DNA from: Aureococcus anophagefferens
Lineage: Eukaryota > Sar > Pelagophyceae > Pelagomonadales > Pelagomonadaceae
DNA length: 64,000 bases
Reading direction: 5' to 3'
Assembly: GCF_000186865.1 (NCBI RefSeq)
Contig: NW_008705566.1
Coordinates: 1,162,432-1,226,431 of the forward strand
Position numbers and translations under genes: made by a program. Every line of letters starts with the position of its first letter. The stretch's first letter is position 1. The notes under the pieces are model-generated. The model saw nothing but the letters and a program-made list of their open reading frames with translations, was not told the DNA's origin and did not search any database. Below, one piece after another: positions 1 to 64,000 of the stretch.

Positions 1-576
1 GCGGCCCGGCCGCCCGCGTGCCCGACGCTGATCTCCGCCTACAAACGCGCCGGACGCGCCTTGCCGAAAAGCTGGAAAGCCGCCCTGCTCAAGCAGACGA
101 AGACGTTGAAGCGGCTCAACGCGACGCCGGCGTACGCGGCGTTCCTCGACGCGTACCGCGCGTTCGTCAATGAGACGGTGGTCCCGCAGATCGGCGGCCC
201 GGTCGTCTACCAGTGCCCGCCGACGCTCCGCGTCTCGATGCCCGGCTCCAAGTGCATCGACGTGCACACGGACGCCGACTACGCGCGCCACGAGTCGGCG
301 GAGATCAACTACTGGGTGCCGCTGACCGACGTCGCCGCGTCGAACACGCTCTTCCTCGAGTCGCGTCCCGGCGAGGGCGACTACCGCCCCGTGGAGATGC
401 GCCTCGGCACGGGCCTGCGATTCGACGGCCAGCGATGCCGCCACTTTACGAGGGCGGACGCGGCCGCGACGACGCGCGTGTCCTTCGACTTCCGCGTCGT
501 GCCCGCGTCGCTGTGGCGCGGCGTCCACGGCGGAAAGATGGGGGATTATGGCGTCGAGCGAGGCGGCGTAACTTGA
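1..576 (+). CDS. StrG-like Fe(II)/2-oxoglutarate oxygenase, 5' partial
   Basis: The frame is open from the first base and ends at 576, so the start lies outside the window. The visible 191 residues resemble the phytanoyl-CoA-dioxygenase-like proteins annotated as streptomycin biosynthesis StrG. Seen: a metal-binding HxD (VHTDADY), the stretch INYWVPLTDV, a probable distal metal histidine in RCRHFT, and the 2-oxoglutarate-binding arginine region TTRVSFDFRVV. Family members hydroxylate small molecules; the substrate cannot be read from sequence. The last codons (KMGDYGV) are repeated out of the gene about 70 bp downstream. It converges on the dihydroxyacetone kinase gene with 77 bp between stops. 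Confidence 0.7.
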   Translation, partial: AARPPACPTLISAYKRAGRALPKSWKAALLKQTKTLKRLNATPAYAAFLDAYRAFVNETVVPQIGGPVVYQCPPTLRVSMPGSKCIDVHTDADYARHESAEINYWVPLTDVAASNTLFLESRPGEGDYRPVEMRLGTGLRFDGQRCRHFTRADAAATTRVSFDFRVVPASLWRGVHGGKMGDYGVERGGVT

Positions 577-648
577 GCCCTCCTAGAGGGCCGCGCGACG
601 TCCGCGGCTCCAAGATGGGCGACTACGGCGTCGCGGCGACTTAAGGAG
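532..648 (+). repeat. Imperfect duplication of the 3' end of the StrG-like gene
   Basis: The segment around 532-560 (GGCGGAAAGATGGGGGATTA) reappears at about 605-633 (GGCTCCAAGATGGGCGACTA), each followed by an in-frame stop and then by CTAGAG. The second copy lies in the short gap before the convergent neighbour, so the gene tail seems to have been copied once and then diverged. Confidence 0.55.
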
Positions 649-653
649 CTTGC

Positions 654-2678
654 CTAGAGCGCCGCGCCGGCGACGGCGGCGAACATGAGCCCGACGGCGT
701 GGGCGCCCGGGTCCGCGACGCCGTCCTGGACGTCCGCGGAGACGTAGGCGCTGCGGCCGTGCGTCGCGACGAGCTTCGCCGTGGACGCCGCGCCGTTTTG
801 GGCGGCGGCCGCCGCCGCGTCGAGGGTGCCCGCCTTCTCGAAGACGTCCGCCGCGGGCAGGAGCGCGTCGCACATCGTGCGGCTGCCGACCTTGGCGCCG
901 CCGCACTCCGAGATCGCGCCCGCGAAGGCGACGAACGCGCGCTTCCAGGCCGCGTCGGCGTCGGCGTCGCTCCAGTCCCCGGCGTGGGCCTTGACGGCGT
1001 CGCGCATGGACTTCTCCGCCGCCTTGAGGCCCAGGTTGTAGAGCGCGCCGGACGAGCCGCCCATCGAGTCCTCGACGGCTTTCGAGAGCGCCGCGAGGAA
1101 CGCGCACGCGCCCCGGGGCGCGCCGCCCGCGCGGTCCAGGAGCGACACGGCGGCCTTGGCGCCCTGGGCGAGCGTGATGCCGCAGTCGCCGTCGCCGACC
1201 TTCTCGTCCATGGCCGTCAGCGACTCCTCGCCGTCGACGATCGCCTTCGTGGCGGCGCGGAGCGCGTTCGCGAGGCGCGCGTCGACGAGGTCGTTTTCGA
1301 CGGCCGCCGGCGCCACGTCGTCGATGACACTCGCGTCCGGCGCCACCAACGGCGCCGGCGGCGCCGTGGGCTGCCAGTCGCCCGTGCGCATCGCGGGCGT
1401 CCAGCACGGCGCGTCGAGGCGCTCCAAGGTCTTCGCGTCGACGGCGAGCACGCTCAGGCTCACGCCGTGCATGTCGAGGGCCGTCATGAGGCCGCCGGAG
1501 AGGATGCGCTTCACGGTCTTGCCGCGCCGCTCGACGGCCCGCTTCGCCGCGGCGCCGAAGACCGCGAGCTCCATTGGGGTCGTCGCGCCCAGGTCGTTGA
1601 TGATCAACGCGACGTCGTCGCCGGCAGGCAGCGCGTTGACGCAGGCCTCGGCGAGCTTGTCCGCGACGTCCGACGCCGCGAGCGTCGGCGACTTTTCGGC
1701 GCCGGGCTCGCCGTGGATGCCGAGGCCGAGCTCGATCTCGCCGGGCCCGAGGCGGCCCGACGCCGGGCGGCCGGGCAGCGTGCAGACCTCGTAGGCGACG
1801 CCCATGGTCTTGACGGCGCTCGCCGTCGCCCGCGCCGCCGCGGCGACGTCGGCCAGCGGCGCGCCCGCGGCGGCCGCCGCGCCCGCGACCTTGTGCACCG
1901 CGAGCGTCCCCGCGAGGCCCCGCGGCGACTCCGCGTTGCTCAGCGCGACGTCGTCGGCGACGTAGACCGTCTCCACGGGGATGCCGTAGCGCGACGTCGC
2001 CGTCGCGGCGGCGATGCCGAAGTTCAGGCGGTCGCCCGTGTAGTTCTTGACGATTAAAAGGCAGCCGCCCGCGGGCGACGCCGTCGCGACGATGGCCGCG
2101 AGCACGGCCTTGGCGCTCGGCGACGCGAAGACGTCGCCGCAGACCGCCGCCGTCAGCGCGCCCTCGCCGACGAAGCCCGCGTGCGCCGGCTCGTGGCCGC
2201 TGCCGCCGCCGGAGATGAGCGAGACCTTGCCCTTGCCCTTGACGGCGGTCGCGTGGTCCGCGCGGACGACGACGCGGCAGCCGGCGGCGAAGGCGGCGTC
2301 GTCGAGGCGCGTCAGCGACGGGTTCAGCGCGATGACGGCGTCGAGCAGCGACTCCGTGAGCTCGCCGCCGCTGTCCTTGTCGAGGATCTTCTTGACGACG
2401 GGCTCCTTCTCCTCCTCGGCGCAGAACATCATCTTCATGTCCTTTTTTTTTTCCTCGCCCTGGCTCGCGTAGTAGGCGTAGGCGCTGGCGACGACGATCG
2501 ACGAGAGGATGAGGGCCGTGGCTCCGATGGACGAGAGCTCGATGGACGGGAGGCTCCGATGGACGAGAGGCTCCGATGGACGAGAGGCTCTGGCTTCTCG
2601 CGACGACGGCGGACGGAGAGCGGATGGGCTTGCCACAAAGTTGGCGATGCGTTCACCGAGACTACAACTAGCAGGCAC
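654..2678 (-). CDS. Dihydroxyacetone kinase (DhaK-DhaL fusion) with N-terminal membrane segment
   Basis: This is a single-chain ATP-dependent dihydroxyacetone/glyceraldehyde kinase of 674 residues, acting in glycerol and triose metabolism. The DhaK half (about 90-420) contains GGGSGHEPAHAGFVG and ELGLGIHGEPG, whose histidine forms the covalent hemiaminal with substrate. The DhaL half (about 465-674) contains DEKVGDGDCGITLAQGA, which binds Mg-ATP, and DSMGGSSGALYNL. The frame opens at 2678; residues about 52-71 are hydrophobic and precede EEKKKD, so the enzyme may be membrane-anchored. A later Met (2438) would remove this segment. A minisatellite lies inside the N-terminal codons. Confidence 0.9.
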   Translation of the reverse strand: MPASCSLGERIANFVASPSALRPPSSREARASRPSEPLVHRSLPSIELSSIGATALILSSIVVASAYAYYASQGEEKKKDMKMMFCAEEEKEPVVKKILDKDSGGELTESLLDAVIALNPSLTRLDDAAFAAGCRVVVRADHATAVKGKGKVSLISGGGSGHEPAHAGFVGEGALTAAVCGDVFASPSAKAVLAAIVATASPAGGCLLIVKNYTGDRLNFGIAAATATSRYGIPVETVYVADDVALSNAESPRGLAGTLAVHKVAGAAAAAGAPLADVAAAARATASAVKTMGVAYEVCTLPGRPASGRLGPGEIELGLGIHGEPGAEKSPTLAASDVADKLAEACVNALPAGDDVALIINDLGATTPMELAVFGAAAKRAVERRGKTVKRILSGGLMTALDMHGVSLSVLAVDAKTLERLDAPCWTPAMRTGDWQPTAPPAPLVAPDASVIDDVAPAAVENDLVDARLANALRAATKAIVDGEESLTAMDEKVGDGDCGITLAQGAKAAVSLLDRAGGAPRGACAFLAALSKAVEDSMGGSSGALYNLGLKAAEKSMRDAVKAHAGDWSDADADAAWKRAFVAFAGAISECGGAKVGSRTMCDALLPAADVFEKAGTLDAAAAAAQNGAASTAKLVATHGRSAYVSADVQDGVADPGAHAVGLMFAAVAGAAL
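2519..2592. repeat. Minisatellite, ~21-bp unit GATGGACGAGAGGCTCC
   Basis: About three imperfect copies of GATGGACGAGAGGCTCC lie in the 5' coding end of the dihydroxyacetone kinase gene. They would encode a repeated SEPLVHRS/LPSIELSS-like stretch. Repeat expansion may be responsible for the long N-terminus, which supports checking the start codon. Confidence 0.55.
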
Positions 2679-2717
2679 GAGCGGCCCGACTGACGCGTCT
2701 TGCGTCTGGGCAACATT

Positions 2718-3341
2718 ATGGACCGGCGAACGGGAATGTTAATGGCGGGCACGGCCGTCGTGACCATCGTCGTCTACAATGTCGTGCGCAGCTTGCTGTG
2801 GCCGAAAAAGAAACGCGAGGAGAGCGTCAACACGCTGGAGATCCGGCCGCCCTTCCCTCCCGAGATCATCCAGCTGCTGACGTCGAGCGTGCTGTGCTAC
2901 CTGAGCACGCTATCAGATGGCGCGCCGCACTTGTCGCTCATGAACTTCACGTACTGCGCCAAGGACGAGAAGATCATCATGAGCACGCGACGAGACACCA
3001 CCAAGTTCCGCGCGCTCTCCGAGAACAAGCGCGTCGCGGTGCTCATCCACGACTTCCCGTCGGAGCACCGCGAGCGCGCGGCGGCGGCGAGCGCCAAGGC
3101 CGCGGGCACGCCCCAGACCCACGCGCAGACATACTCCGTGACCCTCTACGGCAACGTGAAGGTCGAGAGCGGCGCCGACGCCGAGCGCTACCGCGCCGCG
3201 CACCTCAAGCGCAACGGGCCGAACCAGAAGCAGTTCATCGTCGGCGACAACATCGCCATCATCACGGTCCTCGTCGACCTCGCGAAGATCTGCAACCAGG
3301 CCGACCAGGTCCACGTCTGGACCTCGCAAAAGTCCATGTAA
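2718..3341 (+). CDS. Membrane-anchored FMN-binding split-barrel (pyridoxamine oxidase-like) protein
   Basis: 207 residues from ATG 2718. A hydrophobic segment (MLMAGTAVVTIVVYNVVRSL, about residues 5-25) is followed by KKKR, then a split-barrel domain of the pyridoxamine 5'-phosphate oxidase superfamily: FPPEIIQLLTSSVLCYLSTL, GAPHLSLMNFTY, IIMSTRRDTTKFRALSEN and RVAVLIHDFPSE match the usual strand order and flavin-phosphate site. These proteins bind FMN or F420 and often act as oxidoreductases; true PNPO activity is not implied. It is divergent from the kinase gene with only 39 bp between starts. Confidence 0.75.
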   Translation: MDRRTGMLMAGTAVVTIVVYNVVRSLLWPKKKREESVNTLEIRPPFPPEIIQLLTSSVLCYLSTLSDGAPHLSLMNFTYCAKDEKIIMSTRRDTTKFRALSENKRVAVLIHDFPSEHRERAAAASAKAAGTPQTHAQTYSVTLYGNVKVESGADAERYRAAHLKRNGPNQKQFIVGDNIAIITVLVDLAKICNQADQVHVWTSQKSM

Positions 3342-3495
3342 CGGTGTTGTGTTTCCACTTTTCGTTTCGTATGCGGTGCTGTGTTTCCACTCGCGCACGT
3401 CGAGATTGCGCGCGCGCCTCCCGGACGCTGGGACGGCCGCTTCAGGGAGCTTCAACATCGATGTTGTCGTAAGTCTTGAAGTCGAGAAGAAGGCG

Positions 3496-5091
3496 ATGGG
3501 CATGCTGTTGCAGCTATGCGCGCTCGTCGCGCTGCCCACGGCGGCACCCCTGTTGCAACCCACCGCTCGACGCGCGCCTCGACTCACCCGGCTGCGCGCC
3601 GTCGGCAACGAGGCGCTGTCGGCGAAGAGCTGGGAGGCCGTGGGCGCGTCGGCGGAGATGGTCGGCGCGGCGGTGGCCTGCGGCGCCGGCGACGGGCCGA
3701 CGAAGATCCAGGCCATGTGCTACGCCGCCGTCGCGAACAACAAGGACTGCCTCATCGCGGACCAGACGGGCTCGGGCAAGACCCTCGCGTACCTGCTGCC
3801 CGTCGTCGAGAAGCTCCGCGCCGAGGAGAAAGAGAACAATGAACCGCGAAAAAACGCCGACGGCGCCTGCGCGCCGCGGGCCGTCGTGCTGGCGCCGACG
3901 GCGGAGCTCGCGGCGCAGGTCTTCGGCGTCGCGCGGGCCGTGAGCGCGTCCGGCGCGGCCGTGCGCGCGCGGTGCGCGACGTCCGAGGGCTTCGACGCGC
4001 GCGACGCGGCGAGAGCGTTGAAGCGCGGCGGCGGCGCCTGCGACATCCTGATCGCGACGCCGGGCCGCCTGGCGAAGCTCCTCGACATGGGCGCCGTGAG
4101 CCTCGCGCGCGCGGGCGACGTCGTCTTGGACGAGGTCGACGTGCTCGCCCTGGCGGACGACGGCGCGGCTCTAAAGCCCATCTTGAGCGCCGACGGCGTC
4201 GGCGCGGAGGCGCGCTTCGTCTTCGTCACGGCGACCTTACCGAAGCGCGTCGAGAAGCAGCTCCGCGACGAGTTCGAGGGTTTAGAAACCTTCAAGGGCC
4301 CCGGGTTGCACCGCGCGCCGCTCGGGCTGTCCGTCGCGCTCGTGGACTGCAGCGCGCCCCGCGAGCCGGCCCGGGCGGGGTCGTCGTCGGGCCGGCGGCG
4401 CCCGGCCGACGACGATTTGCTGGATTTGGACGCCATCTTCGAGGAGGACGTCGCCGAGGGCAAGCCCGCGCGGAAGCCGTCGCGCGACAAGAAGGGCCGG
4501 AACGGGCCCAAGGCCGCGCCGACGCGGCAGGAGGCCGCGGCGACGAAGAAGGTCGACGCCGTCTTCGAGCGCAAGAAGGCGGCCCTGCTGGAGTCGCTGA
4601 CTCTAGGCCGCGCGCCCGTCGACGGCTCCGCGGCGACCGCGGGCCTGGGCGCGGCCGCGCGGTCGCTGGTCTTCTGCAACACGATCGAGTCGTGCCGCCG
4701 CGTCGAGAACGCGCTGAAGCGCGCGGACCGCCGGGGCCGGGACCGCAGCCTGCTGGCCTACCACAGCGCCCTGCCCGCCGACGCGCGGCGAAAGAACCTG
4801 GGGACCTTCGCGGCCGCGAGCTCCCGAAACCCGGCGGTCCTCGTGTGCACGGACCGCGCGAGTCGCGGCGTCGACTTCGACGAGCCCGTGGACCTCGTCG
4901 TGCTCTTCGACTGGCCCCGGGACCCCAACGAGTTCCTGCGCCGCGTCGGGCGCACGGCGCGCTGCGGCCGCAAGGGCCACGCGACGATCCTGGCCGCGGG
5001 CGCGTACCTGCCCCTGGCGCGCGAGGTCAAGGCCGCGTGCGACGACGGCCGGCCCGTGGACTCGGCCGGCGGGGACAGCGACGTGTTCTAA
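3496..5091 (+). CDS. DEAD-box-type RNA helicase, secretory/plastid-targeted N-terminus
   Basis: 531 residues from ATG 3496, chosen because it gives a hydrophobic leader (MGMLLQLCALVALPTAAPLL) followed by an arginine-rich, transit-like stretch. Helicase motifs in order: I DQTGSGKT, Ia APTAELAAQV, Ib ATPGRLAKLL, II DEVD (variant of DEAD), III TAT (variant of SAT), IV LVFCNT, V VLVCTDRASRGVDF, VI RRVGRTARCGRKG. A basic, low-complexity insert (about 300-365) lies between the two RecA domains. It probably unwinds or anneals RNA in the plastid; the organelle is inferred from the leader only. The stop is 8 bp from that of the convergent hydrolase. Confidence 0.85.
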   Translation: MGMLLQLCALVALPTAAPLLQPTARRAPRLTRLRAVGNEALSAKSWEAVGASAEMVGAAVACGAGDGPTKIQAMCYAAVANNKDCLIADQTGSGKTLAYLLPVVEKLRAEEKENNEPRKNADGACAPRAVVLAPTAELAAQVFGVARAVSASGAAVRARCATSEGFDARDAARALKRGGGACDILIATPGRLAKLLDMGAVSLARAGDVVLDEVDVLALADDGAALKPILSADGVGAEARFVFVTATLPKRVEKQLRDEFEGLETFKGPGLHRAPLGLSVALVDCSAPREPARAGSSSGRRRPADDDLLDLDAIFEEDVAEGKPARKPSRDKKGRNGPKAAPTRQEAAATKKVDAVFERKKAALLESLTLGRAPVDGSAATAGLGAAARSLVFCNTIESCRRVENALKRADRRGRDRSLLAYHSALPADARRKNLGTFAAASSRNPAVLVCTDRASRGVDFDEPVDLVVLFDWPRDPNEFLRRVGRTARCGRKGHATILAAGAYLPLAREVKAACDDGRPVDSAGGDSDVF

Positions 5092-5099
5092 CACCGCCC

Positions 5100-7063
5100 C
5101 TAGAGCGCCCCGGCGACCGTCGCTTTCGTGGCGATGCCGATGGGGCTGCCCATCTGGCTGCTCCGCGCGGACGGCGGCGTGGTGGGGGGCGTCTCCTTGG
5201 GAGGCGGCGGCGCGGCGTCCAAGCGCCGGAGCGCGTCGAGGAAGTGCGCCGACGTCGCCACGGCGCCGAAGAGCCCGCCCTCGAGACAGACGCTCTCGAC
5301 GAAGGACCGCTTGAGCCGCGCGTCGACGCAGCCGCAGCAGTCCGACAGCAGGAGCGTCTCGTAGTCTGCGACGGGGTCGGATTTCTTCACATCTTCAGGC
5401 GAAATTTACGCGAAAAAACACTCCTGTCGCTCGACGCTGGAAGAGGCCGAGGTCGTTCGCGTGGCGCAGCGTCGAGTGGACGCAGCAGTCGAGCGTGTTG
5501 CCGACGACGACGAGGTGGCGCACGCCCGCACACCGCAGCAGGCGGTCCAGGTCCGTGCCGATGAAGGCGTCGTTCGCCGTCTTGTCGATCACGGGCTCGC
5601 CCTCGCGGGGCCGCGCGGCCTCGACGATCTCGCTGCCCGGCTCGCCGCGGACGAAGAGGCGCCCTAGGGGGCCCGCGGCACCCACGGTCACGCCCGCGCG
5701 CTTGAACTTGCGCCGCGCGTAGGCCGACAGATCCGCGAGGTCTGGCCGGTAGCCCTGGCGCGTGTGGAAGCAGCGGATCGACTTGGCGCGGCACGCGCGG
5801 AGCACCGCCTGGACCTTGGGCAGCGGCTCGCGGAGCGGCGCGACGTCGTAGCCTAGCGGAGGGTTCGTTTTCGGAGAGCAAGCGGAGAGACGCCGCGCGG
5901 CGACCCATGGCGCACATGTAGCCGCCCTCGTCGCAGAAGTCGCGCTGGAGGTCGATGACTAGGAGCGCCGTCGTCGCCGGGTCCAGCGCGTCGCCGCCGA
6001 GGGGGAACGCGAAGGGCCGCGCGGCGATCTTGTGCCGCGCCTCGACGAGGTCCGTCGGCCGCGGCGTCGTCGGCACCTGGGAGCGCGAGCGCGTCTCTCG
6101 CGAAACGAGTCGTCGGGCGCGGGTCCGCGCGGGGCTCGGGTCGACGCCCGCGCGGCGGCCGATCTTCTCGACCTCGTCGGCGCGCAGGCCGCGCGACAGG
6201 CGCTCGTCGCCGTCGGCGGCGCCGTAGAGCGCGCCGTCGGCGCACCGCGGCGCGTCTTTTTCGGCCGCGGAGCAATCCGCGAAGGCGTAGACGCGCGTGC
6301 CGTCCTCCCGCGACTCCGCGGGCGCCGCGGGCCGCCGCCCCGCCGCCGAGAGCGCCAGCACCGCCGGCAGCACGACGCTCGCCGCCTTGGGCGCGCCCGA
6401 GAGCCGCTTCACGGCCTTGCCGACGCCGGGCGACGTCCGCACGTCCGCGAGGTCGAAGCGGAGCGCGTCCGGCGCGACGCAGCACAGCCGCGGCAGCGCG
6501 AGCGTCGCCGCGAGGAGGGCGCGCTCGTCGACGACGTACACGCCAAAAACCGTCGCGTCGTCCTGGTCGCCGCTCGCGACGCAGACGCCGTCGTCGCCGT
6601 CGACGTAGAGCTTCGCGCCGCGCGCGACGGCCCAGCCGACGAAGATCCGCGTCACGGATTCGGCGTCGCCCGCGTAGTCGAGCCAGGCCTCGCGGTCCCG
6701 GCCGCAGACGGCCAGCAGCCGCCGGCCGCGCCAGCCCGCCGCCGGCGCGTAGGATTTCGCGACGCGCCGCTTGTCGAGGCCCGCGAGCCGCGCGGACGCC
6801 GGCGACGCGCCGCGCGCGCGCGGCGGCCGCCCGCCGCTGTCGGCCCGGGGCCGCGAGCGCTCGACGCCGACCTCGATGCAGAGCATGCCGTCCGCGGAGC
6901 TCAGGCCGCCGCCGATGACGGCGGGCTGCTCGCCGTGTTCGACGGCCCCGATGTCCCACGGCGAATCCCGCCAGGGCTCGTCGGACAGGAGCATCTCGGG
7001 GACGCGGGCGAAGGGCGCCGGCTCGTCGAAGCCGAACTCCACCGGCGCCTGGGCATGGTTCAT
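5100..7063 (-). CDS. Isochorismatase-like cysteine hydrolase with long N-terminal extension, three exons
   Basis: Exons 7063-5905, 5852-5436 and 5365-5100 join in frame to 613 residues. Intron 1 (5904-5853, 52 bp) and intron 2 (5435-5366, 70 bp) both have GT..AG borders in the sense strand; intron 2 is an introner-like element. The C-terminal half is an isochorismatase fold: Asp in LLVIDLQRDFCDEGGY, Lys in VIDKTANDAFIGTDLD and Cys in VGNTLDCCVHSTLRHANDL form the D-K-C triad. The first ~350 residues match nothing I recognise. The family includes nicotinamidases and ureidohydrolases; substrate unknown. An upstream in-frame ATG at 7150 would add 29 residues. Confidence 0.8.
5366..5435 (-). mobile_element. 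Introner-like element family C, copy 1 (intron of isochorismatase gene)
   Basis: This 70-bp intron is about 90% identical over ~65 bp to the intron at 17668-17744, including TCACATCTTCAGGCGA and GCGAAAAAACACTCC on the plus strand, although the host proteins are unrelated. Splicing leaves FQ|HYETLLLSD in frame. No clear target duplication remains, so this copy appears eroded at its 3' end relative to copy 2. Confidence 0.75.
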
Positions 7064-7266
7064 TGCAGGAAGCCGGCTTTCGGGGCTGCCTTCGAGCACG
7101 GGAAGGCAGGCCAGCGGAGCCGCAATGATGCTCTGCCGCCGGCGCCGCATCGATCTGAGCCCGTCGTCGCGCCGCGCCCGCCGCCCGCTCCGCGCCGGTC
7201 CGGATCGGCGCGACCGCTCGTCGTCGGCGCCCGCCGGCCGGCGCGCCTCTGCGGGCCGAAGAAGCG

Positions 7267-7704
7267 ATGGCGTCCGAGGCGCCGCTCCCGCTGGCGCCCG
7301 AGGGCGCGTGCCCCGCGGCGCCGGCGCACGACGCCCACCAGAGCCTGCTCGTCGTGCTCGTTTTTTCCAACATGGTGCTCCTCTTCCTCGTCGGCCTGCT
7401 GAGCCGGCGCCTCGAGCGCGTCAACGCGAACGTGTCGCGGCTGCTCAAGGCGACGATCATGAACGGCGCGCGTCCCGCCGACGCGCCGGCGGCGCCGTCG
7501 CCGTCGCCGGCGACGCCGGCGAGCCCGCACGCCGGCGGCGCCGCGTCGCCCGTGCCCGAGTCCCTCGCGCGCGAGCTCGTCAACGGCCACGTGACCATGC
7601 TGAAGAAGACGCTCTCGAACGAGAGCCTCCGCAGCTCGCTCTCCGCGGACGACTTCGCGTCCCTCCAGTACATGCTCGGCGACGAGGACGGCGTGAACAT
7701 GTGA
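7267..7704 (+). CDS. Small single-pass membrane protein, unknown
   Basis: 145 residues with one hydrophobic segment (LLVVLVFSNMVLLFLVGLLS, about residues 28-47), an alanine/proline-rich linker and an amphipathic C-terminal part (TMLKKTLSNESLRSSLSADD). No known domain is recognised. It starts 204 bp from the divergent isochorismatase-like gene. The codon pattern fits the neighbours and the ATG is the first in the frame. Confidence 0.6.
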   Translation: MASEAPLPLAPEGACPAAPAHDAHQSLLVVLVFSNMVLLFLVGLLSRRLERVNANVSRLLKATIMNGARPADAPAAPSPSPATPASPHAGGAASPVPESLARELVNGHVTMLKKTLSNESLRSSLSADDFASLQYMLGDEDGVNM

Positions 7705-8374
7705 GGGGGGGCGGCGCGCCCGTAAGAGGGTCAATCGGCGGGAGCGGTCGTCCTAAAGCCCCGCGGCCGCGCGCGCGAAGTTTACGCAGATAGTTGAACT
7801 CCGAGCTAAAGTTGCTCGCGCCCATGCCCACGGCGTCGACGGCGCAGATCCTCGGCAACAACGAGTCCTTCGAGCCCTTCACGTCGAACATGTACACCCG
7901 GTGGGCTGCGTGCAAGGCTGCCGCCTTCTCGGGCGTCACCCGGTGGGCTGCGTGCGGGGCTGCCATCGGCTCGTCGGCCATGGCGCAGGTCGCTGCCGTG
8001 AGCATGCTGCCCCATTGCGCGAGCGGCACCGGGCTGGCCTCGCGAGGCGCCATTTTATTGCAAGATAGGGTCCGCAAGCGAGACGTCGACGACCACGCGT
8101 ACGCTCCGCGACTTTTACTAGCAGCAAGTTCGGACGATATAGCCCTCCAGACCTCCTTCACGAGGATGGCCTCGAGGCGCACCCCCGACACCTTCTCCGC
8201 GCAGAGCCCCATGCACACGAAGAAGAAGAAGAAGAACCCCCCGGGCGCCAACGTTTGAGTGCGCGGCGGTCCGCCCTTGCGACGGGGGCGAGCGGTTGCC
8301 GCCCCTGCAAGTGCGCATCTTCTGCGCGAGTGGGCTTACAAGTTTCTTACAAGGGGGTTGGCGTCGCGCGATGC
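7705..8374. other. Unassigned 670 bp with a 26-bp direct repeat and two competing small ORFs
   Basis: Plus 7794-8258 (154 codons) and minus 8053-7580 (158 codons, overlapping the neighbour's 3' end) are both open, but neither looks like a known protein. CCCGGTGGGCTGCGTGC occurs twice, at about 7897 and 7937. The minus frame would read HAAHRV twice. I cannot decide between a small gene and intergenic DNA. Confidence 0.4.
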
Positions 8375-8845
8375 CTACAGCTGCGCGACGCGGCCGAGGC
8401 CGGCGGGCGGGGCGGCGTCCGCCGTCTCGCTCGGTCTCCGGTGCGCGGCGTCCTCGGAGATGCGCTCGCGCATGCGCGTGCGCCGCGCCGGCGAGGGCCC
8501 CGCCGCCTCGAGCGCCCAGTACTCCTCGGCGCTGATCGCCGGCGCCGGCGCGTCGTCGATCGGTTCGTAGGCGAACGCGTCGCCGTTCACGTCCCAGATG
8601 TCGATGCACGCGACTTCGCGGCTTTCGACGCCACAGACCTCGATGCCGTCGTCGGCCTCGTCGAAGTAGTCCACGCCGCAGGCGTCGCCGGTACACGACC
8701 AGTTGTCCCACTCGGCGGCGGGAATCATCTCGTCTGCCGACGCGCGGAGCACAGCTTGCCGCGGCCCGAACGTCAACGGGACACTTTTGGGGCACAGCGC
8801 GAGGCTGCTGGCAGCGGTGGAGAGCAGGGAGAGGGTTTTGAGCAT
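8375..8845 (-). CDS. Small acidic secreted protein, unknown
   Basis: 156 residues beginning with a good signal peptide (MLKTLSLLSTAASSLALC). The mature part is acidic and has several cysteines (SCTGDACGVDYFDEADDG, EVCGVESREVACIDIWD), followed by an arginine- and alanine-rich tail. No family recognised. The product could be secreted or sent to the plastid. It is divergent from the sulfotransferase-like gene across ~240 bp. Confidence 0.6.
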   Translation of the reverse strand: MLKTLSLLSTAASSLALCPKSVPLTFGPRQAVLRASADEMIPAAEWDNWSCTGDACGVDYFDEADDGIEVCGVESREVACIDIWDVNGDAFAYEPIDDAPAPAISAEEYWALEAAGPSPARRTRMRERISEDAAHRRPSETADAAPPAGLGRVAQL

Positions 8846-9085
8846 GGTACTGAGGTGACGGAGCGCAAAGAACGCTCAGAGCATCAGCGGCGATCGGGGA
8901 TGACGTGCAGCAACGTGCAGGTAAACGACGACGCGGCACGACCTTTTATCGCGCTGCCCTCTCGTCGAGCACAAGCAGCCCCGGCTCGGCGTCTTCCAGG
9001 AAGAATACACAATTGCGAGCGCCAGCAGAAAGCAGCCAGCACCAGGCCGGCCACCAGCGGCAGCCGCAGCAAAAACACCACTGCG

Positions 9086-10447
9086 ATGGCTCCCAACAAC
9101 ACGAGCATCACCGCAGCTCTCGTCGCCTCCGCCGCCGCCTTCTATTTCGCCAAAAAGAAGGCGCACCCGCTGTCGAGCTGCGGCGCACCGCGCGGCCGCG
9201 CGCGCGTCTTCACGCTCGCGGCCGTGGACCGCACGGACTCGCCCGGCGGCGCGACGGCCGGGCCGCCGGGCCGGCCGGCCGCGCACTACCTCGACGTCGC
9301 CGAACCCGCCGTGGACATCCCCGTCGCCGAGCTCTTCGCGCCGGGGTCCGACTTCGTGCTCTACGCCGTCGAGGACGTCGGCGGCGAATCGCCGTACCTC
9401 GTCTTCGCGGCGCTGCCCCCGGCCGAACGCGCGGCCGTCTGGCGCGACGAGGCCTTCATCGACCGGGGCCTGCGGAAGCACCTGGCGCTCGATACGGAAG
9501 TCGCTGTGGCGTCGCTCGCGTCCGTCGAGGACGCGGTCAAGGCCGCGCGTCGCAACCTCGCGTCGGGCGCGTGGCGCGTTTCTTTTGTGTGGAACACGGG
9601 CCGCTGCGGCTCGACGCTGCTCCACAAGGCCACGACGAACCTCGGCGCGGTGTCCCTCTCGGAGCCGCACTGGCTCGACCAGCTCATGTACGGCCACGGC
9701 GGCGCCGACGCCGCCAAGCTCCGGCGCGCGCTCGCGGCCTGCGTCGCGGCCGAGGCGACGATCGCGCGCCTCCAGGACGGCTGGAGCGGCGCGACGCAGT
9801 TCTTCCTGAACCCGAAGGCGGGCCCGCACGCGCTCGTGCCCGAGGCCGCGGCCGCGTTCCCGACGTCGACGCACGTCTACGTGTACCGCGCCTGCGAGCA
9901 GGTCGTCCAGTCCTTCGCGGGCCTCAAGTTCGGCGGCGGCATCCCCGCGCCGCTCCGGCTCATGTGGCTCCTCGGCCGGGGCCCGCTGCCGACGCGGCCC
10001 GAGCTGCAAAGCGTCTCCTCGTGGCCCGTCGCGTTCCTCGCGACGCGCTGGGTCGAGTCCGTCGCCGGCTGGGCGGACCTCGTCGCGGCGCGGCGCGCGG
10101 CGCGCGGGCCCGGGGACCCCGTCGGCGGCGCGCTCAACGTCCGCTTCGACGAGTTCACGTCCAAGGACCTCGCGCTCCGCGAGGCGGTGCTGCGCGAGGT
10201 GCTGGCGCACGTCGGCCTCGTCGCGGCCGACGCGGACGACGGCGCGCTCGCGCCGGCGCTCGCGGCGTTCGAGAAACACTCGCAGGCGGGCTCGGCCATG
10301 TCCGGCCCGAAGGCCAAGGTCGTCCAGGACGCGGACCTCCCCGCCATCCGCGCGTGCGTCGCGGCGGGCCTCGCGGCGACCGACGTCGTCGTCGAGGGCG
10401 GCGGCGCGAACGTCCTCCTGCCGCGGTCGGCCGGGTTGAAGTCGTGA
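9086..10447 (+). CDS. Sulfotransferase-like P-loop protein, membrane-anchored
   Basis: 453 residues from ATG 9086. A short hydrophobic N-terminus (ITAALVASAAAFYFAKKK) suggests a type II membrane protein. The central SFVWNTGRCGSTLLHKATTN resembles the 5'-phosphosulfate-binding loop of sulfotransferases (R.GSTLL), followed by the SEPHWLDQL block common in this fold; THVYVYRACEQVVQS and NVRFDEFTSKD fit later strands. Such enzymes move sulfate from PAPS to carbohydrates or proteins in the Golgi. Activity is inferred from the loop; the acceptor is unknown. Confidence 0.6.
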   Translation: MAPNNTSITAALVASAAAFYFAKKKAHPLSSCGAPRGRARVFTLAAVDRTDSPGGATAGPPGRPAAHYLDVAEPAVDIPVAELFAPGSDFVLYAVEDVGGESPYLVFAALPPAERAAVWRDEAFIDRGLRKHLALDTEVAVASLASVEDAVKAARRNLASGAWRVSFVWNTGRCGSTLLHKATTNLGAVSLSEPHWLDQLMYGHGGADAAKLRRALAACVAAEATIARLQDGWSGATQFFLNPKAGPHALVPEAAAAFPTSTHVYVYRACEQVVQSFAGLKFGGGIPAPLRLMWLLGRGPLPTRPELQSVSSWPVAFLATRWVESVAGWADLVAARRAARGPGDPVGGALNVRFDEFTSKDLALREAVLREVLAHVGLVAADADDGALAPALAAFEKHSQAGSAMSGPKAKVVQDADLPAIRACVAAGLAATDVVVEGGGANVLLPRSAGLKS

Positions 10448-10561
10448 GTGTTTAGGACCTGACAGACGTCTTAACAGACGTAGAGGCCTAGACGTCATTT
10501 TTTTGCCACAGGACTACGAGCAGACAGCGAGCCTCTTGAGCCGATCTCTTTCAAATCAAAA

Positions 10562-11848
10562 ATGGTTGCGACGCGCACACAGCGCCTCCAAGAGCGCAAG
10601 AATGAGCGAAAAAAGCTGAAGGGCGTCGATTCCTTGGACCGGAGCACGCTGAGCGTCGTCATCGAGTTCGGGGGCTTCCACGAACTTCGAGCGCTCACCT
10701 TGGCCCTCGGCAAGACGGGCGAGAACGAGATCGCGGGCGCGACCGTCGGCGACGCCGTGGCGCTCGCGACGCGCGGGTCTATCGTCGTCCGGAAGGAACA
10801 CGACGTCATTCGAAGCCAAGCGTCCCGGCCCCGGCCGCCGCGTCTCTTCGTGACGTCGACGGAGACGTTCGCGTCGCGGGTCGAGCTCCTCGAGGCCTGG
10901 AAGTGCGGCGACGACGGCACGGAAGATCCAGCCATGGAGTACACCGCGCCTCCCGTGGTCGCGAGACTCGCGGACAGCGTGTTCCATCACGGCGTGGCGG
11001 ATCTGATGAACTCGGACGCGACCGACGACTCCTGCGAGGTGATCCACCTCATGACCATGGGTCCCCGCGCCACGCCCTTCATCTTTTTTTCGAGCAACCA
11101 GAACGTCTGCGACAAGGGCTGCTGGTGCGCCGGCGTCATCCATGTGGGCGTCCACGCGTGCGTCGGCGGCGAATGGGAGCGCCTCATCACGTACGAGTAC
11201 GCCGTGGGCAACGCGAGCGGCGAGGAGCCGAGCCGCTACGTCGGCGCGAGCCAGGAGATCTGCGACCGCGTCGCGAGCGCCCTCGGCATCGCGCCGACGG
11301 AGGTCGGCTACGCCGTGCGCGTGGCGTACGTGTCCGCGAACCTCGGCGGTGCGGGAGAGAAAGACTGGATGGCGATGGAACGACTGGCCAATGACCCATC
11401 AAATGAATATTTCCACGAACATGACGACTGGGCAAACGAAGAATTTGCTTACCAGGCCCGGGCTCTACGCTTCGGCGGCTTGGGCGTCAGTACCTTCCCT
11501 TTCGACGCGTCCGTGCCCGCGCCCCACTTCGGATCGGGCCGCGTCGGCACGCGCTCCCGCCTCGTCGAATCGCCGCGCGGCCTGCTCCGCGACGTCCAAA
11601 AAGAGGTCGCGGAACGGCTGCCGGTCCAGTCCCTCGCCGCGACGTGCAAGACTCTGAAGGGGTGGCAGCAGAGGGTCGACGACGCCCGCTGGGCGAAGGC
11701 GCGCACGCGCGCGCGCGAGCTTTGCGCACGACCATGCCCGGATGACGACCTGTGGATCCGCGAGTCCCACATCAAACCCCACGAATACTACGGCCCCAAC
11801 CTCGACGCTTCGCACCCGGCGGGCATGGGCGGCTGCGTGATCGCGTAG
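10562..11848 (+). CDS. Unknown protein with F-box-like C-terminal segment
   Basis: 428 residues from ATG 10562. The N-terminus is basic and probably coiled (RTQRLQERKNERKKLK). The middle resembles no family I know and contains a Cys cluster (CDKGCWCAGVIHVG). Near the C-terminus VAERLPVQSLAATCKTLKGW has the spacing of an F-box (LP..SL...C..W), which would suggest a ubiquitin-ligase adaptor, but this is weak. It converges on the aminotransferase with 9 bp between stops. Confidence 0.55.
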   Translation: MVATRTQRLQERKNERKKLKGVDSLDRSTLSVVIEFGGFHELRALTLALGKTGENEIAGATVGDAVALATRGSIVVRKEHDVIRSQASRPRPPRLFVTSTETFASRVELLEAWKCGDDGTEDPAMEYTAPPVVARLADSVFHHGVADLMNSDATDDSCEVIHLMTMGPRATPFIFFSSNQNVCDKGCWCAGVIHVGVHACVGGEWERLITYEYAVGNASGEEPSRYVGASQEICDRVASALGIAPTEVGYAVRVAYVSANLGGAGEKDWMAMERLANDPSNEYFHEHDDWANEEFAYQARALRFGGLGVSTFPFDASVPAPHFGSGRVGTRSRLVESPRGLLRDVQKEVAERLPVQSLAATCKTLKGWQQRVDDARWAKARTRARELCARPCPDDDLWIRESHIKPHEYYGPNLDASHPAGMGGCVIA

Positions 11849-11857
11849 CTCCTAAAT

Positions 11858-13282
11858 CTACGGCTTATCCCGCCCCCGCCCCCCTTCGACGTTCGCGACG
11901 AGCTGGAGGTTCAGCGCCAGGGAGTCGCGCACGCCGGCCTCCGCTCGGTCCAGGTCCGCGAGCTTCGCGCGCAGCGCCGCGCGCTCGCCCTCGATGGTCG
12001 CGAGCGCGGTGTCGTAGGCCGACTTGTCCCAGTCCGCCGGCGCGAGGCCCGCGTCGGCGACGACGCGCCCCGCGCCGTGGATGGCGGTGAGCTCGGCGAC
12101 GACGCGCGCGACGTCGTCCGCGGCGACGGCCGCGCCCGTCGGGAGCACGAGGAGCGACGCGTTCAGCGCGTCCGTCGCGGCGAGGAAGCCGGGCTCGCGC
12201 GGCGCGAGGTGCGCGTAGGGCGCGTGGGCGTGGACGCCGGGGAAGAAGTAGCGCTTCGCGTAGACGCCCGCCTTGCGGAGCTCGGCCATGACGACGTCGC
12301 GCGAGACGCCGAACGCCGGCTCGACGCGCACGCAGACGTAGGAGTGCGTGCAGCCCGAGTCCGCGCGCAAGAACGGCGCGTTCCAGTAGGTCAGGGGCCC
12401 GTCGAGCAGGCCCGCGGCGCCGAGCGCGTCGCCGTAGGCCGCCGCGACCGCCCGGTACGTGTCGAGCGTCGCGTCGACGACCCGCAGGTGCCGCAGCGCC
12501 AGCGCCGCGTGGACCTCGCTGAGCTTCGCGTTCGTGCCCATGGAGACGATCGTGTCCTGGCCGCTGAAGCCGAAGTTGCGCGCCCGCGTCGCCGCGACCG
12601 CCAGCGCGTCGTCGTTCGTCGCGATCAAACCCCCCTCGAAGCCGTTGAGGAGCTTCGTCGCGTGCAGGCTGAACACCTCGGCGCGCCCCCGCGTGCCGAC
12701 CTTGGCGCCGTCGGCGTAGGCCGCCCCGAAGGCGTGGGCGCTGTCGTAGAAGACGTCGAGGGACCGTTTCGCCGCGAACGCCTCCAACGCCGCGGCGTCG
12801 CCCGCGCGGCCCCACAAATGGACGCCGACGACGGCGACGGTTTTTGGCGTGGTCGCTCGTTCCGCGGAGGCGATGGACATGAAGTGGCTCGCCTCGTCGA
12901 CGTCGCAGAAGACCGGCGTCAGCCCGGCGCAGGCGACGGCGTGCGCGGTGGCGACGAAGGTGAAGCTCGGCAGCAGCACCTCGGCGCCCGGCGCGAAGCG
13001 CCGCGCCCGCAGCGCGAGCTCGAGGCCCACGGTCGCGTTGCTCACGGCGACGACGTGCTTGACGCCGAGGTACTCGCGCGCGCCCTGCTCCAATTGGCTG
13101 ACGAAAGGGCCGCCGTTCGTCAGCAGCTTCGAACGCAGGATCGTCTTCACGTCTTCCAGGAAGCCCTGCTCGTCGAGCACGTTCGGCCGCCCCACGACGA
13201 GCGTCTTCGCGTGCTTCGGCGACTCCGGCATGGGCTGCCGCGGGGGCTGCACTGGCTCTCCAGATTTGCGCCCGAGGGGCAA
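11858..13282 (-). CDS. DegT/DnrJ/EryC1/StrS-type sugar aminotransferase
   Basis: 474 residues, PLP-dependent aminotransferase that makes amino sugars from nucleotide keto-sugars. Seen: EVLLPSFTFVATAHAVACAG (cofactor-contacting strand), CDVDEASHFM, DSAHAFGAAYADGAKVG (Asp contacting the pyridine), and SLHATKLLNGFEGG with the Schiff-base lysine. The C-terminal GVYAKRYFFPGVHAHAPYA is the usual substrate loop. About 50 extra residues at the C-terminus look helical. No other sugar-pathway gene is adjacent. A second Met (MPESPKH, residue 18) is an alternative start. Confidence 0.88.
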   Translation of the reverse strand: MPLGRKSGEPVQPPRQPMPESPKHAKTLVVGRPNVLDEQGFLEDVKTILRSKLLTNGGPFVSQLEQGAREYLGVKHVVAVSNATVGLELALRARRFAPGAEVLLPSFTFVATAHAVACAGLTPVFCDVDEASHFMSIASAERATTPKTVAVVGVHLWGRAGDAAALEAFAAKRSLDVFYDSAHAFGAAYADGAKVGTRGRAEVFSLHATKLLNGFEGGLIATNDDALAVAATRARNFGFSGQDTIVSMGTNAKLSEVHAALALRHLRVVDATLDTYRAVAAAYGDALGAAGLLDGPLTYWNAPFLRADSGCTHSYVCVRVEPAFGVSRDVVMAELRKAGVYAKRYFFPGVHAHAPYAHLAPREPGFLAATDALNASLLVLPTGAAVAADDVARVVAELTAIHGAGRVVADAGLAPADWDKSAYDTALATIEGERAALRAKLADLDRAEAGVRDSLALNLQLVANVEGGRGRDKP

Positions 13283-13478
13283 AGAACGATGGCTGAAGTC
13301 ATCCTTGAAGATTTCGTAAAGCTCGAAAAGTGCCCGAGCTCCGTCACCCTGCAGTCGTCGTCGGGCTCGACGCTCTGCGGCGCCGTGACTGCTCGACGAA
13401 GTAATCTATAACACGGCGCGCGCGCATCGCTGCGGTTCGCATAAATAAACACCGCTCGCGCCGTCTCAAAACCCAACG

Positions 13479-14825
13479 ATGATCAGCCCCGGCGCGGAGA
13501 TCATGTTGCTCGCCGCGGCGTCGGGCGTGCTCTTCTGGGCCATGGCCGTCGTCACGGAGTACCGCTTCGTGCCGTCGATCATCCTCCTGAGCGAGCGCCT
13601 GCGCATCCCGAAGGACGTCGCCGGCGCGACGCTCGTCGCCGCGGGCGCGTCGTCGCCGGAGCTCTTCAGCAACGTCATCGCCATGTTCATCACCAAGTCG
13701 GACCTCGGCATCGGCACGATCATCGGCTCGGAGATCTTCAACCACATGATGATCCTCGCCGGCGTCTGCGCGTCGCGGACCACGCCCCAGCGCCTCGACC
13801 GGCTCACGACGATCCGCGACAACTTCGCGTACGCGGCCGCGCTCGGGCTGTTGCTCGCGGCCGTCGCGGACGTGCGGCGCCACGGCTACGCGGACGACGA
13901 CGGGCGCGACGACAACTCCATGGTCGTCGTCCACGCCTGGAGCCCCTGCCCGCTCCTCCTGCTCTACGTCGCCTACGCGTACGCGTGCAGCGCGTCGGGC
14001 CGGTCGCTTTTAGCCAAAATCGTCGGCGCGAACGCCGTCGCCGTTTCCGACGAGAAGGAGGCCGCCGTCGCCGAGGAGGAGGCCGTCGTCGCGCTCCTCG
14101 TGAAGGACGACGAGAGCCCCGCGGGCGCCCACGTCGTCGAGGCCTACGGCGCGGCGTCGGCCGTCGTCGAGGCCGACGAGCGGCTCTTCGCCGTGCCGGA
14201 GCTGAGCGACGCGACGCCCCGGGGCGTCCTGCGGTTTTTGGTCGACGTCGCCCTCGCGCCGGCGGCCTGGCTCATGGACGCGACGCTCGCGGCGCCGGGC
14301 CGCGACGCGACGCTCTGGCGCCTCGCGGCGAACGGCGGCGCGTGCACGGTCTGGCTCGTCGGCTTATCCTACGGCATGGTCGTCGCCCTCGAGCGCATCG
14401 GCGCGTTGATCGGCGTCTCCGCGGCCGTCGTCGGCATCACCGTGGGCGCCGCGGGCACGTCGTTCCCGAACCTCGTGTCGTCGATGGTCGCCGCGCGCGA
14501 CGGCCACGCGAACATGGCCGTGTCCAACGCGCTGGGCTCGAACACGTTCAACTTGTGCATCTGCCTCGGCCTGCCCTGGCTCCTCTACCCCTTCGTCTAC
14601 GGCGAGCCCTACGAGGCGCTCCACGACTACTCGGTCGTCGTCGACGTCGCGCTGCTCGCCTTCGTGCTCGCGGTCTACGTCGGCGTGCTCGTCGCCTACG
14701 ACTACACGCTCCATGCCTTCATGGGCTACGTCTTCGGGCTGACCTGGGTCGCGTTCCTCGCCTGCTCGATCCTGCTGGGCCGGGAGATCGACGTCGTCGA
14801 GAACCACGTCCAGGGCGGGAACTAG
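13479..14825 (+). CDS. Cation/Ca2+ exchanger of the NCKX type
   Basis: 448 residues, polytopic membrane antiporter expected to export or store Ca2+ in exchange for Na+. Alpha-1 repeat: DVAGATLVAAGASSPELFSN and GIGTIIGSEIFNHMMILAGV. Alpha-2 repeat: VVGITVGAAGTSFPNLVSSM and ANMAVSNALGSNTFNLCICL. A charged cytosolic loop (about 180-250, DEKEAAVAEEEAVV) separates them. Two acidic positions that matter for Ca2+ and K+ binding in animal NCKX2 (PDL and SNIFD) are Asn here. Plasma membrane or vacuole location cannot be decided. Confidence 0.85.
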   Translation: MISPGAEIMLLAAASGVLFWAMAVVTEYRFVPSIILLSERLRIPKDVAGATLVAAGASSPELFSNVIAMFITKSDLGIGTIIGSEIFNHMMILAGVCASRTTPQRLDRLTTIRDNFAYAAALGLLLAAVADVRRHGYADDDGRDDNSMVVVHAWSPCPLLLLYVAYAYACSASGRSLLAKIVGANAVAVSDEKEAAVAEEEAVVALLVKDDESPAGAHVVEAYGAASAVVEADERLFAVPELSDATPRGVLRFLVDVALAPAAWLMDATLAAPGRDATLWRLAANGGACTVWLVGLSYGMVVALERIGALIGVSAAVVGITVGAAGTSFPNLVSSMVAARDGHANMAVSNALGSNTFNLCICLGLPWLLYPFVYGEPYEALHDYSVVVDVALLAFVLAVYVGVLVAYDYTLHAFMGYVFGLTWVAFLACSILLGREIDVVENHVQGGN

Positions 14826-14883
14826 TAATCGGATTTTATGACACACATTGGAGCAGCTGGTTAGTAGACAGGGGCAGTAAATT

Positions 14884-15513
14884 TCATGACGCGTCGTCCC
14901 GGTCGCTGAGGTCGATGGTCTCGGGCGCGACCGGCGCCGCCTCGCCGGGCAACGGCGCCGCGCGGCCCGGCGCGAAGCCGGGCCACACGGTCTTCGGTTT
15001 CGCCGTGAACACGCGGTTCTCGTAGGCGACCTCGACGACGCCGACGTTGCGCAGCACCTCGGGCGCGCCGAGGCAGCGCTTGAAGAATTGGCCGTGCCCG
15101 ACGAGCGCGACGCGCTGCTCCGGGCGCGCGTCCAACCAGTCGCGCAGCGCGCCGATGCGCCGGTCGAGCAGCCACGGAATGAAATACTCGCTGAGCGTGC
15201 GCTCGTGCAGGCACTCGAGCTCGGAGATCTCCCGGCCCTCGAAGCACGCGCGCGCCGTCCCGACGGCGCGAACGTACGGCGAGTGGGCGATCAACTCGAC
15301 CTTGGCGTCATCCTTCCACGCCTTGAACTCGGCGCTCGTCTTCGCGTGCTCCAGCTGGATTCGTCCCGTCTCCGACAGCGGCGCGTCCCAGCCGAGGTCG
15401 ATGATGCGTCGAGCGGCCCCTTGCCTGCCGGCGTGGAGGTCCCGCGTCGCGACATTCTGCTCCGATTCGGCGTGCCGCACGAAGTAGAGCGTCTTCTTGG
15501 CTTTTGTGGTCAT
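14884..15513 (-). CDS. Histidine phosphatase (phosphoglycerate-mutase-like)
   Basis: 209 residues. The catalytic RHAESEQN is near the N-terminus, PLSETGRIQLEHA follows, SPYVRAVGTARACFEG carries the second arginine, and LVGHGQFFKRCLG supplies the second histidine. The branch-2-like spacing and short length suggest a small-molecule phosphatase or fructose-2,6-bisphosphatase-like enzyme rather than a glycolytic mutase. It has no targeting signal and is probably cytosolic. Its start faces the Nudix gene across ~270 bp. Confidence 0.8.
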   Translation of the reverse strand: MTTKAKKTLYFVRHAESEQNVATRDLHAGRQGAARRIIDLGWDAPLSETGRIQLEHAKTSAEFKAWKDDAKVELIAHSPYVRAVGTARACFEGREISELECLHERTLSEYFIPWLLDRRIGALRDWLDARPEQRVALVGHGQFFKRCLGAPEVLRNVGVVEVAYENRVFTAKPKTVWPGFAPGRAAPLPGEAAPVAPETIDLSDRDDAS

Positions 15514-15783
15514 CGTGTAGCGTCTAGAGGGCAGCGTCTAAATGGGCAGCCATACCCTGATTATCCTCAATCAAGCTGTGGCGGCAAAGTCGGCCCACTA
15601 AACGACTGGTTTGGAACGCGTTGCTAAGTCACCGATCGGTGACATCGGACCAAAGATCAGGCGAGGGAATCGATTTTGCCGCCAAGCTTTAACGAACTTC
15701 GTCAGGGTTGTCGCTGCCCGTTCGATAGCCGTTGGGCCTCAACCAGCCACGAATCACCCAAAGTGACGTTTTATCCACAGGAC

Positions 15784-16650
15784 ATGCCTGCGGTGCCCGG
15801 CATGTTTGAGGAGCCGTACACGCTGCTGCTGGGCCCGTCGGACTGCTGCGAGGCCGTCGTCGTCGACTACGACCAGGAAAAACACGCGCGACGACCGCAC
15901 GCGCTCGACGACCTCATCGACGAGACCTGGGCGCGCGCGCTCGACGCGAAGCCCAACCTCTTCGACGGCGCCAAGTTCCGGCTCGCGAGCGCCTCGTCCT
16001 CCAGCGGCACGGCGACGCTGCGCATCGGCCTGACGGGCTACCGCGAGTACGTGGGCACGAACCGCGCGCCGCACTGGGAGCGCCTCGCGGGCGACGGCGG
16101 CGCGCACCTCTCGAACGCGCTGGGCTGCGAGACGGCGCTCGAGACCGCCGACGGCATGCTCGCGCTCTTCCGGCGGTCGGCGGCGGTGGCGACGCACGGC
16201 GGCCTCTACAACGGGCCGTCGGGCCACGCGGAGCCGGGCCGCGTCAAGGGGTTCGAAGGGTTCCGCGACGTACCGCTGGACGCGGCCGCGGTCTCGCGCG
16301 AGCTCCTGGAGGACGCCATCCTCATGGAGACCGTGGAGGAGGTCGGCGTGCCCCTCGCGTCCCTGTCGAAGCCGAAGCTCATCGGCGTCATGCGCGACTC
16401 GCGCCTCAAGCCGGACCTGCTCTTCCTCGTGAGGACGACGCTCGTCTCCGAGGCCGTGCGCGCGCGCCACGCGACGGCCGTCGAGGCCTGGGAGTCCGAC
16501 GACCTGCGCTTCGTGCCCGTCGACGCGCCCGACGGCGCCTTCCCGGCGCTGACGCCCGTCACGCGCGCGGCTCTGGCGTGCCTCCGCGAGCTCCGGGCGC
16601 GCGAAAAGGCGCGCGCGCGGACGACGGCGGAGATCGAGCGCGATTTGTAA
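15784..16650 (+). CDS. NUDT22-like Nudix hydrolase (UDP-sugar pyrophosphatase-like)
   Basis: 288 residues from ATG 15784. The order of blocks fits NUDT22: an N-terminal half with LRIGLTGYREYVGTNRAPHW, then GPSGHAEPG, then a Nudix box remnant ELLEDAILMETVEEVGVPLA in which the EExG helix is kept. NUDT22 cleaves UDP-glucose and UDP-galactose. The spacing between the glycine-rich segment and the helix is longer than in typical Nudix proteins, as in NUDT22. Its last codons and stop lie in a 47-bp unit present three times. Confidence 0.72.
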   Translation: MPAVPGMFEEPYTLLLGPSDCCEAVVVDYDQEKHARRPHALDDLIDETWARALDAKPNLFDGAKFRLASASSSSGTATLRIGLTGYREYVGTNRAPHWERLAGDGGAHLSNALGCETALETADGMLALFRRSAAVATHGGLYNGPSGHAEPGRVKGFEGFRDVPLDAAAVSRELLEDAILMETVEEVGVPLASLSKPKLIGVMRDSRLKPDLLFLVRTTLVSEAVRARHATAVEAWESDDLRFVPVDAPDGAFPALTPVTRAALACLRELRAREKARARTTAEIERDL

Positions 16651-16766
16651 CGAGGGGTCCGTGGGGTCCTCGGGCGGAGATCGAGCGCGATTTATAACGA
16701 GGGGTCCGTGGGGTCCTCCGGCGGAGATCGAGCGCGAGTTATGACTAGGGGTCCGTGGGGTCCTCG
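16626..16766. repeat. 47-bp tandem triplication spanning the two convergent gene ends
   Basis: Units 16626-16672, 16673-16719 and 16720-16766 start GGCGGAGATCGAGCGCGA and differ at only a few bases. Each unit carries a copy of the Nudix gene's last codons and stop (AEIERDL) on the plus strand and of the ankyrin gene's last codons (EDPTDP) on the minus strand. The original gene-end junction was therefore amplified in tandem. Confidence 0.9.
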
Positions 16767-17841
16767 GGCTTGATGGGGACGACGAGCTCGCGGCCCTTGA
16801 GGAGCATGAGCTGGGGCGCCTTCTCCTCGAGCCGCGGCGGCGTGGCGACGAGGAAGCAGCGCCAGAAGCCGTCGCCCGGCCCGCCGCGCTCGATGAGCTG
16901 GGCCGACACGTTCTCCTCGACGACGTCCGTCTCCTCGTCGGCCGAGTCCTCGTCGCTGTCGTCGCCGTCGATGGCCGCCATGACGCGGACGTCGACGACG
17001 GCGCCGGGCCGCCAGAGGTCGTCCGCGGGCGCGTCGTAGGGCGCGAGCGCGAAGTCGTGGCGGTCCAGGTCCGGCGTGACCCAGGGCGGCGCGTCCGTCT
17101 CCGGCTTCGACGACGCGGCCAGCAGCGCCTCGAGGACGAGGTGGTTGCGCCGGGGCAGCGGCGCCGGCGCGGCGCCGCCGGCGTCGCGCGCGCCGAAGAC
17201 GTCGCCGTAGTCGTCGTCGTGGTCGCCGCAGACGTCGTCGACGTCGTCCGGGTCGCCGCGCGCGGCGATGGCCACGGCGGTGAGGCCGTCGGCCGCGGCC
17301 GCGTCGGGGTCGGCGCCGCGCGCGAGGAGCGCGGCGGCGGCGTCGACGGCCATCATCGCCGCCGCGCAGTGGAGCGGCGTCCAGCCGCGCCGGTCCGTCG
17401 CCTTCGGGTCGCCGCCGGCGTCGAGCACCGCGCCCGCGAGGTCCGCCGAGCACTTGTACTCGATCTGGTGGAGCGGCGTCCGCCCCTCGCAGTCGCGCGC
17501 GTTCGGGTCCGCGCCGGCCGCGAGCAGCGCCCTGGCGCAGTCGAGCTCGCCCTCGCCGACGGCGACGTGCAGGGGCGTGCTGTCGTTGAAGGACGCGTCG
17601 GCGCCCCTGGCGGCGTCGGGGGTCGCCGCGAGGACGGCTTTCAGCGCTTCGACGTCGCCGCGGAAGCCTACCAAGTGCGACGGGGTCGGATTTCTTCACA
17701 TCTTCAGGCGACATTCACGCGAAAAAACACTCCCGTCGCTCGACGCTGGCGGAAGCAGGCGCGCACGCAGGCCGACGTCTGCTCCTCGAGGTCCTTGTCG
17801 GACAGCGTCATCTTGTCGGCGGCGTTGGCCAGCGCGCTCAT
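16745..17841 (-). CDS. Ankyrin-repeat protein, two exons split by an introner-like element
   Basis: Exons 17841-17745 and 17667-16745 join to 339 residues. The intron (17744-17668, 77 bp) lies in an 81-bp element flanked by the 8-bp duplication GCTTCCGC (sense). Ankyrin repeats follow directly: [60 protein letters not shown] and [14 protein letters not shown]. The C-terminal half is acidic ([16 protein letters not shown]) and unknown. Probably a protein-interaction module. The start at 17841 is the first in-frame ATG; the frame is open further upstream, so an upstream exon is possible. Confidence 0.75.
17668..17748 (-). mobile_element. Introner-like element family C, copy 2, with 8-bp target duplication
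   Basis: The 81-bp element is flanked on the plus strand by GCGGAAGC at 17660-17667 and 17749-17756. The acceptor AG is the element's last two bases; the donor GT lies four bases inside the other end. Splicing gives CFRQRFRGDV where the empty site would read CFRGDV, so insertion added three to four codons. It is nearly identical to the intron at 5366-5435. Confidence 0.85.
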
Positions 17842-17983
17842 GGCCGCTGTGGACGTCGTGCTGCCGACGGCGTCGATGTCGTCGAGCGCTCGCCAGTGGC
17901 AATGTTGGCCTCAACGTAGCTATCATCGGCCAAAGATTTCGCGCGCGTCGGGTTTGGGCAGCGTCTGGGTCGATCGATATAAG

Positions 17984-19474
17984 ATGGAGATGGAGTCGGA
18001 GACGCTCCTCGCGTCGCCATCCCCGGCCGCGGTGGCGCGGGAACCCGTCGTCGTGCCGAATCGGCCGTCGCGGAAACTCGCCGCGGGCCTCGTCGGACTG
18101 GGACTGCTCGCGGGCGGCGTCGCGGCCGCGTTCGCGCGCCGGCCCGTCGAGGCGACGGCGACGGAGCTCGGGTCGCTGAAATCGGCGTACTGCAACCTGA
18201 CCATCTCGAAGCAGACGTTCTCCGTCTCCGAGCCCGCGACGACGGGCAAGTGGCTCCGCAGCTACTTCCCCGTCGAGTGCGAGTCCGACGGCGGCTTCAC
18301 GGACTACTCGCTCTGCGAGCACAGCATGGGCGGCTGCGGCAGCTACGTGCGCCTGGCCCTCAACGGGACGAACGAGGGCGAGGCGACGCCGTGCTTCGGC
18401 ATCCACATGGTGAACGCGGCGAAGCGGCCCGCGGGCGACACGGACGTCGCGACGGTCGAGGCGCACTTCAACGCGCGCCTCGGGACCATGGGCGAATACG
18501 ACGCCTTCATGGACTTCGCGACGGTCTTCGTCGCGAATTCGCTCGACTCCTACATCAACGACTTCGAGCGCGACGGCGTCGCCTACATGCTGCTCCGCTG
18601 GAAGGACAACAGCGACGTCCACACGACGGACGGCGGCACGACGGGCCGGACCTTCTTCTCGCTCATCGTCCACATCCCGGACTCGCAGATCAACTTCGAG
18701 ATCGTGTCCGCCGTCGCGCCGGAGGCCAAGGCCCAGCGGCCCATCTTCGAGGACGACATGGTCCGCCTCCCGCACAGCACGATCTCGTCCGCGGGCGCGA
18801 GCCCGCCGGGCGAGGACTACCTCATCCCCGTGGCCATCTCCAAGGGGACGTCGGACATCGAGACCATCTCGACGTACTACACGCAGATCCTCCAGGCCGA
18901 CTTCGACTACCTCTACAGCGACGAGACCGAGGGGCTCACGATGAAGACGTTCCGGCTCCCGGAGGCCGCGATGCCCATCCGCTTCATCCAGCGCACGGAC
19001 ACGTCGAGCTACGCGTCGACCTTCGGCGTCAAGGACCTCGAGAACGCGAAGAACGAGGCCCACGAGGCCTCGTACACGTCGCCGTCGTGCGGCTTCGACC
19101 AGTACTACGACAACCACTTCGACCTCACGCAGTACGAGGTGCCCGTGGACACGTACACGGACCTCCTCACGACGGCGGGCAACAAGTGGCACTGCAGCCG
19201 CGTCGGCTTCGGCGCCCTCGACGTCTACGCCGTCGAGCCCACGGGCGACGCGATCCAGCTCGACGGCTACCTCACGGACGCGGGCACGTCGACGATGATG
19301 ACCTACGGCTGCTACAACACGTCGAACGTGCTCTTCCACCTCTGCAGCGAGGGCAAGTGCATCACGAAGTCGGCGCCCGTGTCGCACCTGGAGCCGGGCG
19401 ACGACGACCCGACGAAGACGGACGACCTCACCGTCGCCGCGACGACGACGAGCAGCAGCGAGGAGACCGCATAG
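17984..19474 (+). CDS. Single-pass membrane protein with large extracytoplasmic domain, unknown
   Basis: 496 residues from ATG 17984. A short cytosolic N-terminus precedes one hydrophobic helix (AAGLVGLGLLAGGVAAAF, about 33-50); the remainder is a large domain with paired cysteines and N-glycosylation sequons (YCNLTISKQ, ALNGTNEG, CYNTSNV). Blocks such as GTMGEYDAFMDFATVFVANS and QILQADFDYLYSDETEGLTM match nothing I recognise. The tail is Thr/Ser-rich. It looks like a type II surface or secretory-pathway protein. It starts 142 bp from the divergent ankyrin gene. Confidence 0.65.
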   Translation: MEMESETLLASPSPAAVAREPVVVPNRPSRKLAAGLVGLGLLAGGVAAAFARRPVEATATELGSLKSAYCNLTISKQTFSVSEPATTGKWLRSYFPVECESDGGFTDYSLCEHSMGGCGSYVRLALNGTNEGEATPCFGIHMVNAAKRPAGDTDVATVEAHFNARLGTMGEYDAFMDFATVFVANSLDSYINDFERDGVAYMLLRWKDNSDVHTTDGGTTGRTFFSLIVHIPDSQINFEIVSAVAPEAKAQRPIFEDDMVRLPHSTISSAGASPPGEDYLIPVAISKGTSDIETISTYYTQILQADFDYLYSDETEGLTMKTFRLPEAAMPIRFIQRTDTSSYASTFGVKDLENAKNEAHEASYTSPSCGFDQYYDNHFDLTQYEVPVDTYTDLLTTAGNKWHCSRVGFGALDVYAVEPTGDAIQLDGYLTDAGTSTMMTYGCYNTSNVLFHLCSEGKCITKSAPVSHLEPGDDDPTKTDDLTVAATTTSSSEETA

Positions 19475-19552
19475 CGGCCCCTTCTCCCGGCGCTTCTAAC
19501 ACAGCTGAGTTCTTTCCTACGTAGTCCCCGGCGAGCGGCACTTCTCCACATG

Positions 19553-20275
19553 TTACAGCTGCACGCCGATGGAGGGCGGCGTCAGCATGGACGTCCGCTT
19601 GCGGGGCTCGTCGAGGGCCGTCTTCGAGATCTCGAACTCGTACATGGAGTTGGGGACGTGGTCGATGGGCCCGTTGACGATCTTGTGGATGTCCGTGATG
19701 CGCTGCCGCAGGAGCCGGTCCGCGTCCGCGTCGGCGCGGCTCCGCTCGAGGCGCGACGGGTCGTCGTCGCCGAGGGGCCGCGGCGTGGTCGAAATCAGGA
19801 GCGGGATCGTCCACTGCTCCCAGACGATCTTGTCCTCGTTCTTCACGAGGCCGAAGAGCGCCTTGCTCCGCCGTCGCTCGAAGAAGGACAGCACGATGGC
19901 GCCCTTGAGCAGCTCGGGGCCCGCGGGCACGAGGCCGCCGGGCGAGATGAGCGCGTCGACGGCCCGCTCCACGTTCCGGATCACGGACGAGCTCCCGACG
20001 CGCGCGAACGCCTGCGGCGAAGACGCGCGCCGTCGGCGTCGCGCGCGCGCGCGTCGGCGCGGCGGAAACGCGCGAGCTCGAAGTGGTCCGCGTAGACCGT
20101 CTGCGGCTTGAACGGCCCCGGCGCGCGACCTGCGGCGGCGCGGTCGTGGTTGCGCGGGCGTCGAGGGGTACGTACAAAAGAGGATGGTGTGCAGCAGGCC
20201 CTGCAGCGCTTCGCGCGCCTGGTCCACGCCCCAGAGCTCGATTTCTTCCAACCTGTGCTCTTTCACGCCGCTCAT
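19553..20275 (-). CDS. ATG101: ATG101, autophagy-initiation HORMA protein, with an intron and a frame break
   Basis: ATG101 binds ATG13 in the ULK/Atg1 autophagy-initiation complex. Exon 1 (20275-20176) encodes RLEEIELWGVDQAREALQGL and LHTILF; a 46-bp intron (20175-20130, GTACGT..CAG) follows; exon 2 continues CRAPGPFKPQTVYADHFELA. Later blocks VIRNVERAVDALI, GAIVLSFFERR, WEQWTIPLLIS and NGPIDHVPNSMYEFEI match ATG101 order. The exon 2 frame does not join the later frame: a 2-base shift is needed near a (GC)6 run at 20041-20052, explained by a second small intron or an indel. Identity rests on motif order. Confidence 0.78.
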   Translation of the reverse strand: MSGVKEHRLEEIELWGVDQAREALQGLLHTILFCTYPSTPAQPRPRRRRSRAGAVQAADGLRGPLRARAFPPRRRARARRRRRASSPQAFARVGSSSVIRNVERAVDALISPGGLVPAGPELLKGAIVLSFFERRRSKALFGLVKNEDKIVWEQWTIPLLISTTPRPLGDDDPSRLERSRADADADRLLRQRITDIHKIVNGPIDHVPNSMYEFEISKTALDEPRKRTSMLTPPSIGVQL

Positions 20276-20447
20276 TTGTTGCGGCGGGGCGTGTGCAGTG
20301 GCAGGCGCGCGCGGCGCCGAGGCCTTCGTGAAGGCGCCGAGTCTGAGGTCGAGCGGCAACAAGTCGTCAATATGTTTTGATGCCGTGCGGGTGCGATGAT
20401 GGTGTCGCAAAAAGGCTGCTCGTGGGCTGCCCAAACGTGACGCAGCG

Positions 20448-22261
20448 ATGGTGAGCGTCGCTCGCTGGCTGCTCACGACGGTGGTGGCCGCCGCTGGAGG
20501 CACCGACGACGTCCAGCGCGCTGGCAAAGACGCGAGCAACCAGCAGCGCTACCTCTGGCGCTGCGTCGGCGCGCGGCACGCCACGGACGTGTCGGACATC
20601 GCCTATGCCGTGGCGGCGCGGGACGCCGCGAGCATCGCGCGCGACGTCGACGTGGCCGAGCTCTTCGGCGACGCCTGCCCCGGCGAGCCCAAGGAGCTCG
20701 TCGGCGGCGGCGCGGCGATCGCGACGGCGGGCCCGGCGCACGACCGGCTCGCGCGGCGAGCGCTCGTGGCGATTCCGTCCGTCGAGCGGCCGCGCGGCGG
20801 CGGCCGGCGCCACGCTCGACGCCGGCTCCGCGGCGGCCGCGCTCGACGCCGCCGGCTCCGCGCGGCGGGCGCGCGGCGGCCGGCGCTCGCCGCCGAGCTC
20901 GTCGCGTCGTTCATGTCGACGGCCAAGGGCGACTTCTGGCACACGCGGGCGATCGCGGCGAAGCGGACCTGGGCGGCGGACTTCGACAACCTGTTCTACG
21001 TCATGGAGGGCACGGACGCCGCGGAGGCGCTCGTCTCGGGCCCGGACTGCCGCGAGCGTCGCGGCCTCCGCGAGTGCCCGAACCAGCCCGCGGTGCTGCT
21101 CGTCGCCGCGTGCGACGGCACCTACTACGGCGCGTCCGGCCCCTGCTGCAAGTTCGACGAGGCGGCGAAGTACATGCTCTCGGCCGACGGCGCGGCGCGG
21201 TTCCCGGCGATGCGGTGGTGGCTCTTCGCCGACGACGACAACTACGTCGTGTTGCCCAACTTCCTCCAGTACCTGGGGCGGCTCGACGCGTCCGCGGCCC
21301 AGTTCCGCTCGCCGCTGCGGCGGAAGCAGACGCCGGAGCTGCAGCGGGGCATGTGGGGCTACCCCGAGTGCGTCGGCACCGTCGAGTCGCGCCTCGCGCA
21401 GCCCCTCGCGCTGAGCGCCGCGGGCCTCCGGACGCTCGCGGTCGCCGTGCGCAGCCGCGGCACGGAGCGGCTCTGCGCCGCGTGGCGGCTCACGCACGAC
21501 TGGGGCTGCGCGCTGCTGTTCTGGCAGCACGGCCTCGGCTGGGGCCCGATGGCGGGGTTCGGTGTGGAACGAATCACTGGTTCAGGGGGGCCTGACCAAA
21601 CTTGAAACCTCTCTAGCTCGGTCGAATCGACGTCGATTCGGCTGACTTTCGGACAGATCGATCGCTCTCCTTGAATTCTCGAAGCACGGCCGAAGAGCTC
21701 GCGTCGAAACGGTCTCATACGCGCACGTCGAAGTATGGTTGAAGATTCGGTTCCGCGCAGGCGGGCTTCGGCGCGTCCGCGAAGAAGGAGTACGACGAGC
21801 AGCACGCGGCGCGGCCGCAGATCCGCACCGTCGCGGACACGCAGATCATCCACTCCATCAAGAAGCACCGCGACAAGATGGACTTTGCGGCCATCCACGC
21901 GCTCCTGCGGCGGCGCGTCCCGCCGGGCCACAACGTCACCTGGCCCGCCGCCGAGGACGGCTGGCCGGACTGGGAGGCGCCGATCCCGTGCACGGGGTAC
22001 GCCGCGACGGCCTTCGCGAAGCGCCAGCGCCCCGGCGTCTACGAGCCGTACCCGCCGGCGGAGTGCTGCGCGAACGCGACGACCGACCCGAAGGGTCGCT
22101 GCGGCCCGAACGGCACGAAGGTCGTCGGCTGGCCGCTCCGGGACCTCGATTCGAACGAGACGGTGTGTTCCGGGACCAAGGCCGCGTGCAAGCGGGACAA
22201 GCTCGTCGACCGGCATCGGGCCGCCGTCGCCAAAAAGAAGAAGAAGAAGGCGGGGGGCTAA
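20448..22261 (+). CDS. Putative secretory-pathway glycosyltransferase (Fringe/GT31-like), two exons
   Basis: Exons 20448-21563 and 21761-22261 join in phase 0 to 538 residues; the 197-bp intron is introner-like. The N-terminus is hydrophobic (MVSVARWLLTTVVAAAGG), consistent with a signal or anchor. GDFWHTRAIAAKRTW, CCKFDEAAKYML and RWWLFADDDNYVVLPNFLQY resemble a GT-A fold with a DDD metal site; LTHDWGCALLFWQHGLGWGP fits the catalytic region seen in Fringe-like enzymes. Exon 2 is Cys-rich and ends in a lysine run. Residues 115-145 (arginine/glycine-rich) may hide an unremoved intron. Donor and acceptor sugars are unknown. Confidence 0.6.
21560..21760 (+). mobile_element. Introner-like element family B, copy 1
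   Basis: A 201-bp element flanked by GCGGGGTT (21552-21559) and GCGGGCTT (21761-21768), a 7/8 target duplication. Its ends form an inverted repeat (GTGGAACGAATC against GATTCGGTTCCGC). It aligns over its whole length with the sense strand of the intron in the ABC transporter gene (43039-43241), e.g. CTCGAAGCACGGC. Splicing from GT at 21564 to AG at 21760 retains four extra codons (MAGFG-AGFGAS). Confidence 0.85.
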
Positions 22262-22266
22262 GTTGT

Positions 22267-23346
22267 TTACCAGGACGACGCGATGCCACTCTCGTCGCGC
22301 TTCGCCTTGCACTCGTCGGGGACGTCGTCGGGCCGGCCGACGACGTTGCCGAGCTCCTCGCGGAGCGTGACGGCGCCCGGCGGCGCCTTCGGCGGCTTGC
22401 TGATGTGCTTCGGCGACGTGTAGGTGACGTCGGCCTTCGCCTCCGTGCGCAGGTCGCTGTAGAAGGCCGCGAGGTTGGCGGCCATGGCGAGGCAGGCCGC
22501 GTCGGGCTCGCGGTAGAACCGCGGCGCGCGCGACAGCTGGAGCAGCACGTGCGCGCCGGGCGCGTTCCGCGCGTGGAGCCAGACGTCGCCGTCGCGGGCG
22601 ATGACGAGCGACAGGTGGTCGTTCTCGCGCCGCGACCGGCCGACGAGGATGGGCACGCCCGCGGGGCTGCTGAACGTGCGGCCCGTCCACTCGCGGCGCT
22701 TCTGCTTTTGCGACGGCGGCGGCGCCTTGGGCTTGGGCTTCGCCGCGGGCGCCGCGCCGCGCTTCGCGGCGCGCTTCGCGACGATGTCCAGGGCGTCGTC
22801 GTCGGCGGCGGCGGCGCACTCGGCCGCGAGGTCGGTCAGCGCCTCCGCCCGCTCGGCGGACTCGAGCAGCAGGCCCTCGACGACCGCGGAGCCCCGCCGG
22901 AGCCGCCGCGCCTTCTTGAAGCCCGCGTCGGCCTCGTCCTTGGCGCTCCGGAACGACGGGTCCAGGTCGATGGCGACGAGCGCGCCGTCGTCCTCCCAGT
23001 CCTCGACCTCGATCGTCTTCGTCGTCGCGTCGATGCGGTAGAGGTTCGAGAAGATGAGGTTCGCGCGGTGGCTCAAAGCTTCCGCGGCCTCGGCCTTGCG
23101 CTTCTCGTCGCGCAGCGCGTTGGCCTTGTTGGCTTCCTTTTGTTTTGCCTTCTCGAGGGCCTGGAGCACGGCGGACCGCCGCGTCTCGAGGTCGTCGGCG
23201 CCGTCGGTGGGCGTGGCGCTACAGAGGCGCGTCGGTTGTCTGTGGATGCTGCCGCGCGTCGGCGCGGCGCGTCGGATGTTTGGTTGGAGCGTTGTGGCGC
23301 CGCGCAGGACGGCTAGGAGGGCGACGCGCGCCATTGTCCAATGCAT
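22267..23346 (-). CDS. Plastid-type NFACT/RqcH-like protein, short form
   Basis: 359 residues from ATG 23346 (or 355 from ATG 23334). The N-terminus (MARVALLAVLRGATTLQPN) looks like a signal peptide plus transit region. A coiled-coil part (ALEKAKQKEANKANALRDEK, RANLIFSNLYRI) is followed by an NFACT-R domain: RTFSSPAGVPILVGRSRREN, DHLSLVIARDGDVWLHARN and PGAHVLLQL. RqcH/Rqc2 proteins bind stalled 50S-peptidyl-tRNA complexes and add alanine tails. The N-terminal NFACT-N nuclease-like domain is missing, as the protein is much shorter than the ~570 residues of bacterial RqcH. Probably acts on plastid ribosomes. Confidence 0.72.
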   Translation of the reverse strand: MHWTMARVALLAVLRGATTLQPNIRRAAPTRGSIHRQPTRLCSATPTDGADDLETRRSAVLQALEKAKQKEANKANALRDEKRKAEAAEALSHRANLIFSNLYRIDATTKTIEVEDWEDDGALVAIDLDPSFRSAKDEADAGFKKARRLRRGSAVVEGLLLESAERAEALTDLAAECAAAADDDALDIVAKRAAKRGAAPAAKPKPKAPPPSQKQKRREWTGRTFSSPAGVPILVGRSRRENDHLSLVIARDGDVWLHARNAPGAHVLLQLSRAPRFYREPDAACLAMAANLAAFYSDLRTEAKADVTYTSPKHISKPPKAPPGAVTLREELGNVVGRPDDVPDECKAKRDESGIASSW

Positions 23347-23919
23347 GCTCGTCGAGCGGCTCGGCCTGCTCGAATTACCACAAGGTTGGGCGGGGTACCC
23401 AGCTAAAATGCGCATCCGCACACATCAACACGCGGTATTTTGGAGCAATGTGTCACCCCGGAGCTGCGACGTTCGTCCGGCGGCGAAGCGAGTCCCTCGG
23501 CACGTTGTCGCCGTTCAGAATTCAAATTTTGAACGAGGCGTAACTTTACGAAATCCACGTCGATTTCCACGAATCCCGATGCAGCGACCATCGGCCCGGC
23601 GCCGACTCTCGAACGCGCCAAAGCGGCGCCGCGAAACTCGACGAACTTGGGGAGAGGTCGGTGACGTCAAGTTGAGAAGTGCAAGAACCAGTGAAATTCT
23701 CACCGAACATTGCGCGTGCGCTGTCAGCCGGCCACACCCGCTCAACCCGCCATCGCGTCCGCGCGCGCGACGTCTACGTGCTCATCCGCCCGGCCCGGGA
23801 CGCCCGGCCTCCCCCTCTGCCACTGCGCCCAGCTCCGCGGGGTGGAAGCGGTCAGAACGCGTCGCGAGAACCCGTTCCTTCAGAAGGCGACTTTGAATTT
23901 TCGCGGGTTCGTCGTCACC
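23347..23919. other. Divergent intergenic region, ~570 bp
   Basis: This lies between the starts of the NFACT-like gene (minus) and the methyltransferase gene (plus) and should hold both promoters. It is less GC-rich than the coding DNA, with AATTCAAATTTTGAACGAGG near 23518. No repeat, RNA gene or convincing ORF is seen. Confidence 0.5.
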
Positions 23920-24972
23920 ATGCACCGCCCGCACGCGCCCCGGAGGCGCCGCGCCACCCTCGTGACCGCGTTGACGCTCGCGTCGTCGTCCGTGAACGCG
24001 CTCCAGACGTCGCCCCAGGCGCCGGTGCCGAAGAAATGGCGGCGCGCGACGTACGTCGACACGCTCGAGGAGAAGCCGGACACGGCCGCGCGCCCCCCGG
24101 CGGACGTCGAGGGCCTCCCCGCGCCCGGCGACTCGAAGAACAACGTCCTCAAGTTCATCCCGGCGGCGCTGCGGCGGGACCCCGGCGCGAAGGAGAGCGC
24201 GTGCGCGTTCTCCGCCGCGTCCGTCGAGGCCGCGACGCACCTCACCCAGGACGCAGAGCACGCCTACCCGGAGCTCGCCGCGACGTACTGGGACGACCCG
24301 CGCATCCACGGCTTCGGGAACCGGGGCGCCTGGGGCGCGTTCCACGCCGTCGTCGCGCCGTCGTTCACCGTCGCGCTCGACGTCTTCGCCTACGGCGGCG
24401 TCGACGTGCGCAAGGTCGCCTGGAACCGCATCGTCGCCCAGCGCGCCGCCCGCGGCGCGCCGGACATCGCCAAGGCCGTGGACCTGGGCACGGGCACGGG
24501 GCCGACGGCGCGGAGCCTCGCGCGGTCGTTCCCCGGCGCGGACATCGCGGCCGTCGACACGAGCCCGGAGATGCTCAAGGCCGCGGCGGACATCGCGTCC
24601 CTCGAGGTCGACCTCGACGGCATCGCCTTCATGCGGGGCAACGCCGAGGCCACGGGCCTGGCGCGCGCGGAGCGCGACCTCGTCGCCGTCTTCTTCCTCC
24701 TCCACGAGGCGCCCGCCGACGCGCGCGCGCGGATCCTCGAGGAGGCCCACGCGCTCGTGGCGCCGGGCGGCACGCTCGCGGTCTGCGACATCCACCCGTC
24801 CTACGTGCCGTCGCCGACGATGGCCATGGGCGAGCCCTACGTCGCGGGGTACCTCGCGAACGTCGACGCCGAGTGCGAGGACCTCGCGCACCGGAAGGAC
24901 TTCGACGGCCACGAGCGGCACGTCGTCTACGAGGACCGCCTCGTCCTCTGGACCTTCCACCGACCCATCTGA
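23920..24972 (+). CDS. Class I SAM-dependent methyltransferase with leader peptide
   Basis: 350 residues from ATG 23920, chosen because it gives a hydrophobic leader (ATLVTALTLASSSVNALQ). Motif I is AVDLGTGTGPTARSLARSFP, the acidic end of strand 2 is DIAAVDTSPEML, motif II lies in RDLVAVFFLLHEAP, and VAPGGTLAVCDIHPSY is the post-motif strand. It resembles Ubie-like or methyltransf_11 enzymes with a ~150-residue N-terminal extension (CAFSAASVEAATHLTQDAEH). The leader suggests a plastid or secretory product. Substrate not predicted. Confidence 0.78.
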   Translation: MHRPHAPRRRRATLVTALTLASSSVNALQTSPQAPVPKKWRRATYVDTLEEKPDTAARPPADVEGLPAPGDSKNNVLKFIPAALRRDPGAKESACAFSAASVEAATHLTQDAEHAYPELAATYWDDPRIHGFGNRGAWGAFHAVVAPSFTVALDVFAYGGVDVRKVAWNRIVAQRAARGAPDIAKAVDLGTGTGPTARSLARSFPGADIAAVDTSPEMLKAAADIASLEVDLDGIAFMRGNAEATGLARAERDLVAVFFLLHEAPADARARILEEAHALVAPGGTLAVCDIHPSYVPSPTMAMGEPYVAGYLANVDAECEDLAHRKDFDGHERHVVYEDRLVLWTFHRPI

Positions 24973-25190
24973 ACACACCGCCCCCCCCCCTTGAACATAC
25001 GCGCCCCTGTCCATACCCCGCGCACCCGTTTTGACACATAACGTTTTACTTCTGTAAATGGCGCCTTCGGTCGATCAGCCGCGCGAGCTGTTTCCCCATG
25101 GGTCATCCGGGCCGTCGCTCGTCGCCCGACGAGCCGCGAAAGACGCGGATCACCGCGGCACCCGCTGAGTCGTGCGAGGACCCGCGCGTC

Positions 25191-25946
25191 TTACTTCTTC
25201 TCGAGCCCGAGCAGCTTCGCGAGCCCGCTCGTCGGCAGGAGCGTCTCCACGCACCACGCGATCGTCGCGATGGGCGCGGTCTCGGGCAGGAACGGGAGCC
25301 ACTCCTCCAGCAGCCCGAGCGCGGGCACGACCGCGGAGTCGGCGAAGAGCGTCCGCAGCAGGAAAAAGTCCACGGGCCCGAGCAGCGCCTCCACGAGCCC
25401 GTGCGCGCCGCCGGGCAGCGCCGAGGACCCGTCGCCGACGGCGTCGACGAGGACGCAGAACGCGAGCTTCGTCCAGGCGTCGGCCGGGATCGACTTCGCG
25501 ACGTCGGCCAAGTCCGCGTCCCGGACCCGCCGCGCGACGGCCGTCGCGATGGTCAGCGGGATGAGCGCGAGGCCGAACGCGGGCAGCGCCGCGAGGAACG
25601 CGACGGGCCGGACGACGTCCGCGACGCCGTCGCGCAGGTCCTGGAACGACGCGAGGTAGAGCGTAGAGTCGAAGGCCGCGAGCGATGGTGCCGCGGCGTC
25701 GAAGTGCGCGAGCGATGGTGCCGCGGCGTCGAAGGCCGCGAGCGATGGTGCCGCGGCGTCGAAGTGCGCGAGCTCCGGCAGCGATGGCGTCGAAAGCTCC
25801 GGCGGCGTCGTCGACGCCGACAGCAGCGCGTCGCCGAGCGTCGAGCGCAGCGGCAGGGCCCTGTGAGACAAGGCCTGCTGTGGCGCGAAGCCGCTGGCCA
25901 ACGCAGGCAAGAGTGTTCCTACCAACCAGAGCCGTCGCAGCATCAT
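25191..25946 (-). CDS. Plastid-targeted membrane protein with DAAAPSLA repeats
   Basis: 251 residues. The leader LRRLWLVGTLLPALASGFAP contains an ASGFAP cleavage motif of the ASAFAP type, with phenylalanine at the transit start, diagnostic of import into complex plastids. Residues about 58-92 repeat AHFDAAAPSLAAFDAAAPSL. Hydrophobic segments follow (PVAFLAALPAFGLALIPLTI; GPVDFFLLRTLF). No function is recognised. The first of two tandem Mets (25946) was used. Confidence 0.65.
   Translation of the reverse strand: MMLRRLWLVGTLLPALASGFAPQQALSHRALPLRSTLGDALLSASTTPPELSTPSLPELAHFDAAAPSLAAFDAAAPSLAHFDAAAPSLAAFDSTLYLASFQDLRDGVADVVRPVAFLAALPAFGLALIPLTIATAVARRVRDADLADVAKSIPADAWTKLAFCVLVDAVGDGSSALPGGAHGLVEALLGPVDFFLLRTLFADSAVVPALGLLEEWLPFLPETAPIATIAWCVETLLPTSGLAKLLGLEKK
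25672..25775. repeat. Coding minisatellite, 30-bp unit, ~3.5 copies
   Basis: GCGAGCGATGGTGCCGCGGC is repeated with a 30-bp period through this stretch, alternating GAAGTGC and GAAGGCC at one end. It encodes the repeated ten-residue DAAAPSLAHF/AF segment of the plastid membrane protein, so copy-number change would not shift frame. Confidence 0.85.
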
Positions 25947-26321
25947 GCAAGAGTGTGCTGCGCGGCAGCGCTGGTTGCAGCGCGTCGCGCCGACGCGCGC
26001 GAGCAGCGGCACACACAGAGCAGCACTAGCTCTAATCGATCGAGGCATCATCGCTTCAACATCAGATATTGAAGGACCCGGGAGCGCCTCAGGCGTAGCC
26101 GCGGCGCGTACGAGCAGAGCCTCGTCTCCCTTCTTTCGGTCGTCTAGGCTTGATTGCTTAAGGGCCGCGCGGCGCTCGCGTGTTCGAGGGGCGCGGTTTC
26201 GAGGCGAAACTCGACGGACGGCCGCGCGCGAAATGCGCGCGGCGGCGCGCCGGGGCGACGAGACGCGACGGACGTCGTCGAAGGCATTGAGAGGGAGTGG
26301 CAGGCTTCTTTTTCCGGCGCC

Positions 26322-26958
26322 TCAGAACGCCGCGGGCGCGCCGGGATGCGGCGGCGGCGCGCCGGCCGTCATCGTCGCCTCCCGCGACGTCACCGGCGCC
26401 TTGTATCGCTTGTTGCAGAGATGGTTCATCTCGCCATCGACGCAGAAACTGCAGCCGACGAAGCCGCAGCCGCTGCAGACGAACGCGAGCGAGAAGATCA
26501 TCCAACCGGGAGACCCGTCCAGCATGAGGAACCCCCAGAAGATGAAGAAGAGGCCCTTGCCGAACCACGTGTCGAGGACCAGGAGGTGCTTCGTCAGCCA
26601 GGGCCTGCGGGGGGGGCGGGGCGGTGGCGGGCCGCGCGCGCGCGGCCGGCGGTCTCGCGGCGCCGGCGGCCGACAGGTACCAGAACTCGGTGGCGGCGCC
26701 GAAGATCCCGAAGGCGAGGAGGTAGATGCCGATCATGAAGTCGCGCGCGTCCTCGACGTCCAGGTTCGTCGCGCACCTACGAGCCGGGCGGGGGGTGCGG
26801 CGCGAGGGCGCGACGCGTCGATCGGCGTCGATCTCGTGTCGATCGGCGCGACGCCTCGATCGGCGCGGAGAGAACTACATGACGACGCCGGCGAGCATCA
26901 TGGTCGACGAGAGCAGCAGGCCCGCGATGTTCAGGACGAGGGCCTTGTTCATCGGCAT
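26322..26958 (-). CDS. COPI-associated-type small membrane protein, three exons
   Basis: Exons 26958-26879, 26776-26675 and 26604-26322 join to 154 residues. Introns are 102 bp (26878-26777) and 70 bp (26674-26605), GT..AG in the sense strand. The spliced protein has the COPI_assoc pattern: a first helix with NIAGLLLSSTMMLAGVVMC, then DFMIGIYLLAFGIFGAATEF (GxYxxxFG...EF signature), then FGKGLFFIFWGFLML and a last helix with a Cys-rich stretch. Members reside in the Golgi/ER membrane; exact role unknown. None of the three pieces is informative alone. Confidence 0.75.
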
Positions 26959-27078
26959 GGTGGCTTCGCAGAAATTTTAGGTCGAGCCGCTCAGTGGTCG
27001 AGTCGCTCGCGCCAGATCGTGAATCGCACGCCGCGGGCACCCTTCTCACACGAGCCGTTGGCAGCCCCACGGACCACG

Positions 27079-27930
27079 ATGAAGGCGCTGGCGCACCGCG
27101 GGACGCCCGCAGCTCCCGACGCGCGGCCGAACGCCCGCGCGGCCTCGCAGTCGCGGCTCCTGCGCGAGCTCCTGCGCGGCGACGGCGCGGACCACGCCAA
27201 GGCCCTGCTCCTCTTCGACGGCATGGTCGCCGCGGCGGACGTGACGCTCGAGAGCGTCCACCTCGTGCTCCAGGCCTGCGCCGACGAGAAGGCGGCGACC
27301 TCGATTCTCGCACGCGCGGCGGCGGCGAACGCGACGCCGACGGCGGCGACCTGGCGCCTCCTCGCGGCGAAGTGGCTCGTCGTCGGCGACGCGGCCGCCG
27401 CCGGCCGCGCGAACGCACGATTGACGACCCTCGGCGAGCACGCGGAGGCGATCGCCGCGCCCCAACTCGCCCGGAAGCGCGCGCTCTGGCTCCGGCGCCT
27501 CGTCGCGCGCAAGGAGGCGTCGCTCGTCGTCAAGACGCTCTCGGCGTACGCGGCGAGCGGCGAGGCGTCGCCGCCCATGCTGCTGGCGGTGAAGCGCGCC
27601 GCGGCGTCGGACCCGAGCCTCCGGGCGCGCCTCGACTGCGGCAGCGCGCCGCTCCGCGCGGCCCTCGCGGCCGTCGACGCGGAGAACTCGCCGCCGATCC
27701 CGCGCGCGGACGCCGCGGACGCCGCGGGGGCGCCCAAGCTGCCCGAGGACGCCGCGGCGGAGGCCCCGGCGACGCCGACGAAGGCCGACGACGACGCCGC
27801 CGCCGCCGCGGAGCGCGCGCGCCAGGTCGAGCTCCTCCGCAGCCGCAGGCTCGAGCACCCGGGCGAGGACGACGAGCGGAGTACGTGCACGCACGCCATC
27901 GAGCGGGACATCCGCGGGTCGCCCCAGTAG
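27079..27930 (+). CDS. Helical-repeat (PPR-like) protein, weak
   Basis: 283 residues from ATG 27079. Residues 20-115 are paired amphipathic helices with PPR-like spacing (AKALLLFDGMVAAADVTLES, ATPTAATWRLLAAKWLVVGD), but too few repeats to be certain. The second half is an acidic, alanine-rich linker ending in a charged helix (ERARQVELLRSRRLE). If PPR, it would bind organelle RNA; no clear transit peptide is seen. Confidence 0.5.
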   Translation: MKALAHRGTPAAPDARPNARAASQSRLLRELLRGDGADHAKALLLFDGMVAAADVTLESVHLVLQACADEKAATSILARAAAANATPTAATWRLLAAKWLVVGDAAAAGRANARLTTLGEHAEAIAAPQLARKRALWLRRLVARKEASLVVKTLSAYAASGEASPPMLLAVKRAAASDPSLRARLDCGSAPLRAALAAVDAENSPPIPRADAADAAGAPKLPEDAAAEAPATPTKADDDAAAAAERARQVELLRSRRLEHPGEDDERSTCTHAIERDIRGSPQ

Positions 27931-28196
27931 CTTGTAAAAGCAGCCGGGAGGTCGCGAGGCGCGGGTCCACCGAAATGCAAGCGGCTAATGCTGAATATTA
28001 TATCTATTGTGTATATCCCTAAAGCCTTCCCTAGGCCGACGGACCAGCGCGGACTGGGGCGGTGCTGCCCGCTCTTCCGAGGCGCTGGGCCCGGCGCCCG
28101 GGCCAATGGTCGATCTCTGGTGAGGTAGCGCGCGGCCGTGCTCCTGGGCGGTCCTCGCTCCGGGGCGTCGCCCTCCGGCGGGGCAGCGCCGCCACC

Positions 28197-30047
28197 ATGG
28201 AGGCCGACGGCGGGCAGGTCGAGGAGAAGGCCATGGAGCCCGAGGAGGTGGACGGCGCCCTGGTCGGCGGATCCGAGGGCGCGGCGGGCTCGTCGCGGCA
28301 GCAGACGCCGCCGTCGACGCCGGAGCGCAGCGCCCGGTCCGCGGCCTACGAGGCGGGCCGGAGAGACTTCGGGCCGTCGCGCGGCAGCATGGACTCGGCC
28401 GAGTCCGGCGACGAGGGCCGCGGCCGGCCGAGCGGCATCTCGCCCCTGCCCGGGGAGCGGCCGAGCCTGAGCCGCGCCGGCGGGGGGTCGCGGCGCCACG
28501 CGAAGCTCAAGAGCAGCAGCTTGCCCTTCGACACGTTCTTCGCGCTGTTCCGCGTCGACGGCGAGCACTGCAGCGGCGAGACGCTCGAGCGGCTGCGCTG
28601 GGTGCTGGCGTCGCTCACGGAGCGCGCCTACCAGCCCGGCGAGGTCGTCCAGCGCGAGGGCGACGCCGCGACGCCCGCGGAGATGCTCGTGTTCACGCGG
28701 GGGACCGTCGAGGTCGAGTGCGCGCCGCGGCGGTCGTCGCGGAGCGCGGCGCCCGCCGACGCGCCGGCGGCCGCGGGTTCTCTGGAAGCCGACGGCGACG
28801 CCGCCGACGCGCCGGCGCCGGCGCCGGCGGCGGGCGAGGAAAAAGGGAGGCCGTCGCGGCGGTCGCGCGACGACCGGAGCACCGCGGTGCTGTCCGCGCC
28901 CTTCTTCGTGGGCGAGGAGCGCGTGCTCCGCGGCAGCTGGCCGACGGCGACGTACCGCGTCGCCGGCGACGCCGGGACCTGCAGCGCGTTCGTCCTGACG
29001 GAGGAGAACCTGAACGCGTTGGTCGCGACGGGCGGCTTCGACCTCGAGCGCACGCTGCGGCTGCGGGCCTTCGAGCGCACCATCGCCAAGCACGGCATGC
29101 ACACGTCGGTGCTGCGGGACGCCGTCTTCGTGGACCACATGATGTCCTACCTCGCGCGGAGCTCGGAGGCGGAGAACCTCCGGTTCCTCGTGGACCTCAT
29201 GCAGTTCAAGCGCGACTTCGACGCGCGCGGCGGCTTCACGGAGCGGCACCGGCGCTTCGAGGCCATCTGGGACGCCTACATGCGGCCCTGGGACACGATG
29301 GCGAACGTGTCGGCCATCGACTGCGAGCCCGCGCTGCTCGAGACGGTCGTCGCCGCGCGCGACGCGGCCGTCGCGCAGCGACACTCGCGGCGCCTCATGA
29401 CCGTGCTGGACCCCGTCGCGCTCCGCGTGAAGCGCGACCTCGACCGGGCGGCGCTCCCGGCCTTCGTCGACAGCCGCTTCTACGACGCGTTCATCCGCGA
29501 GCGGTTCCCGTTGAACCCCGACGCGGCCGCCAAGGGCCTCCGCGAGTCGAAGCAGGCCGGCGGCCAGCGCAAGCAGGGCTCCAACGGCGGCGCCGCGGGG
29601 CCCAAGGCGTCCTTCAAGGGCGGCCTCCTGCGGCGCATGTCCGTCGGCGCGCCGCTGGGGCTCGGCGGCCGGCCGTCGGTGACGCGGCAGTCGCCGGACA
29701 AGCGGTCGACGCCGAACCGCGGCACCATGCGGTCGACGCTCAACGCGGGCCGGGGCAACGCGTCGCTGCAGCGGCCCGCGGGCGGCGGCGGCGACGGCGA
29801 CGGCGACGCGGGCAACGCCGCGCGGCTCAACCTCCGGGAGAAGCTCGCGAACATGACGTCGGAGCTCGAGGAGATCGAGCGCCGCGACTCCATCCAGTCC
29901 CTCGACGAGGCCCGGGCGAAGCTGAGTCGCGGCGGCTCCCAGGGCGGCAAGCGGACGACGGAGCACGCGGCGCTCGCCGCGAGCCTCGTGTCCGGCGGCG
30001 TCGCGGCGCGCGAGCCGCCGAAGTCGGGGGCCTGTGTTATAAGCTGA
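28197..30047 (+). CDS. RGS-domain protein with cyclic-nucleotide-binding-like region and CAAX box
   Basis: 616 residues. The start ATG at 28197 sits in a perfect GCCGCCACCATGG context. After a Ser-rich N-terminus, residues 120-280 resemble a cyclic-nucleotide-binding jelly roll interrupted by a low-complexity insert (AYQPGEVVQREGDAATPAEM, LVFTRGTVEVEC, APFFVGEERVL). An RGS domain follows (about 310-440): VFVDHMMSYLARSSEAENL, RHRRFEAIWDAYM and FVDSRFYDAFIRERFP. The last four residues are CVIS, a farnesylation CAAX box. It probably acts as a membrane-bound regulator of heterotrimeric G-protein signalling. Confidence 0.75.
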   Translation: MEADGGQVEEKAMEPEEVDGALVGGSEGAAGSSRQQTPPSTPERSARSAAYEAGRRDFGPSRGSMDSAESGDEGRGRPSGISPLPGERPSLSRAGGGSRRHAKLKSSSLPFDTFFALFRVDGEHCSGETLERLRWVLASLTERAYQPGEVVQREGDAATPAEMLVFTRGTVEVECAPRRSSRSAAPADAPAAAGSLEADGDAADAPAPAPAAGEEKGRPSRRSRDDRSTAVLSAPFFVGEERVLRGSWPTATYRVAGDAGTCSAFVLTEENLNALVATGGFDLERTLRLRAFERTIAKHGMHTSVLRDAVFVDHMMSYLARSSEAENLRFLVDLMQFKRDFDARGGFTERHRRFEAIWDAYMRPWDTMANVSAIDCEPALLETVVAARDAAVAQRHSRRLMTVLDPVALRVKRDLDRAALPAFVDSRFYDAFIRERFPLNPDAAAKGLRESKQAGGQRKQGSNGGAAGPKASFKGGLLRRMSVGAPLGLGGRPSVTRQSPDKRSTPNRGTMRSTLNAGRGNASLQRPAGGGGDGDGDAGNAARLNLREKLANMTSELEEIERRDSIQSLDEARAKLSRGGSQGGKRTTEHAALAASLVSGGVAAREPPKSGACVIS

Positions 30048-30075
30048 GGTGCGGTCTTCGGTTCGGTCGTCTTCC

Positions 30076-31167
30076 TCACGCGGCCTCGGGCAGGGGCTCG
30101 ACGCGGGGCTTGAGCACGCGCACGCGGACCTTGTCGCCCGGCTCGAACTCCGGCGGCAGCACGAAGGACACGTCGCCGAGGTCGCCCGCGCCCACCGTGA
30201 GCGCGTCGCCGGCCTCCGCGCCGCGCAGGAGCGCCTCGTCGACGTCGCAGTCGCCCTCGGGCAGCGAGAAGGCGCCGTGGGGCCGCGCGCCGAGCACGTA
30301 GCGCGTGACCTTGGACCGCTTGCTCGTCTTGAGCTGCGAGAGCCGCGGGTCGTGCGCGTTCGAGAAGAGCTCGATGCCCTCCGCGACGTCCCAGGCGCCG
30401 TCGCCGCCGCGGCGCAGGGCCGTCGTCGCCGTGTACTGGATCGGCGGGCCCGCCCAGTGGCCGCGCTTGATCGCCGCGTAGGTCGGCAGCGGCTCGCCGC
30501 CGGGCTCCGGGCAGAGCGCGCGGACCATCTCCGCCGAGGGCCGGCCGTGCGTGACGAGGAGCGCCGTGCCCCGCTCGCGCACCAGGGGGTGGTCCGCCAG
30601 CTCGAGCGCGATCGTCGCCACGCGCTCCTCCGTGCAGCCGACCTCGACGCAGCCGCCCGGGTAGGCCGGGCCGCGCTCGAACCGGACGTCGCGCAGGGGC
30701 TTGTACTTGAGGTCGACGCGCGGCGACACGCACATGAGGTCCGCGGGGTTGAGGTACCACGGCTCGCGGCAGGCGAGGTGCGACATGTAGGCCATGTCCT
30801 CGCAGAGCCCCGGCTCGATGCAGATGCGCGTCGCCGACGATGCGTGGAGGCCGTCGCGCTGCAGGCCCTCGAGCTGCTCCGCGATGGCGTTCGCCGTCTG
30901 GACGCAGCGGATGAACGGGCTGCAAAAGATGGCCGTCGGCTGGTGCACGGGCAGCCGGCCGTAGAGCCACTTGCCGAGGCGCGCGGCCTGGCGCACGCCG
31001 CGCTGCGAGAGCGGCGTGTCCTGCGGGCGGAGGGCGAGGTCGCTCCACTCCGGTTGCTGGCGGTCGAGGCGCTCGGCGTGGCGGATGATGAAGAGCATCT
31101 CGGCGCCCGGTGCACCGGTGGAGTAGCGGCGCAGGCCACCCAGCGTCGTCTGCTGCAGGCGGAGCAT
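30076..31167 (-). CDS. Histidine phosphatase (UBASH3/phosphoglycerate-mutase type)
   Basis: 363 residues from ATG 31167. RHAERLD is the catalytic loop, PLSQRGVRQAARLGKWL follows, FCSPFIRCVQTANAIAEQL carries the arginine typical of UBASH3/Sts-like proteins, and LLVTHGRPSAEMVRAL gives the second histidine. A C-terminal extension (GDVSFVLPPEFEPGDKVRVR) looks like a small beta domain. A protein- or lipid-phosphatase role is possible. Stops of this gene and the RGS gene are 28 bp apart. Confidence 0.78.
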   Translation of the reverse strand: MLRLQQTTLGGLRRYSTGAPGAEMLFIIRHAERLDRQQPEWSDLALRPQDTPLSQRGVRQAARLGKWLYGRLPVHQPTAIFCSPFIRCVQTANAIAEQLEGLQRDGLHASSATRICIEPGLCEDMAYMSHLACREPWYLNPADLMCVSPRVDLKYKPLRDVRFERGPAYPGGCVEVGCTEERVATIALELADHPLVRERGTALLVTHGRPSAEMVRALCPEPGGEPLPTYAAIKRGHWAGPPIQYTATTALRRGGDGAWDVAEGIELFSNAHDPRLSQLKTSKRSKVTRYVLGARPHGAFSLPEGDCDVDEALLRGAEAGDALTVGAGDLGDVSFVLPPEFEPGDKVRVRVLKPRVEPLPEAA

Positions 31168-31318
31168 GGCGATTGCCGAGGATAGATTACGAGGACGATG
31201 CGAGCTCGATGTTGGGTTGCAACTGGACGACGACGCTCTATCGATGACAAGGCCAGAACTCGAGAATTTTGTCTCAAGGGTCAACATCGGAAGGTGCCTT
31301 TTTCAACGAGGATGGTAC

Positions 31319-32392
31319 TTGAGGGGGGTCGGTGGCGCCCTCGGCGCCCTCGGCGCCCTCGGGACGAGGGCGCCGCCCCCTCGGCCGACGCCCTCGGCTG
31401 AGGGATTTTCCCCTCGTCCGAGGGAGCCGAGCGTCCGAGGGTCCGAAAGGGCCGAGGGCGCCGAGGGCGCCGACGGCCGCTGATTGGCCAAGGCACGCCC
31501 GGCCGATCAGCAGCCCTTCGGCCATCCGTCGTTTTAAGGTTATGAGGGGGGGCGGCAGCCCAAAGGCGCAGCCCTTGGGCGTCCCTGGGCGCGCCGTGGG
31601 TGCCGGCATTGACGCCCACGGTCGCGACGGTCCCCGAGACGGGGCGCAGCCAAGAGCGGCGGCCGTGCGGCGCTTTCCCCTCGCGGCGCCGTGGGCTGCC
31701 TACACGTCGGCGCGGGCACGAGGTCCTGTCGGTCCTAGGCCGCGCAGTCGCCCCAGTCGATGATGGAGCGTGGCCCGGGGGCGGCCAGGGATGATCTCTC
31801 CTGGCTGCTGACGCTGGTGCTGCCGTGGATCATCACGGAGTCTCCGTCGGACCGCCGCGGCGCCCGAGCCCCGACCGGACGAACTCGACGATTTCGAGTC
31901 TCACGACCCAGCCCTTGTACCGAGACGACGCCTGGGTGACGACGAACGATTCCCGATGCTGCAGTGACTCGAAACGAGTCGATGGGTTGGGAGGCGTCGA
32001 GCGCGCCCCACCCGAGCCTCTGAGAATCGCCCGCCTGTTCCCCGACGCCATCGCCTGGACGTCCCGTTTTCACCGGCGCGTCGTCCGTCAGGATGCGGCC
32101 CATGCAGCCACTGAGATCGTTGCGCATCTCCGCGTATTCGCTGAGCGGCGCGGGTGCAAAGCCTGTCATCAATCATGCAGCCCGGACATCCAGCGCCCGG
32201 GGGTCACCAACGGTTCGCCGCCCTCGTCCGATGGACGTGCGCTCGTCCGACGGCCGTGCGCTCGTCCGACGGCCGAGTCCTCGTCCGAGGGCGCCGATCC
32301 GCCGTCCGAGGGTCCGAGGGCGTCGGCCGAGGGGGCGGCGCCCTCGTCCCGAGGGCGGCGAGGGCGCCGAGGGCGCCACTGACCCCCCTCAA
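31319..32392. mobile_element. Non-autonomous TIR DNA transposon (1,074 bp) with 8-bp target duplication
   Basis: The element is bounded by GATGGTAC at 31311-31318 and 32393-32400, an exact 8-bp target duplication. Its ends are inverted repeats of ~79 bp (31319-31397 and 32314-32392) beginning TTGAGGGGGGTC and differing at only two positions. Extra CTCGTCCGAGG-type subterminal repeats follow inside. The interior has no ORF resembling a transposase, so it would need enzymes from elsewhere. An 8-bp duplication fits hAT-type elements, but that assignment is inference. It sits between the histidine phosphatase and crotonase genes. Confidence 0.9.
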
Positions 32393-32400
32393 GATGGTAC

Positions 32401-32833
32401 AGGACGTACCAAGGCGGCATATAGCGCGAATCTCGCGTCGGATGATGGACCTCGCGGAGCCATCTCATTTAGACCACCTCCGAGTCGACGCCACGCGTCG
32501 TCGCGGTCGCCGGCCCGGCCCGGGGCCGCGTCCGAGTCCGAGTCCGACTCGGAGTCCGCCCCGGGCGGCGCCGCCGCGCGGCGGCCGCCAATGCGGGGCC
32601 ACGCCGGTGGCGACAACCACGGCGAGACCCGCACGCGACACGACCGCCGCGCACCCGTCGTGCGGCGGCGCTGGCGGGTTCGGCCGGGTATATCCCCGCG
32701 GAGCCTCGAAGGCAAGTTGCGGTGCTCATGCACACGAGTCACTACGGTTGCAATTGCCACACCTGGGCGCCACTCTGAGATGGCTGCAAAGATCCGAGCG
32801 GGCCACTGTGAGCAGACCATCTCGAAAGGCCGC
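32401..32833. other. Intergenic region upstream of the crotonase gene, 433 bp
   Basis: No supported gene. GTCCGAGTCCGAGTCCGACT near 32529 is a short simple repeat. The open plus frame across this segment continues from the transposon, lacks a plausible start, and looks random. Confidence 0.5.
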
Positions 32834-34033
32834 ATGTGGCTCCTCGCGCTCATCGTCGTACAGAATGCGAATGCCATGTCGGCGAGCGGCGTGCGGACGT
32901 CCCTGGCGCCGAACGGCGTCGTCCAAGTCGAGCTCGACCGCGGCGGCAAGCTCAACGCGCTGAACCGGCCCATGTGGGAGGCCATCGCGGACGCCGTCGA
33001 GACGTCGCCGGACGCGCCGCTCGTCATCACGAGCGCCGATCCCAAGGCGTTCAGCGCCGGCGGCGACGTGACGGCGATCGCCGGCGGTCCCCCGAAGGAC
33101 GTCGTCGACTTCCTCCACCTCGAGTACGCGACGCTGGACGCGCTCCGCGAGCGGCGGAACACGATCGCCGTGAGCGACGGCATCGTCATGGGCGCCGGCG
33201 CGGGCGTCTTCATGGCCTGCGCGACGCGCGTCGTCACGGAGCGCGCGCGCTTCGCGATGCCAGAGGTCAGGATCGCGCTCGTGCCCGACGCGGGCGCGCT
33301 CCGCTTCCTGTCCAAGCACTGCGAGCCCGCCGTGGCGCGCTTCCTCGCCGTGACGGGCTACAATCTGAACGCGCACGACCTGGTCGCGTGCGGCCTCGCG
33401 ACGCATTTCGTCGCCGCGAAAAAAGAACAACTCGCTCCGCTGCTCGAGGAGCTCGCCGCGGCGCCGGCGGGCGAGCTCGCCGTGCCCGTGGACCGGCGCT
33501 GCGTCGGCCAGGCGCCGGCGCACCTCGCGACGCCGCTCTTCGTCGAGGCGAGCCTCGCGGCGCTGCGGTCCGTCTTCGGCGGGGAACGGTGCGCGGACGT
33601 CGCCGCGATCGACGAAAAGCTCGCCGCCGCGCGGCTCGAGGCGCGCGGGCTCCTCGGGTCCGTGGGCTGGCAGACGCGCGAGATCGCCGAGCAGGTGCTC
33701 GATTTGTTGGACGTGGCGCACGCCGCGCTCGCCGCGGCGCCGCCGCGCGCGCTCCAGGCGACGCTCGACGCGCTCGACGCGGTCCTCGCGGAAGCCCGGA
33801 CCTCCGACGACGACGTCGCCCTCGCGCGCTTCGGCGCCAAGGTGGAGCTGGCGGCCAACGCGGTCCTGGGCACGGCGCCGGACTTCGCCGAGGGCGTCGC
33901 CTGCGTCGTCGGCGACCGCCGCGGCGAGGCGCCCGCGTGGGCGCCGCGCGACCCCGCGCCCGTGCGCGCGGCGCTCCTCGACCTGGGCGCGTCGCTCGAC
34001 GACGTCCGCGACGCGGCGCTCGCGAAGCTGTAA
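32834..34033 (+). CDS. Crotonase-fold acyl-CoA hydrolase, HIBCH-like
   Basis: 399 residues, related to 3-hydroxyisobutyryl-CoA hydrolase (valine catabolism) and enoyl-CoA hydratases. Seen: VELDRGGKLNALNRPMWEA, oxyanion segment KAFSAGGDV, DGIVMGAGAGVFMACATRV and RFAMPEVRIALVPDAGALRF (HIBCH has FAMPE..IG..PD.G). The C-terminal helical part is diverged. The N-terminus (MWLLALIVVQNANA) could be a signal peptide, unusual for a mitochondrial enzyme, so the start at MSASG (32876) is an alternative. Its stop is 4 bp from that of the WH2 gene. Confidence 0.72.
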   Translation: MWLLALIVVQNANAMSASGVRTSLAPNGVVQVELDRGGKLNALNRPMWEAIADAVETSPDAPLVITSADPKAFSAGGDVTAIAGGPPKDVVDFLHLEYATLDALRERRNTIAVSDGIVMGAGAGVFMACATRVVTERARFAMPEVRIALVPDAGALRFLSKHCEPAVARFLAVTGYNLNAHDLVACGLATHFVAAKKEQLAPLLEELAAAPAGELAVPVDRRCVGQAPAHLATPLFVEASLAALRSVFGGERCADVAAIDEKLAAARLEARGLLGSVGWQTREIAEQVLDLLDVAHAALAAAPPRALQATLDALDAVLAEARTSDDDVALARFGAKVELAANAVLGTAPDFAEGVACVVGDRRGEAPAWAPRDPAPVRAALLDLGASLDDVRDAALAKL

Positions 34034-34037
34034 ATCG

Positions 34038-35198
34038 CTAGTTGTAGACGATCCGCGTCCTGTTGAGCGCGTCGGCCTTGGGGCCGTAGGTGCCGGCGAC
34101 GTAGGGGTTCGACGCGCAGCTCCCGAGGCCCTTGGGCAGCTTCGCGCCCTTCTTGGCGGGCGCGGCGGACGTCTCGCTGAGCAGCGCGGGCACGCCGACG
34201 TCGCCGCGCGAGAGGAGCGCGGCGCACTTCTCCGGGCCGACGAGCTGGACGACGAGCCGGAGCGTCTTCAAACGCTCCTCCTCGACGGCGTCGACGTCCG
34301 CGCGGAGCTTTTTGGCGTCGTCGACGGCGTCGCCCGCGCGCTTCTCCGAGAGCGCCGCGAGCTGCGCGTTCTTCTCATTTTGCGCGTCGAGGGCCTTCCG
34401 CAGCGCGACGAGCTCGCGCTGGAGGTCGTCGACGCTCTTCTCGTCGGCCGCGGCGCCGTCGTCGCCGCCGTCGTCGTCGTCGTCGTCGTCGAAGACGTCC
34501 GCGACGGGCGGCTCGGGGCTCCGGGCCGCCGACGGCGCGCGGGGCCGCGCGGCGGACGGCGCGCGCGACCGCGTCGCCGACGACCGCACGGACGACCGCT
34601 TCGCCGGCGGGGGCGTCGCCGCGGGCGGCGCGGGCGCGGGCGCGGGCGGCGCGGGCGGCGCCGCGGCGGCCTTGACGGCCGTCGGCGGGCCGGGCGGCGC
34701 TGCGGCGGGCGGCGGCGGCGCGCGCGAGCCGATGGCCGGCGGCGGCCGCCCGGCCGCGGGCTTGGCCGAGATCGCGGGCTTCTCCCTCGGCGTCGGCGGC
34801 GGCGCGGCCGCGGGCGCCTTGGGCGTCTCCGGCGGCGGCGCCTCCTCCTCCTCGTCGGACCAGCCGCTGTCGTCGTCGTCGTCGTCGTTGGGCCGGCTCC
34901 CGGACCCGGCGCTCGACGGCGTCTTCTGCTTCTGGGCCATCTGGTCGAGCATCGACATGTTGAAGCCGCCGCCGGAGTCCGGGCTCTTGGGCGTCGACGG
35001 CGCGGGCGCGGGCGGCGCCGCCGGGGGCGCGCTCGCCTTGGCGGCCTCGCGCTTCGCCTTGGCCGCGCGGATCTGCGCCATCAGGTCGCCGCCGCCGCCG
35101 TCGTCCGCCGGCGGGGGGTCCGCGAGCTCTTTCTTCTCCGTGGCCTTGGGCGTCTTCTTGAGCTGCTTCCCGGCCTTGATGTCGTCGAGGAAGCCCAT
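34038..35198 (-). CDS. WH2-domain, proline-rich actin-binding protein
   Basis: 386 residues. The extreme N-terminus FLDDIKAGKQLKKTPK matches the WH2 G-actin-binding motif (LLxxIxxGxxLKKT). A second weaker one is DLMAQIRAAKAKREA. Long polyproline runs (PPAPPAPAPAPP) would bind profilin or SH3 domains; acidic DDDDDD stretches and a coiled coil (DDLQRELVALRKALDAQNEK) follow. The layout is like WASP/WIP/VASP-family actin nucleation proteins, without a VCA or EVH1 domain I can see. Probably cytoskeletal. Confidence 0.68.
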   Translation of the reverse strand: MGFLDDIKAGKQLKKTPKATEKKELADPPPADDGGGGDLMAQIRAAKAKREAAKASAPPAAPPAPAPSTPKSPDSGGGFNMSMLDQMAQKQKTPSSAGSGSRPNDDDDDDSGWSDEEEEAPPPETPKAPAAAPPPTPREKPAISAKPAAGRPPPAIGSRAPPPPAAAPPGPPTAVKAAAAPPAPPAPAPAPPAATPPPAKRSSVRSSATRSRAPSAARPRAPSAARSPEPPVADVFDDDDDDDGGDDGAAADEKSVDDLQRELVALRKALDAQNEKNAQLAALSEKRAGDAVDDAKKLRADVDAVEEERLKTLRLVVQLVGPEKCAALLSRGDVGVPALLSETSAAPAKKGAKLPKGLGSCASNPYVAGTYGPKADALNRTRIVYN

Positions 35199-35446
35199 GG
35201 TCGAAGGGGCGGCGGCGAGCGCGCCTCGAGCCGCGTGTCCTCTTCTACGCTGCAGCTACCGCGCGGGTCGTCGTCCGCCTATCGTGAGGCTGCCAAGACT
35301 GTTTCTTTTAGCGCCGCAGATTGTTGCCGTGCAACAAGCTGTGACACACGATGGTGGTGATCAGAAAGGGCTCCCCATAAACAAGCGCAGCACCTCCGTC
35401 GATCGAGCTCTTCTTCGGCGGCGCGACGCGAACACAAAAAAGAGAG

Positions 35447-36918
35447 ATGCACGCGGCGCACCGCGTGCCGCTGGAGCCCGGGTCGCCGCGGAGCATCATC
35501 GACGAGGGCGAGGCCTACACCGTGCGCGGCAAGAACGGCGTCAAGGTGCGCCAGGACGTGGGCAAGGGCTCGGCCCAGCTCTGCGACCTGCGCGAGGGCA
35601 CGGAGGTGCGCGTCCTGGAGACGCACACGCTCGAGGACGGCACGGAGCGCGCGCGGATCACCGCGCTCGAGGCCGGCGTCGTGAGCGGATGGTGCACGCT
35701 CCGCATGCTCCGGAAGCGCGAGAAGAAGGCGCGCACGCCCCTCGGCACGCTGGGCCACCCGCTGCGCCGGGAGCGGGAGGAGCCCGAGGCGGACCTCACG
35801 GCGCTGCCGCCGCGGCTCAATCTCGCGCGCATGCACGACGTCATCGAGGAGCCGCTCCGCGACCCGTACCCGGAGAACGCGCAGGTGACCTGGACCTGCA
35901 CCTTCAACGGGCGCCTCGAGGCCTTCTTCGAGACGCTGACGTCCTTCCTGCGGGAGCTCGAGCCGCGGTCCATGCGCCACGTGCGCGAGTGGGTCGTCGT
36001 CGCGGACAACAGGGCAGCAAAAGGGTGATTCAACGTCGCTTCAACATGAGTGCTCCGCGCGCGCGCGTTTCGGAAACAGCACCCACGCTTCGAGAGCGCT
36101 CCGAGAGATGATCGCTCGTCCAAAAATCAGCCGAAACGAGCGGAAAACGGCCGAGATAGGAGCCTTTGAAGTTGGGAATTTCGCACCCTTTTGCTGCCCA
36201 GGCGGACAAGGGCGCGTCCGCGGACCACCGCCTGGCCATCGTGCACCGCGCGCCCTGGCTCACGGTCATCGCCAAGGGCCGGTCGCTCCACCGCCACCCG
36301 CTGAGCCTGAACATGCTGTGCGAGGGCTTCGTGAAGACGCGGTACTGGTGCCAGTGGGAGGACGACTGGGCCGTGGCCTCCGGGAGCGCGCGCGCGCCGG
36401 GCGGCGACCTGCTCCAGCGCGCGCTCGACGTCGCGCGCTGCTCGGGCTGCCACCAGGTGAGCATGAACGGCGCCTTCACGGAGACGTGGCGCGAGCGGAG
36501 CACGGAGTACGTGACGTCGAAGCAGCGGACGCCCATGGGCTGCGCCTACGTCGTCACGGAGCTCGCGCCGGCGCACCGGACGCCCATCGTCGCGCGGGAC
36601 GACCTGCGGCAGCTGACCTTGGAATATTCGAACAAGTTCGGCTACCGCGACGCCTTCGGGAAGCCAGGCGCGCCGTGGCCGCTCTTTTCCCTGCAGCCGT
36701 CGCTCCTGGACACGGACTTCATGAAGAACCACGTCTACCCCTTCTCCGAGGACCCGCGGCTCAACCCGGCCCACGCCTACTGGATGTTCGAGATGGAGGC
36801 CGCGCTGAAGTTCGTGAAATTCGGCGGCACGAAGGCGTCCATCGACTCGGGCTACGTCGCGCGGCCCCTCGCGGTGGCGAGCTCGTCCCACAACTGGAAC
36901 CTGGACGGCCTCGGGTAG
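35447..36918 (+). CDS. Putative glycosyltransferase with N-terminal SH3b-like domain, two exons
   Basis: Exons 35447-35998 and 36202-36918 join in phase 0 to 422 residues across a 203-bp introner-like intron. Residues 20-90 look SH3b-like (VRGKNGVKVRQDVGKGSAQL, RARITALEAGVVSGWCTL). The rest resembles a GT-A glycosyltransferase: WTCTFNGRLEAFFETLTSFL, EWVVVAD at the junction, then YWCQWEDDWAV as the probable acidic metal site, and SLLDTDFMKNHVYPF. There is no signal peptide. The donor at 35999 was chosen because it alone restores WVVAD from an uninterrupted site. Confidence 0.6.
36010..36201 (+). mobile_element. Introner-like element family A, copy 1
   Basis: A 192-bp element between two copies of GCGGACAA (36002-36009 and 36202-36209). 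Ends are inverted repeats (GGGCAGCAAAAGGGTG against CACCCTTTTGCTGCCC). The acceptor AG is the last two bases of the element; the donor lies just upstream in host sequence. It is about 90% identical, and equal in length, to the element at 59595-59786. Confidence 0.92.
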
Positions 36919-37076
36919 CCCTAACCGGTGGGGACGACGGCGCGCTAGGCTGGTCGTCGTCGTCAACATTGACCTCAAGGACCTCGGCCGGCCTATGTTG
37001 CCTCGGGCTCTCCGCGCGCGGTGAGCTCTTCGCCGGCTGCGCTCGACGCCGCAGAGTGCTCGGACTGCCGCAGAAG

Positions 37077-38300
37077 ATGATGTTCGCGCGCGCCGCGGCG
37101 CGACGGCTGCCGCCGACGGCGCGGCGCTTCTCGGAGGCCCCGCAGAAGCTCGACCGCGCGGCGCGGCGCGCGGCGCGGCTCGAGGCCGGCGGCCAGGCCA
37201 CGGGCGAGGAGACGGGCACGACGGCCGCGCTCTGGGCGTCCGTCGCCGCGTCGACGGCCGTGATCTCCGGCGGCATCTACAGCCTCATGGCCGACCCCGA
37301 GGAGAGCGCCCTCGCCAAGGCCGCGCAGTCGAGCGCGCTCGGCGGGTGGGTCGTCGCGAACGTGTCCGAGGCGTCGAAGCCGTTCGTGCAGCCGAGCCGC
37401 GAGAAGCTGCTGCCGGACTGGCCGCCGGACTACCTCAACATCTCGCCCGACGTGCCCTGCCCCCACACGCTCGTCCTGGACCTCGACGACACGCTCGTGC
37501 GCGCGACGTGGGACCGCCGCTACGGCTGGCGCCACGCGAAGCGGCCGGGCGCGGAGCAGTTCCTCCGCGAGATGGCCAAGTACTACGAGATCGTCATCTT
37601 CACGACGAACATCGCCGGCGTCGCGGACCCCGTGGTGCACGCGCTCGACAAGGACGGCTGCGCGATGCACCGGCTCTACCGCGACGCGACGATGTTCGTC
37701 CGGGGCACGCACTGCAAGGACCTGTCGAAGCTGAACCGCGACGTGCGCAAGATCGTCGTCGTGGACAAGGACCGCGCGGCCGTCCAGCTCCAGCCGGGCA
37801 ACGCCATCATCGTCAAGCCCTACACGGACGCGACGGACCGCCTCGACACGGAGCTCGAGGATCTCACGCCGTTCCTGGCCGCGCTCGTCAACGAGAACGT
37901 GCGCGACGTGCCCGCGGCGCTGGCCAAGTTCTCCTCCAACGACGCGACGGTCGTCGCGGCGGAGTACGGCGACATGCTCAAGGAGGCGAAGAACAAGACG
38001 GACGCGGTCCGCAAGATCGGCCTCGGCGGCTTCGTCCGCGGCCGCGCGCGGCAACCGGAGCCGGACCTCGCCCTCGAGCCCGCGGGCACCATGCTCTCCG
38101 CCGCGGGGCTCTCGGCCAAGGACATCGCGGGCGACGCGCCCGAGGCGACGCCGAAGAAGGGCGGCATCTTCGGCTGGTGGGACCGCAAGAACAAGGAGGC
38201 GGAGGAGGACCAGAAGAAGAAGATGGAGGCCTGGCAGAAGGTCCTCCAGAAGAAGGAGGCCCAGAAACGACTGGCCGCCGAGGCGCGCGCCGCCGCCTGA
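37077..38300 (+). CDS. TIM50: TIM50, mitochondrial import receptor of the TIM23 complex
   Basis: 407 residues from the double ATG at 37077. An arginine-rich presequence (MMFARAAARRLPPTARRFSE) and one transmembrane helix (AALWASVAASTAVISGGIYS) precede the FCP1/NIF domain in the intermembrane space: LLPDWPPDY, HTLVLDLDDTLVRATWDRRY, YEIVIFTTNIAGVADPVV, RLYRDATMFVRGTHCKDLSK and KIVVVDKD. TIM50 receives presequences from TOM and passes them to TIM23. The phosphatase DxDxT signature is retained as DLDDT. The C-terminus is a charged helix (KKKMEAWQKVLQKKEAQKRL). Confidence 0.88.
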   Translation: MMFARAAARRLPPTARRFSEAPQKLDRAARRAARLEAGGQATGEETGTTAALWASVAASTAVISGGIYSLMADPEESALAKAAQSSALGGWVVANVSEASKPFVQPSREKLLPDWPPDYLNISPDVPCPHTLVLDLDDTLVRATWDRRYGWRHAKRPGAEQFLREMAKYYEIVIFTTNIAGVADPVVHALDKDGCAMHRLYRDATMFVRGTHCKDLSKLNRDVRKIVVVDKDRAAVQLQPGNAIIVKPYTDATDRLDTELEDLTPFLAALVNENVRDVPAALAKFSSNDATVVAAEYGDMLKEAKNKTDAVRKIGLGGFVRGRARQPEPDLALEPAGTMLSAAGLSAKDIAGDAPEATPKKGGIFGWWDRKNKEAEEDQKKKMEAWQKVLQKKEAQKRLAAEARAAA

Positions 38301-38464
38301 GTGTGTGGTCTAACGCGTCCTTACTGCCACGCGCGTCGCCCGCACTGGCGCCGCGCCGGCGGACTTGCCGGCGGCCTGCCCCGGCCCGGGCGAGATGAGC
38401 GAGCTGCGTCAAAAGTCTCGTCAGTGTCAGTCTGACGCCACGCGACAACGCCGCGCTGCGAGAG

Positions 38465-39514
38465 ATGCCGAGCGCGTCGGACGTGCTGCGAGTGCTCGTA
38501 CAGCACGACAGTGTGTGCGAGCTGCGGCGCCTGCCAATCGAGAACGACGCGTGTAAGGCGATGCTGAAAAGTCGCTATTTTCGGGCGGTGCTCAACTTAC
38601 TCGACTGTGCGAGGCCCATCGACGCTTCGCACCCAGCGAAACCAGTTTGTCAGGGCATACGCGACGAAGTTCTCGCCAGGTTCTTTAACAACGATGACGA
38701 TCAGAATGTTGACGAGCTCGCGCGGATTCCGCTGAACGATAAGCTCGCGGTCATCCCGTGGCTTTGCGCGTACGGCTACAACGTCATCGGTAATACCGGT
38801 CCTCTTCCAGAGCGCTTCGGACCCGAGTCACTTTTTCTCGTCGTTTGGGGGCTATCAGCGGAATATGTTGAGACCAACGACGGGTCGGAGCCCAGCGCGG
38901 CCATCGGCTTACAGATTTTTTACGAAAACGTCTGCTCCGCAGCGCTCGAGCAAGGCCGCCCCGTGCTCTACCGCGCGTCCTCGAGCCCGCTCACCGAGAC
39001 GAACGTGTCAAACGTGAAGTCGGCGCTGCGGGTGGTGCTGCGACACGACGATAGCAATGAACTTCGGCGACTCCGCGAGGAAAACGAGCGACTGAAATCG
39101 ATGCTTACGAACCGCTATCTGCGCTGCGTTTTGAATCTGCTCGCAGCAAGGGAAATCACGATGACTGAGCAGGGCTTAGTACAGGCAGTGGGAGATGTAT
39201 TTCTCAGCAGGTACTACGACAGTAACGACGAGGTAAACGAGATCGAACTCGCGAAAGTACCGATTTCCGAGAAGCTCGCGATCATTCCGTCGCTGTGCGC
39301 GCTCGGATACTTCGTGATAAGCGGAACGACGAGTCCCCTTCCCGAACCTATCGGTGATCACCATTTTTTGGTGATTTGGTGGAAGAACGGCTCTCCGGGG
39401 CCCAACGCGCCGACGGCGGACGAAACGACCCTTTTCGAAAGTCATTGTGCACTCGCCAAACTTCGCGGCGACCCGCTCCCCGTCCTCCACCCCGCGTCTT
39501 CCACCCCGCTCTAA
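38465..39514 (+). CDS. Unknown protein made of two ~165-residue tandem repeats
   Basis: 349 residues. Repeat 1 (about 4-176) and repeat 2 (about 183-349) align throughout: LRVLVQHD/LRVVLRHD, NELRRLREENERLKSMLTNR against CELRRLPIENDACKAMLKSR, LNDKLAVIPWLCAYGYNVI against ISEKLAIIPSLCALGYFVI, FLVVWG/FLVIWW, and ends YRASSSPL/HPASSTPL. No family is recognised. The DNA is visibly less GC-rich than its neighbours and codon third positions are less uniform, which could reflect recent acquisition. The stop is one base from that of the LRR gene. Confidence 0.65.
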   Translation: MPSASDVLRVLVQHDSVCELRRLPIENDACKAMLKSRYFRAVLNLLDCARPIDASHPAKPVCQGIRDEVLARFFNNDDDQNVDELARIPLNDKLAVIPWLCAYGYNVIGNTGPLPERFGPESLFLVVWGLSAEYVETNDGSEPSAAIGLQIFYENVCSAALEQGRPVLYRASSSPLTETNVSNVKSALRVVLRHDDSNELRRLREENERLKSMLTNRYLRCVLNLLAAREITMTEQGLVQAVGDVFLSRYYDSNDEVNEIELAKVPISEKLAIIPSLCALGYFVISGTTSPLPEPIGDHHFLVIWWKNGSPGPNAPTADETTLFESHCALAKLRGDPLPVLHPASSTPL

Positions 39515-39515
39515 C

Positions 39516-41339
39516 TTAAGTACGCGGGGCTAGCCGGTCCCGGTGGAGCGTCTGGGCGTGGTGCCGCACGACGGACTCGAGCGCGCCGAGGACCGAGTCG
39601 ATGTTGTTCCCCGGCGGCGGCGGCGGCGGCGGCGGCGGCCGCGCGCGCGGCGCGGGCGGCGACGCGGGCGGCGGCGGCGCGGCGCCCCGGGGCGACGGCG
39701 GCGCGGCGTCGTCGCGGCCCTTCTTGGGCCTGGGATCGTCCTTGCGCAGGTTGCGGACGACGACCGCGGCGGCGTCGGCGCCGATCTCGCGGTCGAGCAT
39801 CCACCGGGGCAGGATCGCCGGCGGCTGGCGCCAGGGCAGCTCGCTCCAGGCCTCCATGATCTCCGTGTCGCGGTCCTCCTCGGCCGCGCGGCGCGCGTCG
39901 CCGTCGTCGCCGCGCGGGAGCTCGGGCGCCGCGGGCGCGCGGCGCCGCGAGCCCGTCCGCGCGGCGTGGCGGCGGTCGTCGGCGGCCTTCTGGCGGCGCC
40001 GGGCCGCGGCGCGGACCTCGCGCGGGTCCGGCGAGCCCGGCGCGGACGCGGGCGTCGCGGACTCGGTCGGCGGGCTCGGCCCGAGCGCGCGGCGCGAGTC
40101 GGCGCCGCGGCCGCGGCCGCCGCGGCGCTTCGCCCGCCGCTGCTGCTCGTCGGTGCGCAGGCCCAGCGTCGCGACGCGCACCTCGTCGGCGAAGGCCGCC
40201 GTCGCCGCGAGGTCCGCGCGCTTGCCCACGGGGCCGGCCGTCCGCGCGGACCGCGGCGCCTTCGGGCTCCGCTTGCGCTCCTCGAGGCGCAGGTGGTTCC
40301 CCGCGTAGGTGTTGTTCCGCGGGTCGCTGGGCTTGAAGTGCGTCAGCGCCGGCGCCGGCGGCGCCGTCGCCCCCCCCGCGCCCGCGAGGAGCCGCGGCGC
40401 CGCGTCGTCCGCGTCCGGCCCGACGCCCAGCCGCGACAGGTTCACGAGGACGGACCGCAGCTGCGCCTTGGCCGTCTTCGCCGCGTCGGGCGTGGCGCAG
40501 AGCGGGTTCCCGCGGACGTCGAGCGACGACAGCTTCGGGTTCACGGAGAGCGCGCGGAGCGCCGCGCAGCTCGCGACCGCGTTGCCCCGGAGGTCGAGCG
40601 TCGCCAGCCTCGCGAGGGCGCAGAGGCCGTCGGCGCCGCGGAGCCGGTTCCAGCCCAGGTTCAGGGTCGTGAGCGCGTGGAGCGCCTCGAGGCCCGACGG
40701 CGACCCCTCGAGGCCGTTGGACGACAGGTCGAGCGTCGCCAGGCGCCGGAGCCTCCCGAGGCCCGCCGCCGCCGCGACGGACGGGCCGAGGCGGTTCCTC
40801 CCGAGGTCGAGGAGCGTGAGCCGCGCCTCGAGGGGCACGACGGACCGCGGCGCCGCCGCCGCGAGCGCCGACGACTCCCAGCTCGGCTCGTCCCACGCGT
40901 CCTCCGACGGCGGCGCCTCGCTCGCGGCGCCGTCGGCCGCGTCGTCCTGCCAGCCCATCATCATCATGTCCATGAGGCCGTTGCTCGCGCCGCGGCCGCC
41001 GCTCCCGCCGTGGATCTCGCCGTAGCCCTTCTCCGGCTCCGCGGGCGCCTCGCGCGCCCTCCGCCGCCGCCCGCCGCCGCCGCGGCCCGACGGCGGGCCC
41101 CGCGAGCTCGCCGTCGCCGCCGCGTCGGGCACGACCACGGGCAGCACGAAGCGCGCGCAGTCGTTGCCGCCGCAGAGCAGCTCCAGGGCCCGCGGCGGAC
41201 CGACGCCCGGCGCGTAGCCCTCGTCGCGCTCGTCCTCCTCCTGCAGCACCTTGCTCAGGCGCGCCAGGGCCTCGCCGAGGCTCTTCGACGAGAGCCGCCG
41301 GTCCGACAGGTCCATGACGTAGGCGTCGTCGTCGCCCAT
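39516..41339 (-). CDS. Leucine-rich-repeat protein (SDS22-like) with low-complexity tail
   Basis: 607 residues from ATG 41339 (MGDDDAYVMDLSDRRLSSKS). After an acidic/arginine linker with MMMMGWQDD, residues ~215-335 contain LRRs: LTLLDLGRNRLG, LATLDLSSNGLEGS, LTTLNLGWNRLRGADG, LATLDLRGNAVAS and LSSLDVRGNPLC. The remainder is arginine-, alanine- and proline-rich with a run of prolines near the C-terminus. Flagellar or phosphatase-regulator LRR proteins have this layout; the role is open. An upstream ATG (41477) would add a hydrophobic segment. Confidence 0.65.
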   Translation of the reverse strand: MGDDDAYVMDLSDRRLSSKSLGEALARLSKVLQEEDERDEGYAPGVGPPRALELLCGGNDCARFVLPVVVPDAAATASSRGPPSGRGGGGRRRRAREAPAEPEKGYGEIHGGSGGRGASNGLMDMMMMGWQDDAADGAASEAPPSEDAWDEPSWESSALAAAAPRSVVPLEARLTLLDLGRNRLGPSVAAAAGLGRLRRLATLDLSSNGLEGSPSGLEALHALTTLNLGWNRLRGADGLCALARLATLDLRGNAVASCAALRALSVNPKLSSLDVRGNPLCATPDAAKTAKAQLRSVLVNLSRLGVGPDADDAAPRLLAGAGGATAPPAPALTHFKPSDPRNNTYAGNHLRLEERKRSPKAPRSARTAGPVGKRADLAATAAFADEVRVATLGLRTDEQQRRAKRRGGRGRGADSRRALGPSPPTESATPASAPGSPDPREVRAAARRRQKAADDRRHAARTGSRRRAPAAPELPRGDDGDARRAAEEDRDTEIMEAWSELPWRQPPAILPRWMLDREIGADAAAVVVRNLRKDDPRPKKGRDDAAPPSPRGAAPPPPASPPAPRARPPPPPPPPPGNNIDSVLGALESVVRHHAQTLHRDRLAPRT

Positions 41340-41587
41340 GGCTGCGGCGCCGCGGGCAGCGGCAGCGAGCGCTGCTGCACTGCCGCCGACGACGAGAGCT
41401 GCCACAGGCAACCGTGCGATCACTGATTCGAAGTCAAATGCGGCGGGACTTCGTGATTGGTGGACGCCGTCGCACATCGACGACGTCCTTCACGGTCAAG
41501 GACGCGTCCAGCGCCGCCAACCGCCTCACGCACGCGTCCGCGCCAACGCGCACATGCCACGAGCAACAACCACAACAGAAGCCGCCG

Positions 41588-43999
41588 TTACCTCGCGCGC
41601 GTGTGCGGGTCGTAGTTCTCGTCGCTGCGGTCCTGCCAGAAGACGAAGGCGTAGAAGGTCGGGATGTGGAGGAACAGCCAGGCGCCGTACATGACGACGA
41701 GGTCGAAGGCGATGGCGCTGCGCTTGGGCCAGACGAAGCCCTGGTCCGCGGCGTAGTCGTCCCCGAGGAGCATGCGCTGGCACGCGTCGTACGGGTAGTG
41801 GAAGACGGACCTGGGGGGGAACGAGCGTTTTTTCTTCGTGGGACGACGGAAAGCACGGGAGACGCGGCGGAGGCGCACGTGTACTGGAGCCAGGTCGCGT
41901 CCGGGTTCATGGACGTGAGGTCCACCGGGAAGCCCGACGTGATGAAGCCCTGGATGAAGACGCCCATGGCGATGATGAAGGCCGCGTTGAGGTTGCGCGT
42001 GATGGCCACGGAGAGCATGAGGATCTGGGAGAAGAGGAGGCTCAGGCCGTTGCAGATCGCGCCGAAGTAGACCGCGAACTTCAGCTGGCAGAGGATCTGG
42101 AGGCCGAAGGGCCGCACGGCGACGCTCCAGCACCGCACGAAGCCCATGAGCTGGGCGTACAGGATGCCGCAGCTCAGGGAACAGTTCGTGATGATGAAGG
42201 TCTCCACGGACATGTACGCGCAGTACCACGCGGCCGTGCTGTAGAGCCCGGCCTTCCGCTCCTTGAGGAAGAAGGTGCGGTCGTACTGGATGCAGCCGAT
42301 GGGCACGTAGGCCATGAGCGCCGTGAAGACGAGCCAGCTGAAGAGGCCGCCGTAGTAGCTCGTCAGGTCCTCGCCGACGTAGTCGCCGACGTAGCCGCCC
42401 TTGATGGACCGCCGGTGCTGGTTGCCGAAGACGCCCGCGGAGATGACGGCGACGATGTTCATGAGCACGTTCCGCGCCAACGCGTTGCCCTTGTTCCGCG
42501 TGTGGCTCTCCATCGTGCGCTTCGCGAGCACGCGGTACTGGCGGACGAAGTCCGACGCGGCCTCGGCCGAGTCCGACAGGCCCGCCGTGGACAGGAAGCG
42601 CCGCAGGCCCCGCTTCTTGTCGTCCGACGCCCGGCGCGCGACGTCGAAGGCCTCCGGGTCGGAGCCCATGACGTTGAGGACGAGCGCGCCGAGCTTCGCG
42701 CGGTGCACGGCGTCGAAGGCCTGCGCGGCCGCGCGGACGTCGTCCTCGTCGAGCATCGTGTTCTTGCCGAAGAGCGCCGGGTCCTTGTAGTGGTTGATGG
42801 ACACGAGGTCGACGCAGGTGTCCGCCGGGTTGCCCCCCGCGACGACGTCCTCGAGCAGGTAGCCGAGCGACTTGAACCAGGGCACGCAGCCGTCCGCGGG
42901 CCCGACGTAGCACGCGTGGCCCTCGCTCAACAAACAAACCTGGTCGAACATCTGCCAGACGGCGAGGCGCGGGTGGTGCTCCGTGCAGATGATGCCCAGG
43001 TGCGCGTTCGCCGCGAGGTCGTGCATGACCTGCATGACCTGTGTGGAAATCAAATCTTCAACCCGACTTCAATGTGCGCGTAATCGAACGGTTTGGACCA
43101 GACTCTTTCGCCGTGCTTCGAGAACTCGACGAGAGCAATCGATCCGTCCAAAAATCAGCCGAATCGACTTCGATTTGATTGAGATAGAGAGTTCTGAAGT
43201 TTGGTGGGGACCCCCCAAACCAGTGGTTGATTTCCACACAGTGCATGACGCTCAGCGCGCTCGACGCGTCGAGGCCGCTCGTCGGCTCGTCGGCGAAGAT
43301 GAGCGCGGGCTTCGACACGAGGCCGCAGCCCAGGGACAGGCGCCGCCGCTGGCCGTCGCTCAGGCCCCGCACGTTCAGCCCGCCGCTGAGCTCGCCGCCG
43401 ACGAGGACCGCGGCCTTGTCCGCGAGCCCCAGCTCCTCGAGCAGCAGCATGCACAGGTCGTTCAAGTCGTCGTCGTTCATGGCGCCGCTCCGCACGCGCA
43501 TGCGCGCCACGAAGAACAGGCTCTCCAGCGTCTCCAGGTGCGGCAGGAACAGGTCCTCGTCCGCGACGTAACTCGACATCGCCTTCATGGCCTCGCTGTC
43601 CAACGGCGTGCCGTCGACGGCCAGCGAGCCGGACACGCGCGCGTCGGAGGCGAGGCGCCCGCCCAAACACTGGAGCAGCGTCGTCTTGCCCGAGCCCGCG
43701 GGGCCGAGGAGCGCCGTGAACGTGCCGCGCTGCACGGACCCCTGCGCGCCCGCGACCGCGGCCTTCTCCACGCCGCCGTAGCGGATGCTGAGCTTCGTCC
43801 AGAGGAGGAGCGGCGTCAGCTTCGACGCCTTGACCTGCTCGCTCGCGCGCTTGAGCACGGACGTCTGCGGGATGCCCGCGAAGCTCGCGCGCCGCACGCC
43901 CCGCCGCGACGCCATGTGGGCCTCGGCGCGCGCCTGCTGCTCCTCGTCCAAGTTCTTGAACTTGTCGTCCATGAGGCCCTGGCCCTTGACGAAGGCCAT
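41588..43999 (-). CDS. ABCG-type (white/PDR half) ABC transporter, three exons
   Basis: Exons 43999-43250, 43038-41879 and 41810-41588 join to 710 residues. The 211-bp intron 1 is an introner-like element; intron 2 is 68 bp (41878-41811). The ATPase comes first: Walker A LLGPAGSGKTTLLQCL, signature LSDGQRRRLSLG, Walker B ALIFADEPTSGLD, and H-loop IICTEHHPR. The G-type membrane domain follows (YRVLAKRTMESHTRNKGN, YDRTFFLKERKAGLYSTAAW, MGVFIQGFITSGFPV). Reverse nucleotide-binding/membrane order is diagnostic of ABCG. It may export lipids or secondary metabolites. Confidence 0.88.
43039..43241 (-). mobile_element. Introner-like element family B, copy 2, with 8-bp target duplication
   Basis: A 203-bp element between TGCATGAC at 43031-43038 and 43242-43249 (plus strand). 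Ends are perfect inverted repeats, CTGTGTGGAAATC. In the host's sense strand the donor GT is the first two bases of the duplicated GTCATGCA and the acceptor AG is the element's own last two bases, so splicing restores the empty site exactly (ALS|VMQVMHD). Confidence 0.93.
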
Positions 44000-44225
44000 G
44001 GTCGCGGGCGGCTCGGCGGGGCTGCCGAGGGCCGCGACACGAGGGGCGGGGCAGCCGAATCCCTCGACGTCACGGCAATTCCAATCGGGGAATCATGAAG
44101 ATCGTGAGGCTGGACGTGTTTTCGGCGAGCTGTGGCACGACTATCACGACTGAGCACATCCCGGACTATGGCAGCGCGCACGATGTGCAAGCGCTTACGC
44201 AAACGAGCGCTCCTGGGCACAAACA

Positions 44226-44285
44226 GCTGGGCATGCGCACCAACACCTGGGCATGCGCACAAACACCTGGGCATGCGCACCATGG
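44226..44285. repeat. Minisatellite, ~22-bp unit CTGGGCATGCGCAC
   Basis: Three copies of CTGGGCATGCGCAC(C/A)AACAC lie just upstream of, and touch, the methyltransferase start. They are open in the same frame (ACAPTPGHAHKHLG), so the true start may be farther upstream at 44132. Confidence 0.75.
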
Positions 44286-45100
44286 GCACAGACGCAAAGA
44301 CGCAGGGCGATTGGAGCGCCATGGGCGACAGCTACGCCGCGAACCGCGGCACCTTTCAGGCGGCCTACGCCCACGCGTTCTGGGATAGGATGCGGGCGCG
44401 GCCGAACGTCGCCGCGGCCGTCGACTGCGCAGAGCGCGTCGTCGACGTCGGCTGCGGCACGGGCGAATTCACCGCGGCGCTGGCGGAGCTCCTGCCGGAC
44501 GCGGCCGTCGAGGGCGTCGACATCTCGCCGGACATGGTCGCGCGTGCGCGGCGGTCGTTCCCGCGCGTCGCCTTCGCCGCCGCGGACCTCGCGGCGAACG
44601 GCGACGCGCCGAGCGGGCCCTTCGACGTCGCCACCTCGACGATGATGCTCCACTGGCCGGGCCCCGACGCCGCGCTCCTCGCCGGCGTCGCGGCGCTCCT
44701 GGCGCCCGGCGGCCTCTTCCTCGGCGGCCTCCACGGCGCCGGGTCCTGCCAGGAGGGCGTCGACGCGCTCGAGGCCGCCGCGGCGAATCGGGGCCGCGCG
44801 CTTGCGCTCGACGCCCTGCCGACGATGTTCCGGCGCGACGGGCCGGACGCGTGGCGGGCCGCGCTGGACGCCGCGGGCTTCGAGGCCGTCGACGTGCGCG
44901 AAGAAGTCATCGTCACGCCCTACTCTGACGTGGACGAAGCGCGGCGGCGCCTCGCGGCCGCGTGGCCGCCGATCCTCGCGGGCCGCGTCGACGACGACGA
45001 GATCGCCGCGCTCGTCGACGACGCGGCGGCGCTCCTGGTGAATCGCGGCGGCGCCATGACGAGCCACGTCCTCGAGTTCGACGCGCGCGCGCCTTCGTAA
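44282..45100 (+). CDS. SAM-dependent methyltransferase (trans-aconitate/UbiE-like)
   Basis: 272 residues from ATG 44282. VVDVGCGTGEFTAALAELLP is motif I, AVEGVDISPDMVARARRSFP gives the acidic ribose-binding residue, FDVATSTMMLHWPGPDAALL is motif II and LLAPGGLFLGGLHGAG is motif III. The arrangement resembles trans-aconitate 2-methyltransferase and malonyl-ACP methyltransferase BioC/NDUFAF5-like proteins. NDUFAF5 is a plausible alternative, but no mitochondrial presequence is evident. The minisatellite at the 5' end makes the start uncertain. Confidence 0.75.
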   Translation: MGTDAKTQGDWSAMGDSYAANRGTFQAAYAHAFWDRMRARPNVAAAVDCAERVVDVGCGTGEFTAALAELLPDAAVEGVDISPDMVARARRSFPRVAFAAADLAANGDAPSGPFDVATSTMMLHWPGPDAALLAGVAALLAPGGLFLGGLHGAGSCQEGVDALEAAAANRGRALALDALPTMFRRDGPDAWRAALDAAGFEAVDVREEVIVTPYSDVDEARRRLAAAWPPILAGRVDDDEIAALVDDAAALLVNRGGAMTSHVLEFDARAPS

Positions 45101-45103
45101 CAT

Positions 45104-45589
45104 GTTTGCTGTGCCTCTGCGCGGCCACACCCTGGGAGCCCCAAGAGAGAACCCCCGGCGGGCTTTGAAAGATACGGGTTCAAGCTCTAGGATCCCTAAT
45201 CCATATATATATGCGTGAGTTGTGCGCGGGGGTTCCCCCGCCGTACGAAAATTAAATGGCTGTCGTCGCGCAAGCGGTGCAGAGGGAAGCATTGACACGG
45301 GAATGAGTGGCTCAGCACGCGCGAGCGCGCCCGAAGGGCGCGCTCTCGCCGCGCCGCAGGCAAGCCCCCCGGCAGGGGCAAGTAAGCCGTAGGCGTCTTG
45401 TATAATATATTATTAAACCTCATCCGGCAGCTCTTTTGGTTGAATTTGAACGCTTGAAGTTAAAGAGCAGCGACGGCTGATGGACAATGATTAAGACTCA
45501 GTTGTACTTCCAAATCCTTGGGTTGTATTCGGATGAAACGAGGGCGGCTAGGCCCTCTCGCAGCCAACGCCTCGCCATAGACAGAAAGG
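45104..45589. promoter_or_regulatory. AT-richer intergenic region with TATA-like runs and a strong hairpin
   Basis: This is the least GC-rich stretch near the scaffold gene. It holds ATATATATATGC (about 45204), a 10-bp perfect hairpin GAGCGCGCCCGAAGGGCGCG ending CTC (45322-45344), and TATAATATATTATTAAACC near 45401. The last lies ~185 bp before the PH-RGS-FHA start, where a promoter is expected. Promoter use is inferred from position. Confidence 0.4.
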
Positions 45590-47815
45590 ATGGGCGGCGG
45601 AGCGGGTAAGCACGCAAAGGAGCCGGCGCAGGATGTCGGCGACGACGAGGTCTTCTCGCCGATCGTGCCGGAGGAGAAGCGCGAGGACCAGGGCCAGGGC
45701 ATGAGCGCGCACCAGTCGGTGCGTTTCGAATTCCGAGCCCACCGGCCGCCCCGGACCGGCCGGCGCCGGCTCCCCCGCCGCTGCCCCCGCTCGACGGTCC
45801 GCGCGCCCGCGCAGGAAAAACTGAAACGAAAGAGCATGCAAATCAACGAGGCCTACGCAAAAGCCGACCAGAAGGAGATGTCGATACACGTCGCCTCGCT
45901 GCGCGCGTGTCCCGCGGCCAAGGTGCCGGCGCCCCAGGTGAAGAAGGCGCGGCGGCCCGCGTCCGCGCCCACGTGTTATGTGCCGCGAGAGCCGCGCCGC
46001 GCGCCGGCGATGTCCGAAAACCCGACCGCGCGCGCGCAGGAGGGCTACAGCGCGCCGGTGAAGCACGAGGGCTGGCTGAGCTGGGCGACGCCGAGCGGCC
46101 AGATCAAGCGCTACTACCAGCTCGTGGGCTGCTACCTCATCCGCTTCAAGGACGAGAAGAGCGCCAAGGGCACGGCCATCTTCCCGACGTACGTCCACGG
46201 CGTCGAGTCGATCGTCGAGGGCGCGCAGGAGGTGTCCAAGGAGTTCATCGCCGACATGGAGAACCGGGGGTCGAGCTTCTACCTCTACACGCCGACGCGG
46301 ACCATGACGCTCTACGCGGGCAACATCAAGGAGCAGAAGGCGTGGATCGCGGCGGTGAACGACGCGCTCAAGGAGGCGTACACGGCGGACGAGATCGCGA
46401 AGAAGGAGGCGTCCCAGGCGGCCATGCGGCCCCTGCTGCTGGACCAGGCCCAGATCCAGTTCAAGCGCATGAACGTCATCCTGTCGAATTTGCGCGCCGC
46501 GGGCTTCGTCGCGGAGCAGGAGAAGATCAAGTCGAAGAAGAAGGGCTACCTCGAGTTCCAGCGCGTCGAGTACGAGGACGAGCAGTTCTACGCGGACCTG
46601 CTCACGGACGAGAAGCCGGAGGAGGCCCAGTTCAGCAAGATGTACTGCGTGCTCCGGTCGGACCAGACCATCGTCTACGGCGCGACGGAGCACGAGGCCA
46701 AGTCCGACCCCGAGGGCATCATCTCGCTGAACCACCTCCACGTCGTCCTCGACACGGAGACGATCGAGAAGACGGGCAAGATGATCTTCTCGCTGGTGAC
46801 GCCCCTGCGCACCTTCGTCATGAAGGCCGCGCACCAGGTCGCCCTCGAGGAGTGGCTCCGCGCGATCATCAAGGTCACGGCGAAGCTCGACGACCAGGGC
46901 AACACGCTCGCGGCGCTCAACGAGCTCTCGGCCATCGAGTCCGTCACGGACATCGACCTCCACATGGTCCTCGACGACGACGCGGGCATCGAGGCCTACG
47001 AGCACTACATCGAGGAGGCCGCGGCCGACAAGCCGGGCATCCAGACCATCTTCAACTGCTGGAAGCTCGCGAAGGAGTACAAGGACGCGCACGAGTACGA
47101 GGACGACGGGCCGGGCCACCAGGACCACATGAAGAAGCTCGAGCAGCAGATGATCTCCAAGTACCTCGGCGGCGACGGGTTGCCCGAGGACGTGTCCAAG
47201 GAGCCCCAGGAGGACTTCAAGAAGGCCGTGTCCGACGGCCAGCCGCCGCCCATGGGCGCGCTCCGCGCCGTCTGCCTCACGAAGCTCATGGAGAAGACCT
47301 ACGAGGGCTTCAAGGAGACGCCCGCCTACAAGGCCTACGTCGACGAGGCCAAGGGCGGCGGCTCCGCGGAGCCCATCCCGCAGGACGCGCAGCGCCTCCT
47401 CATCTACACGCCCAACGACCCCTCCGCGCTCAAGAAGCGCCTCCAGAAGATGACCCACGCCAAGACCAAGCTCAAGAGCGTCGGCAAGAAGGACGACGGC
47501 GAGAAGATCTACGAGGCCTGGACCTTTCTGAAATCCAAGGAGGGCAAGGACAAGTCGACGACGATCGGCCGCGACCACAAGCAGGACGTCGCCGTCGACG
47601 ACGACAAGAAGGTGAGCCGCGAGCACGCGCGCATCGACTGCACGGGCGACGGCAAGGTCATCTTCATGGACCTCGGCTCCAGCCACGGGTCCAAGGTGAA
47701 CGGCAAGTCCGTCGCGGGCCGCGTGTCGCTCGCCGTCGGCGACGTCATCAAGGTCGGCAAGACGAAGATCCTCTTCACCATCATCCCCGCGGGCGCCGAG
47801 GACCCGATCCGCTAG
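45590..47815 (+). CDS. PH-PH-RGS-FHA signalling scaffold
   Basis: 741 residues as an open frame. PH1 (about 155-265) HEGWLSWATPSGQIKRYYQL..WIAAVNDAL; PH2 (about 315-425) KKGYLEFQ, MYCVLRSDQTIVYGATEHEA, LEEWLRAIIK; RGS (about 460-585) IEAYEHYIEEAAADKPGIQT, TYEGFKETPAYKAYV; FHA (about 655-735) STTIGRDHKQDVAVDDDKKV, SREHARIDC and DLGSSHGSKVNGKSV. FHA binds phosphothreonine, PH domains bind phosphoinositides, and RGS acts on Galpha. A probable in-frame intron 45719-45814 (GTGCGT..GCGCAG) would remove 32 arginine-rich codons. Probably membrane-associated. Confidence 0.82.
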   Translation: MGGGAGKHAKEPAQDVGDDEVFSPIVPEEKREDQGQGMSAHQSVRFEFRAHRPPRTGRRRLPRRCPRSTVRAPAQEKLKRKSMQINEAYAKADQKEMSIHVASLRACPAAKVPAPQVKKARRPASAPTCYVPREPRRAPAMSENPTARAQEGYSAPVKHEGWLSWATPSGQIKRYYQLVGCYLIRFKDEKSAKGTAIFPTYVHGVESIVEGAQEVSKEFIADMENRGSSFYLYTPTRTMTLYAGNIKEQKAWIAAVNDALKEAYTADEIAKKEASQAAMRPLLLDQAQIQFKRMNVILSNLRAAGFVAEQEKIKSKKKGYLEFQRVEYEDEQFYADLLTDEKPEEAQFSKMYCVLRSDQTIVYGATEHEAKSDPEGIISLNHLHVVLDTETIEKTGKMIFSLVTPLRTFVMKAAHQVALEEWLRAIIKVTAKLDDQGNTLAALNELSAIESVTDIDLHMVLDDDAGIEAYEHYIEEAAADKPGIQTIFNCWKLAKEYKDAHEYEDDGPGHQDHMKKLEQQMISKYLGGDGLPEDVSKEPQEDFKKAVSDGQPPPMGALRAVCLTKLMEKTYEGFKETPAYKAYVDEAKGGGSAEPIPQDAQRLLIYTPNDPSALKKRLQKMTHAKTKLKSVGKKDDGEKIYEAWTFLKSKEGKDKSTTIGRDHKQDVAVDDDKKVSREHARIDCTGDGKVIFMDLGSSHGSKVNGKSVAGRVSLAVGDVIKVGKTKILFTIIPAGAEDPIR

Positions 47816-47818
47816 GCG

Positions 47819-48159
47819 GCGCGCCCCGCCGCAGTCCCCCCCTCTTCCCCCCGACAGGTCGCGTGCCGGGTCCAAGTTCGCGGCCCCCGCGTCCGCCGCG
47901 GTCGACCCGCGCCCCGCCGCGCCGCCTCTCGCGCGCGGCGGCGGCGTCGGGCCGCCGCGCCCGCCCAACCTGCCGTGCGGGTAACGCCGGCAGTTATCGA
48001 GACACCGAGGCGGGGGCCGGGGGGCTCTCGAGAGGACGTCGTCAGTACGTCGTCCGCTCGGAGACGCGGTACACGCCTCGCGGCCGACATCGACTGCATC
48101 GTCAAGTGCATCGTCCGCATTGCCGCCGGCGAGCGTAAGTCTGGGGCCCCTGAATTTGC
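47819..48159. other. Intergenic region between the scaffold and ligase genes, 341 bp
   Basis: Very C-rich at first (CCCCCCTCTTCCCCCCGACAG), then ordinary. Both flanking genes are on the plus strand, so it should hold the 3' end of one and the promoter of the other. No other feature is seen. Confidence 0.5.
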
Positions 48160-50109
48160 ATGTTCCGCCGCGCCGTCGTCGCGCTCTCGGCCATCGTCGG
48201 GATGCGCGGCGCCGTCGCGCTCGTCGCGAGAGCGAGCGTCACGCGCGCGCGCGCGCGCGCGGCGACGCGCCTCGCGTCGGCGGCGCCGCGGAACCTGGAG
48301 GCGCTCGAGGCGGAGCTCGCGAAGCACGACGACCTCTACTACAACGCCGCGGCGCCGACGCTGAGCGACGGCGAGTACGACGCCCTCGCCGCGCGCGTCG
48401 ACGCGCTGCGCGCCGCGCACGCGCTCGCGCCGCGCGCCGTCGGCGCGAAGCGGAGCGGCAACTTCCGCGCGGCGGCGCCCCACGCGGCGCGCATGCTGTC
48501 CCTCGACGCCATCAAGGTCGGCGGCGACGGCGTCGAGGCCGCCGTCGCCAAGTGGCTGAAGAAGGCCCAGCGCGCCTGCAAGGGCGAGCCCCTCGGCGCC
48601 ATCGTCTGCGAGCCGAAGCTCGACGGCCTGTCCGTCTCGCTCCGCTACGAGGACGGCGCGCTCGTCCAGGCGGCGACGCGCGGCGACGGCGTCCAGGGCG
48701 ACGACGTCACGGCGAACGCGCGGGCCGTCGCGGGCGTCGTCGAGTCCCTGGGCGCGCGCGGCGCGGTGGAGATCCGCGGCGAGGTCTGCGTCGCGGTTCA
48801 AACGTTCCGCGAACTGGCGGGCGCGGACGCCGCGAACCCGCGCAACTACGCCGCCGGGTCCCTGCGCCAGAGCGACGCCGAGGAGACGCGCCGGCGCCGC
48901 CTGCGCTTCGTCGCCCACGACGCCGTCGGCGACGCGTTGGGAAACGCGTCGTTCGCCGAGAAGCGGGCAGCGCTCGACGCCTGGGGCTTCGAGGCCGCGC
49001 TGCCCGCGCGCGTCGTCGCCGTCGACGGCGACGACGTCGAGGCCTGCGCGCCGGCGCTCGCGGCCTACCACGCCGAGCTCGGCGCGCGGCGGCCGGCCGT
49101 GGACTCGCCGGCCGCCGACGAGCTCCGCTACGAGATCGACGGCGTCGTCTTCAAGGTCGACGCGGCCGCGGCGGCGCGGGCCGCGGGGTCCACGGCGCGC
49201 GCGCCGCGGTCGCGCGTGGCGCTCAAGTTCGAGGCCGAGGTCCTCGCGGCGACGACGCTCGAGGGCGTCGAGATCGGCGTCGGGAAACGCGGCGTGCTCA
49301 CGCCCGTCGCCAAGGTCGCGCCCGTCGCCGTGGGGGGCGTCGTCGTGCGGTCGGCGACGCTGCACAACTTCGCCATGCTCCGCAGTTGCCTCGGCGGCGC
49401 GGACGTCGGCGACGCGGTGCTCGTGAAGCGCGCGGGCGACGTCATCCCGCAGATCCGGCCCGCGGGCGGCGGGTCCAGGGTCTGGGCGCCGCCGGCGACC
49501 TGCCCGTGCTGCGGCGCGCGCACGGTCGTCGACGAGGACGCGGGCCGGGCGACGTGCCCCAACGGCGTGGGCTGCGACGACCAGGCCGCGGGGCGGCTCG
49601 CGCACTTCGTGGGGCGCGGCGCGATCGACCTCGCGTCGGGCGCGCTGGGGAAGAAGAAGCTGCGCCAGCTCGTGCGCGAGGGCGTCGCGCGGTCGCCCGC
49701 GGACCTCTTCGACCTGCTCGACGACCGGGACGCGGCGGCCCGGCGCCTCGAGGCGCTCGACGGCTGGGCGTCCACGTCCGCGGCGAAGCTCCTCGACGCG
49801 CTCGAGGCCCGCGCGGCGCGGCCGCTGCCCCTCGCGGACTTTGTGTACGCGCTCGGCGCGAACCGCGTCGGCAAGGCGACGGCGAAGCGCGTCGCGGCCC
49901 TCGCGGGGACCTGGGGCGCGCTCTGGGCCGCGCTCGACGCGGACGACGCGACGGCCGCGGGCGCGGACCTCCGCGCGGCGCTCGCGGACGCGCGCGGCGT
50001 CGGCGACGCGGCCCTCGCGGGCCTCCGCGAGCTCGCCGCGGACGCCGACGACCGCGACGTCGCCGCGCGCGCGGCCGCGCGGCTCGCGATCGCCCCCGAC
50101 GACGGCTAG
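48160..50109 (+). CDS. ligA: NAD+-dependent (bacterial-type) DNA ligase LigA, no BRCT
   Basis: 649 residues; seals nicks using NAD+, a type normally found in bacteria and some large viruses. Domain Ia: DLYYNAAAPTLSDGEYDAL. Nucleotidyl-transferase: CEPKLDGLSVSLRYEDGAL with the adenylated lysine in KLDG, ATRGDGVQGDDVTANAR, EIRGEVC, NPRNYAAGSLRQ, YEIDGVVFKVD. OB fold: VEIGVGKRGVLTPVAKVAPV. Four-cysteine zinc finger: CPCC, then CPNGVGC. Helix-hairpin-helix: FVYALGANRVGKATAKRVA. The C-terminal BRCT domain is absent. The first ~45 residues are arginine/alanine-rich, like an organelle targeting peptide. Base composition equals the neighbours. Confidence 0.92.
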   Translation: MFRRAVVALSAIVGMRGAVALVARASVTRARARAATRLASAAPRNLEALEAELAKHDDLYYNAAAPTLSDGEYDALAARVDALRAAHALAPRAVGAKRSGNFRAAAPHAARMLSLDAIKVGGDGVEAAVAKWLKKAQRACKGEPLGAIVCEPKLDGLSVSLRYEDGALVQAATRGDGVQGDDVTANARAVAGVVESLGARGAVEIRGEVCVAVQTFRELAGADAANPRNYAAGSLRQSDAEETRRRRLRFVAHDAVGDALGNASFAEKRAALDAWGFEAALPARVVAVDGDDVEACAPALAAYHAELGARRPAVDSPAADELRYEIDGVVFKVDAAAAARAAGSTARAPRSRVALKFEAEVLAATTLEGVEIGVGKRGVLTPVAKVAPVAVGGVVVRSATLHNFAMLRSCLGGADVGDAVLVKRAGDVIPQIRPAGGGSRVWAPPATCPCCGARTVVDEDAGRATCPNGVGCDDQAAGRLAHFVGRGAIDLASGALGKKKLRQLVREGVARSPADLFDLLDDRDAAARRLEALDGWASTSAAKLLDALEARAARPLPLADFVYALGANRVGKATAKRVAALAGTWGALWAALDADDATAAGADLRAALADARGVGDAALAGLRELAADADDRDVAARAAARLAIAPDDG

Positions 50110-50112
50110 GGG

Positions 50113-51360
50113 TTAGGACAGGGGCTTCTGGCGCACGCGGACGTTGAAGTTGAAGTGGGTCCGGAGGCCGCCGAACCAGTCCGCCGTGTTGCCGAGGCGG
50201 AGCACGGTCGGCAGCGGGTAGGGGCTCGGCGTGACGACGAGCTCGTCGCCGCGCTTGAGCTTGACGCGGTTGCGGCCGTCGAAGGTCGCCCAGGCGTCGG
50301 CGCGCGCGTCGCCGTCGACGACGAACTTGAGCTCCGCCGAGTCGGGGAAGACCATGGGCCGGAAGGAGAGGCTGTGGGGGCAAACGGGCGTGAAGACCAT
50401 CGCGTTCGCCGACGGGTGGACCATGGGCCCGCCCGCGGACAGCGAGTAGGCCGTCGACCCCGTCGGCGTCGCGACGATGATGCCGTCGGCCTGGGCCGTC
50501 GTCAGGTGCTCGTCGTTGCAGAAGCACTCGACCGCGGACAGGAACTCGGAGTCGCCGCGGTTCACGACGACCTCGTTCAGCGCCTCGTGCCGCGCCAGGA
50601 CGTCGCCCGAGCCGCCGTCGAAGACCGTGCACCGCAGGCGCATGCGCAGGGACACGGGCCAGGGCGGCGGCGGCCGCGACGCGCCGCGCTCGAGCCCCGC
50701 GGCCAGGCCCATCGCGTTCTCGACGCCCCCGTCTGCGCTCTCGTCGTACGCGTCGAAGGGCGCGAGGAACCCCAGGCTCCCCGCGGAGAAGGCGATGACG
50801 GGTGGCGGCGCCGTGCGCTGGAAGAGCGCGTTCGCGTAGAGCAGCAGCCCGTCGCCGCCGATCGTCGCGAGGAAGTCCGGCCGCCGCTCGCCGTCGTCCT
50901 CCGACTCCCAGAGCGCCGCGGCGATGCCCCGGTCCGCGAGCCGCGCCCGGGCCCGGCTGTAGAGCGGCTCGGCCAGGAGGATGTCGATGCCCAGGCCCGC
51001 GATCACGCGCGCGACCTCGGACGCGACCCGGAGCTCCGCGTCGTCCATCGACTTCTTCGCGAGCACGAGCGCGCGCCGCGGGGGCCGGCTCCAGGTCACC
51101 TTGTAGGTCGCCGCGGCCGTGCAGCGCAGATACGTCTCGTCGGCGACGTCGCAGGGCTCGCGCCCCTCGCCCATGGTCCGCACGAAGCACCAGGCGTCGC
51201 TCGTCGGCGCCTCCTTGCCGTACGTCCACCCGGGCGTCGACGACGACTGCGTCGACGACAGTTTCGTCAGGCATCGTCGCGGTGGCGGTGCGAGGCCGAG
51301 GGCCAGGTGCAGGCACAGCGCCGCGAGCTGCGGTGCGCGCCGGCCGCGCGACGACGCCAT
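50113..51360 (-). CDS. NAD kinase, secretory/plastid leader
   Basis: 415 residues from ATG 51360, chosen because it gives a signal-like N-terminus (APQLAALCLHLALGLAPPPR). NAD kinase phosphorylates NAD+ to NADP+. Seen: TIGGDGLLLYANALFQ (GGDGT variant), AFSAGSLGFLAPFD, NEVVVNRGDSEFLSAV and ADGIIVATPTGSTAYSLSAG, the conserved diphosphate/ribose-binding segments in order. The leader suggests plastid import. Its stop is 3 bp from that of the NAD+-dependent ligase, and it runs convergently. Confidence 0.88.
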   Translation of the reverse strand: MASSRGRRAPQLAALCLHLALGLAPPPRRCLTKLSSTQSSSTPGWTYGKEAPTSDAWCFVRTMGEGREPCDVADETYLRCTAAATYKVTWSRPPRRALVLAKKSMDDAELRVASEVARVIAGLGIDILLAEPLYSRARARLADRGIAAALWESEDDGERRPDFLATIGGDGLLLYANALFQRTAPPPVIAFSAGSLGFLAPFDAYDESADGGVENAMGLAAGLERGASRPPPPWPVSLRMRLRCTVFDGGSGDVLARHEALNEVVVNRGDSEFLSAVECFCNDEHLTTAQADGIIVATPTGSTAYSLSAGGPMVHPSANAMVFTPVCPHSLSFRPMVFPDSAELKFVVDGDARADAWATFDGRNRVKLKRGDELVVTPSPYPLPTVLRLGNTADWFGGLRTHFNFNVRVRQKPLS

Positions 51361-51432
51361 GTTGGGAGGCAGCTCCAGATTGCCACTGCACGATGGGCGA
51401 AGTTTGCCGGTGCGATGCGTGTTGACGCCGAC

Positions 51433-51556
51433 CTTGCATCTCTGAATTCTCGCGGTCTGGGGCTGCTCGCAGAGCGTCTCTACGTCTCCGCCGTCTTGCA
51501 CCTTGCATCTCTGAGTTCTCGCGTCTGGGGCTGCCTCGCGGAGCGTCTCCGTACCC
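51433..51556. repeat. ~69-bp tandem duplication in a divergent promoter region
   Basis: CCTTGCATCTCTGAATTCTC (about 51433) recurs as CCTTGCATCTCTGAGTTCTC (about 51502), followed in both by TCTGGGGCTG and AGCGTCTC. It sits in the 211-bp gap between the NAD kinase and beta-galactosidase starts, so it may duplicate promoter sequence. Confidence 0.75.
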
Positions 51557-51571
51557 CGAGATCTTCGCAAT

Positions 51572-53974
51572 ATGCTGCGCATCCTTGGGCTCGTCGTCGC
51601 CGTGGAGGCGGCCCTGGAGACCGCGACGCTGCCCACGTCCATCCCACGACCATCGACGAAGAACGTGTCCAACGTCTTCCACAACAACACCAGCCCGGAC
51701 AACATCACTATAACCGCCGACAGCAGATCGCTGCTCGTCGACGGCCGCCGCTGGTTTCCAGTCGACGGCGAGCTGCACTTCACGCGCGTGCCGCGATTCA
51801 TGTGGCGCGAGGAGCTCCGGCGCGTCAAGGCGGGCGGCTTGGATCAGGTCGCGACGTACGTCTTTTGGAACCACCACGAGGAGCTCCGCGGCGACTACGA
51901 TTTCTCCGGGCGGCGCGACCTGCGCGCGTTCCTCGAGACCGCGCGCGACGTCGGCCTGAAGGTGCTCCTGCGGCTCGGGCCGTGGTCCCACGGCGAGGCG
52001 AAGAACGGAGGGCACCCCGACTGGGTCCTGGGCGACGACGAGCCCTGCGGCGCGAAGCTCCGGTCCTTGGACGCGCGATACATGGCCTGCGTCGATGCGT
52101 GGTTCGGGCGCCTCGGCGAGGAGCTGGCGGGTCTCTTCTGGCGGGACGGCGGCCCCGTCTGGGCCGTCCAGCTCGACAACGAGATCGGCGACTGGAAGTA
52201 CCTGCTGGGTCTCCGCGAGATCGCGCTGTCGTACGACATCGCGCCCGCGGCCTTCACGAAGACGGGCTGGCCGAACCCGGACGCCGGGTATCCGGCACGC
52301 TACCCCATGCTTCCCTTCTTCGGGGGCTACGCGGACGCTTCCTGGACGAACGACATGAAGGATCAGATCCAAGCGAACACGTTCGAGTTCCACAAAGGCC
52401 CGATGATGCTCCTCGGAGAAGGCCCGGATCCGACGTGCCCGGGATGTTATCCGCTCGTGCCGGGCTTCCCGTGGCTGGACGTGGAGATGGGCGGCGGCAT
52501 GAACAGCGACTACAACCACAGAACGCACTTGGAACCCCTGGACATGGAAGCCCTCGCGCTCTGCACGGTCGGCGGCGGCTCCAACGGCGTCGGCTATTAC
52601 ATGTACCACGGCGGCAATAATCCCCACTCCAAGCAACACGACGTCGCGGGCGACGCGCTCCGGGACGCGCCGAACGTGACGCTCCAGGAATCCGCGTGGT
52701 CCGCGGCGGGCACGCAGAATCCCACGACGTCTTCGTCCTACGACTACTTCGCGCCGCTCGGCGAGTTCGGCCAGCCCCGCGGCCACTACCACGGGCTCAA
52801 GGCCTTGCATTTGATGCTCCGCGCCTGGGGCGACGTGCTCGCGGACGCCGTCCCCGTCCCCGGCGGCGGCGACGACGGGCCGACGGCGCTGCGCTGGGCC
52901 GCGCGCGCGTCGCCCGCGGGCACGTTCCTCTTCGTCAACAACTACCAGCGCGGCGCGACGCTCCCGCCCAAGACCGACGTCCGCTTCGCGCTCGAGCGGG
53001 GCGACGCGACGCTCGCCGTGCCGTCGAACGGCAGCGCGCCGCTGACGATCGACTCGAACGCGTCCTTCGTCTGGCCCGTCGACGTCGCGCTCCCCGTCGG
53101 CCGCATCGCCTGGGCGACGGCGCAGCTGCTGACGCGGACGGACGGCGTCGTCTTCCTCCTCGAGACGCCCGGGTTCTCGGAGGTCGCGCTCGATCTGGGG
53201 TCGGCGGCGCTCGACACGACCGCGGCGCGGACCGACGAGGGCGGCGTCGCCGTGCTCCGCGGCGTGAAACCGTCGCTCGCGCCCTTCGCCACGATCCGCG
53301 AAAACGGCCGCGAGGTCTCGCTCGTGCTCCTCGCCGCGGAGTACGTGGACCGCGTCTGGACCGACGAGGACGCTTCGCCGCGCCGCGTCTTCGTCTCGTC
53401 TCCGGGGACGCTGTTCGTGCTCCCCGACGGCGACCGCGTCGACCTCCGCCTCGACGACGGTAACGCGCGAGCCACCCTCCTCGTCTGCCCGCCGCCGGCC
53501 GGGGGGACGGGCGTCTTCGGCGCCGTAGACGAAGTCGACCTGCCCGCGCTCGACCCGCCGCGGCCGGCGGTCCGACTCGTCAAGCCCTTCGCGACGCCCG
53601 TGCGATCCATCCCCGTCGTCAAGTCGAGCGGCAAACCCCGCGAGCCGGACTTGGACGACTGGCTCGGGGCCGCGGAATACGAGATCAACGTGACGCTCCC
53701 GCCGGGCGCCGAGTGGCGGCTCCGCGTCGACTACGCGGGAGACGCCGCGCGCGTGCTCTTCGAGGACCGTCTGCTGACCGACAACTGGTACACGGGCTAC
53801 GAAACCTCCGGCGGCCTCGAGGTCGGCCTGAGCTTCCTCGCCGACGAGAACCCGGGGCTCCTCGGCGGCACGACGACGCTTCGTCTCCTCGTCCTGCCGC
53901 TCCAGAAGAAGGCCCTCGAAGGCAACGTCTTCCTCGACGAGATCGCGGTCCGCCCGGCGAACGTTAATCTTTAG
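51572..53974 (+). CDS. Glycoside hydrolase family 35 beta-galactosidase, secreted
   Basis: 800 residues with a signal peptide (MLRILGLVVAVEAALE). The GH35 barrel shows DGRRWFPVDGELHFTRVPRF, MWREELRRVKAGGLDQVATY, VFWNHHE, LRLGPWSHGE, and the acid/base glutamate in VWAVQLDNEIGD (family: Q.ENE.G). WLDVEMGGGMNSDYNH holds the probable nucleophile. Beta-sandwich domains follow (WRLRVDYAGDAARVLFEDRL). N-glycosylation sequons occur near the N-terminus. It would remove terminal beta-galactose from extracellular or vacuolar glycans. Its TAG stop overlaps the TAA of the UvrC-UvrB gene in TTAG. Confidence 0.85.
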   Translation: MLRILGLVVAVEAALETATLPTSIPRPSTKNVSNVFHNNTSPDNITITADSRSLLVDGRRWFPVDGELHFTRVPRFMWREELRRVKAGGLDQVATYVFWNHHEELRGDYDFSGRRDLRAFLETARDVGLKVLLRLGPWSHGEAKNGGHPDWVLGDDEPCGAKLRSLDARYMACVDAWFGRLGEELAGLFWRDGGPVWAVQLDNEIGDWKYLLGLREIALSYDIAPAAFTKTGWPNPDAGYPARYPMLPFFGGYADASWTNDMKDQIQANTFEFHKGPMMLLGEGPDPTCPGCYPLVPGFPWLDVEMGGGMNSDYNHRTHLEPLDMEALALCTVGGGSNGVGYYMYHGGNNPHSKQHDVAGDALRDAPNVTLQESAWSAAGTQNPTTSSSYDYFAPLGEFGQPRGHYHGLKALHLMLRAWGDVLADAVPVPGGGDDGPTALRWAARASPAGTFLFVNNYQRGATLPPKTDVRFALERGDATLAVPSNGSAPLTIDSNASFVWPVDVALPVGRIAWATAQLLTRTDGVVFLLETPGFSEVALDLGSAALDTTAARTDEGGVAVLRGVKPSLAPFATIRENGREVSLVLLAAEYVDRVWTDEDASPRRVFVSSPGTLFVLPDGDRVDLRLDDGNARATLLVCPPPAGGTGVFGAVDEVDLPALDPPRPAVRLVKPFATPVRSIPVVKSSGKPREPDLDDWLGAAEYEINVTLPPGAEWRLRVDYAGDAARVLFEDRLLTDNWYTGYETSGGLEVGLSFLADENPGLLGGTTTLRLLVLPLQKKALEGNVFLDEIAVRPANVNL

Positions 53975-56900
53975 CTATACGTCCCGTTCACGATGGCCAG
54001 CACCGCGTCGCCGTAGCGCGCGGACTTCTTGGGCCCGATGCCGTGGACCGCGAGGAGCGCGGACTCGTTGGCCGGCCGCAGCTGGACGACGTTCTCCAAC
54101 GTCTTCTGGTTGAGCACCATGAAGGGCCGCTTCCCCAGCGACGCCGCGGTGAGCTTCCGCCAGTCGCGGAGCGCGTCGTAGAGCGCGGCGTCGACGGGAT
54201 CGGCGAAGTCGGGCGCGTAGGTACCGCCTTCGGGCTTCGACGGGCCGAGGAGGTCGAGGATCTCCGTGTTCTCCGCGGACTTGTTCCGGCCCGCGCCGAC
54301 GGGCACGACGTCGTGCCGCGCGTTGTGGTCGAGCTGGACGGCGCGCCGGTAGTTCGTCTCGTCGATGGCCTCGCGCATCGCGTCGCTGACGGTCCCGTCG
54401 TCCGTGTAGAGCAGCACGCGGCCGTCGACGTGGCGCGCGGCGCGGCCGATGGTCTGGATCAGCGACGTCGCCGACCGCAGGAACCCCTGCTTCTCCGCGC
54501 CGACGACGGCGACGAGCGACACCATCGGCAGGTCCAGACCCTCGCGCAGCAGGTTGCATCCCACGAGCGCCTGGAGCTCGCCCGCCTTGAGGCGCCGGAG
54601 CGCGTCCAAACGCTTACCGGAGTCGAGGCCGCTGTGCAAATACGTCGCGGCGACGCCGTTCTCCGTGAGCAGGTCCGCGATGCCCTCGGCCGACGCTTTC
54701 GTCAGCGTCGTCACGAGCGCGCGGTCGCCCGCGGCCGCGGCCGCGGCGACGCGCGCGAGGAGGTGGTCCTCGAGCCCGCCGGCGGCGGCGGCGTCGACGA
54801 CGGACACGACGGGGTCGACGACGCCCGTGGGACGCACGATCAGCGACGTCACGGCGTCGTCGCCGCACATGTCGAAGACGTCCGCGTTCGGCGTCGCCGT
54901 CGCGAAGACGCACTGGGGGACCTTGGCCCAGAACTCCGCGTCCGTCAGCGGCCGGTTGTCCAGCGCGGACTTGAGGCGGAAGCCGTTCTCGACGAGCGAC
55001 GTCTTGCGCGCGCGGTCGCCCGCGTGCATGCCGCGGAGCTGGGGCACGGCGACGTGGGCCTCGTCGACGACGAGGAGCCAGTCGTCGTCCGGGAAGAAGT
55101 CCACCAGCGTCGCGGGCGCCTCGCCCGCCGCGCGCCGCGACACGTGGCGCGCGTAGTTCTCCATACCCGGGCAGAACCCGCGCCGCCGCATGTCGTCGAC
55201 GTCGGCTAAGACGCGCTGCTCGAGGCGCCGCGCCTCGCGGAACCGCCCCGCGGCGCGGAACGCCGCGAGGTCGTCGTCGAGTTCCTCGAGCACGGCTTGG
55301 GCGACGCGCTCGATCTCCTCGGCCGTCGCCACGTAGTGCGACGCGGGGTACAACACGTACTCGTCGACGGACCTCGCGTCGTCGGCTACGATCGACACGT
55401 CGGACACGAGCAGCGCGTCGTCGCCGGCCTCGACGCTGATTTTGAGCGTCGCGGGCTCCGTGACCAGGCCCACGGACAGCGCCGCGCCGTCGTCGGTCCA
55501 CGCGAAGCCGCCGCGGTCCGCGCCGTCCGCGCCGTAGCGGAGCGCGAGCATCGCGGCCTCGAGCTCGCTTCGACCCGTCCAGGACTGGCCCGGGTGGACG
55601 AGCAGCGCCGACGACAGGTACTCCTCGGGCATGCCCAACCCGTAGATGCACGACACCGTCGCGACGACGATCGTGTCGCGCCGCTCGTTTAGGGATCGCG
55701 TCGCGTCGTGGCGGAGCGCGTCGATCCGGTCGTTCGTCGCGGAGCGCTTCTCCGAGTACGTGTCGGACGCGAGCTTGTAGCTCTCGGGCCGGTAGTAGTC
55801 GAAGTGGGACACGAAGAATTTCACGGCGGCGTCGGGGAAGAACTCGCGGAGCTCCGAATAGAGCTGCGCCGCGAGGACCTTGTTCGGCGCTAAGACGAGA
55901 GTCGGTTTGTCCAACTGTTCGATCGCGTGGGCCAAAACGAACGTCTTGCCCGTGCCCGTCGCTCCTTTCAGGACGACGCGGCGCTCGCCGCGGCCGAGGC
56001 GGCCGACGAGCGAATCGATGGCGGCCGGCTGGTCGCCCGCCGGCGGGAAGGGCGCGCGCATCGAGAACGATCGCGCGACCGTGGACGCGATGGGCGCGCG
56101 AGACTTGGCGATCGGCTCGGCGACGGCCGCCGGCCGCGGCGCCGCGATCTCCGACGGCAGCGCCGGCGCGGACCAGGGCCCCAGCGCGGCGTCGACGTCG
56201 CCGGCGACGACGGCGACGAGGAGCGCGTCGAGGTTGCCGCGGTCCGCCGTCGCCAAGCGTAAATCCCTCCTAGACTTCCACCACCGCCGCGCGCGCGCCT
56301 CGTCGCCCGCCGCGTCGAGCGACACCGCGGACCGCCGGCCGTCGGCCGCGAGTGCCTCCACGGCCGAGTCGCGGTTGCCCAGGGAGACGGCGACGTCGCG
56401 GTTGTCGGCGTCGCCCGATGTCTCCAGCCGCGCCCGGACCGCGGTCGCGACGTCGAAAGGCACGACCGCCGCCAACTCCTCGACGGACGCGGCGCGGAGC
56501 CGCGCGCCGCTGGGAAAGGCGGCGCGGAGCCGCGCCTTGTGCCGCGTCGACGCGCCGTCGAGGAGCGACGCGTGTTCGCCGAAGCGCCGCGACCGGCGGT
56601 GCGCGAGGAGCGCGGACGCGTGCGCCTCGTCTCGCAGCCGCCGGAGCAGCGTCAGCGTCGGGTCGTGGTCCGCGAGGTTCAACTCGCCGCCGGCGCCGAA
56701 GTGCACGGTCTCCTCGCGCTTCGCGAGCGCCAGCGCCCGCACGTCCGCGCCCGACGCCTCGATGACGCGCCGCGCCGCGTTGAGCTGGCCCCGGCCGCCG
56801 TCGATGAGCACGCAATCCGGCGGCGGCCGGTCAAGCGCGAGCCGCGCCTCCAGGCTCTCGGCGATGGCCGCGCAGTCGTCGATGGCGCCGGAGCCCAGGC

Positions 56901-57324
56901 CGTACCAGCGGTACTCGTCCGTCGCGAGGAGGCCGCGGTCCGCGGCCGCGGACGCGCCGACGGTGTGCGCGCCGCAAAAGTGCGACACGTCGAGCGCCTC
57001 GATGCGCGCCGGCGGCGCGAAGGCGTCGCCCTCCCAGAAGACGCGCAACCCCTCGAGCGCCTCGACGGTCTCGGCCGCGCGCCACGCGCCCTCGTCGGCC
57101 GCCGCGAGCGCCTCCGCGCTCGACGCCGCGGCCGCGGCCGCCGCCGCCGCGGCGTCGGGCAGCGCGAGGCGCGCGGGGCCGCGCGCGTCCAGCGGCCAGG
57201 CCTCGATCTTTTGCGTCTGCGGGAAGCCGCGCGACGCGTACCAGCTCGAGAGCACGAGCGTCTCCACCGTGCGCGCGACGCCGCGCAGCCAGCGGTGCGA
57301 GACGACGCGGTGGGCGACCACCAT
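53971..57324 (-). CDS. UvrC(C-half)-UvrB-HRDC fusion protein
   Basis: 1,117 residues in one uninterrupted frame. Residues ~1-290 match the UvrC C-terminal half: IEALDVSHFCGAHTVGA, DCVLIDGGRGQLNAARRVIE and LLRRLRDEAHASALLAHRRS keep the D-D-H of the RNase H-like 5' nuclease, with a degenerate helix-hairpin-helix (LRAASVEELAAVVPF). The GIY-YIG 3' nuclease is absent. Residues ~420-1030 are complete UvrB: GATGTGKT, the beta-hairpin region SHFDYYRPESYKLASDTYSE, GMENYARHVS, DEAHVAVPQLRGMHAGDRAR, RPTGVVDP and QTIGRAARHVDGRVLLY. An HRDC domain ends it (LRDWRKLTAASLGKRPF, ALLAVHGIGPKKSARYGDAV) instead of the UvrB UVR motif. Probably an organelle repair protein. Confidence 0.9.
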   Translation of the reverse strand: MVVAHRVVSHRWLRGVARTVETLVLSSWYASRGFPQTQKIEAWPLDARGPARLALPDAAAAAAAAAASSAEALAAADEGAWRAAETVEALEGLRVFWEGDAFAPPARIEALDVSHFCGAHTVGASAAADRGLLATDEYRWYGLGSGAIDDCAAIAESLEARLALDRPPPDCVLIDGGRGQLNAARRVIEASGADVRALALAKREETVHFGAGGELNLADHDPTLTLLRRLRDEAHASALLAHRRSRRFGEHASLLDGASTRHKARLRAAFPSGARLRAASVEELAAVVPFDVATAVRARLETSGDADNRDVAVSLGNRDSAVEALAADGRRSAVSLDAAGDEARARRWWKSRRDLRLATADRGNLDALLVAVVAGDVDAALGPWSAPALPSEIAAPRPAAVAEPIAKSRAPIASTVARSFSMRAPFPPAGDQPAAIDSLVGRLGRGERRVVLKGATGTGKTFVLAHAIEQLDKPTLVLAPNKVLAAQLYSELREFFPDAAVKFFVSHFDYYRPESYKLASDTYSEKRSATNDRIDALRHDATRSLNERRDTIVVATVSCIYGLGMPEEYLSSALLVHPGQSWTGRSELEAAMLALRYGADGADRGGFAWTDDGAALSVGLVTEPATLKISVEAGDDALLVSDVSIVADDARSVDEYVLYPASHYVATAEEIERVAQAVLEELDDDLAAFRAAGRFREARRLEQRVLADVDDMRRRGFCPGMENYARHVSRRAAGEAPATLVDFFPDDDWLLVVDEAHVAVPQLRGMHAGDRARKTSLVENGFRLKSALDNRPLTDAEFWAKVPQCVFATATPNADVFDMCGDDAVTSLIVRPTGVVDPVVSVVDAAAAGGLEDHLLARVAAAAAAGDRALVTTLTKASAEGIADLLTENGVAATYLHSGLDSGKRLDALRRLKAGELQALVGCNLLREGLDLPMVSLVAVVGAEKQGFLRSATSLIQTIGRAARHVDGRVLLYTDDGTVSDAMREAIDETNYRRAVQLDHNARHDVVPVGAGRNKSAENTEILDLLGPSKPEGGTYAPDFADPVDAALYDALRDWRKLTAASLGKRPFMVLNQKTLENVVQLRPANESALLAVHGIGPKKSARYGDAVLAIVNGTYS

Positions 57325-57350
57325 TGCAGGACGGGCGCTCTCGCTTGAAT

Positions 57351-57447
57351 GTGCACTGCTTACACGCTGCGGCCTGCCGCGCAGCTCACGAAGACAATGC
57401 GCACTGCTACACGCTGCGGACTGCCGCGCAGCTCACGAAGACGGCGC
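57351..57447. repeat. ~48-bp tandem duplication upstream of the UvrC-UvrB gene
   Basis: ACACGCTGCGGCCTGCCGCG and ACACGCTGCGGACTGCCGCG, each followed by CAGCTCACGAAGAC, lie 49 bp apart. They sit just 5' of the UvrC-UvrB start on the minus strand, in the gap shared with the small plus-strand ORF. Confidence 0.8.
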
Positions 57448-57550
57448 GCATCTTGGCATCGGCGCGGAGGCCAGCTCACGGCACTTCCAAGTGCTTGGCC
57501 GGCACGATCCGGCGAAGGTCGGCTACGCAGCCCCGGGCCGAGCATGAGCC

Positions 57551-57841
57551 ATGCGAGGTTGCCTCCTCATCACTGCCGTCGTCGCCGGCGGATCCGGCGA
57601 GTGGCATCGGACATCGAATGCGACGCTCACCGATTCCTACCGGCGCTGCCCTTTTATGATGGGACGCTACATGGAAACTCCAAGCCACGACAGCAACTGC
57701 CGCGACGACGCGTTCCCAATGTACACCGGCAACGGCGTCTCGCTCGCGCCGCTCGAGATCCTCTGGTCGCCGTCGGCCGTCCTCCCGAAGCTGCCCTGGA
57801 AGCCGGGGAAGCGCAATTCGAAGCCCGAATTCGAAGCCTAG
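57551..57841 (+). CDS. Small putative secreted protein, unknown
   Basis: 96 residues with a short hydrophobic N-terminus (MRGCLLITAVVAGG) and four cysteines in total. The rest (DAFPMYTGNGVSLAPLEILW) is not recognised. Its TAG stop overlaps the reverse stop of the FSH1-like gene in CTAG. Coding status is plausible from position between divergent and convergent neighbours but not proven. Confidence 0.4.
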   Translation: MRGCLLITAVVAGGSGEWHRTSNATLTDSYRRCPFMMGRYMETPSHDSNCRDDAFPMYTGNGVSLAPLEILWSPSAVLPKLPWKPGKRNSKPEFEA

Positions 57842-58692
57842 TTAAGCAACGCGACGCCACCGGCCTCGTCGGCGGTCGCGTCGTCCGGCCGGAACACGTT
57901 CGGCGGAATCGCCAGCTGGGGCGTCGTCAGCCGCGCGATGTCCGGGTATTCGGCGGGCATGGTGACGCGGTCGACGAAGTCGCAGATCCTCCGCGCGAGC
58001 CGCACGGCGTCCGCGTGGTCCGCGGGGAAGGGCCGGTGGTCCTCGTCGTGCGTCGCGAGCTCCAAGTTCGCCTCGCTGAAGAGCGCGCGGAAGCCGTCGA
58101 AGGACGGCCCGACGCGCTCGTCGTTGGTCCCGATCGTCGCGAGGACCGGCGGCGACGCGATGGGCGCCGCGAAGAGCTCGCCGCGGTCGCGCAGCGCCGA
58201 CGCCCAGCCGAAGTCGCCGCCGCCCATGAGCACGGCCCACCGCACCGGCGGGTCGACGCCGCGCTTCGCGAAGTCGGCGAGCAGCATGGCCGCCAGGTTC
58301 GCGCCCTGGCTGAAGCCGACGATGCCCTCGTAGCGCGGCGCCTCGTCCGCGAGGTAGAGGTCGCGGAAGGCGGCGAGGGACGCCGGTAGCCTCACGTAGC
58401 TGCCCCGGTCCGGCGCCGGCGGATGCGGATAGAGGTCCTTGCTCGCGTAGGACGACTTCGCCGACGTCGTCTTGTTCACGTAGCTGTAGAACTTGCCGGG
58501 GTAGAGCGCTTCGAGCATGGGGTCGCCGACGCACTCGTACATGCCGTCGATGCACTCGAAGTCGAGCGCCAGCCCTTTGCCGATGGCCGACGCGAAGAAC
58601 GGGCGCAGCTGCATGCGCAGGATCTCCGCGCGCGAGCCCCCGCCGTGGAGGCAGAGCACTCTGCGCGTCGGACCGGCGTCGAAGAGGGCCAT
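57838..58692 (-). CDS. FSH1-family serine hydrolase
   Basis: 284 residues from ATG 58692. An alpha/beta hydrolase of the FSH1/OVCA2 type: RVLCLHGGGSRAEILRMQLR, a capping region with FECIDGMYECVGDP, nucleophile elbow VGFSQGANLAAMLLADF, acid in ATIGTNDERVGPSF and histidine in ATHDEDHRPFP. Such enzymes hydrolyse small esters, and fungal relatives take part in polyketide release. The substrate is unknown. A longer frame upstream (to 59085) overlaps the divergent gene and is not preferred. Confidence 0.78.
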   Translation of the reverse strand: MALFDAGPTRRVLCLHGGGSRAEILRMQLRPFFASAIGKGLALDFECIDGMYECVGDPMLEALYPGKFYSYVNKTTSAKSSYASKDLYPHPPAPDRGSYVRLPASLAAFRDLYLADEAPRYEGIVGFSQGANLAAMLLADFAKRGVDPPVRWAVLMGGGDFGWASALRDRGELFAAPIASPPVLATIGTNDERVGPSFDGFRALFSEANLELATHDEDHRPFPADHADAVRLARRICDFVDRVTMPAEYPDIARLTTPQLAIPPNVFRPDDATADEAGGVALLN

Positions 58693-58903
58693 GGCCGAGC
58701 GCTCCTCGACGTCGCCGGGGATCGGCACCTGCGCCCCGAGGACCACTTCGTGGACGTCGCGCACTTCGACGGCGACGGCTCCGCGCGGGTCGCCGTGCGC
58801 GTGCGAGGACGAGCGCGCGCGCTGCGCGGGCTGCCCAGATGCTCCGGGACGATTGGTGGCGTTCATCCTCACTTCAATTGGAATTACCGCCAAAAGAGGT
58901 GAC

Positions 58904-60861
58904 ATGGCCGCATCCAAACAGGGCATGCCCGCAGAAAACGCGTTTGCAAAAGCTGAGGGCGGCATGGATCCAGCCATGACTGAGGATGCCTGGTCTTGGA
59001 CCGACGGCCGCGAATGCACTGTCTCCAGCACCGCGGAGCTGCGCGCCGCGCTCGCGCACGCGGCGCGCGACCGGACGACCACCATCCGCCTCGAGGCCGG
59101 GGCCTACGAGCTCGACGCCGTGCTGGAGGTCGAGCGCGGCGCGCGGGTCTGCCTGGAGGGGCCCGAGGAATTGCCGCCCGCCCCGGAGACGGCGGACCAC
59201 CGCCTCGCCGTCGGCGCCGTCGCCTGCGGCCTCGCGGGCTGGCGCGCGGCGCCGCGCGCCGTCGCCGTCGCGGCGTCGTGCGCCGTCGCCGCGGAGCTCG
59301 CGCGGTGGTGGCGGCGCCGCGGCGCCGCGGCGCCGCGGCGGTCGCCGGCGCCGGCGGCGCGGCTCGAGGACTCGTGGAGCGGCGCGCTCCGCGTCGCCGG
59401 CGGCGGCACGCGCGTGTCCCTGCGCCGGGTCGAGGTCCGCGGCTGCGGCGGCGACGCCGTCACCGTCGACGGCGCCGCGCTGCGCGCGGCGCGCTGCGTC
59501 ATCTCCTGCCAGCGGGGCCACGGCGTCGTCGTCGCCGGCGGCGGGTCGCTGGCGCTCGCGGACTGCGTCGTGCGCAACTGCGCGTCGTCGGGCGCAGGGC
59601 AGGAAAAGGGTGATTCAACGTCGCTTCAACGTGAGTGTTCCGCGCGCGCGCGTTCCGGAAAAATCATCCACGCTTCGAGACCGTTCCGAGAGATGATCGC
59701 TCGTCCAAAAATCAGCCGAAACGAGCGGAAATCGACCGAGAAAGGAGCCTTTGAAGTTGGGAATTTCGCACCCTTTTCCTGCCCAGGTCGGGCGTCGTCG
59801 TCACGTCGGGAACCGCCGCCGCGCGCGAGACGCGCTTCGCGCGCTGCCGGCGCTTCGGCTTCGAGGCCCAGGGCGGCGGCCGCGTGCGCGTGGAGGACTG
59901 CGCCTTTGCCGACGGCGGCGTCTGCGTGAGCGACCGCGAGGGCTGGGCGGCGGGCGCGGACGTCCGCGTCGACCGGTGCGTCGTCGAGGGCCAGGCCGCG
60001 TGCCTGCCCGGCATCTCGGTCATCGGCGACCGCGTGCCCGACGTCGCCGTGCGCGACACGACGGTGCGCGGCGTCAACGGCACGGGCGTCTACTGCCTCG
60101 GCGGCCGCGTGTCGCTCGAAAACTGCGACGTCCGCGCCGCGCTCATGGCCGGCGTCGAGGCGCTCCGGTCCTCGAGGGTCGAGATCCGCGCGTCGCGGGT
60201 CTGCCGGAACCGGGGCGGCGGCGTCGTCGCCCACGCGGGCGCGACCTGCGCCGCCTTTGGCACGACCATCGCGGAGAACCGCGGCGGCGGCAACGTCGGC
60301 TGCTTCGACGCCGCGACGTGCCGGCTCGAGGACTGCGACGTCGCCGGCGCCGTCGGCGCCATGAGCGTGCACTGCTCGCGCGCGACCATGACGCTGAAGA
60401 ACACGCGCGTGGGCGCGCGCGACCCCGGCGGCCCCGGCGTCGTCGTCTCCGGCGCCGACAGCCGGACGAACCGCGCGAAGATGAAGCTCGTCAAGGCGCC
60501 GCCGTCGCGGCTCTACGTCTCCGGCGGCGTCTTGAACAGCCTCATGGTCGCCATGCACCCGCGGCAGGACCCCGGCGACGCGCCCTGGGCCGCGCTCTTC
60601 GCGGAGCGGACGCGGCTCCTCGCGCCGCTGGCGCTCCGCGCGCCGACGGCGGGCTCGCTCGACGGCGTCGCGTGCGGCGCGGACGAGGTCGCGCCGGGCC
60701 TGGGCCTCGGCGTCGCCGACGACGCGTCGATCGGCTTCTGGCGGGGCGCCACGCGCCTCCCCTGGTCCCGGGAGCGGCTCCTCCACGTCCTCGCGCGCGA
60801 CTCCGCGCTGTCGCGACTGCATCCGCAGGTGCTCCGGTCCATCGCCGACTTCGCGAGCTAG
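58904..60861 (+). CDS. Right-handed parallel beta-helix repeat protein, two exons
   Basis: Exons 58904-59586 and 59787-60861 join to 585 residues; the 200-bp intron is introner-like. The spliced chain has pectate-lyase-like coils: TIRLEAGAYELDAVLEVERG, RRVEVRGCGGDAVTVDG, ALADCVVRNCASSGVVVTSG, CAFADGGVCVSDREGWAAGA, RVSLENCDVRAALMAGVEAL and GATCAAFGTTIAENRGGG. An alanine-rich hydrophobic segment (AVAVAASCAVAAELARWW) interrupts early coils. The family includes F-box 11-like and carbohydrate-binding proteins. No signal peptide is obvious. The C-terminal 60 residues are helical. Confidence 0.72.
59595..59786 (+). mobile_element. Introner-like element family A, copy 2, with 8-bp target duplication
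   Basis: A 192-bp element between two copies of GTCGGGCG (59587-59594 and 59787-59794). The donor GT is the start of the first duplicate, and the acceptor AG is the element's last two bases. Splicing exactly restores the unoccupied sequence (CASSG|VVVT). Inverted ends are GGGCAGGAAAAGGGTG against CACCCTTTTCCTGCCC. It shares TCGTCCAAAAATCAGCCGAA with copy 1. Confidence 0.94.
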
Positions 60862-60879
60862 GCGCGCGCGTTAGGCGGC

Positions 60880-63273
60880 CTAGCAGGCGGCGAGGGCCGT
60901 CTGGATGACGCCGGCGACGAAGGACGCGTCGCCGTCGCCCTCGACCTTGATCGTGAGGTCGGCCTTGGGGCTCGCCTTGTCGATGACGCACTGGACGAGG
61001 TAGAGCGCGCTCCGCGTGTCGCGCGCGTAGACGAAGAACTTGACTTGGTCCGGGAGCTCGCCGCTGGCCATGGTGTGGACGTGGAGCGACGCGAGCATGG
61101 CGTCGACCATGTCCGTGCCCTGCGGCGGGCCGTTCGTCGGGATCGTCGCCGGCGTCTCGGCCGCGATCGCGCCCCACTTGGCCTGGAAGTCCTCGCCGGA
61201 GACGGAGCCCGCGGCCTCGACGAGGGCCCGCGGCGCGGGCGCCGCCGGGGCGCCGCCGCCGCCGCCGCCGAGGAGGTCGCCGAGGAGGTCGACCTCGGGC
61301 GCGGGCGGCGCCGCCGCCGCCGGCGCGTCGCCGCCGCCGCCGCCGAGGAGGTCGCCGCCGCCGTCGTCGGCCGCCGGCGGCGCCGCCGGCGGGGGCGCGC
61401 CGGCGCCGCGCTTGGGCAGGTCGTCCTTGGCGCGCTTGTTCGGCGCGATGAACTGGTCGGGCGTCTCGCCGTACAGCACCGCGAGCGTGTTGAAGCCCTC
61501 GTCGACGAGGCGGTCGAGGAGCGCGCAGTTGTCCTCGGCGAAGGCGCCGACGACGACGCCGCAGGGGTCGCGGCCGTTGACGACCTTCTGGGCCGTCGCC
61601 ACGTCGCGGCGCAGGAGCCGGAAGTAGAAGAGCGCCTTGTCGCGCGCGTCGCTGCTGCTCGCGTCCTCGAGCGCCGCGTCGAGGAGGCGCCCGAGCATGT
61701 TCTGCATCTCCGGCGGGCGCTTGAAGAAGAGGCGCGTCGCCGCCGTCAGCAGGGCGAGCTTGACGTCCACGGACGTCTCGGAGCCGTAGGCGTCGATCAG
61801 GGGCTCGAGCATGTACGGCGCGTCCGTGATCTCCTCGCCCCACTGGCCGACGATGAAGAGGGCCGCCGCGCGGCCCGCGGGGTTCGCCGACCCGTCGAGG
61901 TCCTTGAGGTAGCGCGCGAGCGACGGCAGGACGTCGCCGCGGCGCTCCGGGTAGCGGCGGAGCACGTCCTTGGCGACGAGCAGGGCCTCCGCCTTCACGT
62001 AGGCGACGTCGAGCTCGAGGAACTCGACGAGGGCGCGCGTCGCCGCCTCGGCCTTGGTCCGGAGCCGCCCGGCGATGGCGCCGATGGCGCGGATCGCCGC
62101 CTTGGCCAGATCCGCGTCGACGTCGGCCGCGTACTCCTTGAGCTCGGCCATGACGTCGTCCGCGGACTGGTCGCTCGCGAGCTCGGCGAGGAGGTGGACC
62201 TTGACGTGCTTCACGGGGCTCGGCTCGTCGTAGCGGATGTAGAAGTTGCGGTAGTCCGGCTGGAACGCCTCGCGGCAGCGGAAGACGAGGAGCTCCGCGT
62301 GCTTGAGCAGGCAGTAGAGGAGCTCGAAGTCGCCGCCGCCGTGGGCGCCGCCGGCCATCAGGGTGAGGAGGGGCGTCTTCAGGCGCTCGTAGACCTGGGC
62401 GTGGAGCTCGGGCAGGTGCTTCGTCAGGTTCACGAAGCAGCCGATGCACTCGAGGACGACGCCGCTGTTCGACGTCCGCAACACGGGGTCGAGGACGTTC
62501 ATGACCTGGAAGGTCTCCTCGTCGCTCGCCGGCTCGTAGCGCGCCACGAGCTTGAGCACGCTGCAGAGCCCCCACTCGTTGAAGTCGTTGAGGCGGCCCA
62601 ACAAATGGTGCACGATGGCCGTGTTGATCGCGATGCCGCCCTCGTCGAGCATGATCTCGTTGAGCACGACGATGCAGTTCGCGACGACCGTGCCGTCGCC
62701 GTCGCGCAGCATGTCGTAGAGCACGTCCACCAAATCGCCGCCGCGCACGGACTCCGGGTCCATGTGGTAGACCTTGAGGATGCCCATGACGCCCGTCTTC
62801 CGCACGTAGCTGTGCGCGTCGCTCAGCGACGCGCGGAGCGGCCCCTGGATGTACTCGAGCACCGTCGGCAACCGCAGGGAGCACAGGGACCGCAGCGCGA
62901 GGCCGCGCACCATGGGGTCGTCGTTGCTGCAGTCGCGCTGCAGCGTGTTGATGCACATGAGGCCCATCTCCGGTTTTTCGTGCGCGTACGTACATAAATA
63001 ATGGTAGACCATCTTCTTCACGACGAGGTCCCGCGTCTCGATGGACATGACCATCTCCGTGAAGAGCCGCGACACGTCGATGCCCAACGTCATGTACGCG
63101 ATGACCTTCTTGATGACGTCGCGCTTCCTTTTCGGGTCGCGCTCGACGCCGACGTTCCGGAGCAGCGTCTTCAGCTCGTTGACCTCGCCCTTCTTGCTGT
63201 CGGGCTGGAAGTAGGAGCTCCCCTGGCCCGCGGCGCTCGGCGGGCCGGGCGCCGGCGCGCTCCGGTTCATCAT
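60880..63273 (-). CDS. AP4B1: AP-4 complex beta subunit (beta-adaptin)
   Basis: 797 residues from the double ATG at 63273. The trunk has the armadillo pattern of beta adaptins: YFQPDSKKGEVNELKTLLRN, KKVIAYMTLGIDVSRLFTEM, VMSIETRDLVVKKMVYHYLC and NTLQRDCSNDDPMVRGLALR. GIDVS...MVM, DLVLKKM and LQRDC favour AP-4 over AP-1/AP-2 beta, which have GKDVS and FVKDC. A Gly/Ala/Pro hinge (DLLGDLLGGGGGG) leads to a small C-terminal appendage. AP-4 sorts cargo at the trans-Golgi network without clathrin. Convergent with the beta-helix gene, 18 bp between stops. Confidence 0.85.
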   Translation of the reverse strand: MMNRSAPAPGPPSAAGQGSSYFQPDSKKGEVNELKTLLRNVGVERDPKRKRDVIKKVIAYMTLGIDVSRLFTEMVMSIETRDLVVKKMVYHYLCTYAHEKPEMGLMCINTLQRDCSNDDPMVRGLALRSLCSLRLPTVLEYIQGPLRASLSDAHSYVRKTGVMGILKVYHMDPESVRGGDLVDVLYDMLRDGDGTVVANCIVVLNEIMLDEGGIAINTAIVHHLLGRLNDFNEWGLCSVLKLVARYEPASDEETFQVMNVLDPVLRTSNSGVVLECIGCFVNLTKHLPELHAQVYERLKTPLLTLMAGGAHGGGDFELLYCLLKHAELLVFRCREAFQPDYRNFYIRYDEPSPVKHVKVHLLAELASDQSADDVMAELKEYAADVDADLAKAAIRAIGAIAGRLRTKAEAATRALVEFLELDVAYVKAEALLVAKDVLRRYPERRGDVLPSLARYLKDLDGSANPAGRAAALFIVGQWGEEITDAPYMLEPLIDAYGSETSVDVKLALLTAATRLFFKRPPEMQNMLGRLLDAALEDASSSDARDKALFYFRLLRRDVATAQKVVNGRDPCGVVVGAFAEDNCALLDRLVDEGFNTLAVLYGETPDQFIAPNKRAKDDLPKRGAGAPPPAAPPAADDGGGDLLGGGGGDAPAAAAPPAPEVDLLGDLLGGGGGGAPAAPAPRALVEAAGSVSGEDFQAKWGAIAAETPATIPTNGPPQGTDMVDAMLASLHVHTMASGELPDQVKFFVYARDTRSALYLVQCVIDKASPKADLTIKVEGDGDASFVAGVIQTALAAC

Positions 63274-64000
63274 CCTCGCGGCGTCGTGGGTGTTTGGAAA
63301 CTGTGGCAATTCCCGCGCGCGCGTCGCGCCGGCGGAACCTCGCGCGCTTTCGGCGCTCCGGCGCCCGCGGGGACGGCGACGGCGTCGAGAGCTCCGGTCG
63401 CGGCCGAAGAGCGGCCTCGCCGCCGCGCGCCGGTGATCGACGCGACGCGCGCCTCGCACAGTCGACGACAGGCCGCCAAGCCAGCGAGATCTCGAGGAGC
63501 CGCAGGCTGATCTTGCGTGCACCTCTGGCTGCCCCGTACAGTCCCATGGTGAGGTGGCTCGCTTCGCCTCGCCACTGAGCCGGCCGCGGCGCGGCCGTCC
63601 CAGACTCTCTCATTCCGGAGCGCGACGCCCAACTTGTTAAGGTCAAAACTTCGCGGATTTGCCTCGGGACGGCCATTAAAGTCTCCCAACGTGGTCGGAG
63701 TCGAAGGATGTGAGCTTCCTGCGTCGAAAACGAAGGCATTGAACGAAAGATCGAAGGATTCGTCGCACGATATCTCGATCTCCTGCCCCCCCGGCCGCCT
63801 AGGACCCTGCGCGGGGCCAAAGAGGCGCGGGCCGGGTCCGCAAAGGGTCTCGTCGGGCGTCTCTACCGCTCTCTTCCTGGATGTCCGCGGGACCGCGCGC
63901 GAGGGATCGCGCCGTCGTCGCGTTATCGTCTCGCCGCCGTCACCGCGCGGCTCCGCGATGGCTCGGCCGAGTCACGGGCTACGACGGCCCCGGCGACTCC
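63274..64000. other. Terminal ~730 bp with no assigned gene; possible 5' end of a plus-strand gene
   Basis: This is the upstream region of AP-4 beta. An ATG at 63881 opens a frame that stays open to the window edge (MSAGPRARDRAVVALSSRRR at its start), too short to assess. Composition between 63600 and 63760 is less GC-rich, consistent with intergenic DNA. Several other short ORFs overlap and show no recognisable domain. Confidence 0.4.

What the first reader, a model, noticed from the sequence alone, without database searches (positions are those of the whole stretch)
53971..57324. UvrC nuclease half fused to complete UvrB and an HRDC domain in a eukaryotic nuclear gene
One 1,117-codon frame carries the UvrC RNase H-like endonuclease with its D-D-H residues, all major UvrB helicase motifs, and a C-terminal HRDC domain. 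The GIY-YIG nuclease that makes the 3' incision and the UVR motif that normally joins UvrB to UvrC are both missing. Physical fusion would make the UVR contact unnecessary. The protein could make only the 5' cut, or serve a different nick-directed role. The frame overlaps the stop of a eukaryotic-style secreted beta-galactosidase and shares the local composition, so it does not look like bacterial contamination.
Basis: partly seen in the sequence, partly recalled or inferred. Interest (0 to 1): 0.88.

Follow-up and report, generated by a model that had tools for sequence, protein, structure and literature searches.

The report
Algal UvrC–UvrB repair-enzyme fusion lacking UvrA
Several distantly related algae carry in their nuclear genomes a bacterial-type DNA-repair enzyme in which half of UvrC is fused to UvrB, apparently without the parts for the first cut and for the usual partner UvrA, which suggests a stripped-down, one-cut repair pathway.

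Summary
One 1,117-codon frame (57324 to 53971) joins the UvrC RNase H-like 5'-incision nuclease (D112, D175, H235 intact), the UvrB helicase and an HRDC domain; GIY-YIG and both UVR motifs are not detected. The window lies in a 49-Mb assembly matching Aureococcus anophagefferens, among eukaryotic genes. It is not a local accident: UvrC-half–UvrB fusions recur in haptophytes (Prymnesium, Diacronema), chlorarachniophytes ('Norri…', from a transcriptome; Amorphochlora), the green alga Cymbomonas (partial model) and unnamed sources, none listing GIY-YIG. Algal UvrB halves (6 rows) and UvrC halves (11 rows) each group apart from the bacterial rows used. UvrB is not 'complete': domain 2 (UvrB_inter) is not recognised and domain 4 is gone. 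The own genome gave no credible UvrA match, and its only GIY-YIG match looks like SLX1. Best reading: one ancient fusion kept a UvrA-independent part of UvrBC (helicase plus 5' nick) and shed the UvrA interface and 3'-cut module, probably for organelle DNA. Mechanism, location and substrate are inferred. I saw no description in the paper listings. Structure prediction and the Mfd search did not complete.

The parts
53971..57324 (-). Whole fusion ORF, 1,117 codons plus stop: UvrC C-terminal half, linker, UvrB without domain 4, HRDC
   Evidence: the ORF listing; Pfam; NCBIfam; single full-length copy in the genome
57016..57324 (-). N-terminal leader (residues 1-103); residues about 11-32 align with a segment shared with haptophyte-type relatives (P0004, P0005, P0191, P0193, P0198, P0199)
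   Evidence: alignment A2; no in-frame upstream ATG before a stop
56611..57015 (-). UvrC RNase H-like 5'-incision nuclease domain (residues 104-238)
   Evidence: PF08459 4.7e-27; 2nrt E 2.6e-25
56989..56991 (-). Presumed catalytic Asp D112
   Evidence: Asp in all 11 of 12 rows that have letters there; P0123 is truncated
56800..56802 (-). Presumed catalytic Asp D175
   Evidence: 12 of 12
56620..56622 (-). Presumed catalytic His H235
   Evidence: 12 of 12
56419..56589 (-). Degenerate (HhH)2 region (residues 246-302): aligns to the last part of UvrC models, but the hairpin glycines are lost
   Evidence: UvrC profile match to residue 302; alignment; no HHH Pfam match in this stretch
54283..56067 (-). 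UvrB helicase (residues 420-1014): Walker A, beta-hairpin, DEAH, QTIGRAAR motifs
   Evidence: NF003673 3.5e-201; 2fdc E 2.9e-163; alignment
55330..55617 (-). Position of UvrB domain 2 (binds UvrA in bacteria, recalled), not recognised by UvrB_inter PF17757
   Evidence: identity-only control weak
53989..54189 (-). HRDC domain (residues 1046-1112) in the place of UvrB domain 4/UVR
   Evidence: PF00570 3e-18; RecQ HRDC 2ma1 E 1.7e-12
48160..50109 (+). Context, not shown to belong: bacterial-type NAD+-dependent DNA ligase (LigA) gene 3.9 kb beyond the 3' end of the fusion ORF
   Evidence: PRK07956 2.7e-118, above its cut-off; DNA_ligase_aden 1e-49

Best explanation
[quoted passage not shown] It works as a UvrA-independent, ATP-driven 5'-nicking nuclease. 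The UvrB helicase, freed of its autoinhibitory domain 4, loads at distorted, opened or already nicked DNA, stalls at the lesion, and its tethered RNase H-like domain nicks the damaged strand a few bases 5' of it. The 3' side is either an existing nick or is not cut, and the damaged stretch is removed from the 5' nick by a 5'-3' exonuclease or strand displacement, then filled and ligated. HRDC supplies ssDNA binding in place of UVR and of the decayed (HhH)2. It most likely acts on organelle DNA. Shown: fusion, domain losses by profile, conserved active-site residues, several algal lineages, no credible UvrA match in this genome. Inferred: single origin, activity, direction, substrate, partners, location.
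For: Fusion and losses. Family: 16 of the 120 rows listed (232 passed) have UvrC_RNaseH plus helicase domains, and none of the 16 lists GIY-YIG, UVR or UvrB_inter; the 6 named ones are algae. Informative for UVR and UvrB_inter are 7 of the 16 (P0001, P0002, P0004, P0005, P0121, P0122, P0123), because P0191-P0199 lack the second half of UvrB. One member has a transcriptome accession (P0121). Conserved D-D-H. Each half groups as algae apart from the bacterial rows used (UvrB 6 rows 100/100; UvrC 11 rows 99/97). UvrA: PF17755 none; TIGR00630 only fragments of 22-37 bits over 62-88 of 924 positions. The only UvrC match is this gene, model 382-574. GIY-YIG: one match, SLX1-like. Literature seen: UvrBC binds lesions without UvrA (PMC5814901 abstract) and was reported to cut duplex only after a 3' cut or at a bubble (same, one section); without UvrA, E. 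coli UvrBC cuts 5' to existing nicks (PMC8837605 passage); (HhH)2 serves the 5' cut (PMC7835731 section 6); domain 4 autoinhibits UvrB. A 5'-3' exonuclease gene is present.
Against: No biochemistry, expression or localisation data. PMC5814901 states there is no evidence that UvrBC alone excises damage, and with Deinococcus enzymes no incision was seen without UvrA (PMC8837605 passage). By plain identity, domain 2 is not clearly more diverged than in other diverged UvrBs (7 rows, -2.3 to +0.7 sd). (HhH)2, needed for the 5' cut in bacteria, is decayed here. The window's N-terminus is short and not obviously a presequence. HRDC does not always pair with (HhH)2 loss: Amorphochlora P0122 has lost the first hairpin and has no HRDC. 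One annotated Aureococcus model (P0003, 627 aa) holds only UvrB-HRDC. Only 10 of 34 UvrA candidates were scored, exon-by-exon search can miss a split gene, and UvrA in the other algae was not tested.
Confidence: 0.47

Rival explanations
1. A disguised but otherwise ordinary dual-incision UvrABC pathway: UvrA and a GIY-YIG nuclease exist but were missed (introns, divergence, assembly gap), and the fusion simply does the work of UvrB and UvrC's 5' half.
For: Own-genome search works exon by exon, and for the full UvrA model only 10 of 34 candidates were scored; the genome holds one GIY-YIG protein.
Against: The UvrA searches ring in 13 of 14 and 14 of 14 control genomes, all prokaryotic, but here only short ABC-cassette fragments appear; three of the loci read in frame (L009, L011, L012) look like ABC transporters (by eye). 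The GIY-YIG protein has a C-terminal RING/PHD-like Cys pattern as in SLX1 (by eye and recall). UvrB_inter and UVR are not found in the five other fusions with a full-length UvrB that I scanned (P0004, P0005, P0121, P0122, P0123), hard to explain if UvrA and a 3' cut were still used.
Confidence: 0.17
2. Not damage excision: a nick- or junction-directed nuclease-helicase for other organelle DNA work (recombination intermediates, R-loops, replication forks, protein-DNA adducts), for which HRDC is the recruiting domain.
For: HRDC matches RecQ helicases; UvrBC without UvrA cuts near nicks and ends without damage (PMC8837605 passage); no damage-recognition partner found; hairpin tyrosine Y92 is changed in 5 of 8 and Y93 is F in 4 of 8 rows.
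Against: The rest of the UvrB lesion-probing hairpin is kept (Y96 in 8 of 8, Y or F at 95 in 8 of 8). Three scanned members with full UvrB lack HRDC (P0121, P0122, P0123).
Confidence: 0.25
3. The nuclease half is a passenger: the protein is a helicase or scaffold and no longer cuts.
For: Degenerate (HhH)2, needed for the 5' cut in bacteria (PMC7835731 section 6; alignment); no GIY-YIG.
Against: D-D-H is unchanged wherever letters exist in 12 rows, although most rows are only 34-46% identical to the window protein.
Confidence: 0.07
4. Bacterial contamination, mis-assembly or a dead gene.
For: UvrB and UvrC are bacterial families; one Aureococcus model lacks the UvrC half and another has stretches that look frame-shifted (P0003, P0002).
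Against: Contig C6 reaches beyond 2.6 Mb with eukaryotic neighbours (beta-adaptin, GH35, FSH1); GC3 as in neighbours; a 98% identical 1,117-aa protein P0001; related fusions in other named algae.
Confidence: 0.02

Closest known systems
Bacterial UvrC (C-terminal half: RNase H-like 5' nuclease plus (HhH)2)
   Same: Same domain, D-D-H conserved; matches UvrC models from about position 350-390 towards the end
   Different: No GIY-YIG or UVR detected; (HhH)2 decayed in the pelagophyte/haptophyte type; fused to UvrB
Bacterial UvrB
   Same: Helicase domains 1a, 1b and 3 with the main motifs; 46-50% identity to the UvrB-only proteins listed, of which those with an organism name are cyanobacterial
   Different: Domain 2 not recognised as UvrB_inter, domain 4/UVR absent, HRDC or another tail instead, fused behind UvrC
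E. coli UvrBC complex acting without UvrA (PMC5814901, abstract and one section)
   Same: UvrB and UvrC activities together on lesions or nicks without UvrA
   Different: Two proteins held by UVR contacts, with the 3' nuclease present; in bacteria a side activity, here apparently the only form
Cho (UvrC homologue)
   Same: A UvrC relative with only one of the two nucleases
   Different: Cho is the opposite half: GIY-YIG, with a Cho-specific C-terminal domain instead of the EndoV/RNase H-like one (family table, PMC1564403 passage)
UVDE-type single-nick excision repair
   Same: Proposed logic: one 5' nick, then strand removal (recalled, no call)
   Different: Unrelated nuclease; no UVDE match in this genome (that control rings in only 3 of 14 genomes)
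RecQ HRDC domain
   Same: Sequence match to RecQ HRDC structures
   Different: Attached to UvrB, not to a RecQ helicase

Membership tests
Bacterial UvrC | RNase H-like domain with D-D-H | tested here: met
Bacterial UvrC | N-terminal GIY-YIG nuclease | tested here: not met
   not listed with threshold 10; whole-genome UvrC search starts at model position 382
Bacterial UvrC | UVR motif | tested here: not met
   not listed
Bacterial UvrC | C-terminal (HhH)2 with hairpin glycines | tested here: not met
   region aligned but glycines lost in the window; first-hairpin G-V-G kept in P0121, P0123, P0197
Bacterial UvrB | Helicase motifs and beta-hairpin | tested here: met
   hairpin tyrosines partly substituted
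Bacterial UvrB | Domain 2 (UvrB_inter) | tested here: not met
   profile; identity-only test inconclusive; structure prediction did not complete
Bacterial UvrB | C-terminal UVR/domain 4 | tested here: not met
UvrABC excinuclease system | UvrA in the same genome | tested here: not met
   (exon-by-exon search of a 49-Mb assembly, 10 of 34 candidates scored; other algae not tested)
UvrABC excinuclease system | Dual incision on damaged DNA | not testable with these tools
   needs purified protein
UVDE pathway | UVDE nuclease in the genome | tested here: not met
   no candidate in the own genome
Organelle-targeted repair protein | Plastid or mitochondrial presequence | tested here: inconclusive
   D. 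lutheri P0005 starts with a hydrophobic then Arg/Ala-rich stretch (by eye); window N-terminus too short to judge; no predictor available
Transcription-coupled repair | Mfd | not tested
   search did not complete:

The most novel reading that the evidence does not exclude
Algae run a UvrA-free, single-protein excision system: one polypeptide verifies damage, opens DNA and makes only the 5' nick, after which organelle exonuclease, polymerase and ligase finish. It would be a third design of nucleotide excision repair, derived from the UvrBC side activity of bacteria and spread among algae with different plastids.
Probability: 0.33. Interest if true: 0.9.

Novelty: new variant of a known kind. Interest (0 to 1): 0.76.

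Why it matters
A review states that flowering plants encode no UvrA, UvrB or UvrC and that NER seems absent from their organelles (PMC6981420, passage). A nuclear UvrC-UvrB fusion shared by several algal groups says that some photosynthetic eukaryotes kept or gained part of bacterial excision repair and rebuilt it. It also offers a natural experiment on an open question: what UvrBC does without UvrA (PMC5814901, one section). One purified protein could test UvrA-independent verification and 5' nicking directly. Public records call family members 'Type III restriction enzyme', 'DNA helicase', 'Excinuclease ABC subunit' or hypothetical, so the family is easy to overlook.

Tried and rejected
Contamination or mis-assembly: rejected. 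Hidden upstream GIY-YIG exon: the 513 bases up to the FSH1 stop hold only short open stretches, the genome-wide UvrC search finds no N-terminal half, and haptophyte-type relatives share the start region; an upstream exon for a targeting peptide remains possible. Separate GIY-YIG partner: the only match looks like SLX1. UvrA; of the 8 UvrA-candidate loci printed I judged only L009, L011 and L012, which read as transporters; the others were printed in frames that may not be the matched ones.

Domain-2 erosion by percent identity: weaker than it first looked; against the trend of 64 bacterial rows the fusion rows lie at -2.3 to +0.7 sd. I rely on the profile result, whose control was 4 of the 6 bacterial rows with the lowest domain-2 ratio.

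HRDC as strict replacement of (HhH)2: not strict, Amorphochlora P0122 is an exception.

Cyanobacterial origin: compatible, not shown. The UvrB-only rows with organism names in the 120 listed are cyanobacterial, and the algae are not nested in 19 other bacterial rows (100/98), but with three groups and no outgroup the tree cannot say more. All six algal branches are long, and three algal rows have odd composition. No cyanobacterial UvrC was identified for the UvrC tree.

Rad4 search uninformative, as no control rang. HRDC structure search in a wrong frame, repeated correctly. An algal paper that mentions uvrB/uvrC (PMC7705064) concerns only a 'UvrB/uvrC motif' gene in an expression list (passage).
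Full report
OBSERVATION. The open frame is real but lies on the minus strand: ATG at 57324, stop at 53973-53971, 1,117 aa. Pfam finds UvrC_RNaseH_dom at residues 104-238 (4.7e-27) and HRDC at 1046-1112 (3e-18), with helicase domains between. NCBIfam finds UvrB at 420-1014 (3.5e-201, but 670 bits against a cut-off of 743) and UvrC models only over their C-terminal part. PDB relatives are UvrB chains (best 2.9e-163), UvrC C-terminal-half chains (2nrt) and RecQ HRDC. D112, D175 and H235 lie in the stretches aligned with 2nrt (that these are the catalytic Asp-Asp-His is recalled). The frame meets the GH35 frame tail to tail with a 4-base overlap. GC3 is 0.96 against 0.90-0.99 in five neighbouring genes.

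NOT CONTAMINATION. The window is contig C6:1162432-1226431 of a 49.05-Mb, 86-contig assembly; C6 reaches beyond 2.6 Mb. Neighbours are beta-adaptin, GH35 beta-galactosidase, FSH1 hydrolase and NAD kinase. The species follows from a 98% identical unnamed protein (P0001) and a 90% identical protein named Aureococcus anophagefferens (P0002). The genome holds one full-length copy.

WHAT IS MISSING. GIY-YIG, UVR and UvrB_inter are not listed for the protein with the threshold set at 10, nor is UvrB_inter for the domain-2 segment alone (HMMER's filters drop most matches above about 0.1). Four bacterial UvrBs chosen because domain 2 is poorly conserved in them still score 60-71 bits. A plain identity comparison is less clear: 7 fusion rows lie between -2.3 and +0.7 sd of the trend from 64 bacterial rows. 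In bacteria domain 2 binds UvrA (recalled; Pfam's description is 'UvrB interaction domain').

PARTNERS IN THE SAME GENOME. UvrA_DNA-bind: no match, while 13 of 14 control genomes ring. Full UvrA model: 34 candidates, 10 scored, 10 weak fragments of 22-37 bits over 62-88 of 924 positions; three of those loci read as ABC transporters (by eye). UvrC model: this gene only, from model position 382 (12 of 14 controls ring). GIY-YIG: one match (2 candidates, both scored; 12 of 14 controls ring), in a protein with a C-terminal RING/PHD-like Cys pattern as in SLX1 (by eye). UVDE: none (3 of 14 controls ring). ERCC4-type nucleases: 4 places, so eukaryotic XPF/MUS81-type nucleases are present. A 5'-3' exonuclease gene of bacterial Pol I type exists, with a signal-like N-terminus read by eye. 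Mfd did not complete.

THE FAMILY. Searches find the same architecture elsewhere. Of the 120 rows listed (232 passed the threshold, 112 not shown), 16 carry UvrC_RNaseH together with helicase domains; none of the 16 lists GIY-YIG, UVR or UvrB_inter. Named are six: Aureococcus (P0002), Prymnesium parvum (P0004), Diacronema lutheri (P0005), a chlorarachniophyte whose source name begins 'Norri' (P0121; I read Norrisiella; its taxid is a chlorarachniophyte), Amorphochlora amoebiformis (P0122) and the green alga Cymbomonas tetramitiformis (P0197); Diacronema is a haptophyte. The other ten, P0001 among them, are unnamed. P0121 has a CAMPEP/MMETSP accession (a transcriptome project, recalled), so in that lineage both halves are one message. 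Limits: P0191-P0199 (9 rows) list no Helicase_C or UvrB domain, so their missing UVR, and for all but P0197 their missing UvrB_inter, says nothing; P0122 starts at the RNase H domain and P0123 inside it, so their missing GIY-YIG says nothing; proteins from metagenomes may be single exons. Rows against: P0003, an Aureococcus model with UvrB-HRDC only, and P0002, with stretches that look frame-shifted.

I scanned 8 of these besides the window: none has GIY-YIG, UVR or UvrB_inter at E<=0.1. HRDC is present in P0004 and P0005, absent in P0121, P0122 and P0123. A first (HhH)2 hairpin with G-V-G is kept in P0121, P0123 and P0197, which also match HHH_5 (9e-10, 7.5e-10, 2.6e-6), and lost in the window, P0001, P0004, P0005, P0191, P0193, P0198, P0199 and P0122. 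So HRDC tends to accompany loss of (HhH)2, with Amorphochlora P0122 as an exception (HHH_5 0.066, no HRDC).

HISTORY. In the UvrB tree (38 rows) the 6 algal rows are one side of a 100/100 branch; 12 cyanobacterial rows plus one unnamed row form a 100/98 group, 19 other bacterial rows another (100/98). In the UvrC tree (30 rows) 11 algal rows are one group at 99/97. In both, the two chlorarachniophytes pair and the pelagophyte groups with haptophyte-type rows. The simplest reading is one fusion inherited as a unit and moved among algae. A cyanobacterial or plastid source is plausible but not shown: algal branches are long, three algal rows have odd composition, and two algal joins are flagged as long branches meeting. 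The bacterial rows of both trees came from hit lists, not from a balanced sample.

MECHANISM. What was lost fits what the literature ties to UvrA and to the 3' cut, though not exclusively. UVR-UVR contact is required for the pre-incision complex, the 3' incision and an extra damage-independent 5' incision; (HhH)2 for ssDNA binding and the 5' incision, and perhaps the 3' cut in some contexts (PMC7835731, section 6). UvrB domain 4 suppresses its ATPase and translocase until UvrA and ssDNA relieve it (section 5). UvrBC without UvrA finds lesions (PMC5814901, abstract), but earlier work is quoted as finding no cut in damaged duplex unless there is a 3' cut or a bubble, and the authors see no evidence that UvrBC alone excises damage (one section); the review, citing that same paper, says UvrBC can perform NER without UvrA (passage). 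UvrBC cuts 5' to existing nicks, also without damage; the Deinococcus enzymes showed no incision without UvrA (PMC8837605, passages). I propose a constitutively active, UvrA-independent UvrB helicase tethered to a 5'-nicking nuclease, working at nicked or opened lesions, with the strand removed by a 5'-3' exonuclease or displacement. Each functional step is inference.

LOCATION. Organelle is favoured because the parts are bacterial-type, because eukaryotic nucleases serve the nucleus, and because D. lutheri P0005 begins with a hydrophobic then Arg/Ala-rich stretch (by eye). The window's own N-terminus does not decide it.

LITERATURE. Six full-text searches listed 20 of 114, 20 of 132, 15 of 204, 12 of 16, 10 of 11 and 6 of 6 papers; I saw none whose title or abstract opening describes a UvrB-UvrC fusion or UvrBC in algae. 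Only open-licence PMC papers are held and I opened six papers in all, in abstract, passages or sections, so this is not proof of novelty. A review says flowering plants encode no UvrA, UvrB or UvrC (PMC6981420, passage).

VERDICT. The fusion and its spread among algae are well supported (about 0.95). Ancient single fusion with loss of the UvrA and 3'-cut parts: about 0.7. The UvrA-independent 5'-nicking mechanism: 0.47, lowered from 0.50, and the novel case from 0.35 to 0.33, after re-reading that the UVR contact is tied to more than the 3' cut; rival 1 rose from 0.15 to 0.17 because only 10 of 34 UvrA candidates were scored.

Noticed in passing
window 48160-50109 (+): A bacterial-type NAD+-dependent DNA ligase (LigA) gene lies in this eukaryotic genome 3.9 kb from the fusion; its first ~45 residues are hydrophobic then Arg/Ala-rich, like a targeting peptide (by eye). 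Adenylation and OB domains match; no HhH or BRCT Pfam match was listed.
   Followed up: partly
window 57348-57442: A 47-base unit repeated twice (93% matches); its near edge is 23 bases upstream of the fusion's ATG. Nature unknown, possibly promoter, 5' UTR or intron sequence.
   Followed up: no
L017 1087-2070 (-): A 5'-3' exonuclease of the bacterial Pol I type as a separate 327-aa frame with a signal-like N-terminus; candidate for the strand-removal step.
   Followed up: partly
P0003 and P0002 (Aureococcus models): Public gene models of the same gene are named 'Type III restriction enzyme'; one starts only at UvrB, the other has stretches that look frame-shifted.
   Followed up: no
window 51572-53974 (+) and 53971-57324 (-): The GH35 frame and the fusion frame are convergent and overlap by 4 bases, stop codon against stop codon, so any 3' UTRs must overlap.
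   Followed up: yes
window 50113-51828 (-): The NAD kinase frame, as called from its TTG, overlaps the 5' part of the GH35 frame on the other strand by 257 bases; the true start of one of them is probably elsewhere.
   Followed up: no
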